DNA of 64,000 nucleotides, taken from contig JAUQXK010000031.1 of assembly GCA_030834695.1 (NCBI GenBank), positions 88,079-152,078 on the forward strand, given 5' to 3'. Within the stretch, counting starts at the first letter, position 1; each line of letters starts with the position of its first letter. The stretch comes from Desulfobacterales bacterium. Its GTDB lineage: Bacteria > Desulfobacterota > Desulfobacteria > Desulfobacterales > SpSt-501. A program made the translations under genes and the position numbers. A model generated the notes under the pieces. That model saw nothing but the letters and a program-made list of their open reading frames with translations. It had not been told where the DNA came from and made no database searches. Shown here one piece after another: positions 1 to 64,000 of this stretch.

Positions 1-2
1 AC

Positions 3-899
3 AAGCCGGTGGAGTTCATCGCTCCGGCCAACCCCGGCGGCGGGTGGGATCTGACCTGCCGCATGTCCTCTCAAGTTCTCAAGGAAGCCGGCCTGGTCGC
101 GCAGCCGATGGTCGTCGCCAACAAACCCGGTGGGTTCGGGGTGGTTGCCATGACCGAAATGACGCGCAGCCGCGCCCAGGACCAGAACACCCTGGTCGCT
201 TTTTCGGCGGTCCTCACCACTCAGATGGCCATCAAGAAGAACCCGTTTACTTACAAGGACGTTACACCCGTAGCGGCCCTCTTCGTGGATTACGGCGCCA
301 TTGCCGTCAAGAAGGACGCCAAGTATGCCTCGTTCAAGGACTTGATAGAGGATTGGAAAAAGCAGCCGGGAGGGATCAGCTTTGCCGGCAGCTCGCCGCC
401 GGGGGGACTGGACCACATGCGCATCGCCATGATGGCCAAGGAGTTGGGGCTCCCCTTGAAAGACCTGCGCTATGTGGCCTTTCAGGGCGGCGCCGATGCA
501 TTGGCGGCCCTTCTCGGAGGCCACGTGACGGCCTTTGTCGGGGAAGCCGGGGAAATCGCGGGACACGCCGAATCTGGAACCATCCGGCCGTTGGCCCTTC
601 TGTCGGACCGGAAATTGACTGGTATTTTCGAAAAAGTCCCCATGGCGAGCGAGTTCGGAGTGAAAGTCTCCTCCGCCAACTGGCGGGGCTTTTACGGCGC
701 TCCCGGGATGAAGAAGGAAGTGCTCACCTACTGGGAGGACACCTTTGGAAAGATGGTGAAGACCAAGCAATGGGCCGATGTGCTCGAAAAGCAGGCCTGG
801 GTCGATCTCTTCCTCACCGGTGAAAAGCTCCAGAAGTTTCTGGATGACGAATTAACCATGTACCAGAACCTGGCCAAGGATTTAGGACTGGTGCAATGA
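3..899 (+). CDS. tctC: Tripartite tricarboxylate transporter substrate-binding protein, TctC family (5' partial)
   Basis: This is the periplasmic solute-binding component of a TTT-family transporter, which hands a carboxylate to the TctA/TctB membrane pair. The frame is open from base 3, so the start and the signal peptide lie outside the window. The first visible residues (PVEFIAPANPGGGWD) are the first strand and glycine-rich ligand loop of the family, and the rest of the roughly 300-residue Bug/TctC fold is complete to the stop. The stop overlaps the tctB start by four bases (ATGA), which implies translational coupling. The substrate cannot be read from sequence, because TctC homologues bind citrate, other di- and tricarboxylates or aromatic acids. 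Confidence 0.9.
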   Translation, partial: KPVEFIAPANPGGGWDLTCRMSSQVLKEAGLVAQPMVVANKPGGFGVVAMTEMTRSRAQDQNTLVAFSAVLTTQMAIKKNPFTYKDVTPVAALFVDYGAIAVKKDAKYASFKDLIEDWKKQPGGISFAGSSPPGGLDHMRIAMMAKELGLPLKDLRYVAFQGGADALAALLGGHVTAFVGEAGEIAGHAESGTIRPLALLSDRKLTGIFEKVPMASEFGVKVSSANWRGFYGAPGMKKEVLTYWEDTFGKMVKTKQWADVLEKQAWVDLFLTGEKLQKFLDDELTMYQNLAKDLGLVQ

Positions 900-1348
900 A
901 ACGAGCCGAGCGAATCGGAGCTGCGGTCGTCCTGCTCTTGGGAGCCGGCTACCTGTGGGATGCCCTCCTCATGGAGGATGTCACCATCGGTGATCCACTG
1001 GGACCGAAGGTCTTTCCCGTCATTCTCGGCGGCTTGATGGCGATGCTCGGCATTTCGCTGCTGATTCGGCCGGTGGACGGCTCCCCGCCTCGCCCCTTAA
1101 CTGCATCATCGGCATATGCTCTCGTTCTGGCGCTGCTGTTGTGCGCCTACGGGCTCGGCATCGAGTGGATCGGTTACCCGGCCGCAACCTTTCTATTCCT
1201 GCTCGCGGCGTCCCGGCTTCTGGGGGAGAAATCCTGGGTTGCGGGCCTGGTCATTCCACTGGCCCTCAGCCTGGGGGTCTTCGGACTCTTCACACGGGTC
1301 CTGGACATCCCGCTGCCGCTGGGGTTGATCGGAAAGCTGATGGAGTAA
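896..1348 (+). CDS. tctB: Tripartite tricarboxylate transporter small membrane subunit, TctB family
   Basis: This is the small integral membrane subunit of the TTT transporter. The 150 residues hold about four hydrophobic segments, at roughly residues 8-25, 38-56, 75-95 and 100-145. The family hallmark GDPLGPKVFPVILGG lies near residues 31-45, between the first two segments. Length matches known TctB proteins. It overlaps tctC by four bases and precedes tctA by nine, so the three genes form one operon in the usual C-B-A order. Confidence 0.88.
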   Translation: MKRAERIGAAVVLLLGAGYLWDALLMEDVTIGDPLGPKVFPVILGGLMAMLGISLLIRPVDGSPPRPLTASSAYALVLALLLCAYGLGIEWIGYPAATFLFLLAASRLLGEKSWVAGLVIPLALSLGVFGLFTRVLDIPLPLGLIGKLME

Positions 1349-1357
1349 GCATACATC

Positions 1358-2857
1358 ATGATCGAAATCCTGAATCACCTGGGGTACGGCCTCCAGATCG
1401 CTCTGGTCCCGATCAACCTGCTGTACGCTTTTATCGGATGCTTGGTGGGGACCCTCATCGGTGTGCTGCCGGGCATCGGGCCGGCGGGCGGCATGGCGCT
1501 TCTCATTCCGCTGACCTACGGCAAAGAGCCCGCCAGTGCGATCATTCTGCTGGCGGGCATTTACTATGGCGCCATGTACGGAGGATCGACGACATCCATT
1601 TTGCTGAATGTGCCCGGGGAGGCGGCCTCCGTCGTCACCACCCTGGACGGATACCAAATGGCGCGAAAGGGGCGCGCCGGGCCGGCGCTCTCCATTGCGG
1701 CCATCGGGTCCTTCATCGCCGGAACGATCGGAGTGGCCCTGCTCATGCTGCTCGGTCCTCCGTTGGCCAAGGTGGCGCTGCAGTTCGGCCCGGCGGAGAC
1801 TTTCGCCCTGATGGTCTTCGGGCTTTCAACCGTGACCAGTCTGGCCGGCAAGTCCGTGCGCAAGGGGCTGGTCGCCACCACCTTCGGGCTGATGCTCGCC
1901 ACCGTTGGCAGTGATCTGCCCACCGGGATTATCCGCTTTACCTTCGACATCCCCAAGCTGATGGAGGGCGTAGACATTATCGTGGTGGCCATCGGTTTGT
2001 TTGCGGTGTCGGAGATCCTCAGCAGCGCTGAAGAAATGCGGGCGGGGGAATTTTTAGTGGAAAAGGTCAGCCGGATTTGGCTATCCTTTCAGGACTTCCT
2101 CCAAAGCATAGGCGCCATCTTAAGAGGTTCATTTTTGGGATTTTTCATCGGGGTTTTGCCCGGAGCGGCCCACGTGACAGCGTCCTTTCTCTCGTACACC
2201 CTGGAAAAGCGACTGTCCAAACATCCCGAGCGCTTCGGCCAGGGCGAGATCCGCGGGGTTGCCGCGCCCGAGTCGGCCAACAACTCCGCCGCCTGCGGAG
2301 CGCTGATCCCGCTTCTCACCATGGGGCTTCCGGCATCGGCGGTGACGGCCGTGCTCTACGGCGCACTGCTCATGACCGGGGTCCGCCCCAGCCCCTTTCT
2401 GTTCCAGAAGCATCCGGATGTGGTCTGGGGGCTGATCGGCAGCATGTACATCGGCAATGTGATGCTCCTGATTCTAAATCTGCCATTGGTTGCGCTGTGG
2501 GTCAAAATATTGAGAACCCCGCCCCGCTGGCTTTTCCCCATCGTACTGGCCGTTTCTTTCGTCGGCGTATACAGCGTCAACGCTTCGGCGCTGGACCTTC
2601 TGCTCGCGACCCTGTTGGGAGTTGTGGGCTACTTCATGCGTCGGCTCGACTATCCCTTGGCCCCGGTCATCCTGGGCCTCGTGCTCGGTAACCTGCTGGA
2701 GCAGGCCCTTCGACAAACCTTGATGATCTCCGGAGGCAGCCTGGACATCTTCTGGCGAAGTCCGATCGCCATCACCCTGTTTGTGCTGGCTGCGGCCGTG
2801 GTGGCCCTGCCCAAGGTGCTGTATCGGAGCCAGTCGAAACTTGAGGTCGAAACCTAG
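1358..2857 (+). CDS. tctA: Tripartite tricarboxylate transporter large permease, TctA family
   Basis: This is the large permease of the TTT transporter, about 500 residues with roughly a dozen membrane segments, and it carries the transport path. The family signature is clear near residues 28-45 (GCLVGTLIGVLPGIGPAGG), followed by YGAMYGGSTTSILLNVPGE. A second copy of the same pseudo-repeat occurs in the C-terminal half (GFFIGVLPGAAH, then PESANNSAACGALIPLLTMG). It is the last gene of tctCBA. Such transporters are usually driven by a cation gradient. A Tam-like methyltransferase follows 117 bases downstream on the same strand. Confidence 0.93.
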   Translation: MIEILNHLGYGLQIALVPINLLYAFIGCLVGTLIGVLPGIGPAGGMALLIPLTYGKEPASAIILLAGIYYGAMYGGSTTSILLNVPGEAASVVTTLDGYQMARKGRAGPALSIAAIGSFIAGTIGVALLMLLGPPLAKVALQFGPAETFALMVFGLSTVTSLAGKSVRKGLVATTFGLMLATVGSDLPTGIIRFTFDIPKLMEGVDIIVVAIGLFAVSEILSSAEEMRAGEFLVEKVSRIWLSFQDFLQSIGAILRGSFLGFFIGVLPGAAHVTASFLSYTLEKRLSKHPERFGQGEIRGVAAPESANNSAACGALIPLLTMGLPASAVTAVLYGALLMTGVRPSPFLFQKHPDVVWGLIGSMYIGNVMLLILNLPLVALWVKILRTPPRWLFPIVLAVSFVGVYSVNASALDLLLATLLGVVGYFMRRLDYPLAPVILGLVLGNLLEQALRQTLMISGGSLDIFWRSPIAITLFVLAAAVVALPKVLYRSQSKLEVET

Positions 2858-2974
2858 CTGAAACGGATAGGACAACCCGCGGCCGACCGGCGTGAGGACG
2901 CAGGCGTTTTCAGGATAGGGCCGGACCGCCCATCATGAGCCGACGCTTGGCGGCAGGCTACCATCGATGAAGCC

Positions 2975-3775
2975 ATGACCTCGCAATACCAGTGGGATGC
3001 CCGGGACTATGAGAAGCATTCGGCGGGCCAGTTCAAATGGGCTCTGGAGCTGATCGCCAGGCTGCAATTGACCGGAACCGAATCGGTACTTGATCTGGGA
3101 TGTGGCGATGGCAAAGTGACCGCCCAGCTCGCCAGCCGTGTGCCCATGGGGCGCGTTCTGGGTATCGACAGCGCTCCTTCGATGGTCGAGCTCGCCAGGC
3201 AGAAATTCCCGCCCCACCGGCATCCCAACCTGCATTTCTCCTGTCTGGACTTCCGTGAGCTGGAATTCCATGGGGAATTCGACCTGGCATTTTCCAACGC
3301 GGCGCTGCACTGGGTGAAAGACCAGCGCCGCGTGCTGGTTCGAGCGGCCCACGCGCTTCGGACAGGAGGACGGCTATTGTTCCAAATGGGTGGAGCGGGC
3401 AACGCGCGCCAGGTGATTGAGGTCCTGGATGAGATGATTGCTCGCGGCGTCTGGAAACGTTGGTTTACGGACTTTGATTTCCCGTACGGATTTTATCACC
3501 CGCACGACTACGAGACGTGGGCTGTCGAAGCGGGGCTTCGGTTGCTGCACAATGAGCTCATCGCCAAAGACATGGTCCACGAGGGCATCACGGGCCTGGC
3601 CGGATGGATCCGAACCACCTGGATGCCTTACCTCGACCGGCTGCCGCCAGCGGACCGAGACGTGTTCGTCCGGGTCCTATGCGAGGAATTTCTGCGGCGC
3701 CATCCCCCGGATGACGCCGGACGGGTTCACGTATCCATGGTGCGTCTGGAAGTGGCGGCGGCCCGGGCGAACTGA
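2975..3775 (+). CDS. Class I SAM methyltransferase, trans-aconitate 2-methyltransferase-like
   Basis: This is a 266-residue SAM-dependent methyltransferase. The SAM motif I (VLDLGCGDGKVT) is near residues 38-49, motif II acidic residue in VLGIDSAPSMVE, and the family motif FSNAALHWV near residues 109-117 resembles the FANASLQWL of E. coli Tam. Length and the C-terminal helical region also fit the Tam/type-11 family. Tam methylates trans-aconitate, an inhibitory by-product of the citrate cycle. Its position after a tricarboxylate transporter is suggestive, but many homologues have other substrates. The start is the first ATG of the frame with family-like N-terminal sequence, and no strong ribosome-binding site is seen. 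Confidence 0.75.
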   Translation: MTSQYQWDARDYEKHSAGQFKWALELIARLQLTGTESVLDLGCGDGKVTAQLASRVPMGRVLGIDSAPSMVELARQKFPPHRHPNLHFSCLDFRELEFHGEFDLAFSNAALHWVKDQRRVLVRAAHALRTGGRLLFQMGGAGNARQVIEVLDEMIARGVWKRWFTDFDFPYGFYHPHDYETWAVEAGLRLLHNELIAKDMVHEGITGLAGWIRTTWMPYLDRLPPADRDVFVRVLCEEFLRRHPPDDAGRVHVSMVRLEVAAARAN

Positions 3776-3781
3776 TCCTGC

Positions 3782-3807
3782 GCCGACGCAACCCGGGAGA
3801 CGTCGGC
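3782..3807. terminator. Hairpin between convergent genes, possible bidirectional terminator
   Basis: Seven-base perfect arms GCCGACG (3782-3788) and CGTCGGC (3801-3807) flank a 12-base loop. They lie in the 34-base gap between the methyltransferase and the convergent XRE-cupin gene. There is no T tract, so intrinsic termination is uncertain. Confidence 0.35.
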
Positions 3808-3809
3808 AA

Positions 3810-4448
3810 TCATCCCTGGTGGAGGACCGCCAGGATCGTCGCCTTATTCTCTTTGGCTGAAATGATATGCGGCGTGGTGCCCAGATAATAGGCGCTGTCG
3901 CCGGGCTCCAGTTCGAAGCGTTCATCCCCGATTTCAAGCAGCGCCGTCCCATCTAGAACAAAGACGAACTCCTCACCATCGTGTACGGAAATTTCCTTAT
4001 CGGCCGCAGGAAGCAGCTGGACCAGGAACGCTTCCATATGGCGGCCCTTAACGCCCGGCGCAAGGCTTTTGTAGCTATAAAGATGTTTCTTGCCGGCGGT
4101 TGAGGTGGACCGCGAGGTGGCCAAGCGTTCGCTCTTGCGGGTGATGGAATACAGCTTGTCACCGGTCCCCGAAACCAGACGGCCGAACGCGCTGTCGAGC
4201 GCCTTGGAAAGTTTGATCATGGTTCCCAGCTGAGGCTGGACTTGACCGGTCTCGATCCCCGAGAGGAAGGCCACATCGAAACCGGTGAGCCGTGACAACT
4301 CTTCCAGCGCCACGCCCTTCTCCTCCCGCATGGCCCGAATACGAGCCCCGATGTCTTCGATGTCCTTTGCGGAGGGAGCGGCGATATCGCCCGTCAGATT
4401 CTCAAAAAAATCAATTTCGAATACCGATTTCGGATCGTTGATTTTCAT
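3810..4448 (-). CDS. XRE-family transcriptional regulator with C-terminal cupin domain
   Basis: This is a one-component DNA-binding regulator of 212 residues. A helix-turn-helix of the Cro/CI type spans about residues 30-90 (IRAMREEKGVALEELSRLTG, then AFLSGIETGQVQP). A cupin beta-barrel covers about residues 130-210 (HDGEEFVFVLDG, LEPGDSAYYLGTTPH) and should bind a small ligand. A good ribosome-binding site (AAGGAG) precedes the ATG. It lies 13 bases downstream of the acyl-CoA dehydrogenase gene on the same strand, so it is probably the last gene of that operon. It is the natural candidate for binding the inverted repeat in the operon promoter. That target is an inference. Confidence 0.88.
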   Translation of the reverse strand: MKINDPKSVFEIDFFENLTGDIAAPSAKDIEDIGARIRAMREEKGVALEELSRLTGFDVAFLSGIETGQVQPQLGTMIKLSKALDSAFGRLVSGTGDKLYSITRKSERLATSRSTSTAGKKHLYSYKSLAPGVKGRHMEAFLVQLLPAADKEISVHDGEEFVFVLDGTALLEIGDERFELEPGDSAYYLGTTPHIISAKENKATILAVLHQG

Positions 4449-4461
4449 AAAAGACTCCTTT

Positions 4462-5619
4462 TCACAAACATTTCGCGCCGATGTGGCGGGCGATCACGAT
4501 GCGCTGAACCTCCGAGGTACCCTCCCCGATTTCCAGAAGCTTCTGGTCGCGGTAGAAGCGCTCCACGTCGTATTCCTTCATCAGGCCGTAGCCGCCGTGA
4601 AGCTGAACAGCATGATTGGCGCAGCGGTACATGACCTCGGAGCAGTAAAGCTTGGCCATCGCGGCTTCCTTCGAAAAGGCCATTTCGCTGTCGCGCAGCC
4701 AGCAAGCCTTGTAAAGCAGCAGGCGCGCGCACTCGATTTCCATAGCCATGTCCGCCAGTTTGAAAGCGCTGGCCTGGAAGGTGGCGATGGGGCGGCCGAA
4801 CTGTTCGCGCTCATTGGCATAACGCGAGGCCCGGTCAAAACAGCCCTGGGCGCCGCCCAAGCCCATGGCGGCGATGGACAGTCGCCCGCCGTCCAACGTC
4901 TGCATCATCTGGTGGAAACCGTGGCCACGGGGGCCCAGCAGATGGTCCTTGGGGACCCGGCAGTCCTCGAAATAAAGCTCGGCGGTATTGGACGAGCGCC
5001 ACATCATCTTGCCGTGCATCGGCTTGGCAGTAAAGCCTCGGGTGCCGGCCTCCACCACGATGCAGGACAACTCGGCCCTCCCGTCGCCCCGCACCCCGGT
5101 GCGCGCCAGCACCGTAACGCCGGAGGTGATCCGGGTAGCGGCGTTGGTGATGAAGATCTTGCTGCCGTTGATCACCCACTCGTTGCCGTCCAACACGGCG
5201 GTGGTTTTCGAGTTGGAGGCGTCGGAGCCGGCATTCGGTTCGGTCAACCCGAAGCCCCAAAGCGCCTCTCCCTTGCACAGCGGCGGCAGGTATTTCTTCT
5301 TTTGTTCCTCATTGCCGAAGTAGTAGAGCGGGCCGATCCCCAGCGAATTTTCCGCCGCCACGGTGGCGGCGTGGGATCCGTCCACGCGAGCGATTTCTTC
5401 CACGGCGATGATGTAGGAGAGATAATCCATACCCTGGCCGCCGTATTTTTCCGAGACGAAGACGCCGAACAGCCCCAATTCTGCCATTTTTTGCATGGTG
5501 TCGTAGGAAAATTCCTCTTTTTCATCTAACTCTCTGGCGACAGGCTGGATCTCGTTTTCAGCAAAACTGCGGACCGATTCTCTCAAAATCTCGTGCTCGG
5601 ACGACAGGCTGAAGTCCAT
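4462..5619 (-). CDS. Acyl-CoA dehydrogenase (FAD), short/branched-chain type
   Basis: This enzyme catalyses alpha,beta-dehydrogenation of an acyl-CoA using FAD and passes electrons to ETF. The 385-residue protein has the whole family architecture: N-terminal helical domain, FAD/substrate beta domain (GFGLTEPNAGSDASN near residue 130, WVINGSKIFITNA), and C-terminal helices ending in LEIGEGTSEVQRIVIARHIG. The glutamate of GEGT occupies the catalytic-base position of short-chain enzymes. A GTG two codons earlier (5625) is also possible. I prefer the ATG at 5619 because AGGAG lies five bases upstream of it. A consensus promoter lies about 100 bases upstream and an XRE-cupin regulator follows. The substrate is not determinable from sequence. 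Confidence 0.92.
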   Translation of the reverse strand: MDFSLSSEHEILRESVRSFAENEIQPVARELDEKEEFSYDTMQKMAELGLFGVFVSEKYGGQGMDYLSYIIAVEEIARVDGSHAATVAAENSLGIGPLYYFGNEEQKKKYLPPLCKGEALWGFGLTEPNAGSDASNSKTTAVLDGNEWVINGSKIFITNAATRITSGVTVLARTGVRGDGRAELSCIVVEAGTRGFTAKPMHGKMMWRSSNTAELYFEDCRVPKDHLLGPRGHGFHQMMQTLDGGRLSIAAMGLGGAQGCFDRASRYANEREQFGRPIATFQASAFKLADMAMEIECARLLLYKACWLRDSEMAFSKEAAMAKLYCSEVMYRCANHAVQLHGGYGLMKEYDVERFYRDQKLLEIGEGTSEVQRIVIARHIGAKCL

Positions 5620-5696
5620 GGTCACTCCTCGTGGTTGGGTGGTTCATGCGAACATGCGCCGGGGTGGATTCAAACTTGGCACGAAGTGATGAATCT

Positions 5697-5739
5697 GTTA
5701 AGGATTCTGTTGAGCGTTTTCTATATGTGGATCCTTAAC
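5697..5739. promoter_or_regulatory. Inverted repeat, putative operator of the acyl-CoA dehydrogenase promoter
   Basis: The perfect nine-base arms GTTAAGGAT (5697-5705) and ATCCTTAAC (5731-5739) are separated by 25 bases. One arm lies inside the spacer between -35 and -10 of the predicted promoter. The other lies just downstream of the expected start of transcription. This arrangement is typical of a repressor operator. The XRE-cupin protein encoded in the same operon is the likely binder. Confidence 0.5.
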
Positions 5740-5748
5740 CCTTGTCAA
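5720..5748 (-). promoter_or_regulatory. Sigma70-type promoter for the acyl-CoA dehydrogenase operon
   Basis: Read on the minus strand, TTGACA (5748-5743) and TATAGA (5725-5720) are separated by exactly 17 bases. This is a near-perfect housekeeping promoter pointing at the gene that starts at 5619. An inverted-repeat arm fills the spacer. Confidence 0.65.
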
Positions 5749-5780
5749 CCACCTAAATCGCATTCATTAAATGATTCATC

Positions 5781-6641
5781 ATGCCGGAATTGCCCGAAGT
5801 TGAAACGATCGCAAAAGATCTCAATGCAGTCGGCATCGTTGGGAAAACCCTGGTTGGCGCCCGAGTCTATTGGAAGCGGACGATCGCCGAGCCTTCCGTA
5901 GCGGAATTCTGCCGTTTGATCCAAAACAAGAGGGTTGTCGGCGTACGCCGCAGGGGGAAGTTTCTCGTGTTCGATCTCGCAGGTGGCGCCGACCTGCTGA
6001 TCCATCTACGCATGTCCGGCCGGCTTAATTGGGTTCCGCAGGAATCGACGCGGGAGCGCCACGAACATGTGGTACTGGGCTTTGCCGACGGCAGCGAACT
6101 GCGGCTCCACGACACGCGCAAGTTCGGGCGGATCTATCTGACCCAGGAGGCCGAAACCATCCTGGGACGACTGGGACCCGAGCCGCTCGAGCCGGCCTTC
6201 ACTGTCGAGCTTCTGCAAACGATGGTGAAATCCCGTCAACGGCAGCTGAAGCCGCTTCTGCTCGATCAGGGCTTTATTGCAGGCCTGGGTAATATTTACG
6301 TCGACGAGGCTCTGTGGGAGGCAAGGATCCACCCGCAGCAACGCTCAGACACGCTATCCCGGAGAAAGCTCGCCGCGCTTCATGCCGCGATCCAAAGCGT
6401 GCTCCGGCGCGGCCTGAAGAACCTCGGCACGTCGCTGGGAACCGGTAAGGCCAATTTCTACTCGGTCGGCCGCCGCCGTGGACGAAACCGGGACGAATTG
6501 AACGTATTCCGCCGCACCGCGGAGCCATGCCCGCGCTGTGCGGCAAAAATCAGACGCATCCTCGTGGGGCAGCGAAGCACCCACATCTGCCCGAAATGTC
6601 AGATCGTTAAAACGTGCAGGGATTCCGAAAAGGATTTCTGA
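5781..6641 (+). CDS. mutM: Formamidopyrimidine-DNA glycosylase (Fpg/MutM)
   Basis: This base-excision repair enzyme removes oxidised purines such as 8-oxoguanine and cleaves the abasic site. The mature N-terminus PELPEVET supplies the catalytic proline and Glu3, and Lys60 (RRRGKFLVF) is conserved. The H2TH region has QGFIAGLGNIYVDE near residues 163-176. The C-terminal zinc finger has Cys250, Cys253, Cys270 and Cys273, with the DNA-binding arginine in GQRSTHICPKC. The 286-residue length is slightly above the usual 270. It is transcribed divergently from the acyl-CoA dehydrogenase and is followed after four bases by the DUF3786 gene. Confidence 0.95.
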   Translation: MPELPEVETIAKDLNAVGIVGKTLVGARVYWKRTIAEPSVAEFCRLIQNKRVVGVRRRGKFLVFDLAGGADLLIHLRMSGRLNWVPQESTRERHEHVVLGFADGSELRLHDTRKFGRIYLTQEAETILGRLGPEPLEPAFTVELLQTMVKSRQRQLKPLLLDQGFIAGLGNIYVDEALWEARIHPQQRSDTLSRRKLAALHAAIQSVLRRGLKNLGTSLGTGKANFYSVGRRRGRNRDELNVFRRTAEPCPRCAAKIRRILVGQRSTHICPKCQIVKTCRDSEKDF

Positions 6642-6645
6642 CCCC

Positions 6646-7308
6646 ATGCCGGAACGCCGAAGATCTCCTGCTCCGCCGGCCTACGCCCCCGATGGATCTC
6701 ATCTCAAGGTGGCAGCGGAACACTGGGAGCGCCTGAACCAAAAAGACCTGCTGCAGCTGAGCGCTCAGACCCAATTCCAGCTCACGCATGACGGCCGCCT
6801 CGTGTTCAAGTTTCTCAATCGCAGCGTCATGGTGGACCCGCACGCCCGCTGCCTGCAGCGACCGGTCGGAGCGAATTGGGAAAAAGTTGACGATCCCCTG
6901 CTCGAGTTGGTCAGCGTCCTCTACCTGAGCAGCGTGCAGGACGTCTACCCGTTGGGGCGGGACATCGTCGGAACGAAGGACTTGCGGGAGGGGCATTTCT
7001 TCCAAGGCCCCCACGAATTGAGGACCACCCTGTTGGTTGAACGCTATGGCAATGACCTTCAAGGCTTCCGGCAGGCATCCAGCCGGCTGGAAGGCGAGCG
7101 GATGGACATGGCGGACGCCGCGGTTCGGCTGAAGCCTTTTCCGCGGCTGCACTTGTACTACCTCTTGTGGGAAGGAGACGAAGAATTCCCTGCGAGAATG
7201 AACGTGCTGTTCGAACGCTCCATTGAAAACATCCTTGCAGCCGACGCCATTTGGGCGTTGGTCAATCGGGTATCGACGGAGCTTCTAAAATCCGGGGCGG
7301 AGATTTGA
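6646..7308 (+). CDS. DUF3786 domain-containing protein
   Basis: This is a 220-residue cytoplasmic protein of unknown function. The C-terminal part fits the DUF3786 pattern seen in many Desulfobacterota and clostridia: a strand with LKPFPRLHLYYLLWEGDEEF and then a helix with VLFERSIENILAADAIWALVN. I place the start at the ATG of MPERRRS, four bases after the mutM stop, because the longer frame would overlap the zinc-finger end of mutM. It probably forms an operon with mutM, but no shared function is evident. Confidence 0.75.
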   Translation: MPERRRSPAPPAYAPDGSHLKVAAEHWERLNQKDLLQLSAQTQFQLTHDGRLVFKFLNRSVMVDPHARCLQRPVGANWEKVDDPLLELVSVLYLSSVQDVYPLGRDIVGTKDLREGHFFQGPHELRTTLLVERYGNDLQGFRQASSRLEGERMDMADAAVRLKPFPRLHLYYLLWEGDEEFPARMNVLFERSIENILAADAIWALVNRVSTELLKSGAEI

Positions 7309-7373
7309 CCGGCTGGGTATCGGTATTCCTGTACCGGCCGATCACCGAACACCCTCCGCAACGCGATGGGGTC

Positions 7374-8726
7374 TCAGAAAGCGATGATGCCGGTGTAATT
7401 GGCGGGAGTGACACGCCGCAGCTCATCCTTTACCTCCCGCGAGATATCCAATGACTCGACGAACTGCGCAATGGTTTCCCGGTTCATCCGGGTATGGGTT
7501 CGGGTGAAATCTTTTAGCGCTTCGTAAGGTTTCGGATACCCTTCGCGCCGCAGAATCGTCTGAATGGCTTCCGCCACCACCGCCCAGTTGTCTTCAAGAT
7601 CGGCGCGGAGTGCCTCCTCGTTCAGAATCAGCTTGCCGAGCCCCTTTGAGAGCGACTTCAGTGCAATGAGCATGTGGGCCAGTGGAACGCCGAGGTTGCG
7701 AATGACGGTGGAATCGGTGAGGTCTCTCTGCAGCCGCGATATCGGCAGCTTGGCGGCAAGGTGCTCCAGCAGTGCGTTGGCGACGCCGAGATTTCCCTCC
7801 GAGTTCTCGAAATCGATGGGGTTGACCTTGTGGGGCATGGCGGATGAGCCCACTTCTCCGGCGATGATCTTCTGCTTGAAGTAGTCCATGGAGATGTAAG
7901 TCCAAATGTCGCGGTCCAGGTCGATCAGGATGGTGTTGATGCGCCGCAGGTTGTCGCAGAAAGCCGCCAGATTGTCATAGTGCTCGATTTGAGTGGTCGT
8001 GCGCGAGCGCGACAGACCCAGCACCGTGTTGACCAGATCATCGGCAAATGCATTCCAGTCGATGGCCGGATAGGCCACGTGATGGGCGTTGAAATTGCCG
8101 GTAGCACCGCCGAATTTCGCCGAAAAGGGCACCTGCTTAAGTTGGCCCAGTTGCACTTTCAACCGTTCGACGAACACCTGGATTTCCTTTCCCAGAGTGG
8201 TCGGCGATGCCGGCTGGCCGTGGGTCCGGGCGAGCATGGGTACTCCTATCCAATCCCGGGCCTTGATCTGCAGCAGGGCGATGACCCCATCCAACGCCGG
8301 CTGCATCACATCATACCAGCCCTTTTTGAGCGACAGGGGCACAGCGGTGTTGTTGATGTCCTGCGATGTCAGGCCGAAGTGGATGAACTCGCTATATTGC
8401 TGCAGCCCCATTTCACCGAACTTTTCTTTGAGGCGGTACTCCACGGCTTTAACGTCGTGGTTGGTTACCTTTTCGATATCCTTGATCCGACGGGCGTCCG
8501 CCATTGAAAAGCTTCGATAAAGCTCCCGCAGTCGCTCAAATTGGTCCGGGTTGAACTCCTTGAGCTGCGGCAGAGGCAACCGGCAAAGGGCGATGAAATA
8601 CTCCACCTCTACGCGCAATCGATAGTTGATCAACGCACGTTCCGAAAAATAAGATGCCAGTGCTTCGGTTTGACGCCGGTATCGGCCGTCTACCGGCGAG
8701 ATGGCCTCCAGCGGAGAAGATTCCAT
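7374..8726 (-). CDS. purB: Adenylosuccinate lyase
   Basis: This enzyme cleaves SAICAR to AICAR and adenylosuccinate to AMP in purine synthesis. The 450-residue protein is of the E. coli PurB type, with the N-terminal motif AISPVDGRYRRQTEALASYF and the fumarase/aspartase-superfamily signature SSAMPHKVNPIDFENSEGN in the flexible catalytic loop. TSQDINNTA near residue 125 and ARTHGQPASPTTLG near residue 170 are also conserved. AAGGA precedes the ATG, and a consensus promoter lies about 60 bases upstream. It complements the split purH genes about 7 kb away, which take AICAR on to IMP. Confidence 0.96.
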   Translation of the reverse strand: MESSPLEAISPVDGRYRRQTEALASYFSERALINYRLRVEVEYFIALCRLPLPQLKEFNPDQFERLRELYRSFSMADARRIKDIEKVTNHDVKAVEYRLKEKFGEMGLQQYSEFIHFGLTSQDINNTAVPLSLKKGWYDVMQPALDGVIALLQIKARDWIGVPMLARTHGQPASPTTLGKEIQVFVERLKVQLGQLKQVPFSAKFGGATGNFNAHHVAYPAIDWNAFADDLVNTVLGLSRSRTTTQIEHYDNLAAFCDNLRRINTILIDLDRDIWTYISMDYFKQKIIAGEVGSSAMPHKVNPIDFENSEGNLGVANALLEHLAAKLPISRLQRDLTDSTVIRNLGVPLAHMLIALKSLSKGLGKLILNEEALRADLEDNWAVVAEAIQTILRREGYPKPYEALKDFTRTHTRMNRETIAQFVESLDISREVKDELRRVTPANYTGIIAF

Positions 8727-8787
8727 AGCAAGCGTCCTTGACTCATTGGGGTTGCAGGTTGAACCGGGCAGAATCCATCGCGCTGGT

Positions 8788-8816
8788 TATATAGAAAATG
8801 CGCCGTGAGGTGTCAA
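8788..8816 (-). promoter_or_regulatory. Sigma70-type promoter for purB
   Basis: On the minus strand, TTGACA (8816-8811) and TATATA (8793-8788) are separated by 17 bases. Transcription would begin near 8781, giving a leader of about 55 bases before the purB ATG at 8726. No purine riboswitch or PurR-like palindrome was recognised in the leader. Confidence 0.65.
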
Positions 8817-9011
8817 CCGGAAGCAGGGTGGATTTGAACCCCTCCATTGCATGAGACAGGGGGCGCGACAAGCCCACCCGCCTCCTGCGGGATGCGGCGA
8901 ATGATGGTCGCCGCGTGGCCGCTCAGCTTGTACGATGAAAGCAAACCCGTTGGAGGCCGCAAGAGAGCAGGCCGGTTCTCTGTTTTTCGCGGCAACCGGC
9001 TCAATGCAGGT

Positions 9012-10070
9012 TCAGGCGAGTTCGGGCGGGGGTACGATCGCCAGTTCGTCGATTTTCTGCAACAACGTTTTATAGCTGATTTTAAGAATTCGAGAAGCCT
9101 TGCTGCGATTCCATCCGGTTTTGATCAACACGTGTCCGATCAGGTCGCGCTCGACTTGATTCATGGCTTTCTTGCGGATCTTTTTCAGTGAAAGGTCGGC
9201 GAGATCCAGCCTCCCGCCGTTATCCGCCATAATCTCGCTCAGCACGCCTGGAGCCCTGGGGCTGAGGCCATTTGATTCATCGCAACGAACGTTCGGTGCG
9301 GATGACAGCATTGCATCCAGTGTTTCTTCGCTTTCGCCGAGCACGATGATGCGCTGAAGCACGTTCTGCAGCTCGCGCACGTTCCCAGGCCACGGATAGG
9401 AGGACAGCTTGGCGATCGCATCCGGGCTGAGCCTTCCCGCTTCTTTTCGGTTCAACTCCTGATTATATTTTCGGGTGTAGTACTCGATTAGTATCGGGAT
9501 ATCCTCGGGCCGGTTGCGCAATGGATCAATGTAAATTGAAAGCGTACTTAAACGATAGTAGAGGTCGTTTCGAAAATTGCCCTCCTCAACATCTTTTTTC
9601 AGGTTCCGGTTGGTGGCAGCGATAACCCAAACATCTGTTTTAAACTGTTTTTCTGATCCTAATGGCGTAAAATCACCGCCTTGCAGTACATGCAACAACT
9701 TTGACTGCAGGGGGAGCGACATGTCGCCGATCTCATCCAGAAACAACACGCCTTCATGTGCCTGCTCGAATTTTCCACGCCGGGTGCGGATTGCGCCGGT
9801 GAACGCTCCCCGCTCATATCCGAACATCTCGCTTTCCAGCAGCGTGTCCGGAAGCGCGGCGCAATTCACCTTGACGAAAGGTTTTCCCAGGCGGTTCGAT
9901 TTCTGATACAGGCTGGAAACGACCAGTTCCTTGCCCACGCCCGTTTCACCGCACACGATCACGTTAAAGCCGGTTTCGGCGACCTGGTCGATCAATTCTC
10001 TTATGCGCTGAATGTTCCGGCTGATCCCGACGAGTTCGACTTCGGCCTGATATGATGAAAGATGGCTCAT
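9012..10070 (-). CDS. Sigma54-dependent transcriptional activator without receiver domain
   Basis: This is a bacterial enhancer-binding protein of 352 residues made only of an AAA+ domain and a Fis-type DNA-binding domain. Walker A is GETGVGKE (residues 41-48), the sigma54-contacting GAFTGA loop is at residues 88-93, and Walker B is LFLDEIGDM near residues 109-117. The Fis helix-turn-helix (TGWNRSKASRILKISYKTLL) is near residues 315-335. As in PspF, there is no N-terminal sensory domain, so activity must be set by a partner protein or by expression. Its ATG shares one base with the stop of the small membrane-protein gene upstream (TAATG). Target promoters are not identified. Confidence 0.93.
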   Translation of the reverse strand: MSHLSSYQAEVELVGISRNIQRIRELIDQVAETGFNVIVCGETGVGKELVVSSLYQKSNRLGKPFVKVNCAALPDTLLESEMFGYERGAFTGAIRTRRGKFEQAHEGVLFLDEIGDMSLPLQSKLLHVLQGGDFTPLGSEKQFKTDVWVIAATNRNLKKDVEEGNFRNDLYYRLSTLSIYIDPLRNRPEDIPILIEYYTRKYNQELNRKEAGRLSPDAIAKLSSYPWPGNVRELQNVLQRIIVLGESEETLDAMLSSAPNVRCDESNGLSPRAPGVLSEIMADNGGRLDLADLSLKKIRKKAMNQVERDLIGHVLIKTGWNRSKASRILKISYKTLLQKIDELAIVPPPELA

Positions 10071-10273
10071 TAAAATCGGATCATCCCTTCATTATAGAAA
10101 AATAAGACCGCCCCCACCGCCAACGCTATGGCAGCGCCCCATGCCCCCTTGATTTTAAATCCGACCATGATGAGCATCAGGCCGGCGATCACCAGAAACA
10201 ACACCCGCGAGATGATATCCAGCGAAGACGGCGAATCGCCCATGCCCGTCAATCGGATATATTCGAATATCAT
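10070..10273 (-). CDS. Small two-helix membrane protein, paralogue 2, coupled to the sigma54 activator
   Basis: This 67-residue protein has two hydrophobic helices (about residues 24-41 and 47-61) and ends in FFYNEGMIRF. It aligns over its whole length with the 67-residue protein encoded just upstream. Shared positions include the N-terminal Y-R--G start, SRVLF, the K-I/R mid-loop, and YN-G--RF at the end. The two are therefore tandem duplicates. Its TAA stop overlaps the ATG of the sigma54 activator (TAATG), so the two are probably translated together. I do not recognise a named family. A role in sensing membrane state for the sensor-less activator is an inference. Confidence 0.7.
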   Translation of the reverse strand: MIFEYIRLTGMGDSPSSLDIISRVLFLVIAGLMLIMVGFKIKGAWGAAIALAVGAVLFFYNEGMIRF

Positions 10274-10369
10274 CTCGAATTCCGTCGGCCTGGATTTTCC
10301 TTCGGCCTGAAATGCCGAGGATCTCCCTTCGGCTGGCGATCGTTGGTTGAATCGGGATGAAAACGCGGT

Positions 10370-10573
10370 TCAAAACCGAAGCAACCCCTGGTTGTAAATG
10401 TAGACTGCAATTCCATAGATAATTACGACTCCGGCTCCCAACGGACGCCTGATCTTGCAACCCAGAATCAGAAGGATCAGCGCACAAAAAGTGATAAAGA
10501 GCACCCGCGATACCAAGTCCCCGATGAGCAGGGAGTTGTTCAGTCCGCCGATTCGGAAATAGTCCATGAACAT
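10370..10573 (-). CDS. Small two-helix membrane protein, paralogue 1
   Basis: This 67-residue protein has two hydrophobic helices and the terminal motif IYNQGLLRF. It is clearly homologous to the downstream 67-residue protein and has exactly the same length. A strong ribosome-binding site (GAGGAGG) precedes the ATG. Ninety-six bases separate the two copies. With the sigma54 activator they form a compact three-gene unit on the minus strand. No family name is recognised. Conserved length and end motif argue that both copies are real genes. Confidence 0.7.
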   Translation of the reverse strand: MFMDYFRIGGLNNSLLIGDLVSRVLFITFCALILLILGCKIRRPLGAGVVIIYGIAVYIYNQGLLRF

Positions 10574-10715
10574 AGGGGGCCTCCTCGTTCAATGAGTGAA
10601 TCCTGCTTTCTACAAGACCACCGGCTTCCCAAGTTCCGATTTAGGCCGAAAGGCGCTGTCCGTCATGTCGCCAGCCTGGATCGGAGCCCCTTTTCAGTAA
10701 AACCGCCTCATCGAT

Positions 10716-11006
10716 TCATCGAACAAACTTGGCGCCGAACCCCTTGCCGTTGCACCAAACCACCCTGGCCGGACACTTGGCCGGTGTTGCGCCGTCAAAC
10801 GGCACCGCAACGATGAGAACCTCACCTTCGACAAACCGTTCCAGAACCTTGATGCCAAGACCAGCCTGGCTGAAATTCAATAGCTCACCTTCGAACAGCT
10901 GTTTCCGAGTCGCGAAAAAAATAGATCCAGAATGCACCTTTCGGCTAACATTCCGCCTTTCCTTCGGATGGCTGCTGGCCTTGTCTCTATCGGCCGCTGG
11001 CTTCAT
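10716..11006 (-). CDS. PilZ domain protein, predicted c-di-GMP receptor
   Basis: This is a 96-residue single-domain protein. The two c-di-GMP-binding signatures of PilZ are present: R-x3-R at Arg18-Arg22 in ERRNVSRK, and N-x-S-x2-G at residues 44-49 (NFSQAG). Strands continue through LIVAVPFDG and ARVVWCNGKGFGAKFV. It should bind cyclic di-GMP and alter a partner, commonly in motility, attachment or polysaccharide export. It lies alone between the small membrane proteins and trmO. An HD-GYP protein at 17.7 kb could degrade the same messenger. Confidence 0.85.
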   Translation of the reverse strand: MKPAADRDKASSHPKERRNVSRKVHSGSIFFATRKQLFEGELLNFSQAGLGIKVLERFVEGEVLIVAVPFDGATPAKCPARVVWCNGKGFGAKFVR

Positions 11007-11398
11007 GGTCTCATCCCCGCCTAATGACTGGTTTTTCTTGATTAATCGGATTTTGATCCGATATAAAGCAAAAAGCGTGCAAACAATGATTAGAAAGGCT
11101 CAATTCTTATTTTTATTTGATAATTCAGTTTGTTAAAAATAAAAAAGGCGTTCAAAACCGCTTTCGGCAGATATAAAATTGGTTTCCAAAATCTAGGGAA
11201 TTTTCTTCACATAGCCCAACCCAAACGTAGCTTCATGGCAGGCCGGGTGTCGGGTCGACTGATGTACCGCTCTGAACTTGATCGGAGGGTAGTGCCTTGG
11301 GTGAGATTGCGCAGGGACGGTTGCTGGTAACAGTGGATCTATCTGCTTCCTTGGAAGGAACGGAAGGCTGATCCGACCGATAAGGACGGCCGGTTTGG
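11007..11398. other. Gene-free AT-rich interval upstream of the PilZ gene
   Basis: No convincing gene is found in these 392 bases. The interval is clearly AT-richer than its surroundings. It holds an 18-base hyphenated palindrome (ATCGGAT-TTTG-ATCCGAT, 11045-11062) about 40 bases upstream of the PilZ ATG. A second, AT-only inverted repeat (TTATTTTTA, 11107-11115, and TAAAAATAA, 11134-11142) lies further up. Either could be an operator or a leader structure. Confidence 0.5.
11045..11062. promoter_or_regulatory. Palindrome upstream of the PilZ gene
   Basis: The seven-base perfect arms ATCGGAT and ATCCGAT surround TTTG, 39 bases upstream of the PilZ start codon. This could be a dimeric repressor site or a small mRNA hairpin. 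No regulator is linked to it. Confidence 0.3.
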
Positions 11399-11809
11399 CT
11401 ACACCCAGTCCGGCACCCGGACATCTTCCGGGGGCTGAACGTCCGGAATGAAGCACTTGATGTCGATCACCGGCGAGCCGTCCCGCGCGTCGATGGCATC
11501 AATGGCTATGCGGCTGCCGTCGATCCCGGTGATACGGCAGCGTGTAAGCCCGATGAGATTGGGCCTCTTCGGCGAGTGCGTCGCAAAAACGCCGGTCAGA
11601 GGGTTGGACGGATCCTTGCGCGGGTGCACTCGCAAAGTACGACGAATTTCGGCCGTATCGTTTTCGTGAAACCAGAAGATCACCTGAATGTGAGAAAAGC
11701 CTTCAAGACCCAGCATGGCGTCTCGGTATGGGCCGAACACTTCTATCCAGGCCGTTTCGCCCCTTCTTCGGACTATCCCCACGGGATGAATTATGCAAGA
11801 TTCGACCAT
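11399..11809 (-). CDS. trmO: tRNA (N6-threonylcarbamoyladenosine-37 N6)-methyltransferase TrmO
   Basis: This enzyme methylates t6A at position 37 of certain tRNAs, using SAM bound in an unusual beta-barrel fold (TsaA/UPF0066 family). At 136 residues it is the minimal single-domain form, lacking the C-terminal extension of E. coli TrmO. Conserved blocks include IHPVGIVRR at the start, LGLEGFSHIQVIFWFHE near residues 33-49, and the signature GVFATHSPKRPNLIGLTRCRI near residues 74-94. It is a monocistronic gene on the minus strand with no clear ribosome-binding site. Confidence 0.9.
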   Translation of the reverse strand: MVESCIIHPVGIVRRRGETAWIEVFGPYRDAMLGLEGFSHIQVIFWFHENDTAEIRRTLRVHPRKDPSNPLTGVFATHSPKRPNLIGLTRCRITGIDGSRIAIDAIDARDGSPVIDIKCFIPDVQPPEDVRVPDWV

Positions 11810-11913
11810 CGCGGTTTTGACTCCAAATCAGGCTTAAGAGATTGAAACGCAGAGCATCTTGAATTCACTCAATCGAACCCTTTGACCCTCAAAGCCTTGG
11901 TTCCTCTCACGCC

Positions 11914-13869
11914 TCAGTCTTCCTGCAGCTCCTTGATAGAAGCGTAAAAGTCAAGAATATCCGGATTGTTCAGCGCATCTTTGTTGAGAACGGGCTTGCC
12001 TTCGATGACTTTCTTGACCGCCATTTCCACCTTCTTCATGTTGAGGGTGTAAGGAATCCCCGGCACCGCGATAATCTTTGCCGGCACATGCCGCGGGGAG
12101 GCGAGCAAACGGATGGTCTCGCGGATTTTTTGCCTGAGGGCCTCTCCGAGTATCTCGCCCTCGGGCAATTGCACGAACAATATGACGCGCACGTCGTTTT
12201 TCCAGTTCTGGCCGATGACCACACTGTCGACAATCTCCGGCATCAGCGCCACGATGCTGTAGATTTCAGAGGTGCCGATCCGCACGCCCCCGGGGTTGAG
12301 GGTCGCGTCGGAGCGGCCGTAGATCACGACCCCTCCGCGCTCGTTGATTTCGATGAAGTCGCCGTGCCGCCAGACATTCGGGTACACGCCGAAATAGGCG
12401 CCGAAGTACTTTTTGCCTTCCGGATCATCCCAGAAGTAGATCGGCATGGAAGGGAAGGGTTTGCAGCAGACCAACTCCCCCTGCTGGTTGATCACCGATC
12501 GGCCTTCCGAATCAAAGGCTTGGACGTCCATGGCCAGGCCGCGGCACTGCAACTCTCCGGCATAGACCGCGCCCATGGGATTGCCCAGGGCGAAGCAGCC
12601 GTTCAGGTCGGTGCCGCCGGAGATGGATGCCAGCTGCAGGTCGGACTTGACGTGCTGGTAGATGAACTCGAAGCCCTCCACCGACAGCGGCGAACCGGTC
12701 GACAAAACCGCCCGCAGCGGCGTCAAATCGTACTGTTCGCCCGGTTTGACCCCGGAGGCCATGAGGGCGCCGATGTATCCGGCACTGGTGCCGAACACCG
12801 TAAATTTTTCGTCCTGGGCCAGCTCCCACAGCGCGCCCGGATGAGGGTGGAAGGGGTTGCCGTCATAAAGGACCAGTGTGGCGCCCACGGCCAGCGCGCT
12901 CGTAAGCCAGTTCCACATCATCCAGCCGCAGGTCGTGAAGTAGAAAATTGTGTCGTGCCGGGTGAGATTGGTGTGCAGCATGAGCTCCTTTAGATGATGG
13001 ATGAGGATGCCGCCGGCGCTCTGCACCATGCACTTCGGAAGTCCCGTAGTGCCCGAGGAGTACATGATGTATAGCGGATGGTCGAAAGGCAGCTGCTCGA
13101 AATCGATCGCAAGACCGGATTCCCTGGATCGGAAATCCGACCAAAGCTCGGCATTCGGGACCCCGCGGATGTCGGGGGCCGCATCGGTGTAAGGCACGAC
13201 CACCACCCGCTCGATCGTGCGCAGCTCCTTGAGAATCTTGGCCATGCGCTCGAGGGAGTCGACTTTCCTGCCCTTGAAGAAGTAGCCGTTCGCCGTGAAG
13301 ATCACCCGCGGCTGGATCTGACCGAACCGATCCAGCACCCCCTTGATGCCGAAGTCCGGCGAGCAGGAGGACCAGACAGCGCCGATGCTGGCAGCCGCCA
13401 GCATGGCGATGATGGCCTGCGGCATGTTGGGCATGAACCCCACCACCCGGTCGCCGGGCTTGATCCCCATGGCCCGCAGGGATCTGGCGATGCGCGCCAC
13501 CTCGTCGTAGAGTTGGGCGTAGGTCATACGGAGGGTGGGCTGGCCTTCGCCCTTGAAGACCAGGGCTGGGCGTTCGTCCCGGTTGCGCAGCAGGTTTTCC
13601 GAGAAATTCAGCTGTGCGCCCGAAAACCAGCTCGCACCCGGCATTTTGCCGGCATCGTCCACCACCTCCCGGTAGGGTGCGGAGTGGATGATCCCGGCGA
13701 AGTCCCACATGGCTGCCCAGAAATCGGCAAGATGCTTGACCGACCAGCGATAGAGCGGCGCATACGCATCGAAGTCCTGTTTGTGCCGGACATTGACGAA
13801 ATTCATGAAGCGGTACATGTTGGACTGGCGAACGCTCTCTTCCGAAGGCTTCCACAACATCTTCGACAT
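11914..13869 (-). CDS. Acetoacetate-CoA ligase (acetoacetyl-CoA synthetase)
   Basis: This ATP-dependent ligase activates acetoacetate to acetoacetyl-CoA through an adenylate intermediate, allowing ketone bodies to be used. The 651-residue length and the N-terminal block LWKPSEESVRQSNMYRFM are characteristic of the AACS branch of the ANL superfamily. The AMP-binding P-loop is YSSGTTGLPKCMVQSAGG near residue 280, followed by GWMMWNWLTSAL, and the late YGRSDATLNPGGVRIGTSEIY contains the hinge and CoA region. The start at 13869 is preceded by AGGAGG, while the frame extends uselessly upstream. Acyl-CoA dehydrogenases elsewhere in the window fit a fatty or branched acid metabolism. Confidence 0.92.
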   Translation of the reverse strand: MSKMLWKPSEESVRQSNMYRFMNFVNVRHKQDFDAYAPLYRWSVKHLADFWAAMWDFAGIIHSAPYREVVDDAGKMPGASWFSGAQLNFSENLLRNRDERPALVFKGEGQPTLRMTYAQLYDEVARIARSLRAMGIKPGDRVVGFMPNMPQAIIAMLAAASIGAVWSSCSPDFGIKGVLDRFGQIQPRVIFTANGYFFKGRKVDSLERMAKILKELRTIERVVVVPYTDAAPDIRGVPNAELWSDFRSRESGLAIDFEQLPFDHPLYIMYSSGTTGLPKCMVQSAGGILIHHLKELMLHTNLTRHDTIFYFTTCGWMMWNWLTSALAVGATLVLYDGNPFHPHPGALWELAQDEKFTVFGTSAGYIGALMASGVKPGEQYDLTPLRAVLSTGSPLSVEGFEFIYQHVKSDLQLASISGGTDLNGCFALGNPMGAVYAGELQCRGLAMDVQAFDSEGRSVINQQGELVCCKPFPSMPIYFWDDPEGKKYFGAYFGVYPNVWRHGDFIEINERGGVVIYGRSDATLNPGGVRIGTSEIYSIVALMPEIVDSVVIGQNWKNDVRVILFVQLPEGEILGEALRQKIRETIRLLASPRHVPAKIIAVPGIPYTLNMKKVEMAVKKVIEGKPVLNKDALNNPDILDFYASIKELQED

Positions 13870-14212
13870 GGTTAACCCCCTCCTGGATAGAATCGCGGCA
13901 AGGTGCCGCTCCCGCAAGAATTGAAACTCATTGCTATCAGGTTCTGGCTCGCAGCCCTGTCCTCCCGGCCATAAAATCAGCCGGCCCCCTTCCGTCCCTT
14001 TCACCCTTTGGCAAAGGGGCTTGGAGGATTTTAGAATCGACTAATTTTCGATGGCCTTTTGGAGTTCAATTGAAACAATGAAAGTGGTTCAAAAATTGTT
14101 TTTACAGTCAAATCACCGTAACAGTCAAGATTGCTCCATGCCGCCTTGCAGGCCGCCGCTGGATGTGCGATACCAACGCAAAACTGCTCTTGCTCGATTA
14201 AAGGAAAATTCC

Positions 14213-15247
14213 ATGCGCCATGTCGAACTCAGATCCGATACGATGACCCGGCCGACTCCTGCCATGCGCAGGGCCATGGCCGAAGCCGACGTCGGCGACG
14301 ATGTCTTTGGAGAAGACCCGACGGTCAACCGCCTCGAGGTGATGGCGGCTGAGCGATTGGGAAAGGCGGCCGCCCTATTCGTTCCCAGCGGAACCATGGC
14401 GAACCTGATAAGCCAAATGACCCACTGCGGGCGCGGCGACGAAATGATCCTGGGCAGCCTGGCTCACAGCTTCTACTACGAGCAGGGCGGATCAGCGGCC
14501 GTCGCCTCCATTCACCCCCGCACGGTTCCGAACCAACCGGACGGAACACTCCCTTTGGATGAACTGGAAGCGGCCATCCGCGGCGACAACATTCACTTCC
14601 CCCGCACCCGGTTGATCGCGCTGGAGAACACGCACAACCTCTGCGGCGGAGCCCCCTTGGAACCGGCCTACCTTCGCGCGGTCGGCGACATCGCCCGGCG
14701 CCACGGGGTCAAACTGCACATCGACGGGGCGCGCCTGTTCAACGCCGCCGCGGCGCTCGGCGTTCCGGCGCAGCAGCTCGCGCTTGAGGCCGACTCGATA
14801 TCCTTCTGCCTCAGCAAGGGGCTGGCGGCGCCGGTGGGATCGGTTGTCTGCGGTAACAGCGATTTTATCCGGGAAGCACGCCGCAGCCGGAAAGTGTTGG
14901 GCGGAGGAATGCGCCAGGCCGGGGTGCTGGCGGCAGCGGGCATGGTGGCTTTGAGTGAAATGGTGGACCGCTTGGTCGAAGACCACGCCAACGCCCGTCG
15001 TCTCGCCGTAGGGCTGGCCGGAATAGCCGGACTGGAGTTGGATCCCGAACGATATAAAACCAACATCATCTATTTCGAGGTGATCAAACCGGGTCTGGGT
15101 GCGGCGGAGTTGGCCGCCGCCTTGCAGCAGGAGGGCGTGCGCCTGCTCGCCTCCGGGGCGCATACGCTGCGCGCCGTAACCCATTACGAGGTCACGGCGG
15201 CGGATATCGACTACGCCCTCAATGTCATGGCAAGGATCATGAAGTAG
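14213..15247 (+). CDS. ltaE: Low-specificity L-threonine aldolase
   Basis: This PLP enzyme cleaves L-threonine or L-allo-threonine to glycine and acetaldehyde. The 344 residues begin with the family motif VELRSDTMTRPTPAMRRAMA and continue with VGDDVFGEDPTVNRLE. The glycine loop is FVPSGTMANLI, the aspartate is in LHIDGARLFNA, and the Schiff-base lysine is in ISFCLSKGLAAPVGS. I chose the ATG at 14213 because the family motif begins there and AAGGAA lies just upstream. The longer frame to 14051 encodes unrelated residues. It converges on the purH gene pair. Confidence 0.93.
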   Translation: MRHVELRSDTMTRPTPAMRRAMAEADVGDDVFGEDPTVNRLEVMAAERLGKAAALFVPSGTMANLISQMTHCGRGDEMILGSLAHSFYYEQGGSAAVASIHPRTVPNQPDGTLPLDELEAAIRGDNIHFPRTRLIALENTHNLCGGAPLEPAYLRAVGDIARRHGVKLHIDGARLFNAAAALGVPAQQLALEADSISFCLSKGLAAPVGSVVCGNSDFIREARRSRKVLGGGMRQAGVLAAAGMVALSEMVDRLVEDHANARRLAVGLAGIAGLELDPERYKTNIIYFEVIKPGLGAAELAAALQQEGVRLLASGAHTLRAVTHYEVTAADIDYALNVMARIMK

Positions 15248-15381
15248 GGCAACGAGCTGTTGCGCTGGCTGTCGGTGCACCTCTGCCGAGGTCCGTCACG
15301 GCGGCATTTCGGCCGCGACGATCGCGAACATGGCCGCATTAGACATGTTTTGCGGCCGGAGTCATCATCCTGGCGGCTGGC

Positions 15382-16632
15382 TTAATGTTTGAAGCTGCGC
15401 TGGCCCGTGAACACCATGGCGACATCGGCCTCGTTGCAGGCCTCGATCACCTGGTAGTCGTTTTCGGAGCCTCCCGGCTGGATCACTGAGCGGACGCCCT
15501 CCCGAATACCCACATCCACCCCGTCGCGGAATGGAAAAAAGGCGTCGCTCACCATGGCTGCGCCGATCAGCCCACCCTTTTCTTTGGCCACGCGGGCGTC
15601 AATCTCGGCTTTCTTGTCGGTGTCCTTCATGTCGTTGTAGGCGATCCCGTACGCCGCGAAACAGTACCGGTCGGCGAGCTTGCGGTAGGCCTTGTCGCGG
15701 GCGATCTCCGCCACCCCGACGCGGTCCTGCTCGCCGGTGCCGATGCCCACCGTCACTTGATCCTTCACGTAGATCACCGAGTTCGACGTCACGCCGGCTT
15801 CGACGAACCAGCCGAACAACAGGTCCTCGTATTCCTTCGCCAGAGGAGGACGTTTGACCCGATAGGCCTTGCCCCTGTAATCGCACTCGGCGACTTTCAG
15901 GTCCGCCGGGCGGCGGGTCACCGGCACGTAGGACCACTGCACGATCTGGCCGCCGTCGATCAGGCTCTTGAATTCGACGAAGGGCTGTCCGACATAGCCC
16001 TGCAGGCGGGCCATGTTAGCGATGCGCATCACCCGCAGGCTTTTCTTGCGCGCGAAGATGTCTATCACCCCTTCCTCGAAGTCCGGCGCGACGACCACTT
16101 CGGCATATTGTTTGGCGATTTCCTCGGCGGTGATTCTGTCCACGGGACGGTTGCAGGCGATACACCCGCCGAAAGCCGCGACGCGATCGGCCATGTTGGC
16201 CTTCGCATAGGCATCCCGGAGCGTTTCGGAGCGTGCCACCCCGCAGGGGTTATTGTGCTTGACGATCACCACGGTCGGCCGGTCGGTGAAATACCGCAGG
16301 ATATTAAGGGAATTGTCGGCGTCCGTGATGTTGGTCTTGCCGGGGTGTTTGCCGGACTGCAGCAGCTCCGTCTCCGAGGCCAGGTACCTGCCGGGTTGGA
16401 TGTTTTCGACCTGCCCGAGAATGAGGTTCCCGTTGACCAGCTTGTAAAGGGCGGCTTCCTGGCCGGGGTTTTCACCGTAACGCAGGCCCTTTTCAACGCC
16501 GTCGATGATCCAGCTGGCCTTGTCGTAAACCAGAGTCTGCCGACGCGCCCCGTCTACAAAGCTTACTTCCATGCGGGGCGGGAAGTGGTCGTCCATGATG
16601 GTGCGGTACATTTTCTTCAGATCTTGGGACAT
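15382..16632 (-). CDS. purH: AICAR transformylase (C-terminal PurH domain as a separate protein)
   Basis: This enzyme transfers a formyl group from 10-formyl-THF to AICAR, giving FAICAR, the penultimate step of IMP synthesis. In most bacteria it is the C-terminal half of bifunctional PurH, but here it stands alone as 416 residues. The catalytic Lys-His pair is at residues 125-126 in VIVKHNNPCG. RYGENPGQEAALYK near residue 51 and GIGTGEQDRVG, GGLIGAAMVSDAFFPFRDGV and QPGGSENDYQVIEA downstream are typical. AGGAG precedes the ATG at 16632. The IMP cyclohydrolase gene lies 133 bases upstream on the same strand. Confidence 0.93.
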   Translation of the reverse strand: MSQDLKKMYRTIMDDHFPPRMEVSFVDGARRQTLVYDKASWIIDGVEKGLRYGENPGQEAALYKLVNGNLILGQVENIQPGRYLASETELLQSGKHPGKTNITDADNSLNILRYFTDRPTVVIVKHNNPCGVARSETLRDAYAKANMADRVAAFGGCIACNRPVDRITAEEIAKQYAEVVVAPDFEEGVIDIFARKKSLRVMRIANMARLQGYVGQPFVEFKSLIDGGQIVQWSYVPVTRRPADLKVAECDYRGKAYRVKRPPLAKEYEDLLFGWFVEAGVTSNSVIYVKDQVTVGIGTGEQDRVGVAEIARDKAYRKLADRYCFAAYGIAYNDMKDTDKKAEIDARVAKEKGGLIGAAMVSDAFFPFRDGVDVGIREGVRSVIQPGGSENDYQVIEACNEADVAMVFTGQRSFKH

Positions 16633-16765
16633 GGGGGGTCTCCTTAAGAATATCGAACCGGCCCACGGCGGCAGGGCGCCGGGAAAAACGCAATGCCTTT
16701 CTTCCCCGCCTTGCGCCGCGTGCCCTTCGCCTTGAGCCGTCTGCCTGCCAACCAAACAAACCTGT

Positions 16766-17455
16766 TCATTCGATCCGATAGCACCCTCTTACGACAGCTG
16801 CATCCTGCCTTCCAAGATATTCGGCGATGGCGCGGTCGTATTCGGCGGTGTGCGCGAACGCCTTCTGCGCCAGCCGGAAGCGCTGTTCGAGCGTCATCTT
16901 CCCGGAGCTGGCTTTGAGCCCTTCAAGGATGCTGGGGTAGTCGGCCGGGTCCACCACCGACGCGACTCGAATGAAGTTCTTGGCCGCAGCCCGAATCATG
17001 CAGGGGCCTCCGATGTCGATGTTGCCACGTGCCTGTTCAGGCGTGACCCCGGCTCTGGCGATGGTCTCCCGGAAGGGATAGAGGTTGACCACCACCATGT
17101 CGATGGCCATGCTTTGGGTGCGCTCAAGGTCAGCTCGGTGCGATTCGTTGTATGTCTCCGTCAAAAGGCCCAGATAGATTTTGAAGTCCAATGTCTTGAC
17201 CAACCCACCCTGGGTTTCAGGCTGGCCCGTGTAGTCCGATACCTGGGTGAGCGTGCGTCCGGCGTTAGCGCCCAGAATTTTTTCCAGGTGTGTAAACGTA
17301 CCGCCGGTCGAAAAAATGCGCAGATCCGGGTTCAGTTGCGCAAGTTCCGGAACCAACCGGTCAAGCCCACGCTTGTCCGAAACGCTCACCAGCACATGCC
17401 GGATCTGGATCTTGTCGTCAATCCGGTCCACCACATTGATGGTCATACCCGTCAC
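16766..17455 (-). CDS. purH: IMP cyclohydrolase (N-terminal PurH domain as a separate protein)
   Basis: This enzyme closes FAICAR to IMP. The 229 residues correspond to the MGS-fold N-terminal half of PurH: HVLVSVSDKRGLDRLVPELA near residue 20, IFSTGGTFTHLE near residue 47, MVVVNLYPFRETIA near residue 120, and NIDIGGPCMIRAAAKNF near residues 146-162. The usual linker to the transformylase domain is absent, and a stop codon followed by 133 bases separates the two genes. A weak promoter-like pair (TTGAAC, 15-base spacer, TATAGA) lies at 17559-17533 on the minus strand. Confidence 0.92.
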   Translation of the reverse strand: MTGMTINVVDRIDDKIQIRHVLVSVSDKRGLDRLVPELAQLNPDLRIFSTGGTFTHLEKILGANAGRTLTQVSDYTGQPETQGGLVKTLDFKIYLGLLTETYNESHRADLERTQSMAIDMVVVNLYPFRETIARAGVTPEQARGNIDIGGPCMIRAAAKNFIRVASVVDPADYPSILEGLKASSGKMTLEQRFRLAQKAFAHTAEYDRAIAEYLGRQDAAVVRGCYRIE

Positions 17456-17686
17456 CTCGTCTTATCGTCTGAATTCATAACCTTTTCGGAAAGCTGTCTT
17501 TTCGACAACGGCCACGGAATCTGCCCGGAAGTTCTATATCACTTGCTCAGTCGGTTCAACCCCCAAATGGCCTTCCCGGCAAGGGGTTTCTTTTCTGCGC
17601 TAAACTTTTCACGGCATTCAACCGATGACTTTAATGATGCGAATTCGATTTGACTCGGAAATGATGCTCGACGAAATACCAAGCCC

Positions 17687-18604
17687 GTGAAAAACAGATC
17701 CTACATACCGGTCAGAAGTTCTCAAACCAGATACTACCGGCGAGTACCGCTGTATTCGGAGACGGCGCCTGAAATTTTTCACTTGTACAAGCCGACCGGT
17801 ATGGAAATCAACGAAATCCGTACCGACGAGGGCATGCGTCCGCGTCTTTACATCCAACAGTCCGACCGCCTGGAGGCGATTCGGGAAGTCCACAAGGGTT
17901 TCAACCAGGACATCGCCCGCAGCATCGAAACCGGTGATGTCTCTGCCGTCAAGTCGACGCTGTGCGGTTTGGTGGCCGAGACCCTGGCAGAGCCCAGGGC
18001 CGGAATGCTGCAGTCTCTGCCCGGCACCATGGATATTCTGGTCAGCGGATATTCCAAACAACCCTCTATTTTACGCACCTTCGCTACGATTTCCAACAAG
18101 GACTACTCAACCGTCATCCATTCCGTCAACGTCATGGCCTTGACCTTGAGCTATGCATTTTTCACCGGACTTTCCTTGCGGGACACCAAGCGCTTGGGGC
18201 TTGCGGCTCTGCTGCACGACGTCGGCAAGACGGGGATCCCTTCTGAAATTCTTTCCGCTCCGCGCAAGCTGACGACGGAGGAGTTCGAGATCATCAAGTC
18301 CCATCCGGTCATCGGAAGCCAGCTGATCCGCGAAATCAAACGGCTCAGCGACGATGTCGCGTTGGGCGCACTCGAACACCATGAGAAACTGGACGGCAGC
18401 GGCTACCCCTTGGGAACAAAAATAATATCTTTCAGCGGCCAGGTGATCGGCATCGTCGACTGCTATGAAGCCCTGACAAACGAAGAACGCCCTTACCGCC
18501 GCGCCAGGGATCCGATGGACACCCTGAAACTGCTTAAGGACGATGTGGAATCCGGAAAATTCAGCCGCCGCCTTTTTGAAAAATTCTGCTACAGCCTGAT
18601 ATGA
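17687..18604 (+). CDS. HD-GYP domain protein, predicted c-di-GMP phosphodiesterase
   Basis: This is a 305-residue protein without an obvious receiver or membrane segment. The HD-GYP domain occupies the C-terminal 200 residues, with the metal ligands in HSVNVMA and LLHDVGKTGIP, EHHEKLDGSGYP with the GYP residues, and IVDCYEALTNERPY-like sequence. It should hydrolyse cyclic di-GMP. The N-terminal 100 residues resemble no domain I can name. The first in-frame start is GTG at 17687, and an ATG at 17801 is an alternative. It is a single gene, with the GspA operon promoter following it. Confidence 0.85.
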   Translation: MKNRSYIPVRSSQTRYYRRVPLYSETAPEIFHLYKPTGMEINEIRTDEGMRPRLYIQQSDRLEAIREVHKGFNQDIARSIETGDVSAVKSTLCGLVAETLAEPRAGMLQSLPGTMDILVSGYSKQPSILRTFATISNKDYSTVIHSVNVMALTLSYAFFTGLSLRDTKRLGLAALLHDVGKTGIPSEILSAPRKLTTEEFEIIKSHPVIGSQLIREIKRLSDDVALGALEHHEKLDGSGYPLGTKIISFSGQVIGIVDCYEALTNEERPYRRARDPMDTLKLLKDDVESGKFSRRLFEKFCYSLI

Positions 18605-18909
18605 TCGCGCTCGTCTTCGGGTATGGCGATGCCGCATTATCCGCAAGATCCTCAAGAAGATTTCCTCATCCCGACAAACCCACCCGGACGACCGGTAGGT
18701 CGTGAACCCGCCCGCGCATCGCACCGCGGCCAAGGGCATGTTGACATAACCGCTCATATTTCTTAAAATTGTCGATAAATACTGAATATTTTTAAAAAAC
18801 CGTCACCCAAGCGCTGTGGCTTCGATTCTCGCCGTCATCATCCTCTGATTCCTTGTGGAGATGCGCTTTGCGGAGCGGTGGGTTTCTTTCTCCCGCGATG
18901 GGGTCATCC
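18605..18909. other. Intergenic leader region with promoter upstream of the GspA-like gene
   Basis: These 305 bases hold no gene that I can support. The middle carries a consensus promoter (18741-18769) followed by about 130 bases of untranslated leader before the GspA-like ATG. Confidence 0.5.
18741..18769 (+). promoter_or_regulatory. Sigma70-type promoter for the gspA-gspB-thioesterase operon
   Basis: TTGACA (18741-18746) and TAAAAT (18764-18769) have a 17-base spacer. It points at the operon starting at 18910. Confidence 0.65.
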
Positions 18910-20667
18910 ATGTACAATGCCTATTTCGGATTCCGCGAGAAGCCTTTCAAACTGGTGCCGAATCCGGAATACCTCTTTCTCAGCAGGAGCCACGAAGAGG
19001 CCCTGGCGCACTTGAACTATGCCATCTCTCAGGGAGACGGATTTGTTGAAATCACCGGCGAGGTGGGTACCGGCAAGACCACCCTGTGCCGAGCCTTTTT
19101 GGAAAGCCTGGATGATCGGACCGTCGCAGCTTACATTTTCAACCCGAAACTGGGTCCGAAGCAGCTCATGCGAAGCATCAGCGACGAATTCGGCGTCCAA
19201 TACAAGAGCGACGACACCAAGGATCTGATCGACAAGCTCAACCATTTTCTGCTTCAGAAAAAACGTGAGCGCAAAAAAGTCATCATCGTGATCGACGAGG
19301 CCCAGAACCTGAGCAAGACCGTGCTCGAACAGCTACGGCTGCTGTCAAACCTGGAAACCAACAGGGAAAAGCTGCTTCAGATCATCCTTGTGGGACAGCC
19401 GGAGCTGGCCGCGATGCTCGATTCGCACGACCTGCGCCAAATCGGCCAACGCATTTCGCTGCGCTACCAGATCTCGCCGCTGAGCTTGAAGGAAACCCAG
19501 GAATACATTCAGTACCGCCTCAACATCGCTTCGCAGAAACGATTGCCGCTCTTCGACCCTGCCGCCATTCGGCAGATCTACGCGTATTCCAAAGGCATTC
19601 CACGCGTGATCAACATCGCCTGCGATCGGGCCTTGATAGCGGCCTTCGGCACCCATCAGCGCAAGGTGACCCGTCGGATCGCCAATGCAGCACTCTCCGA
19701 GATGACCCACCGGGGCCGCGCCTCCGGCATCAGCCTGATGGACGGCCGCCGGGCACTGGTGTTATTCGTGCTGATCTGTGCGGTGACCGCGGCTTTTCTC
19801 TACCGCAAACCGTTGAGCGATGCGTTCCAGACACGTTTCCTAAATCCGCCGGCCACACGCCCTTCCGGCTCGATCACCGATGATTCCGCCGTCGTGGCCG
19901 CCTCGTCGCCCCCTCACCGTTCCGGTATCGGAGCGGAAGCCGGCGGCGATGCGGACGCACCGCCGGGGCAAGCACTTTCTGTTCGACCGGACGAGGCCGC
20001 CGGCTCCACTGCGGTGAGTCCCCGCTTGTCCGACCTATTGAAACAGATGGACGGGCGCGTGTCGCGCCGGACAGCCTTCAGGGATACGCTGGATGCCTGG
20101 GGAACAGCTACCGAGTCGAAGCTTTACCTGGAAGGCATTGAGGATGATTCGACCTTTTTCAACTTGTCGGCCAAGGCCGCGGGTTTCTTCATTCAGCGCA
20201 TAGAGGCGAATCTGGAGGTCTTGCGCAACCTCAATATGCCCGCCATCCTCGAATTTCGAACCGACGCGAAACGATCGCCCGCTTATCTGGTCCTTTCCGG
20301 TGTCAGCGGAGAACGGATCTGGTTGAAGGCAGCGGGGCCATCGCCCCTGGCCCTCGCTGCCGGCGAAATCGACCAGAGTTGGACCGGCGTCGCATACATT
20401 CTCTGGAAAAATTTTCTTTCGGTGGAGGGGACGATTCCCGGCAACGCGCCGGCGGATTCGGTCGTGGCGTTGAAGATGCTGTTGCGCGAGATTGGGAATA
20501 AGAACCTGGCTCTCAGCCGCGAATATGACTCGGCCACCCAGAAGGCGATTGAACAGATTCAGGCAAAATACGGACTTCCGGTCGACGGCGTCGTAGGCCC
20601 TTTGACCAAGATCGTCCTTTACCGCGAGGCGAAATCCTTTGAAATCCCGCGACTGGCCGGCCAATGA
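18910..20667 (+). CDS. GspA/ExeA-like AAA+ ATPase with membrane anchor and peptidoglycan-binding domain
   Basis: This is an ExeA/GspA-type protein of 585 residues. The cytoplasmic AAA+ module starts MYNAYFGFREKPF and has Walker A GEVGTGKTT at residues 50-58 and Walker B VIIVIDEAQNL near residue 120. A single membrane helix lies at about residues 279-296, followed by a Pro/Ser-rich linker. The periplasmic part ends in a peptidoglycan-binding repeat near residues 535-575 (LPVDGVVGPLTKIVLY). In Aeromonas, ExeA with ExeB helps assemble the secretin through the cell wall. The next gene is GspB-like and overlaps by four bases. No other secretion genes are in the window. Confidence 0.88.
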   Translation: MYNAYFGFREKPFKLVPNPEYLFLSRSHEEALAHLNYAISQGDGFVEITGEVGTGKTTLCRAFLESLDDRTVAAYIFNPKLGPKQLMRSISDEFGVQYKSDDTKDLIDKLNHFLLQKKRERKKVIIVIDEAQNLSKTVLEQLRLLSNLETNREKLLQIILVGQPELAAMLDSHDLRQIGQRISLRYQISPLSLKETQEYIQYRLNIASQKRLPLFDPAAIRQIYAYSKGIPRVINIACDRALIAAFGTHQRKVTRRIANAALSEMTHRGRASGISLMDGRRALVLFVLICAVTAAFLYRKPLSDAFQTRFLNPPATRPSGSITDDSAVVAASSPPHRSGIGAEAGGDADAPPGQALSVRPDEAAGSTAVSPRLSDLLKQMDGRVSRRTAFRDTLDAWGTATESKLYLEGIEDDSTFFNLSAKAAGFFIQRIEANLEVLRNLNMPAILEFRTDAKRSPAYLVLSGVSGERIWLKAAGPSPLALAAGEIDQSWTGVAYILWKNFLSVEGTIPGNAPADSVVALKMLLREIGNKNLALSREYDSATQKAIEQIQAKYGLPVDGVVGPLTKIVLYREAKSFEIPRLAGQ

Positions 20668-21488
20668 ATGCCGGGGCTCCGGGCCGGTTGAGCCGGGGAA
20701 GGAAACCATCGTTGAGCTCGATTCTTAAAGCCCTCAGGAGAGTCGAAGAATCCGGCCAAGCCGGAGAAACTCTCGCTCACCCATCGTTGCCCTACGAGGC
20801 GTCCTCGCAGCAGCCTTCCTGGAAACCGAGAGGATGGCTTCCGGGCAGAGGCTGGGTTTATCTGCTAACCTTGGTGATGGTGCTGGCCGGGGCCGGCGCG
20901 GCCTATTTCTGGTGGGGGGCCGACGGCACCATGCCTCCGACCGCCTCCATGCCAAACGAAGTTCGCGCCCAACTGCCGCCGCGGCCGCCGGAGTCTGCGG
21001 CTCCGCCCGTCTCCGTTCCGGCGCGAACCGTTCAACCCAAACCGGCTCCTCCTTCTGCGCCGCCGCTTGAAACAGCCTCCTCCCCGGTCCAGCCAACCCC
21101 GCCGTCCCGGTCCGCCCCGGTTCAGGCGCCGCCGCCAACCAGTCGGGTGCGCCCGCGTGAGGGTCCTTCATCGCCTCCGGCCGAGGCGCGACCCTCTCCG
21201 GCTCGCAGTATAGCGTCATCCGCGGAGCGGTCCGACAAGGGCCGCACTCCCACCCCTCGGACGGCCGAAGACAACTTGAGCCGTCTAGATGAATCTAAGC
21301 TTAAAGTGATGGCGATTGCTTGGGCTGCGGACCCTTCACGGCGCCTGGCCGTGGTCAATGGACACATCGTCAAGGAGGGTGAATCCGTGGAGGGATTCAG
21401 TGTGACTCAGATCCGCAAGGACGACATCATCGTCAATGACGGCGGCCGGTCTTGGCGGGTGGAACTGACCCTGAAAAGCCAACCATGA
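20664..21488 (+). CDS. GspB/ExeB-like general secretion pathway protein B
   Basis: This is a 274-residue bitopic membrane protein. The N-terminal cytoplasmic stretch has the GspB-type SSILKALRRVEE, followed by one membrane helix at about residues 64-85 and a long proline-rich periplasmic linker. The C-terminal GspB domain spans about residues 205-270 (KLKVMAIAWAADPSRRLAVV, then VNGHIVKEGESVEGFSVTQI). It overlaps the GspA-like gene by four bases and should form the GspAB complex that bridges inner membrane and cell wall for secretin or pilus assembly. Confidence 0.85.
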   Translation: MNAGAPGRLSRGRKPSLSSILKALRRVEESGQAGETLAHPSLPYEASSQQPSWKPRGWLPGRGWVYLLTLVMVLAGAGAAYFWWGADGTMPPTASMPNEVRAQLPPRPPESAAPPVSVPARTVQPKPAPPSAPPLETASSPVQPTPPSRSAPVQAPPPTSRVRPREGPSSPPAEARPSPARSIASSAERSDKGRTPTPRTAEDNLSRLDESKLKVMAIAWAADPSRRLAVVNGHIVKEGESVEGFSVTQIRKDDIIVNDGGRSWRVELTLKSQP

Positions 21489-21961
21489 GCCGCATGCTAG
21501 CGCAATATCCTGTGGTGGTCGAGGTGCCGGTGGCCTGGGGCGAAATGGATGCCTACGGCCACGTCAATAATATCGTCTACTTCCGCTACTTTGAAACCGC
21601 CCGCATCGCATATTTCGAAAAGCTGGAGTATCCCGATTTTGTCGACCGCAACCCTCTGGGTCCCATCCTCGCCTCTACATCCTGCCGCTTCCGGGCGCCG
21701 TTGGCCTTCCCGGACCGTGTATCCATCGGCGCCCGCGTCGCTCGTGTCGACGCAGACCGCTTTGTCATGTTCTACGCGGTTTTCAGCCATCGCCTTCAGC
21801 GGGTCGCCGCCGAAGGTGAAGGCATGGTCGTCTGTTTCAATTACCGCGAAAACCGCAAGGCCCTGCTTCCGGCCGCACTGATACGAAAGATCACGGAGTT
21901 GGAAGGCACGGCCGCATCGCCCGATCCCGGTTTATGCGCTGATCCGCTTCCACGACAATAA
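21485..21961 (+). CDS. Acyl-CoA thioesterase, 4-hydroxybenzoyl-CoA thioesterase (YbgC-like) family
   Basis: This is a hotdog-fold thioesterase of 158 residues. The catalytic aspartate lies in the signature VAWGEMDAYGHVNNIVYFRYFETAR near residues 13-37, written here in the YbgC order. It should hydrolyse an acyl-CoA, but the acyl group is unknown. The ATG at 21485 overlaps the gspB stop by four bases, making it the third gene of the gspA-gspB operon. Its role there is not obvious. Confidence 0.87.
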   Translation: MSRMLAQYPVVVEVPVAWGEMDAYGHVNNIVYFRYFETARIAYFEKLEYPDFVDRNPLGPILASTSCRFRAPLAFPDRVSIGARVARVDADRFVMFYAVFSHRLQRVAAEGEGMVVCFNYRENRKALLPAALIRKITELEGTAASPDPGLCADPLPRQ

Positions 21962-22098
21962 ACTTGACCCGGGTCGGGTTAGTTGGGTAAAGTTGCTGAA
22001 TTTAAATAGCGCCATTTAGGTCCATTGGCCTGCCGAACCCATCCGAGGAGGGAAGTGGACGCGGGGCGTTTGCGTGCGAGGTTGTTTTTCAGCAAAAT

Positions 22099-23268
22099 AT
22101 GGCTGCCCTCCTTGATGCAGTGGGTGCAAAATGGCGTACCTTTTCAGCTCGGCTCGATCCGCCGACGCGGCGCGCGCTGGCAATAACGGCGGCGTGGCTG
22201 CTGATCGTTAACCTGTTTGCCCTCACAGCATTCAACCGCCTGAATCTTGCTCCGGACACGGCCTTCGACTGGATGTCGGAGGAAGCCGTCCGACCGGTTC
22301 ATCCAAACTGGGACATCATCGAACTGCACAATCGCTGGGACGCATACTGGTATCTCAACATCGCCCAGGAAGGTTACCATGCACGCGGTGAAACGAGCAT
22401 CTCCAACGTCGTTTTTTTCCCCCTCTACCCGCTGATAGTCAGAATGCTCGGGCCGCTGGCCGGCGGGAACATGGTGCTGGCCGGATGGATGGTCAGCACC
22501 ATCTTCCTGATGCTGTCCGTCTGGATGCTGGTCCGTCTGACGCGGGAATTCCATCCCGAGATCGATCCGCTCCTGCCGCCCCTCTTCCTGCTGGTTTATC
22601 CCGCGGCGTTTTTCTTGAACGCCGTTTATTCCGAATCGCTGTTTCTGTTTCTTTCTCTGTCCATGGTTTTCCTGGCTTTGCGACGCAATTTTTTTCTAGC
22701 GAGCCTCTGCGCGGCCTTGGCTTCGGCCACCCGGATTGCCGGCGTATTTCTCTTCGTGCCCTTGCTGGTCGAGTTCGTGCAGGCGAATGGCTGGCGATCG
22801 CTGTGGTCTCGCCGGGCCTGGCCTCTGACGCTGGCCCCGGCCGGAGCGTTGGCTTTTTTCGTTTACCATTGGATCGCCTTCGATGACTTTTTTCTCTATC
22901 TCCGGATCCAGAGACTCTACGGAAGGGACTTCCGGTTCGATCTCACGGATTACGTGATTCGCAGCAACCCCAACCTGGTCACGACGATCTACGACGCGGC
23001 GTTTGTTGTGGCAGCTGTTTTCATGGGGATCCTCGCTTTGAGAAAATTTAGGCCCTCTTACGGATTGTATATGCTGGTGTCGCTGGCCGTTGCCCTGAGC
23101 AGCGGGACGGGCCTCGGCATCGCCCGATACTCCATGGTGCTGTTTCCGATTTACTTTATCGCGGCCGGCATCCGTTCGGTGGTCGGCCGCAGCGCCTGGC
23201 TTTTCAGCTCGGCCCTGCTGCTGGCGCTCAATATCATCTGCTTCGTCAATCACTACTGGGCCGGCTGA
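22099..23268 (+). CDS. PIG-V-like integral membrane glycosyltransferase
   Basis: This 389-residue polytopic protein has about nine hydrophobic segments. The first periplasmic loop carries RWDAYWYLNIAQEGY near residues 79-93 and NVVFFPLYPLIVRML just after, which match the acidic-loop pattern of PIG-V-type mannosyltransferases (GT-C fold) that use polyprenyl-phosphate sugars. Its stop shares one base with the GT2 gene that follows (TGATG). That gene encodes a polyprenyl-phosphate sugar synthase-like enzyme, so the two plausibly make and use the same lipid-linked sugar. The acceptor is unknown. Confidence 0.78.
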   Translation: MAALLDAVGAKWRTFSARLDPPTRRALAITAAWLLIVNLFALTAFNRLNLAPDTAFDWMSEEAVRPVHPNWDIIELHNRWDAYWYLNIAQEGYHARGETSISNVVFFPLYPLIVRMLGPLAGGNMVLAGWMVSTIFLMLSVWMLVRLTREFHPEIDPLLPPLFLLVYPAAFFLNAVYSESLFLFLSLSMVFLALRRNFFLASLCAALASATRIAGVFLFVPLLVEFVQANGWRSLWSRRAWPLTLAPAGALAFFVYHWIAFDDFFLYLRIQRLYGRDFRFDLTDYVIRSNPNLVTTIYDAAFVVAAVFMGILALRKFRPSYGLYMLVSLAVALSSGTGLGIARYSMVLFPIYFIAAGIRSVVGRSAWLFSSALLLALNIICFVNHYWAG

Positions 23269-24326
23269 TGCCGCTCCGGGATTTGGACGTTCGTGGTGTA
23301 ACTATGGACACTCTCTCCGGCAAAGAGCTTTCGCATCGGGAAACGCCTGCCGATACCGACCGACTCGTCAGCGTAATCGTCCCGGCATTTAACGAGGCGC
23401 CCAACATCCCTCTGATTTACCAGAGAATCGCCGAGGTGCTGCCGAAAACGGGCGCCCGCAACTGGGAATTGATTTTCGCCGATGACGGCAGCCGGGACGG
23501 TTCCTGGTCTGCCATTTGCGCATTGGCCGCGGCAGCCCCCAACGTCCGGGGCGTGCGGTTGTCGCGCAATTTCGGTCACCAGTATGCGCTCCTGGCCGGC
23601 CTGGAGGCCGCCGAGGGCGATGCCGTAATCATGATGGACTGCGACCTGCAGCACCCGGTGGAAATGATCCCCACGATGCTGGAACGCTGGCGGGCGGGTT
23701 TTCAAGTGGTAAAGACCATGCGGCAGGATGACTGCCAGATCGGCTGGTTCAAGCGCTGGACCTCACGTGCCTTCTACCGGCTTTTCTCAGCGCTCAGCGG
23801 CGTCAATCTGCAGCCCGGCCTGGCGGACTTCCGGCTGCTCGACCGCCGGGCGCTGAACGAGCTGTTGCGTCTGCGGGAGGAAGGGCTGTTCCTGCGCGGA
23901 CTCACCGAGTGGATCGGCTTCCCATCCTGCGTCATCCCTTACCAGGCCGGCGAACGGGCGTGCGGCCGATCCCAATACAGCTTAAAAAAAATGGTCCGCC
24001 TCGCCTGGAACGGGGTGAGTTCCTTTTCGATCACGCCCCTGCGAATCGGCATTTTCATCGGATTGATCGGCAGCCTGATTTCGCTTCTCAGCCTCTTCTA
24101 TGCCTTTTTCGGAAAAATCTTCGGCCGTGGACTCGTTCCCGGCTGGGCCTCGACCCTGATGGTCATATCGCTGCTTTTCTTTCTGCTGTTCGTCTATCTC
24201 GGCGTTCTCGGTGAATACATCGGCCGCATCATTGTCGAGGTGCGGCACCGACCTCGCTTCATCGTCTGCGAAACCAAGGGGTTCGGCCAACGCAGCCGCA
24301 TACCGGATGACATCCTCAGACGCTAA
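23268..24326 (+). CDS. GT2 glycosyltransferase, polyprenyl-phosphate sugar synthase-like (GtrB/ArnC type)
   Basis: This 352-residue protein has a GT-A domain followed by two membrane helices. The start of the fold is VSVIVPAFNEAPNIPLIYQR near residues 35-54. The nucleotide/metal acidic residues are in FADDGSRDGS and MMDCDLQHPVEMIP, and the DPMS-type motif is GRSQYSLKKMVRLAWNGV. The two C-terminal helices (about residues 258-281 and 297-318) are as in GtrB, ArnC and DPMS-like enzymes, which load a sugar onto undecaprenyl or related phosphate. The ATG overlaps the upstream stop by one base. Confidence 0.88.
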   Translation: MPLRDLDVRGVTMDTLSGKELSHRETPADTDRLVSVIVPAFNEAPNIPLIYQRIAEVLPKTGARNWELIFADDGSRDGSWSAICALAAAAPNVRGVRLSRNFGHQYALLAGLEAAEGDAVIMMDCDLQHPVEMIPTMLERWRAGFQVVKTMRQDDCQIGWFKRWTSRAFYRLFSALSGVNLQPGLADFRLLDRRALNELLRLREEGLFLRGLTEWIGFPSCVIPYQAGERACGRSQYSLKKMVRLAWNGVSSFSITPLRIGIFIGLIGSLISLLSLFYAFFGKIFGRGLVPGWASTLMVISLLFFLLFVYLGVLGEYIGRIIVEVRHRPRFIVCETKGFGQRSRIPDDILRR

Positions 24327-25209
24327 CCCGGTCGACCACATGACCATCTCCGCGCCCGGCCCGGCTATCCGGCTGATCGTCAACGCCGACGATTTCGGGG
24401 TATCCGAGCGGGTAAACGAGGGAATCATCCTGGCCCACCGTTCCGGGATCGTCACCGCCGCCTCGCTGATGGCGGTGGGCCGCGCCTTCGATCATGCCGT
24501 GCAATGCTGCCGCCGAGTCCCCGAACTGGATGTGGGCGTCCACCTGACCCTGGTGGCCGAGAAACCCCTGCTGCAAGGAACGTCTTCCCTGACCGGCGAC
24601 GACGGCCGCTTGCCTCCGAGCATCGGCGTATTTCTGCGACGCTGCCTGGCCGGATCCATCCGGATGGCGGATATTCAGGCGGAGCTTTCCGCTCAAATCG
24701 AACGCGTTCTGGATCATGGGCTTCCGGCGACGCATATAGACAGCCACCAGCATGTGCACGCCCTTCCCGGGATGGCCCAACTGGCTTTGCGGCTCTCGGA
24801 CCGCTATCGCATTCCGTTCGTACGCGTGCCAATCGAGGACCCGCGCATCGACCGGCCGCTGAGCGTTCACGCAGTGTCCCGCTGGGCCGGCGCCATGGCC
24901 CTTCGGGCGAGCTGGACGATGGCCCGCTTTTCAGGAGCCCGCACGGCCGGATGCCGGCGGTTGCACTTTTTGGGGTTTACGGAGGGAGGGCGGTTAAGTC
25001 AAACCCGCTTGCATCGGTTGCTCCAGGCACTCCGGCCGGGGCGGACCTATGAGCTGATGTGCCACCCGGGATTCGCACCGGAGGAACCGGATCTGCAACG
25101 TTGGAACTACCACCACGAGCAAGAACTCCAGGCCCTCACCAGCGCCTCGATTCGGTCGGAAATCGCCGCCCGCGGCATCCGCTTGGACCGCTTTAAAAAC
25201 CTGACGTAG
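24307..25209 (+). CDS. hpnK: YdjC/HpnK-like carbohydrate deacetylase
   Basis: This is a 300-residue YdjC-fold deacetylase. The metal-binding motif is LIVNADDFGVSERVNEGI near residue 20, followed by DVGVHLTLVAE with a histidine ligand and ATHIDSHQHVHALPGM with further histidines. The C-terminal region YELMCHPGFAPEEPDL is typical of HpnK, which is linked to hopanoid side-chain processing in other bacteria. I give the ATG at 24307, which overlaps the GT2 gene by 20 bases. The ATG at 24340 is equally possible. The substrate is probably an N-acetylated sugar made by the preceding genes. Confidence 0.83.
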   Translation: MTSSDANPVDHMTISAPGPAIRLIVNADDFGVSERVNEGIILAHRSGIVTAASLMAVGRAFDHAVQCCRRVPELDVGVHLTLVAEKPLLQGTSSLTGDDGRLPPSIGVFLRRCLAGSIRMADIQAELSAQIERVLDHGLPATHIDSHQHVHALPGMAQLALRLSDRYRIPFVRVPIEDPRIDRPLSVHAVSRWAGAMALRASWTMARFSGARTAGCRRLHFLGFTEGGRLSQTRLHRLLQALRPGRTYELMCHPGFAPEEPDLQRWNYHHEQELQALTSASIRSEIAARGIRLDRFKNLT

Positions 25210-25866
25210 TCAGATTTTTTGCCCGACGAAAAGATAATGGCTAATCCAGGTGGCGGTCGGCAGCGGCCCCTCTTCGATGACGGAGAATCCAGCCGCGACG
25301 ATCGCCTGCCGATAACCTTCGGGGGATTCGAAGTGCGGGCGGTCGCCTTGAGTGATCCCGAACACCCGCACGGAAAGCGCTTCCTGGGCCATGATCGCCC
25401 AGTGCTTCCAGCGCGGCCGATCGATGACTTCCTTGACGATCAGCCTTCCGCCCGGCCGCAAAACTCGTGAGCAGCCCTGCAGGATCCCGCTCCACGCGTC
25501 TTTGCGGACTGTGTACAGCACATCGACAATCGAAACGGCATCGAAAACCGACTCCGGAAAAAGACCCGGGTCTGCGGTGGAAAATTCGACGCCCGGGGAA
25601 GCGGTCCGTCGTGCGGATTCGATCTTGGCCGAATCGTGATCGATCCCGTGGATTTTCAAAGCGCGGCGCGACGGATCCCTGGACAGCAGATTGATGAGCA
25701 GCCCATGGCCGCAGCCCACGTCCAGCAGCACCCCGCTCGTCGGAAACCGGTTCATGAGCGGTTGGAACGGACAGGTCAGGGCACGCACCACGACATGCAG
25801 CCGCGTGGGCAGCCCCTCGCCTTCATAAGCCTTCCAAGCCGTCCTGACGCTATTCATGTCGTTCAA
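25210..25866 (-). CDS. Class I SAM-dependent methyltransferase
   Basis: This is a 218-residue methyltransferase with motif I LLDVGCGHGLLINLL near residues 47-61, motif II KIHGIDHDSAKIE, motif post-I DAVSIVDVLYTV and SRVLRPGGRLIVKEVID. Its stop touches the stop of the HpnK-like gene end to end, with no bases between. Its start overlaps the next methyltransferase by 17 bases. The family is broad (UbiE/type 11), and the acceptor may be a glycolipid or quinone. The context near sugar-lipid genes favours the former only weakly. Confidence 0.82.
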   Translation of the reverse strand: MNDMNSVRTAWKAYEGEGLPTRLHVVVRALTCPFQPLMNRFPTSGVLLDVGCGHGLLINLLSRDPSRRALKIHGIDHDSAKIESARRTASPGVEFSTADPGLFPESVFDAVSIVDVLYTVRKDAWSGILQGCSRVLRPGGRLIVKEVIDRPRWKHWAIMAQEALSVRVFGITQGDRPHFESPEGYRQAIVAAGFSVIEEGPLPTATWISHYLFVGQKI

Positions 25867-26578
25867 ACATTGCCCAGTATTGCGCGCCGACCGGAAGTCC
25901 GAGCAGTTTTTCTTCGATCCCGGCCCACACCTTGAACCGCAGCCACCGCGGAGGGAAGATGTTCACATAGGCATGTTGCATCGGCCGGAAAGCGCTTTTC
26001 CGAAACAACGCGTTCGTCTGGTTCAGTGTCAACAGGCGCGCGTCGCCGTCGAAAGGGCACATTTTGACCAGCAGGCGGGTGACGGGATTGAACGGATTGT
26101 GCTCCCAGATCACCAGCCTGGATGCGGATTTCATCCGATCCCGCAAGGTCTGCGCCGTCGCCGCCCGGTCGATGGGAGGAATGTGATGGAAGACATGGCA
26201 GCTGATCACGAAGTCGAACCGGAGGCCGGCGGGCAACTCCTTCCAATCGCTCACCAGGCAGACGGGATCGTCTCCCGCCAGGTCCCTGGCCTCGTTGATG
26301 GATTCCACCGATGTGTCAAAGCCGAAAAGCCTCAGCCGGCCTTGTTCCACCAGGGGCCCTAATGAGTCGGACGCCAGCAGGGATTTGAGCATGCGGCCGT
26401 TCCCGCACCCGAAATCCAGATAACAGAACTCGTCGCCGACGTAACGGTCGGCAATCCATCGGCTCACGCTGGCGGCCCGCTGGGTGATGAAGTCGGCGCT
26501 GTGGACGCCCGGGGGCAGGCTACGGTCGTGAATGCGCTCGTAATCGCGCGCCACCTGGTCAAAGACGCTTTTGGGCAT
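25850..26578 (-). CDS. Class I SAM-dependent methyltransferase
   Basis: This is a 242-residue methyltransferase with motif I YLDFGCGNGRMLKSLL near residues 53-68, motif II RLFGFDTSVESINEA, and FDFVISCHVFHHIPP near residues 124-138. The late part (RLVIWEHNPFNPVTRLLVKMCPFD) resembles methyltransferases that sit beside polyprenyl or glycan genes. It overlaps the downstream methyltransferase gene by 17 bases, so both are in one operon facing the glycosyltransferase cassette. Its substrate is unknown. Confidence 0.82.
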   Translation of the reverse strand: MPKSVFDQVARDYERIHDRSLPPGVHSADFITQRAASVSRWIADRYVGDEFCYLDFGCGNGRMLKSLLASDSLGPLVEQGRLRLFGFDTSVESINEARDLAGDDPVCLVSDWKELPAGLRFDFVISCHVFHHIPPIDRAATAQTLRDRMKSASRLVIWEHNPFNPVTRLLVKMCPFDGDARLLTLNQTNALFRKSAFRPMQHAYVNIFPPRWLRFKVWAGIEEKLLGLPVGAQYWAMFERHE

Positions 26579-26690
26579 GCTTCCGTTTCCTGGGGTGCTG
26601 AGATGGATCGGTGGACGGCCGGTACGGGACGAACGACACCCTCAACTTGGATTTCCGCCGTTGAATAGTTGAAAAGACGCTAAGAGTCAA

Positions 26691-27383
26691 TCATTGAACA
26701 ACGGGGTATTTTTCCCTATCCCATCCGGAGATCCCCTGCCGTAAGTTGAAAATGCGCTTGAAACCGTTGTCGATCAGGATCTTCGCGGCGACGGTGCTGC
26801 GATTGCCGGTGGCGCAGTAGATCAGAATATCTTTGTCCCGGTGACCCGCGATTTCCGGCCAGCGGGCCTGCAGCTGCTGCAGCGGAATCAGAACGGAGTC
26901 CTTCAGATGCCCGCGGCTGTATTCGCCCGGTGTGCGCACGTCCAGAACGAGCGGCGCGATGTTCCGGATCAGCTCGGCGGCGTCCTTCGAAGCGACTTCA
27001 CGGTAGTTGGCCTGCTGATAGTCGACAACGTTGAGGAACCCTTGCGAGGCTCCCAGCGAAAAACGGAACGCGCCTGATTTTTCCATCTTGAAGTAAGGAG
27101 CTTCGTCGATGGTCCCGGAAAGCTTTTGCTCGATGGAAAAGGCGGGGATCGAAAGGACGGTCTCGTTCTTCGGATCGGCGAGCTTGAACTTGACGTAATC
27201 TCCCCGGTAAACGGTCAGGTTCACCTCGCGGCCGGCCGCTGCAACCTCCAGCACCCGAAATCCCCCGACGATTTCGCCGGAGGGCGGGTTGTATTTTGGC
27301 GCCGGCTGCGAAACCACGGGCGATTGGCCCAGCAAAATCAAAACCAACGCCGCCATCAAGGGAATGAAAAGGATTCGCTTCAT
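26691..27383 (-). CDS. Exported rhodanese-domain protein
   Basis: This is a 230-residue protein with an N-terminal signal peptide (KRILFIPLMAALVLILLG). A beta-rich domain of about 100 residues follows (EVNLTVYRGDYVKFKL), reminiscent of cupredoxin-like sulfur-carrier folds. The C-terminal rhodanese domain covers about residues 130-230, with PLVLDVRTPGEYSRGHL and the active-site loop IYCATGNRSTVAA, where the cysteine would carry a persulfide. GGAGAAG precedes the ATG at 27383. It lies downstream of the IscS-like gene behind a long hairpin and is probably periplasmic. Sulfur transfer is the expected chemistry. Confidence 0.85.
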   Translation of the reverse strand: MKRILFIPLMAALVLILLGQSPVVSQPAPKYNPPSGEIVGGFRVLEVAAAGREVNLTVYRGDYVKFKLADPKNETVLSIPAFSIEQKLSGTIDEAPYFKMEKSGAFRFSLGASQGFLNVVDYQQANYREVASKDAAELIRNIAPLVLDVRTPGEYSRGHLKDSVLIPLQQLQARWPEIAGHRDKDILIYCATGNRSTVAAKILIDNGFKRIFNLRQGISGWDREKYPVVQ

Positions 27384-27469
27384 TTCTTCTCCAGACTGAA
27401 TTTCGATCACCTCTCTTGTCGCGCCCGCACCGAGCGGGAACATAAAGAGCGCCGAGAAGGAGCGCCGTT

Positions 27470-27518
27470 ACGACCGACCCCGAAAGTCGCGCTCCGCGCG
27501 GCTTTCGGGGTCGGTCGT
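27470..27518. repeat. 23-base-pair hairpin between the rhodanese and IscS-like genes
   Basis: Two 23-base arms (27470-27492 and 27496-27518) are complementary except for one G-T pair and are joined by a three-base loop (TCC). The stem is GC-rich and longer than a typical intrinsic terminator, and neither side has a proper T tract. It may stop or stabilise the iscU-iscS transcript, or be a relic of a palindromic mobile repeat. Confidence 0.7.
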
Positions 27519-27541
27519 TTCCGTAATCAATGAAGGCTCGG

Positions 27542-28720
27542 TTAACCTCTGCCGGCGGCCTTGTTGTAGAGCGGGGAAATCTCGCGCAAGGTGGTCACGA
27601 CCTGCTTGAGGGATTTCAGAAAGCGGGTTACGTCGGACTCGGTGTTGTCGATGCCGAAGGCGATCACCAGCGTTCCCTGGGCGTCGGCGTGGCTCAGGCC
27701 GATGGACAGCAGCACATGGGAGGCGCGCAGGGAACCGGTCGCGCATGCCGAGCGCGTGGAAACGCCGATCCCCTCGTCGTCCAGCATGAGCATGACGCTC
27801 TCGCCCTCGATGTATCGGATCGAGGCTGAAACCAGATGCGGCAGGCTGTGCACCGGGTGGGTGTTGATGATCACCTCGTCGAGATGATTCGGCAGCTCGC
27901 GCAGAAACAGGTCCTTCAACCCCTTCAAATAGGCATGGCGCCGGTCGATGTCGCGTGCGGCGATCTCGGCCGCCTGGCCCATCCCGATGATGCCGATCAG
28001 GTTCTCGGTGCCGGCGCGCTTGTTGTTTTCCTGTACCCCGCCGTCCAAGATCGGAAAAACCTTAACGCCGCGCCGGATGTAAAGCCCCCCGACGCCGGTC
28101 GGACCGTAGAAGCTGTTGGAAGCAAAGCTCACCAGGTCGGCTCCGATCTTTTTGACATCGAACGGCATGATGCCGACCGAATCCACGGCGTCCGTGTGGA
28201 ACAGAATCTTCTTCGCGCGGGCGACAGCGGCAATTTCCTCCACGGGTTGGAGCGTGCCGGTCTCGTTGTTGCTGTGCATGATGGAGACCAGGATGGTCTC
28301 CGGCGTGATGGCGTCGGCCACGTCCTGCGGCCGCACCCGGCCCTGTTCGTCCACCGAAAGGCTGGTTACCGTAAAGCCGTCGGACTTCAGGCGGCGCAGG
28401 CTGCGGATGACGGCATTGTGTTCAATGTTGGTGGTGATGACGTGTTTGCCCCGGTCGGCGTTGGCCATCGCAACGCCCTTGATGGCGTGGTTGTCGGCCT
28501 CCGTACCGCCGGAAGTGAAGACGATTTCTTTCGGCGCATCGGCGTTGATCAGCTTGGCCACCTGCTCGCGGGCCCGCTCCAGGGCGGCCGCGGCCTCCTC
28601 GCCGGCCCGGTGCTGGCTCGAGGGGTTGTGGTAGTCGTGTTGGATGGCCTCGATCATGGCTTGCTTGACTTCAGGCAACAGCGGATTGGACGAAATATGA
28701 TCCAGGTTGATATATTTCAT
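27542..28720 (-). CDS. IscS/NifS-like cysteine desulfurase homologue lacking the PLP lysine
   Basis: This is a fold-type I aminotransferase-like protein of 392 residues, closest to IscS/NifS. The histidine over the PLP ring (His101 in NIEHNAV), Asp177 and the mobile-loop cysteine (Cys326 in STRSACATGS) are conserved. The lysine that should form the Schiff base is not: the usual S-x-x-H-K-x-x-G-P-K-G reads SFASNSFYGPTG, with Ser203 in place of lysine. The glutamine that normally contacts PLP is Asp180. Archaeoglobus fulgidus IscS is a known precedent without this lysine. It follows the iscU-like gene by 31 bases. The start at 28720 avoids overlap with that gene. Confidence 0.85.
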   Translation of the reverse strand: MKYINLDHISSNPLLPEVKQAMIEAIQHDYHNPSSQHRAGEEAAAALERAREQVAKLINADAPKEIVFTSGGTEADNHAIKGVAMANADRGKHVITTNIEHNAVIRSLRRLKSDGFTVTSLSVDEQGRVRPQDVADAITPETILVSIMHSNNETGTLQPVEEIAAVARAKKILFHTDAVDSVGIMPFDVKKIGADLVSFASNSFYGPTGVGGLYIRRGVKVFPILDGGVQENNKRAGTENLIGIIGMGQAAEIAARDIDRRHAYLKGLKDLFLRELPNHLDEVIINTHPVHSLPHLVSASIRYIEGESVMLMLDDEGIGVSTRSACATGSLRASHVLLSIGLSHADAQGTLVIAFGIDNTESDVTRFLKSLKQVVTTLREISPLYNKAAGRG

Positions 28721-28751
28721 ACGACAGCGCTCTCCTCCTCCGGCAGCGGCA

Positions 28752-29267
28752 TCAATGCTCTTCCTTGAGGTCATGCTGGCAGGCCTCGCAGAAGGTTACG
28801 CCCTCCTCGATCTCCACATCGCAGTATGGACAGTAGCACGTGTCGCCGTGCGAATGCTCGTGCTCATCCTTGCGCTTGAGCTCCGGCCGCTGGATACCCG
28901 CTTTGCGGTCCTCGTAATCCTTTATGGCCATCTGCAAGGCGTCCGCACCCAGATTGGAGCAGTGCAGCTTGTTCTTCGGCAGCCCTTCCAGGGCTTCGGC
29001 CACGTCCTTGTTGGTAATTTTCTTGGCCTCTTCCAGGCTCTTGCCCTTGGCGATCTCGGTCAGCATGCTGGAAACCGCGATGGCCGACCCGCATCCAAAC
29101 GTTTGGAATTTGATGTCGTCGATGCGTTCGTCCTTGATTTTGAGATAGATGGTCATCATGTCCCCGCACAGGGGGTTGCCGACTTCGCCGACGCCGTTGG
29201 CATCCTCGATGGTGCCGACGTTGCGGGGGTTGCGGAAGTGATCCATCACGACCTTGTTGTACATCAT
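28752..29267 (-). CDS. IscU/NifU-type Fe-S scaffold with C-terminal zinc-ribbon extension
   Basis: This is a 171-residue scaffold protein. The N-terminal IscU domain has its three cluster cysteines, Cys34 (GNPLCGD), Cys59 (TFGCGSA) and Cys103 (KLHCSNLG), and the aspartate after Cys34 that aids cluster release. After residue 125 a charged linker leads to a module not found in ordinary IscU, with C-x2-C pairs at 146-149 (CPYC) and 160-163 (CEAC), which looks like a zinc ribbon. AGGAG precedes the first of two tandem ATGs. It is the first gene of the pair with the unusual IscS, and no iscR, hscA or ferredoxin gene adjoins. Confidence 0.9.
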   Translation of the reverse strand: MMYNKVVMDHFRNPRNVGTIEDANGVGEVGNPLCGDMMTIYLKIKDERIDDIKFQTFGCGSAIAVSSMLTEIAKGKSLEEAKKITNKDVAEALEGLPKNKLHCSNLGADALQMAIKDYEDRKAGIQRPELKRKDEHEHSHGDTCYCPYCDVEIEEGVTFCEACQHDLKEEH

Positions 29268-29643
29268 GGACTCGTCTCCTCTTGCACTGAGCGTTACGAA
29301 ATTGGCGAAACAATAAGCACGCCCAGGTATTAGTAAAGCGTGAATAGACTTATAGCTCGATTTCAGTCTGTTTCGCAACCATCTCGAAAGTCGGCGCCTG
29401 CCCCCGGAGAGGCCTCCATACCGGGGCTGGGTACTGGTTCGGTTGCGGCGGCCGCCGTCGAATCATCGAATCACCGAGTTTGACTTCCGGGAGATATCCG
29501 CATAAAGCTTGAAGGGAATACGGCCTCGGGGTTCGATCGCCTGACCCCGGCCACTCTTGGCCCTTGGAAAATGGCAAGATGCACCCGCGCGGCGTCAGCG
29601 ACGATCGCGCGCCGGATCCATCCACCCAGAACGATCTCCAGAT
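29268..29643. other. Gene-free divergent interval between iscU-like and AsmA-like genes
   Basis: These 376 bases separate two divergent genes and contain no reading frame with family similarity. Promoters for both directions must lie here. A weak minus-strand candidate is TTGCGA with an 18-base spacer before TATAAG, near 29350-29380. No IscR-type binding site was recognised. Confidence 0.4.
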
Positions 29644-32600
29644 ATGGCTCTGACCCCGCGAGCGAAACGGCTGTTGCTGGCAGCGGCCACCCTGTTTTTT
29701 CTCCTGGCCGTGCTCGTCGGGTGGGTGCCGACGATCTGGGTCAACCGTCCGGAGGCCAAGGACGCCATTCAGCGCTATCTGAGCACCGCCATCGGCGGAA
29801 CGATCGCCTTCGACCGGGTCAAGCTATCGATTTTCCCTAGAATTTGCGCATCGGTTGAGCATCCGCGCCTGGACCTGCCGGACCGCGTCACCGCCCAGGC
29901 CGCCGAGATCGACCTCTGCCTGCAGGTGCTGCCCCTCCTCCGCGGCCGGGTAGCGGCCGATTCCGTGCACATCCGTTTCCCTGAAATCGACCTAACGGCA
30001 TCCGGGATGCCCGCACCGGCGGCCCGCTTCAACCCGGCTGACATCCTCCGCCTCCTGACGGAGGCGGCCGGCCGGCTGAAACACCTTCCCGAATCCGAAA
30101 TCGAGATGAGCGACGGCCGATTGACGCTTTCCGGACCTCGGGGAAACCGTTTCGAATTTCACGGCGTGAACCTGCGCTGGGTCCATAACGGCCCGGACGT
30201 TCAGTGGGGGGTCGAGGGCCGTTCCGATATTTTTGCTTCTTTGTCCTCGGCGGGCCGGCTGGACACGGACTCGCTCAAGGGAACGGCCACGCTCAAGACC
30301 GCCGATTTTCAGGCCCATCGGGTTTATGCCTGGTACAGGCCGGATGATCCCCTTCTCGTGCGCGAGGCCCGGCTCGATCTCGACATGGCCGTTCGCTTGG
30401 ACGGCCCCGAGCAATTGAATGCCGTGATTCACGCCAAGGCGCCTACCATCACCCTCAGCCGTCAGCAACACGAAACCCGTCTGAGCATGGACCGGCTGAA
30501 GGCCGACGTGAATCTCTCCCCGAAAAGACTGGCGGTCGAAGTTCACGAATGCGTGACCGCCGCACCGCGGGCCGCCATCGAACTCTCGCTCATCGCCGAC
30601 GAGCAGGCTCAACCCCGCATCGACGTCAGCCTAAGGGGCCGCGGCGACGCCGGCGGCGTGCGCCGGGCGGCACTGGCAATGCTGCACGAATCGCGCGATG
30701 TCCGCCGGGTTTTCGAAATCCTGCAGGACGGAGAGATTCCTGCGATCAGCCTGAACCTGCGCGGAAACGCTTGGAACGAACTGGGGGTGCTGGACAACCT
30801 CCGGATCGAGGGGCGCCTTGAAAACGGCCGGGTGTACATCCCGTGGATTGACCTTGACCTGAATGGGGTTTCCGGGGATGTCCTGATTGCCGGGGGCGTC
30901 TTGGAAGGCCGTGAATTAAAGGCCCATCACAGGGGCACCTACGGCGAAAACGGATCGTTGCGCGTAGGCCTCTCCGCAGCCGACCCGGTGCTCCAGCTCG
31001 ACATTCATGCGAGCGCCGAGCTCTCCGCACTGCCGCCGTTGCTGGCGCGGGTGGTATCCGATCCGGTGTTTCGCAACGAGCTGGCGCTCATTCAGGAGTT
31101 TTCCGGGACAGCTCAGGGGACCTTGCACCTCAACGGTACCCACACCAACGTGAGGGTCGGGGTGCAGGCATCTGCAATAGACGTGACGGCGCGCCACCAA
31201 CTCATCCCCTACCCTTTCCGTTTTCAAGGGGGGGAGGTCGCCTATGATGGAGGCTCGATCACCCTGAGCGGGGTGGATGTGACCGTCGGCGGCTCCAAGC
31301 TGTTCAAGCAGGACTTGACGCTCGGGCTCAACGGGGTTCTGCCCATGGCCAGCCGCTCGCCCAGGGCGGTTATCGATCTGTCGGAAATGTTCAACCTGTT
31401 TCGGGGCCGGCCGCCGTTCGACCACCTGCGACGGTTGAACGGTGTCGCCACATTCAACAACTGGCAGCTCAACGGCCAGGCGTCGGCCCCGGCCACCTGG
31501 AAGCTCGTATCTGCCGGAACCGTGCAGCACTTGCTCGTTGAGTCCGAACTGGTACCCGGCCTTCTAAGCTTGGCTTCAGGCAGCTTTGACTGGGCGGACC
31601 GGACGATCAGCTACCGGAGCGAGCAGGGATCCATCAACCGTTCCGAGATTAAAGGTCTTGCGGTCCAGGCGGATTGGACGGGGCCGGTCCGGGTCGAGCT
31701 ACGGGCCCTCGAAATGGGCATTTCGGTCGATGACGTTTCTCGGGCACTGCAAGCTTTTCCGAAGACGGCGAACGATGCCGCGGCGCTGCCCCCACTGGAC
31801 GGCACCGCCCGGATGCGCGAGGTCCGGTTCCAAGCGAGGCTTCTCCCGGAAGGTCTGATCGTAGACCGATTCGAAGCCGTGTTGAAGAATTCGGTGATCA
31901 CCTCCGAGGCCATCGGCCTCCCGCTGACCCTGACCGCCGGGACGATCGGCTGGCATGACACCCGCCTCGACATCCAGCTCGAGAAGGCATTCCTGGGACA
32001 ATCCGAAATTAAAAATCTTACGATCCTTGGAGACTGGGGGAGCGACAAGGATCTGGAGATCCGCGCCGATCACACGGTCATCGATTGCGCGGAGATATTC
32101 GCACGCCTGTTGCCGATGGTGGGCCTGCATCGCCTCCGCCAAGACGTGCGGGGCATCCAGGGCACCTTGACCGCATCTCCGGTCCGCCTCAAAGGCCCAC
32201 TCCGAGATCCGCGACGCTGGCGCGTTCATGCCGTATCCGATATCAAGGACATCGTCGTGGCCACCACTTTCCTGGATGACCCGATCGAGCTGCCCACAGG
32301 ACGGCTGACTTTCGGCCCAGCTGAAGCGACGGAGGCCGGGGGGGCCGCCCTGCACGTGGATTCTGCCCGCGTGCGCATCGGAACGGACGAAGCCGTGCTG
32401 ACGGGCGACATTGAGTTTTCCGCCGCCGATATAACCCTTAATTTCGAAGTCACGGCCAAGGCCATCGACTGGAGGGAAATAGAGAAAATTTCGAATCGCA
32501 TCGCCGAACGCCGCCCGGCGGACCGTCGGTCCGTGCGGGGACGCCTGGCCTTGCGCGTGGAGAACCTGACGATCGACCGATTGCGCCTGCATCCGGTTTA

Positions 32601-33390
32601 TGCGATGGCCCAGCTCGAACCGCAAGGGACGCGGATTGAAATCGAGCAGGCCGGCTTGTGCGGGATGGTGTTCATCGGGCGCATGGCGTTCGACGGCCCC
32701 ATCATAGATGCCTACCTGGTTCCGGTCGTTGACGTCGCACCGCTGGACGGCGTCGTCTCCTGTCTCACCCATGAGACCAGCATTTACACCGGCAATTTCA
32801 ACCTGAACGGAGCGCTCAAGGTCAGGGCACGGCGCGAAGACATCACTCAGGCTCTAAGCGGTGAATTGTCGTTGACGGCCGAAGACGGGACCATCCGCCA
32901 ATCCGCCTTCTTCGCCCGGCTTTTCGCCCTCCTCAACCTCACCGAAATCTACCGCGGCGCCCTCCCCGACTTCAACAGCCAGGGGCTAGACTACAAGCGC
33001 ATGAGTGCATCCATCGAGGTCAGAGACGGCAAGGTCCGGTTCAACGACTGGTCGATCAACGGCCGCACCCTTTGGATCGGCTCACGAGGCGAAATCGACA
33101 TCGACACTCAACAGATCGATTTCACCATCATGGTCTCGCCCTTCAAGACCATCGACCGGATCATCAACTCGATCCCGGGCCTTCGCTGGATTCTCGGAGG
33201 GCGGCTCGTCGCCGTCCCGATGCGGGCCGTCGGCAGCCTGGAAGACCCTCATGTGGTTCCGTTGTCTCCTTCCGCTGTGGGAACCAGCATCGTCGAAATG
33301 ATCGAACGCACCCTGCTGCTGCCCATCCAGGTCATCCAGCCGCTGGTCCCCGGCATGGAGGAGACTCCGAGCGGAACGATCAGCCGCTGA
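29644..33390 (+). CDS. Very large AsmA-like protein, predicted envelope lipid-transfer protein
   Basis: This is a 1248-residue protein anchored by one N-terminal helix (about residues 9-29) with the rest in the periplasm. The N-terminal 100 residues have the AsmA pattern (IWVNRPEAKDAIQRYLSTAI, FDRVKLSIFPRICASVEHPR). The C-terminal 200 residues match the AsmA C-terminal domain, ending in VGSLEDPHVVPLSPSAVGTS. The middle is repetitive beta-sheet with LRGNAWNELG-like and LNGVATFNNWQLNG segments, as in YhdP and TamB, which bridge inner and outer membranes to move phospholipid. It is monocistronic. Length is similar to E. coli YhdP. Confidence 0.85.
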   Translation: MALTPRAKRLLLAAATLFFLLAVLVGWVPTIWVNRPEAKDAIQRYLSTAIGGTIAFDRVKLSIFPRICASVEHPRLDLPDRVTAQAAEIDLCLQVLPLLRGRVAADSVHIRFPEIDLTASGMPAPAARFNPADILRLLTEAAGRLKHLPESEIEMSDGRLTLSGPRGNRFEFHGVNLRWVHNGPDVQWGVEGRSDIFASLSSAGRLDTDSLKGTATLKTADFQAHRVYAWYRPDDPLLVREARLDLDMAVRLDGPEQLNAVIHAKAPTITLSRQQHETRLSMDRLKADVNLSPKRLAVEVHECVTAAPRAAIELSLIADEQAQPRIDVSLRGRGDAGGVRRAALAMLHESRDVRRVFEILQDGEIPAISLNLRGNAWNELGVLDNLRIEGRLENGRVYIPWIDLDLNGVSGDVLIAGGVLEGRELKAHHRGTYGENGSLRVGLSAADPVLQLDIHASAELSALPPLLARVVSDPVFRNELALIQEFSGTAQGTLHLNGTHTNVRVGVQASAIDVTARHQLIPYPFRFQGGEVAYDGGSITLSGVDVTVGGSKLFKQDLTLGLNGVLPMASRSPRAVIDLSEMFNLFRGRPPFDHLRRLNGVATFNNWQLNGQASAPATWKLVSAGTVQHLLVESELVPGLLSLASGSFDWADRTISYRSEQGSINRSEIKGLAVQADWTGPVRVELRALEMGISVDDVSRALQAFPKTANDAAALPPLDGTARMREVRFQARLLPEGLIVDRFEAVLKNSVITSEAIGLPLTLTAGTIGWHDTRLDIQLEKAFLGQSEIKNLTILGDWGSDKDLEIRADHTVIDCAEIFARLLPMVGLHRLRQDVRGIQGTLTASPVRLKGPLRDPRRWRVHAVSDIKDIVVATTFLDDPIELPTGRLTFGPAEATEAGGAALHVDSARVRIGTDEAVLTGDIEFSAADITLNFEVTAKAIDWREIEKISNRIAERRPADRRSVRGRLALRVENLTIDRLRLHPVYAMAQLEPQGTRIEIEQAGLCGMVFIGRMAFDGPIIDAYLVPVVDVAPLDGVVSCLTHETSIYTGNFNLNGALKVRARREDITQALSGELSLTAEDGTIRQSAFFARLFALLNLTEIYRGALPDFNSQGLDYKRMSASIEVRDGKVRFNDWSINGRTLWIGSRGEIDIDTQQIDFTIMVSPFKTIDRIINSIPGLRWILGGRLVAVPMRAVGSLEDPHVVPLSPSAVGTSIVEMIERTLLLPIQVIQPLVPGMEETPSGTISR

Positions 33391-33494
33391 CCGGCCATCC
33401 TCCGCGACCCTGATGCTTGACATTATGCCAATCAGCCTCACATTTCCGCGCATCAGCAGCGCTCAACCGAGCGTTACTAAACCGGCAGCGAAAT

Positions 33495-33618
33495 ACGCAA
33501 AGACCGTCATGCCGGACTGGATCCGGCATCCGCTCCCGCTCTGGATTCCGGCGCCTGCCCTGGCCCTGATCCAGGGTTCGCCGGAATGACGAATCTTGGC
33601 ATATTTAATTGCCGAAGT
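33495..33618 (+). repeat. Dispersed palindromic repeat, copy A
   Basis: This 124-base element begins GTCATGCCGG and contains TGATCCAGGGTTCGCCGGAA near its end. It recurs at 44528-44625. The ends are partly inverted (GTCATGCCGG against the complement of CCGGAATGAC), so the element can fold. Copy A has about 26 extra bases in the centre. It sits in the gap between the AsmA-like and the Cys-rich genes. Confidence 0.85.
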
Positions 33619-33658
33619 AATACTTCATGCGTTGATGAGGATGACAAGGAGGTCGACG

Positions 33659-33880
33659 ATGGCATATACATGCAAAACCTGCGGAGCCGTGGCCAATGAA
33701 CCCGGGCACCTGTGCAACCCCTGCGGGGACAAAACCAAATGCAGTTTCTGCGGTGCTCCGGCAACCGATGCCAAACACGTATGCATAGACAAACTTTCCG
33801 CCATGAAGTACGTATGCGGCGGGTGCGGTCGGGTGGCCATGGAAGCGGGTCATCTCTGCAATCCGAACCCGATAAGGTAG
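33659..33880 (+). CDS. Cysteine-rich mini-protein with three zinc-ribbon-like repeats
   Basis: This is a 73-residue protein made of three tandem repeats, each with C-x2-C followed by H-x-C: CKTCGAVANEPGHLC, CSFCGAPATDAKHVC and CGGCGRVAMEAGHLC. Each unit has the ligands to bind one zinc or other metal. AAGGAGG lies seven bases before the ATG. Similar short proteins are common in Desulfobacterota and have no assigned function. A strong hairpin follows the gene. Confidence 0.8.
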   Translation: MAYTCKTCGAVANEPGHLCNPCGDKTKCSFCGAPATDAKHVCIDKLSAMKYVCGGCGRVAMEAGHLCNPNPIR

Positions 33881-33893
33881 CTGCGCGCACAAG

Positions 33894-33923
33894 ACCGGCG
33901 GGCACAGCAGCCCGCCGGTTTAT
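33894..33923 (+). terminator. Hairpin after the Cys-rich gene
   Basis: The ten-base perfect arms ACCGGCGGGC (33894-33903) and GCCCGCCGGT (33910-33919) have a six-base loop and are followed by TTAT. The T tract is short. It lies just before the ribosome-binding site of the next gene, so it may be either a terminator or an attenuator-like element. Confidence 0.55.
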
Positions 33924-33934
33924 GGAGGAAGGCA

Positions 33935-35086
33935 TTGCACGATTTCGATGAGGTTGTAGACCGCCGGAACACGGCCAGCGAAAAATGGGAGAAATACCGG
34001 GACCGGGACATCATTCCGATGTGGGTGGCGGACATGGACTTTCGCTCGCCGCCGGTTGTCCTCGAAGCGCTGCGTCGGCGCACTGAGCACGGAGTTTTCG
34101 GATATACCGGCGCCTCGTCGGAGTTGATCGATGCCGTCATGCAAGTGCTGGAGCGCGATTACGGCTGGCGCATCGACCCGCAGTGGATTGTCTGGCTGCC
34201 CGGGCTGGTGGCGGGCCTGAATGTAACCTGCCGGGCGGTGGGCGCGGAAGGCGATGATGTCCTGACGCTGGTGCCGGTATACCCGCCGTTTCTATCCGCT
34301 CCGCGCCATTCCAGGCGGGGCTTGGTGCGCGCCCGCCTGCACGAGGCTTCCAACTGCTGGAGCATCGATTTCGAACGGCTCGCGGACGCCGTCACGGCCA
34401 AAACCCGTCTTTTCATGCTCTGCAACCCGCACAACCCCGTCGGACGGGTATTTGAACGGCATGAACTGGAGCGGCTGGCCGAGTTGTGCCTGGCGCGCGA
34501 CATCGTGATCTGCGCGGATGAAATTCACTGCGGACTGGTGCTGGACCCCGCCAAGCGCCACATCCCGATCGCCACGCTCGGCCCGGAGGTCGCGCAACGC
34601 ACCATCACGCTGATGGCGCCAAGCAAGACCTTCAACCTGGCGGGACTCGGGTGCTCGTTTGCGCTCATACCCTCGGCCGCCCTGCGTCAGCGATTTCTGG
34701 AGGCCAAGGCGGGCATCGTTCCCATGCTCAACCCCTATGGCTACCTGGCGGCGCAGACGGCCTACACGCACGGTGAGCCGTGGCGCCGAGAGTTGATTGC
34801 CTACCTCCGGCGCAACCGCGACCTCCTAGCGGCGTCCCTGCCTCAAATGGCCGGCGGCCTAACCATGGCGCCGGTCGAGGGCACTTACCTGGCCTGGATC
34901 GACCATCGCCGGGCCTCACTGACCGACCCCGTTGGTTTCTTTGAAGCAGCCGGTGTGGGGTTGCAGGATGGCCGCGACTTCGATGGGCCGGGTTTCGTGC
35001 GCCTCAACTTCGGCTGCCGTCAGGCCCTGCTGCAGCAGGCCATCGAGAGGATGTCCACCGCTCTGGGGAAGCACGCCAGCGCTTGA
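33935..35086 (+). CDS. patB: PatB/MalY-type pyridoxal-phosphate C-S lyase (cystathionine beta-lyase-like aminotransferase)
   Basis: This fold-type I PLP enzyme of 383 residues typically cleaves cystathionine or other C-S bonds. The N-terminal signature is IIPMWVADMDFRSPP near residues 26-40, followed by FGYTGASSELIDAV. The asparagine is in MLCNPHNPVGRVF, the aspartate in VICADEIHCGLVL, and the Schiff-base lysine in APSKTFNLAGLGCSFA. The start is TTG with GGAGGAAGG directly upstream, and no ATG fits better. A GC-rich hairpin lies between it and the convergent SYLF gene. Confidence 0.88.
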   Translation: MHDFDEVVDRRNTASEKWEKYRDRDIIPMWVADMDFRSPPVVLEALRRRTEHGVFGYTGASSELIDAVMQVLERDYGWRIDPQWIVWLPGLVAGLNVTCRAVGAEGDDVLTLVPVYPPFLSAPRHSRRGLVRARLHEASNCWSIDFERLADAVTAKTRLFMLCNPHNPVGRVFERHELERLAELCLARDIVICADEIHCGLVLDPAKRHIPIATLGPEVAQRTITLMAPSKTFNLAGLGCSFALIPSAALRQRFLEAKAGIVPMLNPYGYLAAQTAYTHGEPWRRELIAYLRRNRDLLAASLPQMAGGLTMAPVEGTYLAWIDHRRASLTDPVGFFEAAGVGLQDGRDFDGPGFVRLNFGCRQALLQQAIERMSTALGKHASA

Positions 35087-35089
35087 AAT

Positions 35090-35116
35090 GCCGCTTCCGC
35101 TCACGGCGGAAGCGGC
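35090..35116. terminator. Hairpin between convergent PatB-like and SYLF genes
   Basis: The eleven-base perfect arms GCCGCTTCCGC (35090-35100) and GCGGAAGCGGC (35106-35116) carry a five-base loop, three bases after the PatB-like stop. There is no T tract. Its placement between converging genes suggests a bidirectional terminator. Confidence 0.45.
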
Positions 35117-35145
35117 GCATGGCGCAATCTTCGGTCGATGGGCGC

Positions 35146-35733
35146 TCACGAGGGATTGATCTTCGTGAACTTGGCGCCTTTAAGAGAGATGTCGGCCATA
35201 AGGCCTTTGACATCGAATACAAAGCCGACAATGGGATCCTTCAATTTGCTGAAGTCGACCCGTTCGCCGCCCCCGATGTTCACGAGGGCGACGTTTCCGT
35301 CAACGCCGGCCTCCCAGCCCTGGCTGGTCTGAAACTTCTTCAGGACGGCATCCGTCATGAAAAGTATGACAATGTCCTTGGCTTCTCCGCCGATCTGGAA
35401 GCCGATCGAACCGGAAGCGAGGTTGTAATAGGAGACGGTTTTGCCGCCCACACGCAACGCACCCTCTCCGTACTCGCCGCCGACGATCAAGCCGGCTTTG
35501 ATTACGCCGGGCATCACCAGGATCCCTTTGGCCTTGGCGGCCATCTCTTTTCCGCCCTTGACCTGCTGGTAGAAGCGTTCGAGACAGACATTGACACTGG
35601 TGTTGATCTCCTGAGCCGTCTTGGCCCAGGCGCCTCCGGCGCCCAGGCATAAAACCATCACGGACACCATCAGCCACGCGGGCGGTCGGCCGACCCGTCG
35701 AACTGCCGCCAATTTTTTCGCTTTCATGCTCAT
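35146..35733 (-). CDS. Exported SYLF (DUF500/Ysc84) lipid-binding domain protein
   Basis: This is a 195-residue protein with a signal peptide (about residues 14-36, WLMVSVMVLCLGAGGAWA). The SYLF domain covers the rest: ERFYQQVKGGKEMAAKAKGI, LVMPGVIKAGLIVGGEYGEG, FQIGGEAKDIVILFMTDAVL and the closing GLMADISLKGAKFTKI. In eukaryotes SYLF binds phosphoinositides, and bacterial periplasmic homologues are of unknown role. AGGAGG precedes two closely spaced ATGs, 35733 and 35727. Confidence 0.87.
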   Translation of the reverse strand: MSMKAKKLAAVRRVGRPPAWLMVSVMVLCLGAGGAWAKTAQEINTSVNVCLERFYQQVKGGKEMAAKAKGILVMPGVIKAGLIVGGEYGEGALRVGGKTVSYYNLASGSIGFQIGGEAKDIVILFMTDAVLKKFQTSQGWEAGVDGNVALVNIGGGERVDFSKLKDPIVGFVFDVKGLMADISLKGAKFTKINPS

Positions 35734-35876
35734 TCCCCCTCCTGGTCGAATAAGATTCAAACCCCGTCACGGCACGTTGGATCCGTCCGAAGCGTTGGGC
35801 ATTCCAACTTGGCAACCATCCCCCTGGCACTGTCAACTCATGCGCAGAGGGCTTATCCCTAAAAAAGAGCGTTGGC

Positions 35877-36659
35877 TTATTTGATCAGCCGGCGGCGCAT
35901 GAAGATCAGCGCCAGCGTGGTGAACAGAAAGGCGAAAACAGCCAGGTAGACGATGCTGAGCAGCGGGACGGTTTCGCACCGGCCGAGGCAGACCAGGCGG
36001 GCGAGCTCAACCAAGTGGTAGAGGGGGAAAGCCAGTGCCAGCGGCTTGGCCCATAGCGGCAGGTTGGAGACCGGGAAGAAGGTTCCGCTGAATAGAAACA
36101 TGGGGGTCACGAACAGAAAAATCGGAAGATTGAACATTTCGATGGTCGGAACCACCCCGGTGAAGAATAGCCCGACGGCGCCGAAGGCGATTCCGCCGAA
36201 AAAAGCCAGGGGAATCGCGATCAACCCGTAAGGGAACTGCACGTAGCCGAACGCCCCCAGCACGCCCAACATGATCGCTGCGGCGGCGGTGGCCTTGCTG
36301 GCACTCCAGACGATCTCGGCAACGATGATCTCTTCAATCGACAGGGGCGTCGCCAGCATGCCGTCGAACGTTTTCTGGTAGTACATCCGCACAAAGGACG
36401 CGTAGGTGGTTTCAAAGAACGCGTTGTTCATGACGGCGGTGGCGATCAGGGCCGGCGCGATGAAAGCCGTGTAGGAGAGCTCCGCCCCGCCGTAGCGGAT
36501 TTGGCCCACGATCCCCACGAAGCCCAGGCTGAAGGCCGCGATGAATAGCAGCGGCTCCAACAGGGGGGTGATGAAGTTGACCTTCCAGATTTTCTGGAAC
36601 GTGACGAGATTGCGCCGCCAAACCTTCCAGAACCGCCAGGATATGACTCCGATTTCCAT
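35877..36659 (-). CDS. ABC-2 type transporter permease, NodJ-like
   Basis: This is a 260-residue permease with six hydrophobic helices. The first segments (FITPLLEPLLFIAAFSLGFV), the conserved FVRMYYQKTFDGMLATPLS loop and the late MFLFSGTFFPVSNLP motif are characteristic of NodJ-type ABC-2 permeases that export lipo-oligosaccharides or drugs. The start at 36659 aligns with the family. The longer frame has no similarity. The cognate ATPase gene lies 95 bases upstream. The cargo is unknown. Confidence 0.87.
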   Translation of the reverse strand: MEIGVISWRFWKVWRRNLVTFQKIWKVNFITPLLEPLLFIAAFSLGFVGIVGQIRYGGAELSYTAFIAPALIATAVMNNAFFETTYASFVRMYYQKTFDGMLATPLSIEEIIVAEIVWSASKATAAAAIMLGVLGAFGYVQFPYGLIAIPLAFFGGIAFGAVGLFFTGVVPTIEMFNLPIFLFVTPMFLFSGTFFPVSNLPLWAKPLALAFPLYHLVELARLVCLGRCETVPLLSIVYLAVFAFLFTTLALIFMRRRLIK

Positions 36660-36754
36660 GATTGATTCGAGCCAGATTGAAGTTGGGTAGTTGGGCTTGG
36701 GGCCTCGGTTGGGCCGATTTACTTCGGCGGCCGCCGGCCGTCTCGACGATGCCG

Positions 36755-37666
36755 CTAGTCTCGCAGCTCCCGCCCGGTCAACCTCAGAAAAACGTCCTCC
36801 AGGGTCCCGTTGCGAAAGGTGCATTGCTCATGACAGAAATTGGCCCGCACGGCGGCGCTCAGATCGTTCCCGTCCGGGGTGTAAAGAATGATGCGCTGGC
36901 CGAGATCGTCATGCGGGACCTGTTGGGCTTTCAAAAAGTCGCGCAACGCCTGATCGGGCCCGCCGATTTCGATCACGTGGCGGCCGACGTGCCTCTCGAT
37001 CAGATCGGCGGGACTGCCGTCCACGAGAATCTTGCCGGCGTCGACGATCACCAGGCGATCGCAGAGGCGGCTCGCCTCCTCCATGTAGTGCGTGGTGAGG
37101 ACGATGCTCAACCCGCTCGCCCTCAGTTTTTCCAGCCGGTCCCACACCTGGTGACGCGACTGGGGGTCTAACCCGGTGGTCGGCTCGTCCAGGATCAGCA
37201 AGTCGGGCCGGTTGATGAGCGACCGGGCCAGGATCAGACGCCGGATCATCCCGCCGGACAGGTCCATGACCTTGGCGTTCCGCCGGTTGGACAACGCGAA
37301 GAACTCGAGCAGTTCACGGGTTCGGGACACGGCTTCTTTGGGAGGGATGGAAAAATACCCGGCGAAAACCATCAGGTTCTGCTCGACCGTCAGGTCCGGG
37401 TCCAGGGTATTGTCCTGCTGGCAGACTCCGATCCGCGCCTTGATCTTGCGCCAATCCCTGGAGATTTCCATTCCGAAGACGCGGATGATTCCGCGGGTCG
37501 GCGGGGAGAAGCCATAAAGCATGCGGATCGTCGTGGTTTTGCCGGCCCCGTTGGGGCCCAAAAGGCCGAAAAATTCGCCCGACCCCACCGTGAAGGATAT
37601 CCCGTCGACGGCCGTGACGTCCTGAAACTTCTTGAAGAGATGCTGAACTTCAATAATCGGTTGCAT
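36755..37666 (-). CDS. ABC transporter ATP-binding protein, NodI-like
   Basis: This is a 303-residue ATPase. Walker A is GPNGAGKTTTIRMLYG near residues 38-53, the signature is MDLSGGMIRRL near residues 136-146, and Walker B is LLILDEPTTGLDPQSRHQVW with the H-loop in VLTTHYMEEA. A C-terminal extension of about 80 residues is typical of NodI/CcmA-type subunits (DUF4162-like). It energises the NodJ-like permease encoded downstream. The pair should move an amphipathic molecule across the inner membrane. Confidence 0.92.
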   Translation of the reverse strand: MQPIIEVQHLFKKFQDVTAVDGISFTVGSGEFFGLLGPNGAGKTTTIRMLYGFSPPTRGIIRVFGMEISRDWRKIKARIGVCQQDNTLDPDLTVEQNLMVFAGYFSIPPKEAVSRTRELLEFFALSNRRNAKVMDLSGGMIRRLILARSLINRPDLLILDEPTTGLDPQSRHQVWDRLEKLRASGLSIVLTTHYMEEASRLCDRLVIVDAGKILVDGSPADLIERHVGRHVIEIGGPDQALRDFLKAQQVPHDDLGQRIILYTPDGNDLSAAVRANFCHEQCTFRNGTLEDVFLRLTGRELRD

Positions 37667-37857
37667 AAAAAACTGCCGCTATTGCCTCTTGTTCCATCGA
37701 TCGGTCAGGGATCAAAACAGCGCTGGCCTGAGCCTTTACTATGGCACCGCCGTCGACAAAAGGCAACCCGCTGGAACGACATGGGGCAGAGAGCAACGCG
37801 CGTGGAAGGCGTTAGTTGATCACCCTATGTCCTATGCTCCATGCCGGATATGGCCCA

Positions 37858-39000
37858 TCACTTCAGGGCCGAGAAGGGTCCGGCGTATCCGGTGAGTTCC
37901 ACGTAGCCCTGGCCTTCGATCGGGCTGCCGCCCTTGACCCCTTTGACCGATACGCTTCCCTCCCAGTAGGTGACGCCCGTGCTCGCCGAGGTCTGCATTT
38001 CCTGGTCCGGCAGGTTCGACGCTACATCGACTTCGATGCCGAGCAAAGGGATCTTGATCTGCCAACCCGACGGGTAGACGGCCCCCGAGGCCTTGCTCCG
38101 CCATGTATCCAGAACGCGGACGTCGAAATAGCCGCGATCGAGATGCCGCAGGACCCCCAGTGAATCGATATAGGTCCCGCTGGAGGCGGTATTCAAGCCT
38201 CCGTCCTCCCTGCGCAACAGAAAGATCATGAATTCGCTCCGGTCGGCCAGTTGGATGCTGAACCAATCCCAGCCAACCGTGCCGGGCTCAAGCGGCGCAG
38301 TGCTGAATTCATGGTCCATCCAGCTTTCGCCCTTCACAGGGATGGACTTGCCCGCAACCGTAATGGAACCGCTCGTTTCCAGCCGGCTGAAAGAATAATA
38401 GCAGCTGGCCCGCTCGGGCGTCGAGCCCTTGCGGCTGTAACCGCTGATCCCGTGTTTGACGGGCGGCTTGGCCGGCTTGAGTTCCAGTTGAAACGCGAAA
38501 TCATCGCCGGCAACCGCAATTTTGTGGGAATCCGGGAAGATGACTGCGCTCCAGCCCGGAAGGAAAAGCGTCACGTCCTGACCGTATTGGACCCATCCCC
38601 CGATTCCCAGACCCTCAAGACCCTCGCGGCCGACCTTTTCGGCCTGCAGGTGGCGCTTGGCCGATATGTCCGAGACGGCCGCGTGGCCGATGTAGATCTG
38701 CCGGGAGCGCCAGGCCGAAGGGGGATCCGGCCATCCGGCCGAACCGCCGAAAGGCGTCAGCTGATGGCGGAAGAAGGTGAGTTGATACCCGAAATGCCGG
38801 CCGGTCTCGGACTTGAGGTTGCCGGTGTAATACCACCATTCGTTGCGAAATCCCGGGTGCGGAGCATGGTCCCGCGGGAACTCCAGCTTGCACGGCCCGG
38901 TTACCTGGAGGAATCCCGATGAGTTGTCTGCATCGGCCGTGCGCAGCCCCCCGATCAGGATGACCATTGAAGCAAAGATGAACGCGAAGGCCGATCTCAT
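37858..39000 (-). CDS. Exported AttH/CrtC-like lipocalin-type protein
   Basis: This is a 380-residue protein with a signal peptide (FAFIFASMVILIGGL). It has the two-lipocalin architecture of the AttH/CrtC family, including the signature FRNEWWYYTGNLKSETGRHFG near residues 51-71 and GESWMDHEFSTAPLEPGTVG near residues 224-243. CrtC is a carotenoid hydratase, while AttH-type proteins accompany LolD/FtsX exporters and have no proven activity. It is the last gene of such an operon here, 39 bases after the permease. It probably handles a hydrophobic ligand at the outer face of the inner membrane. Confidence 0.85.
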   Translation of the reverse strand: MRSAFAFIFASMVILIGGLRTADADNSSGFLQVTGPCKLEFPRDHAPHPGFRNEWWYYTGNLKSETGRHFGYQLTFFRHQLTPFGGSAGWPDPPSAWRSRQIYIGHAAVSDISAKRHLQAEKVGREGLEGLGIGGWVQYGQDVTLFLPGWSAVIFPDSHKIAVAGDDFAFQLELKPAKPPVKHGISGYSRKGSTPERASCYYSFSRLETSGSITVAGKSIPVKGESWMDHEFSTAPLEPGTVGWDWFSIQLADRSEFMIFLLRREDGGLNTASSGTYIDSLGVLRHLDRGYFDVRVLDTWRSKASGAVYPSGWQIKIPLLGIEVDVASNLPDQEMQTSASTGVTYWEGSVSVKGVKGGSPIEGQGYVELTGYAGPFSALK

Positions 39001-39039
39001 CTGATCACGTTGAACGGTTGTTGGTTGGCTTCAAAGGGT

Positions 39040-41628
39040 TTATCGTTCGCGCAACAAGGCGGCCGGCGGCGCCCTGAAAACCATCCGCACGGCCGGGACC
39101 GCCGCCGCCAGCGCCGTCAATATGATCAGCGGCAGGGAAAAAGCCAAAGCGCCCCAATCGACCACGTATAAAAAGGTCCACCCGAACGACTGCCGGTTGA
39201 TGACGTACACCAGCAGATAGGAAAGGATGAACCCGCAGGCCAATCCCGCCACCTCTCCGGCCGCCACCAGAAAAGACGCCTCCCAGAAGATCATCGCCCG
39301 GATCTGGCGAAAACTTCCGCCGACGGCATAGAGGGTGCTCAGCTGGCGGGAACGCTCCAGCACCATGACCGTCAGCGTGGTGGTGATGCCCAGCGCGGCC
39401 ACGGCCAGGGCGATGAGCAGCAATACCGTGGTGATGGCGAAAGTCTCATCGAAAATCCTGAGCACCGATTCGCGCAGGTCTTTGCCGCTCACCATGTCCA
39501 ACGCATCGCCCCAGCGCTGGATGATGGCGTTACGCAGGGCGCTCACCCGGCCGCCCACTTCCGACGCACGGTCCTTGAAAAAAAACCGTACCCCGCTCCA
39601 TTGAGGGTCGTGAAAGCGCTCCTTGAAGTGTTTCCAGGAATAGAACACCACCCCACCATCCGTGCGGTAGTCCCGAATGATGCCGACGACCGGAAGCTCG
39701 ATGCTCGACCCCTCGATCTGGGTCCGAAAAACGTCGCCGATTCCGAGGCCGGTGCGGGTGGCAAACACCTCCGATATCAGGACCCCTTCCCCCTGAGTCA
39801 GCCGCAGCCGGGTCTCCTGGGGATCGCCCTTCAGCCACACGAAGCCCCCGTGACTCAGGAAGGTCTCCATCCCCATGGCTTCAAATTCATAGGGGAAGTC
39901 GCCGTAGTTCATCTGATAACGACGGCTTTGCACGTAGTCGGCGCCGACATCCATCTGTTTCAGCCCGGCCACGATGGTTTCGGGGATCGCGAAGCGGAAC
40001 CGGTTGACTTGGCCCATCTTGGTGGTGACGAACAAGTCGCCGCTGACGGTCTGCCGAACCCAGAGCTCGACGGTGTGGCGGAAGCTGTGGATCATGACGA
40101 CCAGCGCCGTAAAGAGCGCCACGGCCGTGATCAGCGCTCCCACGGATATGGCCGTGCGCGCACCGCAGTCGCGCAGGTAGCGACCCGCCAGGTACGCCGG
40201 AATGCCGGCGTACCGGCGCAGCAGCGGCGCCAGCCGCTGCCCCAGCCGTTCCAGCATCCAAGGCGAAAGCAGCGCGAAACCGATGAAGAGCAGCAGAATC
40301 GCCAGGTATCCCGGCAGCGGAACCCCGGCCACACCGGGCAGCAGCGACAGGGGGATGCCGGCGAGGATGCACCCCAGCGCCCAAAGGGCCAGGCGCCGGA
40401 CCGAGTGTCCCCTTCGAACACCGGCCTGGGAGATTTCCATCGCCTCCTTTGGAGGAACACCCATGGCTTCTCGGGCGGGCTGCAATGCCGCGCCGGCGGC
40501 CGTTAAAAGCGTCACCCCGAGACTGATGGCGATCTCCAGCGGGCTGAGCACGAGGCCTTCCACCTGGACCCGCACGAACAGCGTGGAGATCGTCTGGCTG
40601 ACACCGTGGAGCAGGTATTTCACCAGCAGCGAGCTCAGCGGAATGGCGAGCATCCATCCGCCGGCGCCGAAGAGCATGCCCTCGCAGAGGAAAAGCATGA
40701 AAAGCGTCCGCGGCGAAGCACCCAGGGACCTCAGAACCGCCAGTTCCCGGCGCCGTGCTGCAACGTTCAATGCCACCAGGCTGTATACCAGGAACATCCC
40801 CACGAACAGCGAGGCGAAACTCAAAACCGACAGATTCAGCTGGTAGGCCCGGATCATGGCCGTGCCGCTGTCCCGCGCGGCCGAGGGCGAACGCAGCTCC
40901 AGCTCCGCCGGCAGTTTCCGCGCAAGGTCTTCGATGTCTTGCGGGGTGGCCTTGGGCTTGAACGTGAGGTCGATGCGGTCCAGCAGCCCGTAGAGACCGG
41001 TGAATTCCTGGAAAGTCGCGATGTCGGTCAGCGCCACCCGGCCGCCTTCCACCAGCGCCAGGCCTTCCGGCATCAGGATGCCGGCCACGCGGAATTCCGC
41101 CGAATTCCGCGTATGATCAAGCTTCAGACGCGCGCCGGAAGCGATCTGCAGCTCCCGCGCCAGCGGCTCCGTCAAAATAAGGGTATAGGGTTCGCGGATC
41201 AGGTCCAGCCACCGTTCAGTCGCTTGATCCCGGTCTCCGCTGATCCGCCACTTGCGGAAGGCCTGGTCCAGGAGCGGGTCGATGCCGATCATCAGAAACG
41301 AATCCCCCGGCACGTCGGAACGGCGGACATAGGTCGTGAGCAGCGGCGAGAAGTCCTTGACGGCCGGGTGGCCGAGCAGGACGGGCAGGACGCCCTCGGG
41401 CAGATAGCCGCCGGGCCGCACCAGCACTTTCTGCGCGGTGCCGGCGAAAAAGTCCATGCTGCGCACGAAGGAGCTCAGGGATGCATGGACCGCCAGCCGG
41501 ACGCTCGTGAACACCGCCGCTCCCAGGGCGATCCCGAGCAGCACGACCAGCGCCCGGCCCCAATGGGTCCGGAGATTGCGCAGGCTGAACCACCGAAAAA
41601 GGCGCAGGAAGAACATCAGCCGTCGCAT
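39040..41628 (-). CDS. FtsX-like ABC transporter permease, large two-module form
   Basis: This is an 862-residue type VII ABC permease. The N-terminal helix (RALVVLLGIALGAAVFTSVR) is followed by a periplasmic domain, three helices (about residues 270-390), a central helix pair, a second periplasmic domain and a final FtsX triad (about residues 735-850). This duplicated layout matches YbbP-like permeases that work with LolD-like ATPases as mechanotransmitters or lipoprotein/lipid exporters. Its start overlaps the ATPase gene by 13 bases. An AttH-like protein follows. Confidence 0.9.
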   Translation of the reverse strand: MRRLMFFLRLFRWFSLRNLRTHWGRALVVLLGIALGAAVFTSVRLAVHASLSSFVRSMDFFAGTAQKVLVRPGGYLPEGVLPVLLGHPAVKDFSPLLTTYVRRSDVPGDSFLMIGIDPLLDQAFRKWRISGDRDQATERWLDLIREPYTLILTEPLARELQIASGARLKLDHTRNSAEFRVAGILMPEGLALVEGGRVALTDIATFQEFTGLYGLLDRIDLTFKPKATPQDIEDLARKLPAELELRSPSAARDSGTAMIRAYQLNLSVLSFASLFVGMFLVYSLVALNVAARRRELAVLRSLGASPRTLFMLFLCEGMLFGAGGWMLAIPLSSLLVKYLLHGVSQTISTLFVRVQVEGLVLSPLEIAISLGVTLLTAAGAALQPAREAMGVPPKEAMEISQAGVRRGHSVRRLALWALGCILAGIPLSLLPGVAGVPLPGYLAILLLFIGFALLSPWMLERLGQRLAPLLRRYAGIPAYLAGRYLRDCGARTAISVGALITAVALFTALVVMIHSFRHTVELWVRQTVSGDLFVTTKMGQVNRFRFAIPETIVAGLKQMDVGADYVQSRRYQMNYGDFPYEFEAMGMETFLSHGGFVWLKGDPQETRLRLTQGEGVLISEVFATRTGLGIGDVFRTQIEGSSIELPVVGIIRDYRTDGGVVFYSWKHFKERFHDPQWSGVRFFFKDRASEVGGRVSALRNAIIQRWGDALDMVSGKDLRESVLRIFDETFAITTVLLLIALAVAALGITTTLTVMVLERSRQLSTLYAVGGSFRQIRAMIFWEASFLVAAGEVAGLACGFILSYLLVYVINRQSFGWTFLYVVDWGALAFSLPLIILTALAAAVPAVRMVFRAPPAALLRER

Positions 41629-42323
41629 GAGGGGTCCGTTATGGCGCCGTCCCGGATCCGGATATGGCGGGTCGCCAGAGCGTCGGCCAGATCGCTGTGG
41701 GTGGCGATCACGACGGTGCGCTTGAAGGTTCGGTTCAACTGGCCCAGCAGGTCGATGACGGTCATTCCGTTGCGGCTGTCCAGGTTACCGGTCGGTTCAT
41801 CCGCGAGGATGAGCGCAGGGTCGTTGATGAGCGCCCGGGCAATGGCCGTGCGCTGCATTTCGCCGCCGGAGAGCTGGTCCGGGTGATGGTCGCGCCGGTT
41901 TTTAAGGCCCAGCCAGTCGAGCAGCTCCAGCGCCTTGCGCCGCGTTTCTTCGGCATCCTTGTCGGCGAGCAGGGCTGGCAACGATACATTTTCGAGCACA
42001 TTCAGGGTCGGAAGAAGGTTGAAGGACTGAAAGACCATCCCGACGACCTCCCGCCGAAAGCGGGTCAGGTCCATGCCATGGCTATTGGATAGGTTGTTCC
42101 CGGCGACCGAAAGATCGCCGGAAGTGGGCCGGTCCAGCCCGGCCAAGAGGGACAGCAGCGTACTCTTGCCGGAACCGCTGTTGCCCTTGAGGACCACCAG
42201 TTCACCGGGTGCCACATTCAGATTGACCTGATTGATCCCCACCACCGAGCCGTCGCCCAACGGGTAGACGCGGGTCAGGTTGGCGGCATGAATAATCGGT
42301 TCGTTTAAAGGCGTCGAAGGCAT
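41616..42323 (-). CDS. LolD-like ABC transporter ATP-binding protein
   Basis: This is a 235-residue ATPase of the MacB/LolD/YbbA branch. Walker A is LKGNSGSGKSTLLSLLAGLD near residues 41-60, the signature is PDQLSGGEMQRTAIARALIN, and Walker B is LILADEPTGNLDSRNG. The Q-loop lies in GMVFQSFNLLPTLNVLENV. It is the first gene of a three-gene operon with the FtsX-like permease and AttH-like protein, like the attEFGH type of locus in agrobacteria. Confidence 0.93.
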   Translation of the reverse strand: MPSTPLNEPIIHAANLTRVYPLGDGSVVGINQVNLNVAPGELVVLKGNSGSGKSTLLSLLAGLDRPTSGDLSVAGNNLSNSHGMDLTRFRREVVGMVFQSFNLLPTLNVLENVSLPALLADKDAEETRRKALELLDWLGLKNRRDHHPDQLSGGEMQRTAIARALINDPALILADEPTGNLDSRNGMTVIDLLGQLNRTFKRTVVIATHSDLADALATRHIRIRDGAITDPSCDG

Positions 42324-42420
42324 TTAAATCCTGATTCGGACATCCAGTGAATCGTCGAAACCCCAAGGATCTGCCGGCGCGCAGCCGCTCCGGCGAAGGC
42401 AGCCGAAACTTGAAACAAAT

Positions 42421-43083
42421 TCAAGGCAAAAGAAATCCTTTTCGAACCGCGTCGTCGATCAACGTGAGCACGTAATCCCACAGCAGCGGCGCACCCCGCT
42501 CGACCGGCTGCATCCGCCGGACGACCTGATGCCGGCGGATCCCGTGTTGACGCCAGACCTGCCCTTGCGTGAAATAGTTGTGCAAAAAAGCCTGGAACCG
42601 GTCCATGGCATGGGCATAGCGCGCTTCCGGAGTCTCGGCGTCCTCGAACTCATCCCAAAGCTTCCGGAAATCCTGAACCTGATCGGCCGGCAGCAGGCCG
42701 AAGATGCGCTCGGCGGCCCGGCGCTCCCGCTCGTGCTGGTCCATTCCCGCCTGTTCATCATAGCAATAGGTGTCGCCCGCGTCGATTTCCACCAGGTCGT
42801 GAAGCAGCAGCATGCGAATCACCCGGCCGAGATCGACGCCTTTCGAATCGGCATACTCGGAAAAAATCATGGCCGACAGCGAAATGTGCCACGAATGCTC
42901 GACGGAGTTCTCGTGCCGGCTGCGGTCGAGAAGGATCGTCTGCCGAAAGATATGCTTCAGCCGGTCGATTTCGAGCAGAAACTCGACCTGGCGTTTGAAC
43001 CGATCGCTGTTGCCGGGAATCAACCCCGGATCGACCGGGATTCCGACCGGCAACTGCAATTTCCCAACCGCTTCCTTCATCAT
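42421..43083 (-). CDS. HD-domain hydrolase, YfbR/HDDC2-like 5'-deoxynucleotidase
   Basis: This is a 220-residue HD-superfamily protein. The metal ligands are in RHENSVEHSWHISLSAM near residues 55-71 and LLLHDLVEIDAGDTYC near residues 92-107, with the family's later YAHAMDRFQAFLHN. YfbR and human HDDC2 remove phosphate from deoxynucleoside monophosphates, so nucleotide-pool control is the expected role. It lies 97 bases upstream of the LolD-like gene and just downstream of the FKBP-methyltransferase gene on the same strand. Confidence 0.85.
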   Translation of the reverse strand: MMKEAVGKLQLPVGIPVDPGLIPGNSDRFKRQVEFLLEIDRLKHIFRQTILLDRSRHENSVEHSWHISLSAMIFSEYADSKGVDLGRVIRMLLLHDLVEIDAGDTYCYDEQAGMDQHERERRAAERIFGLLPADQVQDFRKLWDEFEDAETPEARYAHAMDRFQAFLHNYFTQGQVWRQHGIRRHQVVRRMQPVERGAPLLWDYVLTLIDDAVRKGFLLP

Positions 43084-43137
43084 GCTCCGGTCCGTGCTCC
43101 TTCTTTCGTTGCCAGCTGCCTGAATGATACGTCAACT

Positions 43138-44352
43138 TCAGCCTGGAATCTTCCGGCCCCAAACGGCATACACCGGATCGGCGTAAAGCTTCTGACCGAA
43201 ATACTTGTCATTTTCCGGCCGTGGCAGACCCTGCATCGAATACGTTTCAAGGTCCCTATATTTACCCGACTCCAGTAAATATTCAAGCACCATTCCCATG
43301 CGTTCGAACTCGTGCAGCTCCGGCCAGACCCGGACCACCTTCGGAGGAAACCAGCGGTTGGAAAACGTCACGATGAACGGCCCGCCGGGTTTGAGCACAC
43401 GGGCGACCTCGTCAAACACCTCAAAGGGTCGCACCAGGTACTCCACCGAGACGGTACAAATCACGGCATCGAAGCGGCTGGAACCAAAAGGCAGAACCGG
43501 CTGCAGATTGAGGTCGTGAACCACCACCTCCGAGGCTCTCGGATTGGCGCTCAATTCGTCCCGGTTCATCCCGAGCACGGCCAGCGCCTTGAGCGCGAGG
43601 GTCTCCGGCAGGTGGGAGCTCCAGCTTCCCATCAAGTCGAGCACCTCTGCTCCTGGTGGAACCAGGCGCTCATAGAGTCTCGAAATGACACCGATCGCCG
43701 CATCGTCGATATGGTTGACCAGCCGCGGCCGGTCGTAGAATACCCCGTCCTCGTTTTCATCCGTTCTCGCGAAAGGCCGGTCGGCAAAAAAGTGGGTCGG
43801 ACCGCCGTTGGCGCGGGCCTGCATGCCCGGCCCGGTCAGGGCCGTCTCCAACCAGTCGATGGTGGTGCCGCCGTGCTCCTCGAATTTCGGCCGCAGGTCT
43901 TGAATGGCGACCTCGACGGCCAGGTTTTTTCCGGACAAGGGGTGATTGAAATCGGCGGCGAGCCATTCCGTTTCAAGCCCGGCGCATCGAAACGGCTGGA
44001 TGTTTTCCCGGAAGACTCCTGGCACACCGCGCAGGATGCCGCGCGGGTAAAAACGCCCGTAGCGAGGTTCGATCTCAATTTCCGAAAACCACCGTTTTTC
44101 GACATCCGTGCGCGGTACCCGGAAAATCACTGCCGGATTATGAGCCGTCAGCACCTGGCCGGGCTGAAACTCCAAACCGACCGACCGGATGCCGGGTTGC
44201 TGGCGCATGATTTCGCAAAGATCGGCCGGCAGAATATCCCGCCAAAAATTAACCCGCTGGGCGTGCCGGCAGTCGGTGTGGCGGATGCCGTCGTGTTCCC
44301 AGCTCACCCGGAAATCCATCGTTGCCAGCGCGTCGTCGCAAATCGTCATCAT
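43138..44352 (-). CDS. SlyD-type FKBP domain fused to a class I methyltransferase
   Basis: This is a 404-residue two-domain protein. The N-terminal part holds SlyD/FKBP-like sequence, with PRYGRFYPRGILRGVPGVFR near residues 96-115 and the FKBP hallmark ADFNHPLSGKNLAVEVAIQD near residues 134-153. The C-terminal half is a SAM methyltransferase with an atypical motif I (VLDLMGSWSSHLPE) near residues 237-250, LPFGSSRFDAVICTVSVEYL and ARVLKPGGPFIVTFSNRWFP. Linking a prolyl isomerase/chaperone domain to a methyltransferase suggests action on a protein or peptide substrate, but this is unproven. The ATG at 44319 is an alternative start. Confidence 0.8.
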   Translation of the reverse strand: MMTICDDALATMDFRVSWEHDGIRHTDCRHAQRVNFWRDILPADLCEIMRQQPGIRSVGLEFQPGQVLTAHNPAVIFRVPRTDVEKRWFSEIEIEPRYGRFYPRGILRGVPGVFRENIQPFRCAGLETEWLAADFNHPLSGKNLAVEVAIQDLRPKFEEHGGTTIDWLETALTGPGMQARANGGPTHFFADRPFARTDENEDGVFYDRPRLVNHIDDAAIGVISRLYERLVPPGAEVLDLMGSWSSHLPETLALKALAVLGMNRDELSANPRASEVVVHDLNLQPVLPFGSSRFDAVICTVSVEYLVRPFEVFDEVARVLKPGGPFIVTFSNRWFPPKVVRVWPELHEFERMGMVLEYLLESGKYRDLETYSMQGLPRPENDKYFGQKLYADPVYAVWGRKIPG

Positions 44353-44734
44353 GACCGCCTTTCTATCCAGCCGCCGCGCCCGTCGAGCCGAGCGCTGCTC
44401 TCTTCACAAATTTTGCGGTTTAGAATAAGAATGGAACTCCAACTTGCCAATAGGGGGCGATAGTCGTTGAATGCAGTATCGTCTTGCCGCCAGCTTTTGT
44501 GACATGCTAATAGACCAGCAGCTGGATGCGCAAAGGCCGTCATGCCGGACTTGATCCGGGACCTGCCATGGATCTGATCCAGGGTTCGCCGGAATGATGA
44601 ATGCTGGCATATCAATTGCCGAAGTCAGCCGAATGGCAAAAAAAGGTGCTATCGTATCACCATGTGAGTATTTTTTTAAATTCTGGTTGAATGGCGTGGC
44701 AGAAAAACGTGGCAGAAAACTGCGGTAACTATTT
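44353..44734. other. Intergenic region with repeat copy B at the left edge of the AT-rich island
   Basis: No gene is supported in these 382 bases. The region contains the dispersed repeat copy B (44528-44625). Just before the DRR-repeat gene it has a 12-base direct repeat CGTGGCAGAAAA (44695-44706 and 44708-44719). Base composition shifts from GC-rich to AT-rich after about 44630. Confidence 0.5.
44528..44625 (+). repeat. Dispersed palindromic repeat, copy B
   Basis: This 98-base element matches copy A at 33495-33618 along both flanks: GTCATGCCGGACTTGATCCGG at the left, less one extra T-G change, and TGATCCAGGGTTCGCCGGAA with GGCATAT-AATTGCCGAAGT at the right. The central 26 bases of copy A are missing. 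It lies exactly where composition changes at the start of the AT-rich island. Confidence 0.85.
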
Positions 44735-45022
44735 ATGAAACAAGAATTGAAGAGGCGTTTGGCAGAAAAATTGTTGGCCGACGATCCTTCAACCGAGCGG
44801 CGTGTGCATCCGGTAGATCGTCGAAAAATGAACACGTTTATTTGCCCTGATAGGAGGTCCGGCCTGGCCGACAGGAGGGCCGACACCTCCGAGCTGATTA
44901 AAAGGTTTTTATTTGGATATAAGCACGAGCGGCGGCTGGCTGCCAGTGACCGCCGCAAACAACATACCTTCATTATGAACGATCGGCGCTCCGGGGTCGC
45001 GGACCGGCGATCGGGTTCCTGA
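44735..45022 (+). CDS. Small basic protein with duplicated DRR motif
   Basis: This is a 95-residue, very arginine-rich protein that I do not recognise. It contains two copies of a unit of about 20 residues: DRRKMNTFICPDRRSGLADR at residues 28-47 and DRRKQHTFIMNDRRSGVADR about 44 residues later. The halves are joined by a short hydrophobic stretch (LIKRFLFGY). The strict conservation between copies argues that it is a real gene, although no ribosome-binding site is visible. It could bind nucleic acid or an anionic surface. It lies 42 bases upstream of the channel gene on the same strand. Confidence 0.6.
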   Translation: MKQELKRRLAEKLLADDPSTERRVHPVDRRKMNTFICPDRRSGLADRRADTSELIKRFLFGYKHERRLAASDRRKQHTFIMNDRRSGVADRRSGS

Positions 45023-45064
45023 GTTTACAAAGTTTTCTGCCTTGGAGATGACTTTAAACCGGTT

Positions 45065-46177
45065 ATGAAACCCATACAGCCGAACAACAAAGCCCTCCAT
45101 GGAATAGCCCTTGGAATAATTTTCTTGTGGGTTCTCTTGCTTTACCCGGCGACTTCCTTTTCGCAGAATGAGGGCACCCATCCACGGGTTCTGCAAGTGG
45201 GAGTGATAGTCGCTTCACCATTATACATCCAAACAGCCGATGGTCGTTGGGAAGGATTTAGCGTCGAGCTATGGCAGGCTGTGGCTCAACACCTAAACGT
45301 GACATTTGAATTTCGGGAATTTAGCAGCTTGGAGCAATTGTTGGATGCCTTAGCAAAAAGGGAAATAGATGTCTTTCCTTCCTTGCCGGTCGGGGAGCGT
45401 TTTGAATCCGACATGGATTTTAGTCAGTCATATTTAAAATCGGGACTTTCTATTGCAGTACCGGCGGAAGGTGTCGAATCCAGATGGGTCCATGTTTTTG
45501 AGAGTTTCTTTTCAAAGGACGTCTTAAAGGCAATAGGATTGTTGGTGTCATTGTCGATGATAGCCGGAATTATCGTATGGTTATTTGAAAGGCGTAAGAA
45601 CAGTGAAATGTTCGGTGACGGCACTGCCGGGGGGATCGCTCACGGCGTCTGGTGGGCGGTGGTTACAATGACCACGGTGGGTTACGGAGATAAGGCACCC
45701 CGAACAGCGGGTGGGCGCATCATTGCGCTGATTTGGATGATTTTTTCAATTGTTTATATCGCTAGCTTCACCGCCAACATTACTACAGCGCTGACCATGA
45801 AGGAGCTAAGTGGCAAAGTTCGTGGTTTTAATGACCTTTACAATACGCGAGTCGGATCTGTGTCCGGATCGGAAGGATTCGATTTTCTGACCAAACAGGG
45901 AATAACGGTAATTCCCTTTGAAGATATGCAGGAAGGGTTGGCCGCAGTTGCCGGCAGGGTGATCGATGCGTTCGTTCTCAATGAACAGGTACTCAAGCAT
46001 CTGGCAAAGCGAGAGTTCCCCGGCCGAGTGCAGGTTCTGCCTGGAATCTACGACGAATATTTCGTGAGCATGGCCTTACCGCAAGACAGTTCGCTCCGCA
46101 AACCAATAAACAAGGCATTGCTGCAGTTGATGAAAACGAAAAATTGGACTGAGTTGCGCAATCGCTATATACACTGA
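45065..46177 (+). CDS. GluR0-like ligand-gated potassium channel (prokaryotic ionotropic glutamate receptor)
   Basis: This is a 370-residue receptor-channel. After a signal peptide/first helix (about residues 11-32) comes lobe 1 of a periplasmic amino-acid-binding fold (VLQVGVIVASPLYI, GRWEGFSVELWQAV, and Arg112 in PVGERFESDMDFSQSY). A pore module interrupts it: helix at about 154-174, pore loop with the potassium filter TVGYGD at residues 204-209, and helix at about 218-240 ending in SFTANITTALT, which resembles the SYTANLAAFLT of animal glutamate receptors. Lobe 2 follows (VGSVSGSEGFDFL, IDAFVLNEQVLKHL). This order is that of cyanobacterial GluR0. The ligand is unknown. Confidence 0.92.
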   Translation: MKPIQPNNKALHGIALGIIFLWVLLLYPATSFSQNEGTHPRVLQVGVIVASPLYIQTADGRWEGFSVELWQAVAQHLNVTFEFREFSSLEQLLDALAKREIDVFPSLPVGERFESDMDFSQSYLKSGLSIAVPAEGVESRWVHVFESFFSKDVLKAIGLLVSLSMIAGIIVWLFERRKNSEMFGDGTAGGIAHGVWWAVVTMTTVGYGDKAPRTAGGRIIALIWMIFSIVYIASFTANITTALTMKELSGKVRGFNDLYNTRVGSVSGSEGFDFLTKQGITVIPFEDMQEGLAAVAGRVIDAFVLNEQVLKHLAKREFPGRVQVLPGIYDEYFVSMALPQDSSLRKPINKALLQLMKTKNWTELRNRYIH

Positions 46178-47263
46178 GCCTGTATCCTGCAGAACGCGGT
46201 TTTTTCTTCATGCTGTTGCCAAAATCAACCGACTGATACGTCGTCTGGCAACGATAGTAAAAACAGCATGAAATTATTCAAGGCTGCACTCATAAAGTTG
46301 GCTCTTTTTTTTGGGGGATGGTGCACGGAAATGCAGACAGCCTTTATGCGTGGACCCTACGGTGAGAATTCAGCCTCGCTTTTGGAAAAGATAGCCGGGA
46401 CAATATATTGACATAATATTGGCGCGAGGCAGCCGGGAACTATATGAAGTTATTTTATTTTGCTGAGTGCCTAAAATACATTCGACATATCACTACGACG
46501 CAAAATCTTTGATACACTCCCTTTGATTCCCACATCGTTTTGCAGCTTGTTAGGTTCGGCGAATGAACAAGCAAGATCTTGCGCACCTCCTTTAATTTCG
46601 AGCATTCGACTTGGAAGCCGTTCTAAAATTAATCCGTCACACAGTTGATGTATCTTATTCTGCGGTCTATCCGACCCGAACCATGCAGTTTTTCAGGATT
46701 TCCATTCAAATGGGAAAATCATTGAGAGGCATGAGGTCCGGGAGATATTGATTTTGGAAAATTCGGAAAGGGGTCGGGACCGGATCGCTGGTCGGCACTG
46801 ATATACTTTATCATAGTACTTCCAAAATACATTATTAACAGTATGGAAAGACTTCGCGGCTATGATATCCTAAAAAATCTCTTTCCCTCGACCGGGTCTC
46901 CAGCGGACCTGGGTTTTGTTGAGCGTTTGGGGCCTTGCTTTGCATTTAATGTTTTTGTTGGCCTGATAATCATCATCTTGTTTTAAGTCATCAACACCTT
47001 TGGCATTATCTTTGTTGGGCAACGCAGCTTAGAAGGAGATATGCTAATTTCGTTCGCAAGGCAAATAGTCTGGTATTCTCGTTTTATTATTATAAAACAT
47101 TTTATAGCCAGGGGCTATTAAGCAGAATGATACGGGTAAACCTACTTCAGGCCGGGGCGAGACCTCCCAGATTACAACAAACCGATATTCAATCTACGTT
47201 TGTTCGGATTCTTCCCAGGCAAGAAGGTAAACTTCAAACAGTCATTTATAAAGGGAGGTTACA
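46178..47263. other. AT-rich, gene-poor 1.1-kb interval
   Basis: No gene with family similarity is visible on either strand. Two very short plus-strand frames stand out: 46268-46411, 47 residues with a hydrophobic N-terminus (KLFKAALIKLALFFGGW), and 46843-46986, 47 residues with a hydrophobic C-terminus (FNVFVGLIIIILF). Neither has a clear ribosome-binding site. The composition and lack of coding suggest decayed or foreign DNA. I saw no transposase remnant. Confidence 0.5.
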
Positions 47264-48565
47264 ATGAAACGTTTCATGCTCATTTCGTGTGTTCTATGCC
47301 TATGCTTAATAGTTGTTACAAACGTATCATCAAATTTTAACAAACCGTTGAGCCTTGTTGAGAAGGGACGAAAGATTTTCTTCAATGAAACTTTCAATGG
47401 TAACGGTAGAACCTGTGGCACCTGTCATCCGGCTGAAAACAATTTTACGATTGACCCAGCATTCATAGCAACTCTGCCACCTAATGATCCCCTCTTTGTA
47501 GCGGAGTTTGTTCCTGCGTTAATGCAAAACTTCGAGAATCCAACATTGATGAGGGAGTTCGGGCTGATACTGGAAAATGTGGATGGGTTTGACGATTTGG
47601 CAAATAAATTTGTCATGCGGGGAGTGCCACAAACTCTATCGCTTAGAACCACCAGTGTTAGTACCCAAGAGGGCAACCGCCTGGGATGGTCAGGTGATGG
47701 TGCTCCCAATGATGGCTCACTTCGATCCTTTGCAATAGGTGCGGTGAGGCAGCATTTTACAAAAACACTGGCTCGTGTTGAGGGAGTGGATTTCCGCTTA
47801 CCTACCAATGAGGAACTTAATGCGTTGGAAGCCTTCCAGCTTTCACTTGGCAGGCAAGCAAATCTGGTATTGCCTTTACCACTTAAAGGCATTGAAGCCC
47901 AGCTTGGCCAAGATTTCTTTCTCAACAGCAAGTGCAATAATTGTCACACGAATGCCGGAGCAGGAGATAACCGTAATTTCAATACGGGCGTAGAGAATCT
48001 GCTCGATAAATCTCAAGATGAAACAGGCGAGCTTATCCCCCCTGATGATGGTTTCGGTACACCTGGTGATGGGGAATTTAACACACCTCCGTTGGTTGAA
48101 GCCGCAGATACCGGGCCATTTTTCCATGATAATTCAATTGGTACTTTGGAAGCTGCTATAGCATTTTTCGCAGGGCCTGCATTTGATGGTTCTCCTTCTG
48201 GCCCTGCCATTTCAATGGATGGCACACAAGTCGCCAATGTTGCCGCATTTTTACGAGTATTAAATTCCTTGGAAAACATTCAACAAAGCATTGATTATTT
48301 ATCCCAAGTGTCGTCAGTGGTTCATAAACCTGTTTTCAATAGGAATATTGACCCAATATTGTTAGCCAAAAATGAAACCAAGGACGCTATCAAAGTCTTA
48401 GTTTGTGCTAATCTCCATTTTGTCGCAGTTAAATATCTGAATAAAGCATTGGCTCTTATAAAAAATGCTGAAAATTCCCGTTTCTTCCAAGTGAAATTAG
48501 CAAGGGAGGCAATCAAGCAATTGGAAAATGCACGGTTTGAATTAGTTGAACCCAACGGAGCCTAA
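47264..48565 (+). CDS. Diheme cytochrome c peroxidase-like protein
   Basis: This is a 433-residue exported protein with a signal peptide (about residues 1-22) and two heme-c motifs, CGTCH at 51-55 and CNNCH at 224-228. Spacing and the sequences RTCGTCHPAENNF and FFLNSKCNNCHTNAGAG fit the MauG/CcpA-type diheme peroxidase family, which is usually shorter (320-350). The extra C-terminal 90 residues (about 340-433) are helical and unassigned. A very strong ribosome-binding site (AAAGGGAGG) precedes the ATG. Codon use is much more AT-rich than in genes outside the island, which suggests acquisition. Confidence 0.83.
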   Translation: MKRFMLISCVLCLCLIVVTNVSSNFNKPLSLVEKGRKIFFNETFNGNGRTCGTCHPAENNFTIDPAFIATLPPNDPLFVAEFVPALMQNFENPTLMREFGLILENVDGFDDLANKFVMRGVPQTLSLRTTSVSTQEGNRLGWSGDGAPNDGSLRSFAIGAVRQHFTKTLARVEGVDFRLPTNEELNALEAFQLSLGRQANLVLPLPLKGIEAQLGQDFFLNSKCNNCHTNAGAGDNRNFNTGVENLLDKSQDETGELIPPDDGFGTPGDGEFNTPPLVEAADTGPFFHDNSIGTLEAAIAFFAGPAFDGSPSGPAISMDGTQVANVAAFLRVLNSLENIQQSIDYLSQVSSVVHKPVFNRNIDPILLAKNETKDAIKVLVCANLHFVAVKYLNKALALIKNAENSRFFQVKLAREAIKQLENARFELVEPNGA

Positions 48566-48571
48566 AACAGA

Positions 48572-48603
48572 TGGGTGGCTTATCTTGGACGGTAGGCCAC
48601 CCA
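48572..48603. terminator. Stem-loop after the cytochrome gene
   Basis: Ten-base arms (48572-48581 and 48594-48603, one G-T pair) begin seven bases after the stop codon. There is no T tract on the plus strand. It could be a terminator or an mRNA-stabilising end. Confidence 0.4.
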
Positions 48604-48806
48604 CACAATAAAAAGACAAGAAGCGAACGATGGTTGAAAATGAAACCCCAAATTCCAATACTGAAAATGAAGCGATTCTGCTGGCAGATATATATCTGCC
48701 ATTAAGGTAATATTTTATCTGCCTATCCAAATCAAATATCCCAAAAAGTAATCTATACCTGAAAAGCTGGCGACCTGAACTAGCCATATTGACAGCCTGT
48801 ACTCAT

Positions 48807-49907
48807 TCATCTCCCCCCCCAAAAAAGGCTGCAGCTATCTTTCGAATATCCGCTGCAATTCCGGAGAATCGATCGGCCAGATGGCGATTTGTGTTTCTTA
48901 ACTCTTCTCCGGCAAGTACTGCCAATATCGCCATCGAAGATGACCCAGCGCTGGTCGGCATAGCGCTGCTCGAAATGCCGGCGGATGAGCGGCAGGATAT
49001 CGTAACGCGGATTGACCAGGGCCAGATACAAATCGTTTTCCATTCTTGAAAAACGGACCAGTCCTTTCTTGCGGTGGGCCTCACGGAGCACCTTCTGGCT
49101 GAGCCGCTCGATGGCGAGACGAATGGCGGGATCGTGCCCGCCGCCGCCATCGGCGCCCGCCGGGACGGCCGTCCGGATGGACCGGTAAATCAGGATCTCC
49201 ACCTCCGGTTCTCCGGTCCGGTAGGCTTGATAAAGCTGCGATCGGCTGTCCGAACCCAGATGGCGATTGAGGCCTTGCCACACTCGCGCGGCCTTTCGTG
49301 CGTCACTTGGAATCCCCACACCTTCCTCGAAGAGCCCCGGCCGATGCACCTTCCGGGATCGGATCTGCGCCGGATCGGTCCTGCCGGCATAGGCTTCGAA
49401 TACGGCCGTGAGCAGGCCCTCGAATGTCCCGTCGGTCAGAAAGACAAGCTGGCGGTCTGACGTTGAAGGCACGGCAACCGATAATTTCCGGCGGGGCAAG
49501 TCAGCGACTCCGACCGGACGGTCTTCTTTATCTTTGACCGCACGGCGGAGAACGGGCTGACCCGGGCAGACGATGAAATGGACGGCACGGTTGAGGGCCA
49601 CGCCCATCTGCCGGAGATGCTCGTACCGGATCAATCCCTGCCGCCGCAGTCTGACGATTCTTTTCGCCGATCGGAGGCCGATGCCGGGGACTCTGAGAAT
49701 CATGTCATACTCGGCCGAATTGATGTCCACCGGAAACAGGCCCGGCTGACGCTGTGCAAACCCAAGCTTGGGATCGGTCTGGAGGTCAAGATAGGGCTGC
49801 TCCGGCCGAATCACCTCTTCCAGGGAATAACCGTAGAGCCGCATCAGCCAATCGGCCTGGTAGAGCCGGTTTTCCCTGCCCATGGGCGGTTCCGGCAGTT
49901 TCGGCAA
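48807..49907 (-). pseudogene. Decayed radical-SAM C-terminal region joined to a DUF4130-type DNA repair partner
   Basis: The first half is the C-terminal part of the putative DNA modification/repair radical-SAM protein: PPMGRENRLYQADWLMRLYG, FPVDINSAEYDMILRVPGIG and a helix-hairpin-helix. From about 49430 it continues without a stop into the partner protein normally encoded separately (DUF4130 family): LVFLTDGTFEGLLTAVFEAY and ENDLYLALVNPRYDILPLI. Near 48930 the family sequence leaves this frame. The plus-two frame gives RYWQYLPEKS and a stop at 48899-48901, so the last 35 residues here are read out of frame. With the upstream lesions, the locus looks inactive. Confidence 0.7.
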
Positions 49908-50311
49908 TCGGGGGTCGGCGGCGTTGACGGGGATGTAGCCGGAATATTAACGCGCTTGAGCGCCTGTTTCCGGTAGAGGCTGCCGGCCAGGTGCAGGATG
50001 TCGTAGTCCGACTCCGGGCTGGCGCCGATGATCAACTGCGTGCTTTGGCCGGCCGGCGTGAAGGCGGCCCGCGGGATATCGTTGCTGGCCCGATTCGCGC
50101 AGTAGGCGCAGTCGTAGACGCAGAAATTCGTAAAGAGGACCTTCAGCAGCGACACGCAGCGGCCGTCCTCGGTAAACGAGTGGCAGATTCCGCTGGGAGT
50201 TGCGCTTCCAAGCCGCCCTCCCCGGTTCTCCCTCCGGCTGCCGCTGGACGCGCAGGAAACGTCGTACTTGGCAGCGCCTGCCAGTATTTCCAATTTTTTC
50301 TTAATGTTCAT
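49844..50311 (-). pseudogene. Radical-SAM DNA modification/repair protein, N-terminal remnant with internal deletion and frameshift
   Basis: The start MNIKKKLEILAGAAKYDVSC and the radical-SAM cluster cysteines 64, 68 and 71 (CVYDCAYC) are intact. At about residue 86 the frame jumps from NDIPRAAFTP directly to AGQSTQLIIGASPESD. In the family these two motifs lie some 140-150 residues apart, so most of the barrel is deleted in frame. Near 49948 a one-base loss shifts LKRV out of frame. The neighbouring frame resumes as YSGYIPVNAADPRLPKLPEP and continues into the downstream remnant. The full family protein is about 410-420 residues. Confidence 0.75.
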
Positions 50312-50573
50312 GCCATTACGCCACGAGCGGTGAGTGTGCTGAGACTGGGGAATATAGGAATCAAAGGCAGGGAAAAGCAATACCGAGCGATGGTCTCAGC
50401 GGGGCCGGTGTGCCGAACATTTGCAAATTTAATCTCTTGAAATCTATAATGAAATGATTTTGGGGCGCTTAAGATCAACAATGGCACGAGTTCTGCTTAT
50501 GGCGGAAGGCCTACACGGTTTTGCGCGGCAGCCGACTCGGCGGCCCCATTTTATGGCTGAGTGAGATCAACAT

Positions 50574-51107
50574 ATGCCTCTACCCTTGGGACACCTCGCG
50601 ATTGGATTGGCCACGCACGAATTGAGCTCGGGCCAATCGGCCTTCGGCCGCTGGAAACTTTTTGCGGCGATCCTGGTTCTCGCCAACCTTCCCGACATCG
50701 ATGTCATCTTCGGCCTCCTGATCGAATGGAACGGCAGCGCCTTCCACCGCGGACCCACCCACAGCCTGTTGTTCGCCCTGGCTTGCGGATTTCTGGCATC
50801 AAAGGCGTCTAAAAGTTGGACGTGGCTCCCTCGCATGGAATTCCCAGGTTGCTTCGCTTTGATTCTATCTCATGTGGCGGCCGATGCGCTGCTGTCGACT
50901 TCACCCGTTTCCTGGTTCTGGCCGTTAGCAACCAACTGGTCGGCCGGGCACAGCGGCTGGCAGGATGTTTTCGGCATGGTTCTCAAGGGGAACGCTCAGG
51001 ATGCCATGATTATCTTGGGCGCTGCCGCCGTCATCATGGTCCAGCGAACGGCTCGAGCCCTGAGCGTCGGCCTGATTCTGCGGCTGCGTCGCAAGAGCTC
51101 CGCATAA
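50574..51107 (+). CDS. YdjM-like inner-membrane metal-dependent hydrolase family protein (DUF457)
   Basis: This is a 177-residue protein with about four hydrophobic segments. Family residues are present: NLPDIDVIFGLL near residues 39-50, FHRGPTHSLLFALACGF near residues 58-74 and SHVAADALLSTSPVSWFWPL. The conserved His and Asp residues are thought to bind metal, but an activity has not been shown. E. coli YdjM is induced by DNA damage. It converges on the photolyase gene with only two bases between the stops. A damage-response link is therefore possible but speculative. Confidence 0.8.
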   Translation: MPLPLGHLAIGLATHELSSGQSAFGRWKLFAAILVLANLPDIDVIFGLLIEWNGSAFHRGPTHSLLFALACGFLASKASKSWTWLPRMEFPGCFALILSHVAADALLSTSPVSWFWPLATNWSAGHSGWQDVFGMVLKGNAQDAMIILGAAAVIMVQRTARALSVGLILRLRRKSSA

Positions 51108-51109
51108 TT

Positions 51110-52489
51110 TCACAACCCACTGCAGCGGGCCTCAACCTTGCGGACATAGGCGCCGATGTCGCACTTGCGCTCCAATCCCGAGGCCATCATGCTGCGGACC
51201 TTGCCGTAGATCGCCCGCTGCGGCCAGGCCCGGTCGTGAATGCCGTAGACCCAGGCCACGCCGGCGTAGGAGTTCGGATCGCGGCCATCCAGGAAATATT
51301 TGTTGTTCAGCGCCAGGGTCGTGGCAAAACCCTCCTCCGGGGTCCGCGACCACTCCAGGATCTTTTTTCCCCAGTACATGCGCATGTAGTTGTGCATGAA
51401 GCCGGTGCAGGCCATCTCACGCATGGCGGCGTTCCAGTAGGGGTCGTGGGTTTCGGCATTTTCGAGCCGGGCGGCCGAATACCGATACTCGCGCCGGTCG
51501 CGGCGGTGTTCGGCCAGACTCTGCTGAGCCCAGCCCGGCAGGCAGGCATACGAATCGTAGTTAGCGGTGAAATGAGTGAAGTTGCAGGCGAGTTCGCGGC
51601 GAACGACCATTTCCTCCAAAAACGCGTCCTTGGCCGCTTGGGACGCGGATGATTTGGTCACCTCGACCGCCAGATAAAGCGGCGATATCTGCCCGAAGTG
51701 CAGGTAGGGGCTCATGTGGGAAATGTCGTCCGTCTGGGGCTGGTTGTGGTTTTGCTGGTAGCGCGCAAGGCGGTTCTGGAGAAACTCGGTGAAACGCCGA
51801 TGAGCCTCGGAAGTTCCGCCCCGGAACCGGCCCGAAACCGGGGACACGCTGCGATCGATGGCGAGCGATTGGAGTACGGCCGCCGGGCTGTCGACCGGCA
51901 TTCCATCCAGCTTGAGACCGGTCGCCGGCATCCCCGCGACAACGGGGGGCGGCTTCTTGAGGAAATCAGGCAACTGGCGATGGATCCTCGGCCGAAGGGT
52001 GCGGGCGCCGATCTCAGCCTTGGTGGATGCCGTCTCCACCGGCACGATCAGGTCGCTTTCCACCTGCACCACCCGGCAGGCGGCCCCGCGCGCCACGGCC
52101 TGCCGCCATTGCCGCTGATGTCGAAGATAGCCGCAGTCGCATACGATGAGGCTGGCCTCGCGACCCAGCTCCAGCGCCACGGCCGGCGGAGCGCCCCGGC
52201 GCAGGACCAAACGGATGTTGCGCTTCCGTAGCGTCTGCGCGGTTTCTTTCAACCCCTCCAGCATGAAGGTATAATGCCGCAGGTTAGCCTCGGGGTATTC
52301 GTCCGTCAGCCCGAAGGCCACCACCACCCCCTGCTCCAGGCGGTTCGCTTCCTGAACGGCATACTCCAACGCGTGATTCATCTCCGCGCGCTGCGACTGC
52401 TGCATCCAGTAGAGCACGTAGCGGCCTCGAGCGACATCCCTGTCGTTCAGATGTTTTATCCGCGCGTCTTGAATTGGCGATGCGTTCAA
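51110..52489 (-). CDS. phr: Class II CPD photolyase (deoxyribodipyrimidine photo-lyase)
   Basis: This enzyme uses FADH- and blue light to split cyclobutane pyrimidine dimers. The 459-residue protein is of class II: YVLYWMQQSQRAEMNHALEY near the N-terminus, SPYLHFGQISPLYLAVEV near residue 257, EEMVVRRELACNFTHF near residue 289, and the signature stretch YWGKKILEWSRTPEEGF with LALNNKYFLDGRDPNSYAGV around residues 370-410. Class II enzymes occur in animals, plants, archaea and scattered bacteria, including Desulfobacterota. The gene stands alone on the minus strand, 24 bases upstream of the octaheme cytochrome stop. Confidence 0.94.
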   Translation of the reverse strand: MNASPIQDARIKHLNDRDVARGRYVLYWMQQSQRAEMNHALEYAVQEANRLEQGVVVAFGLTDEYPEANLRHYTFMLEGLKETAQTLRKRNIRLVLRRGAPPAVALELGREASLIVCDCGYLRHQRQWRQAVARGAACRVVQVESDLIVPVETASTKAEIGARTLRPRIHRQLPDFLKKPPPVVAGMPATGLKLDGMPVDSPAAVLQSLAIDRSVSPVSGRFRGGTSEAHRRFTEFLQNRLARYQQNHNQPQTDDISHMSPYLHFGQISPLYLAVEVTKSSASQAAKDAFLEEMVVRRELACNFTHFTANYDSYACLPGWAQQSLAEHRRDRREYRYSAARLENAETHDPYWNAAMREMACTGFMHNYMRMYWGKKILEWSRTPEEGFATTLALNNKYFLDGRDPNSYAGVAWVYGIHDRAWPQRAIYGKVRSMMASGLERKCDIGAYVRKVEARCSGL

Positions 52490-52513
52490 GCCGTCAACAT
52501 CCCTTCGCGAAGC

Positions 52514-54022
52514 TCACGGTTTTTTTGAGAGCTGCATTTGCTTGCGCAGCTCCAGCCAGTCGTGCAGGTCCATGATGGCTCTGTTCAATTGATAGCGGCC
52601 GTCGGAGAAAACGCCGTAGTCGCCGCCGCAACCCATGGCCGAAGCGAACCGGATGGTGTTGGCGTAAATCAGCCAGGTGTCGGCCCAGCGCCGTTCAATG
52701 CCTTCGTCGAAGGGGTTGGCCTTCTGTTCGAAGCCCGCAGCCAGACCGCTCGCCCAGATCTCTTTCATGATTCGCGTCGCGCTGAGCGTCTTGGCGTTGG
52801 TCTCGCGGATGGTGTTCTCGAAGCGCGCCCACTGACCGTCGACCCATGCGGTGCCGTGGCAGCTCAGGCAGACCGCCTGCAGGGTGCGGCGGCGCTGGCT
52901 CATCGCGTCTTTACCGATGAGATATTTAGCGGCAACCCCGCCGTCCAGGTCGGTCGGCAGCGGCTGGCCGTTCTTATTGCGGATGATGGTGGTGTCCGGC
53001 TCAATGGGGTGGGGATGGGCATACACCAGGCCGAGCAGGCGCCAGGGCAGACGATCATTCATCTGGTGCGAGCGCTGGGCCACCACCTCGCCCTCGGTGT
53101 TCACCAGGAGGCTGACATGGCATGCGGCGCAGGTGGGGGCGGTGAAATCCTTGCCGACGGTCCATGGTACGCTCTTGAACTCCCAATCTTTGTTGTGGGT
53201 CGAAAAAAGATTACCGTGTTTGCTCGCCTCATAGACCTTGAAGGCCGGCACATCCGGACCGACATGGCATTCCTTGCAGGTGTAGGGCTTGCGCGCCGTT
53301 TCGATCGAAAACTGGTGCCGGGTATGGCAGGCGGCGCAGGATCCCAGGGTGCCGTCCAGGTTGACGCGGCCGACGCCCTGATTGGGCCAGCCGTCGATCT
53401 TGGGAAAATCGAGCGCACCGGCCAGCTCGGTGTCGCGGGTCTCCTTGCCCGTGACCTTGAGCTGGGTTCCGTGGCAGTAATAGCATGTCTCCGCCCGGGT
53501 GGCCGCATGGGCCGGTTGGATGGCGATCTTGCCGCCCTTGCGCTGGATCTCGCCCAAAATAGCGTTCTCCAGATCATTGTAAACCTTGTTCCCGGCCAGG
53601 TTCTTGTAAGCATGCGCCATGATGTTCTTGGAGTACTGCTCGGCCTCCTGGACGTGGCAGGTCCGACAATCACCGGGACTGACGACGATGTGGATCTCAT
53701 GACCGTTATGATCGAAGGTGTCGGCGTGTTCCTTGGGCCGCCGCGTGTGGCACTCGGCGCATCCGACCGCGGTCTCGCGAAGGTTCTCCGGCACCGATGG
53801 GTTCGATACCTTCAGCCCGAGGCCGGTTACCTTCAGGGCTGTCCCCGGAGTAACTTGGGCGTGGCGGCTGCGCTGCCAATCGGCGACGATCCCCGGATGA
53901 ACGATCTTATGACATTCAATGCATTCCTGGGTGGCCTCGCTCAGCTTCGCCTCAGCCGCAGCCCACTTCGCCTGATTAAGAAATAGGCTCCCTGCCGCTG
54001 CCAGCAACATGATGAATTTCAT
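52514..54022 (-). CDS. Octaheme c-type cytochrome, hydroxylamine oxidoreductase (HAO) family
   Basis: This is a 502-residue periplasmic multiheme protein with a signal peptide (about residues 1-23). Eight C-x2-C-H sites start at residues 34, 88, 119, 180, 229, 249, 298 and 385, the number and spacing expected for HAO-type octaheme cytochromes. The late motif MGCGGDYGVFSDGRYQLN (about 463-480) holds two tyrosines. One of them may correspond to the tyrosine that cross-links the P460 heme in ammonia oxidisers, but I cannot align it reliably. Family members oxidise hydroxylamine or reduce nitrite/hydroxylamine. No quinol-oxidising partner gene is adjacent. Confidence 0.88.
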   Translation of the reverse strand: MKFIMLLAAAGSLFLNQAKWAAAEAKLSEATQECIECHKIVHPGIVADWQRSRHAQVTPGTALKVTGLGLKVSNPSVPENLRETAVGCAECHTRRPKEHADTFDHNGHEIHIVVSPGDCRTCHVQEAEQYSKNIMAHAYKNLAGNKVYNDLENAILGEIQRKGGKIAIQPAHAATRAETCYYCHGTQLKVTGKETRDTELAGALDFPKIDGWPNQGVGRVNLDGTLGSCAACHTRHQFSIETARKPYTCKECHVGPDVPAFKVYEASKHGNLFSTHNKDWEFKSVPWTVGKDFTAPTCAACHVSLLVNTEGEVVAQRSHQMNDRLPWRLLGLVYAHPHPIEPDTTIIRNKNGQPLPTDLDGGVAAKYLIGKDAMSQRRRTLQAVCLSCHGTAWVDGQWARFENTIRETNAKTLSATRIMKEIWASGLAAGFEQKANPFDEGIERRWADTWLIYANTIRFASAMGCGGDYGVFSDGRYQLNRAIMDLHDWLELRKQMQLSKKP

Positions 54023-54104
54023 AGTTGACCATCCTGTCATCCAGAGTTGGGAAAAAGGGCTTATCGAGCGTACGGACGAAGAAGGCAATTATTTTGACAA
54101 AAGG

Positions 54105-54133
54105 AAACAAAAAAGGCAACGCATAAGGCGTTG
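54105..54133 (-). terminator. Intrinsic terminator after the SDR-DUF2867 operon
   Basis: Read on the minus strand, the arms CAACGC and GCGTTG (54133-54117) with a five-base loop are followed by a run of six T (complement of 54109-54114). This is a standard rho-independent terminator placed between the SDR gene end (54264) and the cytochrome start (54022). Confidence 0.7.
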
Positions 54134-54263
54134 GCTTTCAAAGGGAGGGCGCTCACTCGTACGGATATGAACCGGGGATCGACCGGAGGGCATATTTACC
54201 GATGAAGTCCATGGCCATCAAGTTTGAAACGATGGGTTGTGTCGAATCCTCTCAGGGCAGGCA

Positions 54264-55805
54264 CTATCCATGGTACCGTGGCAGAAAGCAGACGTTCTTA
54301 TTTTCAAGTGCAATTCGTTCAGGTCCTCGTATCAAGGCCCTGCCGGCAGCTCGGCAGATGTTGACGAGCATCCCCCGAAACACGATTCGATGCGCAGGAA
54401 GCAACGCATACCAGTACAGGATGCCGCCCAATCCTTTCGGAAGGAAACGCGCGGCCAGGCGGAGTTCGCAGCGCTTTTCACCAAGCGGGGTAAGCTTGAA
54501 ATCAAGCAAGGCGTCGCCCGGCGTTTTCATCTCCGCAAAAAGCTGCAATTGACACGGCGGTTCCACTTTCAGCACTCGCCAGAAGTCAAAGATGTCGCCG
54601 GCCTGCAGTTCGTTGGTACGGGGACAGTCGGTTTTCATGCCGCGACCACCCAAAATGCGGTCGATTAGCCCTCGCAGGCGCCAAAGCGCATTGGCGTAGC
54701 AATATCCATTTTTTCCGCCAATCCGGCCGACAATCCGCCAGATTTCCGCGACGGAGGCGGCGATGACGGCCCGATAAGAGAGACCCAAACGCGTTCCGCC
54801 GGCATAGTCTGCATCGCCGCAATAAGGCCACTCGAATGGTAAAAGTTTGCCGTCCTCCGACCAGCAGGTTTCCAATCGTTCCTGTTTCGCTCGCTGCAAT
54901 GCGCTGCGGATGGCTTCTCGGCATCCCATCAATCGCTGGGGAATGATCTCGCGAATGCGGTTATCTCGGCACACGGCATCGCTGGTCAGCCCCTGCGTCA
55001 AGGGCAGGGCGATTGCGGTCGGCACCGGGCTGATAAAACGGATCCAATACGCACTCAGAGTCGGAGTCAGCACCGGCACCGGAATGATGATCCGTTTGCG
55101 CAGCCCGGCCTCCTCGGCATAAATCCCGAGCAGGCGCTGGTAGGTCATTATTTCCGGCCCACCGATGTCATAGGTCTCCCCGGCGGTCTCCGGACGCTCC
55201 AGGCATCCAATCAGGTACCCGATGACATTGCTGATGGCGATCGGCTGGTTCAGAGATCGGACCCAGCGCGGTGTGGTCATGATGGGGAGGTGCTCGACCA
55301 GGTAGCGCATGATCTCAAAGGAGGCGCTGCCCGACCCGAGGATCATGGGTGCGCGCAGATCGGTAGTGGGCACGCGGCCGGCCTGCAGAATCCGAGCCAC
55401 TTCGATACGCGACGCAAGGTGCTCGCTCAGGCGTCCCTGTTTGGCTTCGGCCAGCCCACCCAAATAGACGATACGCTTGAGGCCTGCAGCTTCCGCAGCC
55501 GCCGCCATGTTTCGGGCGGCCGTCCGATCGGCCTCCGCGAACCGCCCTCCCGTGGCGATCATTGAGTGGACCAGATAGTAGGCCACATCGCAACCCGTGG
55601 CGGCCGCTTCAAGAGAAGGCGGATCGAAAACGTCGCCCTTAACCAGTTCCACCCGCGGGTCGCGGGCCCACGGGCGGCAGGCCAGCTTCTCGACGGATCG
55701 CCCCATGCCCCGGACGCGGTAGCCGGTCTGAACCAGGGCCGGGATCAGGCGTCCGCCGACATAGCCGCCGGCGCCGGTCACCAGAATGGGGGCGGATGGA
55801 TTCAT
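54264..55805 (-). CDS. NAD(P)-binding SDR-like protein with C-terminal DUF2867 domain
   Basis: This is a 513-residue protein. The N-terminal 300 residues are an atypical/extended SDR with Rossmann motif VTGAGGYVGGRLIPALVQ near residues 8-25, AYYLVHSM and RIVYLGGLAEAKQGRLSEHL. The C-terminal 170 residues are DUF2867, a START-like fold (GLSYRAVIAASVAEIWRIVG, FDFWRVLKVEPPCQLQLFAE). Similar two-domain proteins sit beside photolyase and DUF523/DUF1722 genes in other bacteria. It is the third gene of an operon and overlaps the GldA-like gene by four bases. Confidence 0.85.
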   Translation of the reverse strand: MNPSAPILVTGAGGYVGGRLIPALVQTGYRVRGMGRSVEKLACRPWARDPRVELVKGDVFDPPSLEAAATGCDVAYYLVHSMIATGGRFAEADRTAARNMAAAAEAAGLKRIVYLGGLAEAKQGRLSEHLASRIEVARILQAGRVPTTDLRAPMILGSGSASFEIMRYLVEHLPIMTTPRWVRSLNQPIAISNVIGYLIGCLERPETAGETYDIGGPEIMTYQRLLGIYAEEAGLRKRIIIPVPVLTPTLSAYWIRFISPVPTAIALPLTQGLTSDAVCRDNRIREIIPQRLMGCREAIRSALQRAKQERLETCWSEDGKLLPFEWPYCGDADYAGGTRLGLSYRAVIAASVAEIWRIVGRIGGKNGYCYANALWRLRGLIDRILGGRGMKTDCPRTNELQAGDIFDFWRVLKVEPPCQLQLFAEMKTPGDALLDFKLTPLGEKRCELRLAARFLPKGLGGILYWYALLPAHRIVFRGMLVNICRAAGRALIRGPERIALENKNVCFLPRYHG

Positions 55806-56890
55806 CTTCGCATTGGCCCGACCCGCTCCTCAACTTCCAGGATGGCCTGCAGCAGGACCTTCTCGTCAACCGCACGGGTTAGATTATGAGCCGAGCTGCC
55901 CTTGGCGCAGGTCAGGCACAGCCCCTCCCGGAAGCGAGGGTTCTCCGAATCGACGATTCCCAGCTCCGCCAGGGTGATGGGAAGCCCCAGCTGCGAGAAA
56001 AAGGAGATCAGCCGGTTCAATTCGGCTTCGTTTCGTTCCAGGCATGCTTGAACGACTAAACCATAAGACACCACCTCGCCGTGAAGGTAGTGGTGCACCT
56101 GCGGCAGGATGGTCAACCCGTAGAGCAATGCGTGCGCCAAGGCGACCCGGAAGGTCCTCCCGCCGATGCCACCGATGACCCCGGCCATCAGGATGTTGGC
56201 CTCGATCATCTTCTCCGCAGCCGGGGAGTTTTTGCCGGCGTCCACGTCCTGCTTGGCCGCCAGGCCGCATTCGAAGATGGTTTCCTTAACCTGGGTTGAA
56301 AGCGCCAGGGCCGCCTGAAGCGAAGGCGGCGGATCCGGCGTCTGGTCGTAGGTCGGTTTGCCCTCGTACCATTTGGCCAGGGTATCTCCCATGCCGGCGG
56401 CAAGCAGCCGCGAGGGAGCGGCCGCTACGATCGCGGAATCGACCAGCACCAGTTCGGCGGCTTTACCGTTGATGGTATCGGTGCGGATGCCGTTTTCATA
56501 GATGACCGACACCGTGGACGCGGCCGAGCAGGTGGCGGCGCTCGTAGGAATGGTCACCAGCGGAAGGTCGAGCCGACCGGCGACCGCCCGAGCCGTGTCG
56601 ATCGCCTTGCCCCCGCCGGTTCCGACGATGAAATCCACCTTCTCGGAACGGCCGATCTCAGTCAAACGCGCGACTTCAGTCAGACTGCACTCCACCCCGA
56701 ACAACGTGAAGCACGGGGCAAGGCCCAATGACTGCAGCGGTTCTTCCAAAAGAGGCCGGAGGATGGAAAGGACGAGTTCGTCGCACAGGATCATGGGCCG
56801 GCGGCCATAACCCTCCAATTGGGAGCCTGCCTCGGCCAGCACCCCCGGACGCTGAACATACCGTTTCGGGCCTAAATAAATGTCGGTCAT
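55802..56890 (-). CDS. GldA-like iron-containing alcohol dehydrogenase family protein
   Basis: This is a 362-residue dehydroquinate-synthase/glycerol-dehydrogenase-fold protein. The NAD-binding glycine motif is FIVGTGGGKAIDTARAVAGR near residues 87-106. The metal ligands appear in AGMGDTLAKWYE (Asp), ALAHALLYGLTIL (His) and HYLHGEVVSYGL (His). Unlike GldA, the loop normally reading STDAP is AATCSAAS here, so substrate specificity may differ. It starts 15 bases after the DUF523/DUF1722 stop and overlaps the SDR gene by four bases. The substrate is a polyol or its phosphate, not known. Confidence 0.85.
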   Translation of the reverse strand: MTDIYLGPKRYVQRPGVLAEAGSQLEGYGRRPMILCDELVLSILRPLLEEPLQSLGLAPCFTLFGVECSLTEVARLTEIGRSEKVDFIVGTGGGKAIDTARAVAGRLDLPLVTIPTSAATCSAASTVSVIYENGIRTDTINGKAAELVLVDSAIVAAAPSRLLAAGMGDTLAKWYEGKPTYDQTPDPPPSLQAALALSTQVKETIFECGLAAKQDVDAGKNSPAAEKMIEANILMAGVIGGIGGRTFRVALAHALLYGLTILPQVHHYLHGEVVSYGLVVQACLERNEAELNRLISFFSQLGLPITLAELGIVDSENPRFREGLCLTCAKGSSAHNLTRAVDEKVLLQAILEVEERVGPMRR

Positions 56891-56905
56891 TTCCGGATCT
56901 CCGTT

Positions 56906-57856
56906 TCACGCATGGTTCCGCAGCTTCAGCGCCACGGGGTGTGGATTCAGATACGTTTGCTGCTGAAGGTAAGGCTGATGGTATTTCCGCACGTAATGGT
57001 TCAATAGGGTCACTGGCACGATCAGCGGCAGATACCCCCGGCTGTACTGGTCCAGCACCTCCAGCAACTCCTGTTTTTCGTCGGCGCTGAGCTGCCGCTT
57101 GAAGTAGCCCATGATGTGCTGCAGGACGTTCACATTTTTTTTGGTGGTGGCTTTGAGTCGCAGGGCCTCGATCAGCAGTTTTTCATACCCCTGGTAGACG
57201 TCCTCGGCGGGCATCCCCCTGCCCTCGGCCACCAGCTTCCCCATCAATTTGGCATGCGCCGGGCTGTGCGCCAGAATGAGCAACTTGTGGCGGGTGTGAA
57301 AATCGACCAGGTGGTTCATGTTCGCCGGCCGGGTGAGGGTTTCGCGCCAGCGCTTCAGGGTGAAGATCTGCTCGATGAACATCTCGCGCAGGTTGGCGTC
57401 GTTGAGACGCCCTTCCTCCTCCACCGGCAGCAGCGGGAAGTGTCGCGTAAACGCCCGGGCGAACACCCCGACCCCCTTTTTCTCGGCCATGCCTTTGGCG
57501 TTGTATACCTTCACCCGCATCAACCCGCTGCTGGGAGAATCTTTCTTGAAGACGAAGCCGCAGAGATTCTCCTTCTCGAGCTCCCGCACCCTGCGCTCGG
57601 CCCAGGCGATCATGCGCTCCGTATGGTCCACCTGGCTGCGGGTGGTCATAAGGCGCGGGTTATCGGGATCTCCCACCAGCCGAAAGGTCTCCCGCGGAAT
57701 GGGGAAGCCCGCCTCCACTTCAGGGCACACCGGCACAAACTCAAAGTATTCGCCCAGAATGCCGGTGATGTAGTGATCGTGCTTGTGGCTCCCGTCGAAA
57801 CGCACCGGCTGGCCGAGCAGGCATGCGCTGACCCCGATCCGAATCCGGTTTTCCAT
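56906..57856 (-). CDS. DUF523 and DUF1722 domain protein (YbgA-type)
   Basis: This is a 316-residue protein of two known but uncharacterised domains. The N-terminal DUF523 has IGVSACLLGQPVRFDGSHKH near residues 7-26 and VPVCPEVEAGFPIPRETFRL. The C-terminal DUF1722 (YbgA) has LVDFHTRHKLLILAHSPAHA near residues 190-209 and LLNHYVRKYHQPYLQQQTYL near residues 284-303. In many bacteria this protein is encoded next to photolyase and induced by light, and a thiouracil-desulfurase-like activity has been proposed for DUF523. It is the first gene of an operon. The start at 57856 aligns with the family. Confidence 0.88.
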   Translation of the reverse strand: MENRIRIGVSACLLGQPVRFDGSHKHDHYITGILGEYFEFVPVCPEVEAGFPIPRETFRLVGDPDNPRLMTTRSQVDHTERMIAWAERRVRELEKENLCGFVFKKDSPSSGLMRVKVYNAKGMAEKKGVGVFARAFTRHFPLLPVEEEGRLNDANLREMFIEQIFTLKRWRETLTRPANMNHLVDFHTRHKLLILAHSPAHAKLMGKLVAEGRGMPAEDVYQGYEKLLIEALRLKATTKKNVNVLQHIMGYFKRQLSADEKQELLEVLDQYSRGYLPLIVPVTLLNHYVRKYHQPYLQQQTYLNPHPVALKLRNHA

Positions 57857-58023
57857 GCAACGACTCCCTGGAAGGCAACGATGGGCGGCAGGCCTGACAA
57901 ACGCCGGCCGGCCGAACCTCATCCGGTGGATGAAGAGCGATCTTCGGCCCGAAGATGACCGTTCCATCGATAGCATAAAAATGGTAAAAGGAATACCGGC
58001 ATCCGAGACTCAGGAGGCAGCCC

Positions 58024-58452
58024 ATGTTGGCTGAAATGAAGCAATTGTTGCGCGGAAAGACCCTCTGCGTTCTGGCCACCCTCGCCGGCGGCAAACCCCA
58101 CTGCTCGCTGATGGCCTATGTCGCGAATAAAGACGGCACTGAAATCTACATGGCGACGCATCGCTCGACGCGGAAATTCAGAAATATTACCGATAACCCG
58201 GCGGTAAGCATCCTGATCGACACGCGCGAAGAAGCCCTTCCCCACCTCGCTCGGGCCCTGACCGTCGGGGGGACCTGCATCCGGATTGAAGACGATGTCC
58301 GCAAACAGCTGGTCCGCAACCAGCTATTGGCCGCCCACCCCCATCTCGAAGACTTCCTCTCGCACCAAGAGAACGAGATGCTGCGCGTGAGAATCGAATC
58401 CTTCCTGCTGCTCAAAGGATTGACCGAGGCTTACCACGCCACCCTGGCATGA
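58024..58452 (+). CDS. Pyridoxamine 5'-phosphate oxidase-fold flavin/F420-binding protein
   Basis: This is a 142-residue split-barrel protein. Family features are TLCVLATLAGGKPHCSLMAY near residues 13-32, EIYMATHRSTRKFRNITDNP near residues 40-59 and AVSILIDTR. AGGAGG lies just upstream of the ATG. Such short proteins bind FMN, F420 or heme and have varied reductase roles. A related but distinct protein of the same fold is encoded 129 bases away in the opposite direction. Confidence 0.8.
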   Translation: MLAEMKQLLRGKTLCVLATLAGGKPHCSLMAYVANKDGTEIYMATHRSTRKFRNITDNPAVSILIDTREEALPHLARALTVGGTCIRIEDDVRKQLVRNQLLAAHPHLEDFLSHQENEMLRVRIESFLLLKGLTEAYHATLA

Positions 58453-58581
58453 AGGCCGTCGATTTTAACCGGTTCCCCCGGCGCGACCGCTCCTGTGCGC
58501 CCAGGCCCGAGGCCGGGATCGGACAAACGTTACCGCCGCAGCGGCCAGCAGCGCACGCCGTTGCAGGCCCCCGTCGAATTT

Positions 58582-58959
58582 TTAGGATTGCCCGCCGCCG
58601 ATTAAGGGCAATTCCTTTTCGAGGCTGAAAAACATCAGGAACTTGGGCTCTTCATTGTCGTCGGTATATTTTCGGCGCTTGATCTTCTGAATGAGCTCGG
58701 GGTTGTTCTCTTCGCGCAGCTTCTTGAGAAACAGGCGCTTGCCGTTGTATCCGGGCCCGTTTTCGATGAAAAGGAAAGTCGCATAGGGATTGGATTGCAG
58801 GTTGTGATGCGTCAACCGATCACGCATGATGAATGCCATGCTGCCGTCTTCCATGAAATGCGGGCGCGAATAAACCGCCGCATCCACCTTCCCGGAGCCA
58901 TCCGCCGTGGCCAGCACGCCGATGCCTTTCTTTTGTTCAAAATAATCCTTCAACGCCAT
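58582..58959 (-). CDS. Pyridoxamine 5'-phosphate oxidase-fold protein
   Basis: This is a 125-residue split-barrel protein. It has GIGVLATADGSGKVDAAVYS near residues 12-31, FIMRDRLTHHNLQSNPYATF near residues 43-62 and the C-terminal MFFSLEKELPLIGG. AAGGAGG precedes the ATG. The lack of obvious similarity to its neighbour beyond the fold argues against a recent duplication. It probably binds a flavin, with function unassigned. Confidence 0.8.
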   Translation of the reverse strand: MALKDYFEQKKGIGVLATADGSGKVDAAVYSRPHFMEDGSMAFIMRDRLTHHNLQSNPYATFLFIENGPGYNGKRLFLKKLREENNPELIQKIKRRKYTDDNEEPKFLMFFSLEKELPLIGGGQS

Positions 58960-59122
58960 GGTATAATCCTCCTTCGATTGCCTTGCGCTTCTTGTTGCGA
59001 CGGTTCAATATAATGCAGGCGTTTGAAATGCAAAGCGGGCATCCGCTGCGAGGGCCACTTCGCCGTCTTCCGGGGAGGCGCTGATGCCGGGTGGTTGAAA
59101 CGAGCTTGCACCACGTCATGGG

Positions 59123-60013
59123 TCAGGCGCGCCGGGAGCCAAGCGTCGTCAGGAACACGCCTGAAGACACGAGAATCGCGCCGATCAGCAGAGAAGCAGT
59201 CAACGGCTCGTCCAGGATCAAATAGGCGAGGAAGACTGCACTGACCGGTACGAAATTTATAAACAGACCGGCGCGCATGGGCCCGATGCGTTTTATCCCT
59301 TCATAGTACCATACGAAGCCGAGCACGGTCCCAAAAAAACCCAGGTAAAAGATGCTGACCCACGCTGAAAACGAATAGGACCCGAAGTCCCCAAGGCCTT
59401 CCAGCATGGCAGGGGGAAAAAGGCACACCGCCCCGATCACCGAACTGTAGGTCACCGCCACCAGCGGAGACAGATTGGACATCACGGACTTGCCGAGCAG
59501 GGAGTAGCTCACCCAACTGGCCACACAGCCGAAAATGTACAGCTCCCCCCACCCGAAGCCGCCCCCCAGGCCGGATAGAAATTCCCCGCGCGTGATCACG
59601 GTGATCGCACCGGTTACCGAAACCAGAATGCCGGTTGCCTTCACCAGGTTGAGACTCTCACGAAATATCAAGGCAGACAGAATCGCTATGAAAATCGGGT
59701 TGTTGGCAATGATTATGGATGCGCGGCCGGCCTCGATCAACTTAAGCCCCTTCAAGAAAAAGACATTGTAGAGAAAGATCCCCGTCATCCCCATAAGGAA
59801 CAGCGGGATGAGAAGGTGCGGTCGCGGCAGCATCAGTCTCTTTTCGCTTTGTAACGTAATCGCAATCAGGAAGATCGAAGCGACCAGAAAACGCAGAAAT
59901 GCACCGGAAAAAGGCCCGACCTCCAATGCCAGTCTACGCCCGGCAATGAAAGTCCCGCCCCAGAAGACGGCCATCAATAATAGTTTTATGTAGGTGCAAA
60001 ACATGGGAGACAT
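59123..60013 (-). CDS. EamA (DMT superfamily) transporter
   Basis: This is a 296-residue protein of ten helices in two EamA repeats. Repeat 1 is AVFWGGTFIAGRRLALEVGP with FLRFLVASIFL and NPIFIAILSALIFRESLN. Repeat 2 is YIFGCVASWVSYSLLGKSVM with FINFVPVSAVFLAYLILDEP. Family members export amino acids or metabolites. I use the ATG at 60013, and 60004 is an equally likely start. It is divergent from the acyl-CoA dehydrogenase-rubredoxin gene. Confidence 0.88.
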   Translation of the reverse strand: MSPMFCTYIKLLLMAVFWGGTFIAGRRLALEVGPFSGAFLRFLVASIFLIAITLQSEKRLMLPRPHLLIPLFLMGMTGIFLYNVFFLKGLKLIEAGRASIIIANNPIFIAILSALIFRESLNLVKATGILVSVTGAITVITRGEFLSGLGGGFGWGELYIFGCVASWVSYSLLGKSVMSNLSPLVAVTYSSVIGAVCLFPPAMLEGLGDFGSYSFSAWVSIFYLGFFGTVLGFVWYYEGIKRIGPMRAGLFINFVPVSAVFLAYLILDEPLTASLLIGAILVSSGVFLTTLGSRRA

Positions 60014-60167
60014 CCACTCGATCGAGGGTGCAAGCGCGAGTGTGTAGCACGAACCTCGCAGGTTGTCTATCTGGTCGCCCCACGCGGCTGGCCGCCTTGC
60101 GCTGCGGTGTTTCATCCGATATAAGTTCGATACGACTTTCCCGATCTCGCCAACGGAGGTAATCGCC

Positions 60168-61490
60168 ATGCTCGGTTTTCGTTTGACGCCGGAACAAATT
60201 GAAATCCAGAAATGGGCGCGCGATTTCGCTTTGCGGGAAATTCTGCCCGTTGCCTGGTACTATGATACGGTCGATGACACCCCGCTTCCGGTGCTGAAAA
60301 AGGCCTGGCAGGCGGGCATCATGAACGCCGACATCCCCCGGGAGTACGGTGGCAAGGGCTGCAGCCTGCTGGAAAACGTCCTGATCACCGAGGAACTCGC
60401 CGCGGCGTGCGCGGGGCTGGCCACCACCATTTTCGACAACTCGCTCGGCATGGAGCCCTTGCGGCTGTCGACCAATACGGCGCTCAGGCAAAAGTACTTC
60501 ACCGAGATCGCGCGGAGCTTCAAGCTCATCTGCTTTGCCACATCCGAGCCGACGATGGGCTCGGATGTCTCGGGCATCCGCTGCCTGGCCCGGCGCGACG
60601 GCGAGGACTACGTCCTCAACGGCACCAAGTATTGGATCACGAACGGCGGGCTGGCCGACTACATGTCCGTGTTTGCCACCGTTGACCCGGCCCAGAAGCA
60701 CGGCGGGATCTGCGCGTTCGTCGTTGAAAAGGACTGGGAGGGGGTCTCGATCGGACGCCGCATCCCCAAGCTCGGCCAGCGCGGATCGAACACCGTTGGG
60801 ATTCGCTTCAAGGACGTGCGCGTCCCGAAGGAAAATATATTGGCGCCGCCGGGTGAAGGATTTGCCCTGGCCATGAAAACCTTCGCGCGCACGCGCCCGG
60901 CCATCGGGGCCTTTGCCGTGGGCGCGGCCCGCTCGGCAATGGAATTCGCCATCGACTACGCCAAACGTCGGCAGGCTTTCGGTACCGCGATCGCCAACTT
61001 CCAGGCCATCCAGCACAAGATCGCCGACATGTACCAGAAGGTTGAAACAGCGCGCCTTTTGGTCTGGAAAGCCGCCTGGGAGGCGGATCAGGGTATGGAC
61101 CCCACCATCGCCGCCTCCGTTTCCAAGCTTTACGCCAGCGAAATCGCCCTTGAAGTGGCCAACGAGGCGCTGCAGGTCTTCGCCGGATACGGCTACACCA
61201 AAATGTTCCCGATCGAGAAGATCCAACGCGACTGTCGGCTGTTCCGCATCTACGAGGGCACCAGCGAGGTTCAGCGCATTATTCTGTCCGGATTTGCATT
61301 AGGCGATTACCGGCCGGTAATGCCTCCGCTCGATGACCTTCCCATCCATCTGAACCGGGACAGCGTCAATGGGGAGCCGGGAACGACCGTTTGGCGCTGC
61401 CGCATCTGCGGCCATGTGCATTACGGGGATGAGCCGCCGGATGATTGTCCGTATTGTTTTTACCCGAAATCGGCTTTCAAGAAAGCCTGA
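60168..61490 (+). CDS. Acyl-CoA dehydrogenase with C-terminal rubredoxin-like domain
   Basis: This 440-residue fusion has a complete acyl-CoA dehydrogenase at residues 1-390 (GFRLTPEQIEIQKWARDFAL, CFATSEPTMGSDVSG, YWITNGGLADYMSVF) ending in FRIYEGTSEVQRIILSG, where the YEGT glutamate is the predicted base. After a short linker, residues 407-440 form a rubredoxin/rubrerythrin-type iron site with Cys411, Cys414, Cys427 and Cys430 (WRCRICGHVHYGDEPPDDCP). Electrons from FAD could therefore leave through the attached iron centre rather than only through ETF. ACGGAGG precedes the ATG. It is followed by a convergent gene. Confidence 0.92.
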   Translation: MLGFRLTPEQIEIQKWARDFALREILPVAWYYDTVDDTPLPVLKKAWQAGIMNADIPREYGGKGCSLLENVLITEELAAACAGLATTIFDNSLGMEPLRLSTNTALRQKYFTEIARSFKLICFATSEPTMGSDVSGIRCLARRDGEDYVLNGTKYWITNGGLADYMSVFATVDPAQKHGGICAFVVEKDWEGVSIGRRIPKLGQRGSNTVGIRFKDVRVPKENILAPPGEGFALAMKTFARTRPAIGAFAVGAARSAMEFAIDYAKRRQAFGTAIANFQAIQHKIADMYQKVETARLLVWKAAWEADQGMDPTIAASVSKLYASEIALEVANEALQVFAGYGYTKMFPIEKIQRDCRLFRIYEGTSEVQRIILSGFALGDYRPVMPPLDDLPIHLNRDSVNGEPGTTVWRCRICGHVHYGDEPPDDCPYCFYPKSAFKKA

Positions 61491-61533
61491 AATTCATTTC
61501 AGGAAAGACGGGGGAACGCGGGCAATGACCCGG

Positions 61534-62298
61534 TTATTGGCCGCGTTTCGGAGAGCGCTTCCCGACGGCGGCACGGATTCGCTGAATAACGGAAGGCGAT
61601 GCGGCAACGGCGCCGCCTGCCGCAAGCGGTTTCCGGCCGGGTGGATGGGGTTTCCGGAATGAAGACTTCAGGTTTTTGTTCAACGTCTCCATGCGGATCC
61701 GGTAAGCGCCGGGAATGCCCGAATGTCGGGCCAAATAGCGGCTTAGTTCCATTGAATGCTCGACGAATCGGCCCTTAACCATCTCCTCCGCCAGGGAGAG
61801 TTTGAAGGCGAAGTTGTTCTTGGAGTCCTGAAACAGTCCTGCTGCCAAACGGTCGACGGCATCCACCAGCTCTTGGGGCGGATTCAACTGAACCAAACAA
61901 TGGGCCATGGCTCCGATGATGTGATGGGGTGAGTATCCCCGCCGGATCAAAATGCTGAACTCCTCCAGCGCGTTGCCGTAGCGGCACATCGCATGAAGGG
62001 CATGGGCCGAACCAGCCAAATCGTCTACAGAGGCATCGTCGCACCACCCCTGCCGTATAACGGCGATTTGTTCATCGGAGAGCTGTTCGAGCTCATCGGG
62101 GACAGTGCAGACCAACTCGGCTTCGAGCTGTTGGATCTGCTGCTCAATGGCGTTCTTGATGTCCGGCGGGAGTTGAGGCTCAGAATTAAGGCTCTTCTTG
62201 AAAAGCGCCAGCGCTTCTTCCTGGAGACCCTGAGCGCGGTAAGCGTCGGCTTCTTTGCGGATCAAGGCGCCGGTAATTTTTCCCAACATTCTATTCAT
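61534..62298 (-). CDS. TPR-like helical protein of unknown function
   Basis: This is a 254-residue soluble, mostly helical protein. The first 45 residues resemble one TPR unit (EADAYRAQGLQEEALALFKK). Later helices (SAHALHAMCRYGNALEEFSI) look TPR- or Sel1-like, and the C-terminal 45 residues are basic and low complexity (PGRKPLAAGGAVAASPS). No enzymatic motif is visible. A -10 element and an overlapping palindrome lie upstream. The gene converges on the acyl-CoA dehydrogenase-rubredoxin gene. Confidence 0.65.
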   Translation of the reverse strand: MNRMLGKITGALIRKEADAYRAQGLQEEALALFKKSLNSEPQLPPDIKNAIEQQIQQLEAELVCTVPDELEQLSDEQIAVIRQGWCDDASVDDLAGSAHALHAMCRYGNALEEFSILIRRGYSPHHIIGAMAHCLVQLNPPQELVDAVDRLAAGLFQDSKNNFAFKLSLAEEMVKGRFVEHSMELSRYLARHSGIPGAYRIRMETLNKNLKSSFRKPHPPGRKPLAAGGAVAASPSVIQRIRAAVGKRSPKRGQ

Positions 62299-62344
62299 CT
62301 TGTATTATGAATTAACTTCGGTGCCTGTGATGAGTGAAGCTTGG

Positions 62345-62370
62345 CTGCAGCGGAGCAGCTGCAGATTATA
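62345..62370 (-). promoter_or_regulatory. -10 element and overlapping palindrome upstream of the TPR-like gene
   Basis: On the minus strand TATAAT (62370-62365) is followed directly by a palindrome with seven-base arms CTGCAGC and GCTGCAG (62345-62351, 62358-62364). This would overlap the transcription start, as an operator would. No good -35 is seen. Confidence 0.35.
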
Positions 62371-62557
62371 TTAGCATTTTCTCTTTGCTTTCGCCAGCCC
62401 CTGTGCAAAAATTTTTAATCGTCCGGCTCCAAGGCGCGACCAGCGGTTGACGGCAAACGGCCTTTTCTAATTGTAAACGTTTTTCGGATTCATCCGTCTA
62501 ATCGGGTCAGGAGCATGTGGAGTGATTGGTTAACACGCAACCCTGAGAGTGTTTGGG

Positions 62558-62923
62558 ATGAAAAAAACCATCGCGGCATTCATCGCCTTATTGGCGCTGC
62601 TTCTGGCCATTCCGTGGGCCAGCAACGCCGGCCACGGTCATCATGGCCACACCCGCGTATTCGTCGGCGGCAGTTTTTGGGTCGGCCCTCCGCCTTTCTG
62701 GGGCCCTGCGCCATGGTACCCGCGATACTATTACGGCGGGCCGGTCTATTACGGTCCACCCCCCGCATTCGTCCAGCCGCCCGGCGGATATATCCAGCGC
62801 GGCCAAGAAGAATCGGACTACTGGTATTACTGCGACAACCCGCAAGGCTACTACCCGTACGTTAAATCCTGCCCGGGGGGCTGGATGAAAGTGGTTCCGG
62901 AAACCGTTCCTCCCAATCGTTGA
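62558..62923 (+). CDS. Exported Gly/Tyr/Pro-rich small protein
   Basis: This is a 121-residue secreted protein. The signal peptide (KKTIAAFIALLALLLAIPWA) is followed by a His-rich start (GHGHHGHTR). A low-complexity region dominated by Pro, Tyr, Trp and Gly then leads to a C-terminal unit of about 35 residues with YWYYCDNPQGYYPYVKSCPG near residues 88-107, found in many short proteobacterial exported proteins next to glycine-zipper lipoproteins. Two cysteines in the unit may form a disulfide. Function is unknown. It heads a run of three envelope genes. Confidence 0.75.
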   Translation: MKKTIAAFIALLALLLAIPWASNAGHGHHGHTRVFVGGSFWVGPPPFWGPAPWYPRYYYGGPVYYGPPPAFVQPPGGYIQRGQEESDYWYYCDNPQGYYPYVKSCPGGWMKVVPETVPPNR

Positions 62924-62948
62924 CGGGCACTAACGAGGAGTCATCCAG

Positions 62949-63524
62949 ATGAAACGTTCGCTATGGATACCGTTGTGGCTGGCCGTGCTGACAGCCAGCG
63001 GGTGTGCGACCATCCCGCCCGGCCCGAGTGTCATGGTGATGCCCGGCCAAGGCAAGTCGTTTGAGACGTTTCAGGCCGATGATTTCACCTGCCGGGAGTG
63101 GGCGCAGAACCGGGCGGGCTGGCAGGCAAACGAAACCGTGAACCAGAACCTTGCCGGCGGAGCCGTCGCAGGAGGGGTGCTCGGGGCTGCGGCAGGCGCT
63201 CTGATCGGGGCCGCGTCGGGCAACGTCGGCCCGGGAGCGGCCATCGGCGCTGGAGCGGGTCTCCTTGCCGGAGCCGCCATGGCCCACAACCAGGCCTACG
63301 GATCCGGGTGGGAGGTCCAACGTCGATACGACAATGCCTACCAACAGTGTATGTATGCCAAGGGCAACCAGATCCCGTCGGTGGAGCCGTCACCGGTGCG
63401 CAGCCGCTACGTCCCCCCGCCACCGCCACCGCGGCGTTATTCATCCACTGGGTACATGCCAAGCCCGCCACCGCCGCCTCCGGCGAACTATTATCCAGGG
63501 CAGTCTTCCGCGCGGATATACTAG
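62949..63524 (+). CDS. Glycine-zipper lipoprotein
   Basis: This is a 191-residue predicted lipoprotein with lipobox TASGC (Cys19). The body has a glycine-zipper segment of about 60 residues (AGGAVAGGVLGAAAGALIGA, then GAAIGAGAGLLAGAAMA) that can form a membrane helix pair. The C-terminal Pro-rich tail (YVPPPPPPRRYSS) is low complexity. The ribosome-binding site AGGAG lies close to the ATG. It is preceded by the Gly/Tyr/Pro-rich gene and followed by an OmpA-type lipoprotein with a second zipper, which suggests an envelope-integrity function. Confidence 0.8.
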   Translation: MKRSLWIPLWLAVLTASGCATIPPGPSVMVMPGQGKSFETFQADDFTCREWAQNRAGWQANETVNQNLAGGAVAGGVLGAAAGALIGAASGNVGPGAAIGAGAGLLAGAAMAHNQAYGSGWEVQRRYDNAYQQCMYAKGNQIPSVEPSPVRSRYVPPPPPPRRYSSTGYMPSPPPPPPANYYPGQSSARIY

Positions 63525-63626
63525 GGTAAACCGTCTTAAGTGATCAGCGATTTGCCAAAACGTCGCCGATGGTTTAAGATTTGATCGAAAGTCAAAAACC
63601 ATTCCTACGTTTGGAGGAGATTTAAC

Positions 63627-64000
63627 ATGCTGAAAGTATTAAAATTGGGGGTCGTATTGGTGACTCTCAGCGCGTTCGGTTGCGCTTCGATGGGCGAAAA
63701 GGAACAGACCGGCACCGCTGTCGGCGCCGGCGCTGGAGCGGTTATCGGCGGAGTGATCGGAGCCGCCACCGGCAAGCACAATCAGCGCGAGAAAGTAGCC
63801 ATCGGCGCGGCGACGGGCGCGCTGATCGGGGGCGTCCTCGGAAACCGGGTCGGAGCCTACATGGACAAACAGGAGCAGGATCTGCGCAACGCCATGGCCT
63901 CGACCGTTTCCCAGAACAACGCCACGATCCAGCGCAACAACGAACAGATGCTGACGGCCACCTTCAAGAGCGACCTGTTCTTCGATGTCAACTCCGCCAC
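63627..64000 (+). CDS. OmpA-family lipoprotein with glycine zipper (3' partial)
   Basis: The frame runs from the ATG at 63627 to the end of the window, 124 codons. It starts with a lipoprotein signal peptide ending SAFGC, then a glycine zipper (GTAVGAGAGAVIGGVIGAAT, then IGAATGALIGGVLGNRVGAY). A short amphipathic segment leads into the start of an OmpA-like domain (ATFKSDLFFDVNSAT). This order matches YiaD-type proteins, whose OmpA domain binds peptidoglycan. GGAGGAG lies upstream. The remaining roughly 90 residues of the OmpA domain are outside the window. Confidence 0.88.
   Translation, partial: MLKVLKLGVVLVTLSAFGCASMGEKEQTGTAVGAGAGAVIGGVIGAATGKHNQREKVAIGAATGALIGGVLGNRVGAYMDKQEQDLRNAMASTVSQNNATIQRNNEQMLTATFKSDLFFDVNSA

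Follow-up and report, generated by a model that had tools for sequence, protein, structure and literature searches.

What can an IscS-like protein do once it lacks the lysine that forms the Schiff base with PLP? The question is raised by a gene in the window, i.e. the whole stretch of 64,000 nucleotides of Desulfobacterales DNA that was analysed here (Table 1). An earlier note, made from the letters of this stretch, had described the product as an IscS homologue with a re-drawn PLP pocket that was unlikely to be a simple desulfurase, and that might dock IscU and pass on sulfur from another source in an organism living in sulfide. The precedent named there, the IscS of Archaeoglobus fulgidus, lacks desulfurase activity (PMC7585200) and has so far stood as a puzzling exception.

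Table 1. Features of the IscS-like locus, in positions of the window
Feature	Position	Strand	Evidence
Lysine-less IscS homologue, 392 aa (P0001), starts ATG	27542..28720	(-)	ORF, Pfam, NCBIfam, AF2, Foldseek
Codons of A200 (gct), S201 (tcc), N202 (aac) and S203 (agc); Ser-x-His-Lys in active enzymes	28112..28123	(-)	sequence, alignments
Asp180, equivalent to Gln183 of E. coli IscS (PLP phenolate contact)	28181..28183	(-)	alignment; PMC9978102
Val352, equivalent to Arg354 of E. coli IscS (substrate pocket)	27665..27667	(-)	alignment; PMC9978102
Cys326, kept, in the mobile loop STRSACATGSLRASHV	27743..27745	(-)	alignments
IscU/NifU-type scaffold, 171 aa (P0002), directly upstream of iscS	28752..29267	(-)	TIGR03419, NifU_N
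C-terminal zinc-ribbon-like tail of IscU, CYCPYCDVEIEEGVTFCEACQ	28764..28841	(-)	sub-threshold Pfam zinc-ribbon; CxxC...CxxC
Rhodanese-domain protein with hydrophobic, signal-like N-terminus, downstream of iscS	26691..27443	(-)	profile match

The family to which the protein belongs is clear from its fold. It matches PF00266 of Pfam with 251 bits, its AF2 model has a pTM of 0.85, and Foldseek matched this model to NFS1, IscS and the A. fulgidus IscS (4eb5) with TM scores of about 0.9. The class V fold and a mobile-loop cysteine, as in type I desulfurases, are both present, the loop itself (residues 324-331) being modelled with a pLDDT below 50, and the LR..SPLY end, which forms the IscU-docking C-terminus, is retained. 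Fold, loop cysteine and docking end are thus held in common with E. coli IscS, human NFS1 and NifS, whereas the equivalents of Lys206, His205, Gln183 and Arg354 of these type I enzymes are missing. Furthermore, the best NCBIfam model, TIGR03402, gives 429.5 bits where its cut-off is 530.75, and TIGR02006 gives 347.1 bits against a cut-off of 643.2; the curated equivalog score of an active type I cysteine desulfurase is not reached.

Alignments to PDB chains and to the family place Ser203 at the Schiff-base lysine, Asn202 at the preceding histidine, Ala200 at the phosphate-site serine and Asp180 at the glutamine, and they show that His101, Asp177 and Cys326 are retained; the earlier note had been right on all of these residues. 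No lysine stands at a shifted position in the alignment or in the segment SFASNSFYGPTGVGG, and even the lysine of the downstream GPK is a threonine. A base-calling error at residues 200-208 is excluded, since relatives with 97% (L050) and 86% (L051) identity, from separate assemblies, are also lysine-less. Their differences from the window gene amount to 50 synonymous versus 11 amino-acid-changing codons in L050 and 120 versus 54 in L051. The gene is under purifying selection, and the mostly synonymous changes together with many invariant positions rule out a degenerating pseudogene. To these replacements the present analysis adds Val352, i.e. the loss of the substrate-pocket arginine, which was absent from the earlier note. 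In E. coli IscS, the changes K206A, Q183E and H104Q abolish activity, and R354K leaves it nearly full (PMC9978102), so that loss of the arginine is in itself no proof of inactivity, although the replacement in the window protein is uncharged. With the equivalents of Lys, Gln, His and Arg all replaced, the sequence makes it very unlikely that the protein is an ordinary desulfurase, as had been suspected.

The pattern extends well beyond one protein. We have compared 172 homologues, picked by similarity to the window protein rather than at random, of which 132 are lysine-less and 40 lysine-bearing, and at positions 180, 202, 203 and 352 the two sets show zero overlap. Position 180 is Gln in 40/40 lysine-bearing proteins and in 0/132 lysine-less ones, where Asp, Ala or another residue is found; position 202 is His in the former and Asn or another residue in the latter; and position 352 is Arg in 39 of the 40 (the remaining one having a gap) but Val, Leu or Ile in nearly all lysine-less proteins. 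His101 and Asp177, on the other hand, do not vary in either set, Asn152 and the Gly-Thr-Glu loop are also conserved, and Cys326 is present in 131 of the 132 lysine-less homologues, the last row being gapped. Ser203 and Asp180 do not form a functional signature: position 203 is variable (T in 44 lysine-less proteins, Q in 35, P in 33, S in 12 and A in 5), Asp180 is limited to part of the lysine-less clade, and the combination of Ser203, Asn202 and Asp180 occurs in only 7 of the 132. These residues also bear on whether the protein might carry out an altered PLP or PMP chemistry on an amino acid, with another residue replacing the lysine. His101, Asp177, Asn152 and the Gly-Thr-Glu loop are conserved as such a chemistry would lead one to expect, and the K206A form of E. 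coli IscS still holds some PLP (PMC9978102); the conserved pocket may indeed bind some ligand. However, the spread of T, Q, P, S and A at position 203 speaks against a base that would stand in for the lysine; in addition, the arginine of the substrate pocket is missing, other residues occupy the sites of the Gln and His contacts, and the A. fulgidus relative is inactive (PMC7585200). We therefore give this chemistry only a very slight chance.

A second constant element is the partner. The iscU gene lies 31 bases from iscS in the window, and its product carries the Cys-x-Asp, Cys and Cys assembly-site residues, matches the NifU_N domain, scores 198.7 bits with TIGR03419 (cut-off 187.9) and has 4eb5_C, the A. 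fulgidus IscU, as its nearest solved chain. An iscU is found just upstream of the lysine-less iscS at 52 of 55 named Desulfobacterota loci, which makes the docking of IscU proposed in the earlier note likely; of the three exceptions, L053 and L100 end at a contig edge and L101 has none. The LPPxK chaperone motif is replaced by LPKNK in the window IscU, as in 103 partners of lysine-less IscS, and the A. fulgidus IscU has LPKQK; since LPKEK occurs in some of the NifU-type proteins that accompany lysine-bearing enzymes, an LPKxK-type motif is not diagnostic of lysine-less pairs. The zinc-ribbon-like tail of the window IscU reaches 19.4 bits with a Pfam zinc-ribbon model, below the cut-off of 25, and its CxxC...CxxC pattern recurs in almost every IscU that is paired with a lysine-less IscS. 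By rule, the tail is found in 119/125 of these partners versus 0/13 partners of lysine-bearing IscS, counts that cover every locus for which an IscU was available and that are not independent, the loci being related; 4 of these 13 are long NifU proteins. Six partners fail the rule, of which L087, L143 and L170 are fragments whose ribbon cysteines are seen on reading, and L187, L197 and L202 are without the tail.

What the pair does is best approached from these retained parts. The lysine-PLP Schiff base being absent, the usual desulfuration of cysteine would be impossible, and the protein would instead join the adjacent zinc-ribbon-tailed IscU in an assembly complex, in which the ribbon may have a role. 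Cys326 would reach the IscU site and serve as a temporary ligand, or a shield, of the nascent [2Fe-2S] cluster, and the cluster would draw its sulfur from sulfide, which is abundant in a sulfate-reducing cell. Such a sulfide-fed docking and ligand role is favoured by the retention of the fold, of the mobile loop with Cys326 and of the IscU-docking end. It is also in line with what is known elsewhere: Cys321 of A. fulgidus IscS, the equivalent of Cys326, ligates a [2Fe-2S] cluster on IscU (PMC9769115), anaerobic E. coli without IscS can build Fe-S clusters on IscU from H2S (PMC13015791), and the SMS system is fed by sulfide (PMC12192291). On balance, we think it probable, though well short of assured, that a dead IscS binds IscU and provides a loop cysteine to the cluster while sulfide supplies the sulfur, along the lines of the proposal made for A. 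fulgidus. The E. coli case is at the same time a counterpoint, in that H2S is used there on IscU without any IscS, which leaves the retention of a dead IscS unexplained. The conservation of His101, Asp177 and Asn152 in the PLP pocket, where a ligand may thus still bind, also speaks against this reading.

The source of the sulfur can be narrowed by what else the genomes encode. The window's genome (5.65 Mb in 149 contigs, 100% complete, 4.96% contamination) has a DsrA match, from which its organism would be a sulfite or sulfate reducer, in agreement with the sulfide-rich setting supposed in the earlier note. A second, normal desulfurase is found in it as well: L001 (LSGHKIHAPKG), which has a long NifU as its neighbour, and L003 (VAGHKLYAPKG) are lysine-bearing, as is L002, of another subfamily, so the lysine-less IscS and its IscU need not be the main route there; SufB/D gave no match in this genome. 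Of 62 genomes that carry the lysine-less protein, 56 have a further strong class V match, which in most cases is a desulfurase. This co-occurrence would suit a sulfur relay, the main rival to the sulfide-fed ligand reading, in which Cys326 receives a persulfide from another enzyme, be it a sulfurtransferase or an active desulfurase, and the lysine-less IscS hands it to IscU; hardly any variation is seen in Cys326 and its loop, as is needed for a persulfide carrier. However, no other strong class V match is found in the remaining six genomes (G007, G053, G104, G134, G192 and G277), and with G038 there are seven genomes without a lysine-bearing desulfurase to load Cys326, all of them draft assemblies, each of which may be missing a gene. 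In G007, G053, G134, G192 and G277 the next class V match reads as SerC (phosphoserine aminotransferase). In addition, no sulfurtransferase gene is consistently adjacent to iscS: among the loci read, the rhodanese gene adjoins it only in L050 and L051, which rules it out as a conserved sulfur donor, and its signal-like hydrophobic start makes the protein look exported; with this look and an adjacency confined to the closest relatives, it seems a poor candidate. The relay is in our view unlikely, and in relatives that show no other desulfurase the sulfur must come from elsewhere.

The same co-occurrence could be read in another way. Inactive paralogues of enzymes often act as regulators, and active paralogues do accompany the lysine-less protein in most genomes, where it might pair or compete with an active IscS or NifS, or with the IscU of that enzyme, and so tune cysteine-dependent assembly. 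Yet the lysine-less IscS forms a two-gene unit with an IscU of its own and persists where no active paralogue is found, and we consider a regulatory pseudo-enzyme highly improbable.

The sulfide-fed ligand reading is supported by G053, G277 and G038, which belong to one genus and are 93-99% complete. Each has a dsrA and a single NifU_N protein, the zinc-tailed IscU (the ribbon being read in G053 and G277), SufB/D was not found in any of the three, and the lysine-less IscS with this IscU is their sole recognised Fe-S system. Among the other desulfurase-free genomes, G104 matches SufB/D; in G007, at 99% completeness, SufB/D was not found, and NifU_N gives a second match, a partial one. In the class as a whole, SufB/D is rarer in genomes with the lysine-less protein (11/68) than in those without it (127/223), with p = 2e-9 uncorrected for kinship. 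A link to sulfate reduction within the class was also considered and is uninformative, a DsrA match being present in 262 of 291 genomes.

How far the lysine-less proteins reach, and whether they have one origin, can be judged from the surveys and a tree. In the class survey of 291 genomes, 67, including the window's own, have a protein with at least 60% identity, or 68 when a partial gene in G038 is counted, and all other matches are at about 44% identity or lower; a phylum survey of 297 genomes yielded more lysine-less proteins, down to about 45% identity. Two Aminicenantota loci of Candidatus Saccharicenans, L105 and L111, are lysine-less too. A tree was built from the alignment after its active-site columns had been taken out. 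In it, 35 lysine-less representatives, among them the A. fulgidus IscS as the one archaeal sequence, form one side of a single branch, the support of which (94/90) is just under the usual mark of 95, and which is recovered in 92% of bootstrap trees. The A. fulgidus sequence used agrees with PDB 4eb5 over all 382 residues. By this placement, at 94/90 support, the window IscS shares ancestry with the A. fulgidus IscS apart from lysine-bearing IscS; the tree favours, without proving, one origin of the lysine loss, and many independent losses are disfavoured by it. The window protein is best explained as belonging to a deep clade in which IscS is catalytically inactive.

The A. fulgidus precedent therefore stands, and the distinctness that the earlier note had claimed for the window protein does not: the asparagine is shared (SSND), position 203 is variable and both proteins belong to the same lysine-less clade. 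In comparison with the known structures of A. fulgidus IscS and IscU (PDB 4EB5, 4EB7, 4HVK; D199K form 4R5F), the two IscS proteins are 42-44% identical over the fold match, both lack the Schiff-base lysine and have Asn at the histidine position, both keep the loop cysteine and the SPLY end, and both have a hydrophobic residue at the Arg354 position (Leu in A. fulgidus, Val352 in the window); the IscU partners share the LPKxK motif. They differ in that A. fulgidus IscS has Asp at the lysine position, where window-type proteins have Ser, Thr, Pro or Gln, Ala rather than Asp at the glutamine position, Ser rather than Ala at 200, and a retained GPK lysine; the A. fulgidus IscU chain has 153 residues and can be aligned only to residue 130, so a window-like zinc ribbon is not seen. 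IscS1-IscU1 of Methanosarcina acetivorans, compared by description only, resembles the window pair in its reported absence of the lysine and its unusually large IscU of 24.2 kDa (PMC7585200), but has the opposite gene order, iscSU, and an LPPIK motif. The minimal MIS and SMS systems share with the window pair the bare two-protein unit. SMS uses sulfide without a desulfurase (PMC12192291) but is built on SufB/SufC homologues, of which the SufB/D type has no match in the window's genome, and MIS is described with a cysteine desulfurase (PMC12192291), whereas the window IscS appears from its sequence to be without the catalytic residues.

What makes the case interesting is how broad the clade is, that four active-site positions are lost together, that a zinc-tailed IscU recurs as the partner, and that in some genomes nothing further turned up. 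In a partial literature search, which is weak evidence, we found no paper on a lysine-less IscS in Desulfobacterota or on a zinc-ribbon IscU. If the results hold, A. fulgidus IscS was the first to be studied of a clade that is widespread, with members in archaea, Desulfobacterota and Aminicenantota, and whose IscU partner takes a recurring form, and sulfide-fed assembly on an ISC scaffold would be a standing route of anaerobes, comparable to the sulfide-fed SMS. We put forward more tentatively, as a possibility that falls somewhat short of probable, that these pairs make up a cross-domain Fe-S lineage without cysteine desulfuration, in which a dead IscS and a zinc-ribbon IscU are fed by sulfide and which, as the only Fe-S system of some sulfate reducers, would leave these organisms with no cysteine desulfurase. 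In practice, "cysteine desulfurase" is a misleading annotation for lysine-less iscS genes.

Some distant proteins of the phylum survey have SGPS, SGIS, SAPS or SGVS around position 203. L196, L197, L202 and L204, with these residues at 200-203, represent a second, more distant lysine-less type within the same order, and the genome G263 holds both this type and a window-type orthologue. At the two Aminicenantota loci, the IscS has AADQFGGPKG and is followed by an IscU whose tail bears two zinc-ribbon-like motifs.

Follow-up and report, generated by a model that had tools for sequence, protein, structure and literature searches.

The gene at positions 45065-46177 (+ strand) of the window, by which we mean the whole 64,000-nucleotide stretch of Desulfobacterales DNA analyzed here, encodes a 370-residue channel of the ionotropic glutamate receptor (iGluR)/GluR0 lineage with a potassium filter, an assignment given by sequence, fold and phylogeny. 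Lineage and fold place the protein with GluR0, but its ligand-binding residues depart from the published description of the prokaryotic Group 1 receptors. The channel family itself is widespread in bacteria, and the point of interest is the remodeling of the ligand site that is specific to one clade. We think it fairly probable that the protein forms an inverted K+ channel of four identical subunits, opened through a periplasmic clamshell whose ligand is not bound in the way glutamate is.

The original prediction of a bacterial iGluR-like potassium channel was borne out by the reading frame, domain order, fold and phylogeny. The open reading frame of this sulfate-reducer-type bacterium is complete, starts with ATG and encodes a predicted ligand-gated K+ channel subunit of the GluR0 lineage. 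Pfam-A recognized an interrupted SBP_bac_3 domain over residues 45-369 (1.7e-17), within which lie Lig_chan (PF00060; residues 161-262, 2.3e-17, 63.6 bits against a curated cut-off of 30.8) and Ion_trans_2 (residues 190-244, 3.5e-14); SBP_bac_3 and Ion_trans_2 also scored above their curated cut-offs. The predicted split of an amino-acid-binding-type domain by a pore was thus recovered. An AlphaFold2 model built from a 29-sequence alignment (mean pLDDT 86.2, pTM 0.61) has helices at residues 151-175, 186-202 and 215-246, corresponding to M1, P and M3. All features described below are on the + strand. A putative signal peptide, whose boundary is approximate, occupies residues 1-34 (45065-45166), where the model has a helix at 8-26 followed by a low-confidence stretch at 31-37, and where the sequence reads as a hydrophobic segment followed by SFSQ. 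The lobe-1 half of the clamshell, S1 (residues 42-136; 45188-45472), lies within SBP_bac_3 and superposes on the GluR0 ligand cores 2pyy and 1ii5. It is followed by M1 (residues 151-175; 45515-45589), the re-entrant P helix and selectivity filter (residues 186-212; 45620-45700), which fall in Ion_trans_2, and the pore-lining M3 helix (residues 215-246; 45707-45802), which is covered by Lig_chan. The lobe-2 half, S2 (residues 250-368; 45812-46168), was delimited by SBP_bac_3 and the 2pyy alignment, and the modeled chain ends with it, so that M4 is absent. Pfam, model and fold therefore agree on the order S1-M1-pore loop-M3-S2 without M4, as in GluR0-type Group 1 receptors. The potassium filter TVGYGD was exactly as predicted (residues 204-209; 45674-45691), matches the (T)VGYGD of Group 1, and is invariant in the clade and nearly so among relatives. 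In the sequence, positively charged residues follow both M1 (RRKN) and the filter (K210, R213 and R218); these would be cytoplasmic if the topology is inverted.

The best solved relative by sequence was the ligand core of Nostoc GluR0 (2pyy; 1.4e-63 with a profile), which was also among the top structural matches (Z 27.2, 2.3 Å over 210 residues), tied with engineered glutamine-binding proteins; the Synechocystis GluR0 core (1ii5) matched at Z 25.5. Foldseek aligned the full chain to LBD-TMD structures of AMPA receptors over about 365 columns (E about 1e-21). The original prediction had itself raised the alternative that the pore is that of an ordinary voltage- or Ca2+-gated K+ channel and became joined to an amino-acid-binding protein by chance, and the pore is indeed matched by Ion_trans_2 and Ion_trans as well. 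However, in more than 100 aligned relatives the pore is nested within the binding domain instead of adjoining it, the Lig_chan score is far over its cut-off, and the whole chain resembles iGluR LBD-TMD structures. Such an insertion is the arrangement of iGluRs and excludes a chance fusion: the Pfam order, the aligned relatives and the whole-chain fold matches refute it, phylogeny also points to the iGluR lineage, and we leave it next to no probability. The M3 helix had been described as close to the animal signature, and its SFTANITTALT is identical to SYTANLAAFLT at 6 of 11 positions, a score of at least 6 that shuffled proteins reached in 7 of 500 trials. Other bacterial relatives are equally close, so the likeness is a feature of the family, and a special closeness of this protein to animal receptors is ruled out.

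The protein falls in a clade of 18 sequences, nearly all of them from Desulfobacterales, with bootstrap/aLRT support of 100/99 in a tree built with the pocket columns left out; a quick tree search recovered the same 18 members with a support of 99. Scores at the level of the clade profile were confined to the order, with 17 matches at E<1e-150 in the search of the order, while the closest match outside it in the search of the phylum was about 1e-112. One clade record, L043, bears the name Desulfomicrobium and is possibly a misnamed metagenome bin.

Total conservation of an S1 Arg, which binds the α-carboxylate, and of an S2 Asp, which binds the α-amino group, has been reported among prokaryotic iGluRs (Ger et al. 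2010, PMC2950845). Equivalences to GluA2 were established by counting from the DFS motif and from sequence alignments, with the numbers R485, 705, T655 and Y732 taken from PMC12226733. The S1 Arg column holds Arg in 91 of 92 relatives but in only 3 of the 18 clade members, the other 15 having F, L, Y, H or N. In the protein studied here, R112 and F113 lie at 45398-45403, with Phe113 in the column of the α-carboxylate Arg (GluA2 R485) and Arg112 one residue earlier. Two observations secure this register: E114 and D118 do not vary within the clade, and in three members (L022, L045 and L046) an Arg stands precisely in that column. In 18/18 clade members, against 0/91 relatives, one residue is missing ahead of the lobe-1 Arg, between D102 and D118. 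The S2 Asp column is D in all 92 relatives, but of the 18 clade members 13 have N there and 5 have D; here it is N306 (45980-45982), in place of the Asp of 2pyy and E705 of GluA2. Glu occupies the column of the Thr of the GluR0 "GST" ligand motif in 14/18 members (E270; 45872-45874, placed by the clade and 2pyy alignments). The pocket Tyr (GluA2 Y732), kept in 86/92 relatives, is found in none of the clade, where V, I or L stands in all 18 (V334; 46064-46066). At position -10, where GluA2 has T480, the Thr has given way to A, P, G or S throughout the clade. Pocket residues Trp62 and Ser269 are kept, and Y332 and S269 are invariant throughout the clade. Since Arg is kept in three members and Asp in five, the pocket has not changed uniformly. 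Of the predicted ligand cleft around Arg112 and a lobe-2 aspartate, the Arg exists, but it is off the Arg column by one residue and the aspartate is Asn306, so the cleft is not canonical. Missing ligand contacts had been named as grounds for giving up the prediction; the changed Arg and Asp positions do count against a conventional ligand, though not against the identity of the channel.

These substitutions also bear on the reading of the protein as an ordinary GluR0-type, amino-acid-gated K+ channel in which Arg112, although off register, and Asn306 still hold the α-carboxylate and α-amino groups of a common amino acid. Position 112 is Arg in 6 of 7 members of the protein's own subclade, and this Arg might still bind a carboxylate, taking over a role; Trp62 and Ser269 are retained, and the overall fold equals that of NpGluR0 with glutamate. 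However, it is Phe113 that holds the Arg column, the Thr, Asp and Tyr contacts are changed too, and relatives almost never depart from Arg and Asp at these two positions. Ordinary amino-acid gating therefore seems unlikely to us, if still worth keeping in mind. The rebuilt pocket instead suggests that the ligand is most likely some other periplasmic solute and not an α-amino acid held in the conventional way.

A clamshell that has become a regulatory remnant without a ligand, on a channel that is constitutive or answers to voltage, tension or a protein partner, would account for the joint loss of several ligand contacts and for the lack of a conserved operon partner. Against this, S1 and S2 are at least as conserved as in relatives, Y332 and S269 do not vary across the clade, and dN/dS is far below 1 (pairwise values of 0.16-0.30, indicating purifying selection). 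Identity within the clade is 0.46 for S1 and 0.51 for S2, compared with 0.42 and 0.36 among relatives, figures that serve only as a rough guide because diversity is greater in the set of relatives. By these sequence measures the ligand domain is not decaying, and we regard a ligand-free clamshell as more doubtful than amino-acid gating.

Returning to a clamshell that responds to an altered ligand, we propose that four subunits would assemble, by analogy with GluR0, into an inverted K+ pore. For GluR0 itself, K+ uptake and channel activity, location in the plasma membrane and inverted topology have been demonstrated (PMC13099474). The source genome holds a single copy of the gene and no second such gene, so the tetramer is probably homomeric, with no canonical partner subunit. 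The periplasmic clamshell of S1 and S2 would close on its ligand and pull on the linkers to M1 and M3, opening the K+-selective pore. Its pocket would be one rebuilt by deletion of a residue before the binding helix, by displacement or loss of the Arg, and by Asn, Glu and Val taking the places of Asp, Thr and Tyr, respectively. Ligand binding would then alter K+ flux, with K+ running down its gradient, and membrane potential, and the channel may take part in sensing osmotic conditions or solutes, a role also proposed for GluR0. Gene context gave no clue to the ligand, since the neighborhoods of 13 loci of clade members had no common partner beyond genes shared by single pairs. A promoter scan found nothing above chance.

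Comparison with known systems places these features in the wider family. GluR0 of Synechocystis PCC 6803 (slr1257; LBD 1ii5) and of Nostoc punctiforme (LBD 2pyy) shares with our protein the S1-M1-P-M3-S2 order, the clamshell fold and the lack of both M4 and an amino-terminal domain. Our protein has a K+-type filter, and GluR0 has K+ channel activity. Our protein differs in lacking the canonical Arg of S1 and Asp of S2, in the one-residue deletion before the Arg helix, and in having E270 and V334. Topology and potassium filter are common to it and to the prokaryotic Group 1 iGluRs (Ger et al. 2010, PMC2950845), but it breaks the Arg/Asp conservation reported for that group and sits in a mainly Desulfobacterales clade. 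The fold of the LBD and of M1-P-M3 is shared with AMPA receptors (GluA2 LBD-TMD), from which it differs in having neither an amino-terminal domain nor M4, and in carrying a K+ filter instead of a Q/R-site pore. Like our protein, insect IRs (PMC2924276) and the epsilon receptors without R485 (GluE2alpha; PMC12226733) have the iGluR architecture with key ligand contacts lost. However, insect IRs belong to an animal iGluR lineage with M4, and ours is a bacterial gene with a K+ filter and no M4; the loss is independent, and the two are analogous, not homologous as a subgroup. We see an even chance that the clade gave up amino-acid recognition and, by stepwise remodeling, fitted its clamshell with a new ligand chemistry, with living intermediates that keep Arg or Asp, as a bacterial counterpart of the insect IRs. 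On the tree, loss of the Arg required three changes within the clade, and a single loss was not rejected (AU p 0.35).

We also examined the distribution of the family. A 2010 survey found 23 prokaryotic iGluRs among 971 genomes (PMC2924276). The supposed rarity of such channels outside cyanobacteria did not hold up: a species-genome scan confirmed at least 571 relatives, the best 80 of which span about a dozen phyla, including Pseudomonadota, Thermodesulfobacteriota, Myxococcota, Planctomycetota, Verrucomicrobiota and Bacteroidota, and 32 of 291 genomes of the bacterium's own class have a relative at E<=1e-20.

The AT-rich surroundings were confirmed, with a GC content of 0.43-0.48 across 45-49 kb compared with about 0.59 for the window (0.482 for the channel gene against 0.588). 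Within the GC-poor stretch, an AT-rich gene at 47264-48565 (GC3 0.38) encodes a secreted protein of the di-haem cytochrome-c-peroxidase/MauG-like type that bears the motifs CGTCH and CNNCH. Upstream of the channel, a small ORF at 44735-45022 has repeated DRRKxxTFIxxDRRSGxADRR motifs and no Pfam match. The suggestion drawn from base composition, that the gene had been acquired, found no support as far as a recent event is concerned. Five of seven congeneric genomes, this one included, carry the gene, the other four copies being 56-74% identical. Two of these orthologues are also GC-poor relative to their surroundings (0.523 against 0.599 and 0.483 against 0.593), and two lie nearer to theirs (0.58-0.60 against 0.63-0.64). 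Recent horizontal acquisition, as judged by GC, was rejected because of this spread of orthologues and their varying GC deficit. The gene tree grouped the five congeners with L021 and L043 (support 100/100), which fits a gene that would have been resident since before the genus diversified. An earlier transfer between genera is possible, since the neighborhoods differ. Viral contigs had no match to the channel protein.

Among other relatives in Desulfobacterales, four sequences of about 730-750 residues (L036, 1492-3723, -; L136, 4100-6343, -; L162, 1498-3696, -; and L163, 1-1974, +, whose 5' end is cut) have a glycine-betaine-type OpuAC domain N-terminal to a complete canonical GluR0-type K+ channel. 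OpuAC matched the full-length fusions at E 7e-49 to 3e-52, and the four cluster in the tree. The added domain recalls the amino-terminal domain that animal receptors carry and hints at a sensing of osmolytes; our literature search found no paper on an OpuAC-GluR0-type channel fusion. In L037 (1-1500), an OpuAC domain lies directly upstream of the channel in another frame, reflecting a frameshift, an assembly error or a split fusion. Two sequences on very long branches, L038 and L041, have the family architecture without the K+ filter (GSTLASGVCFGISL; TSGPIRYYEF), and in L041 the Arg and Asp are also absent. One Desulfobacterales genome (G125) contains five to six GluR0-type channel genes, several of them canonical, one a copy with a remodeled pocket (L024) and one the OpuAC fusion L136.

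GluR0, the characterized bacterial receptor of the family, is described as amino-acid-gated. If our reading is true, a channel that was kept while its grip on amino acids was replaced would mean that a change of ligand within this receptor fold is not something that animals invented. The spread over bacterial phyla revises the view of bacterial glutamate receptors as mostly cyanobacterial. The clade provides a graded set of small proteins in which ligand change in a glutamate-receptor clamshell can be tested and, if the ligand is indeed altered, it parallels, among bacteria, the insect receptors that abandoned glutamate.
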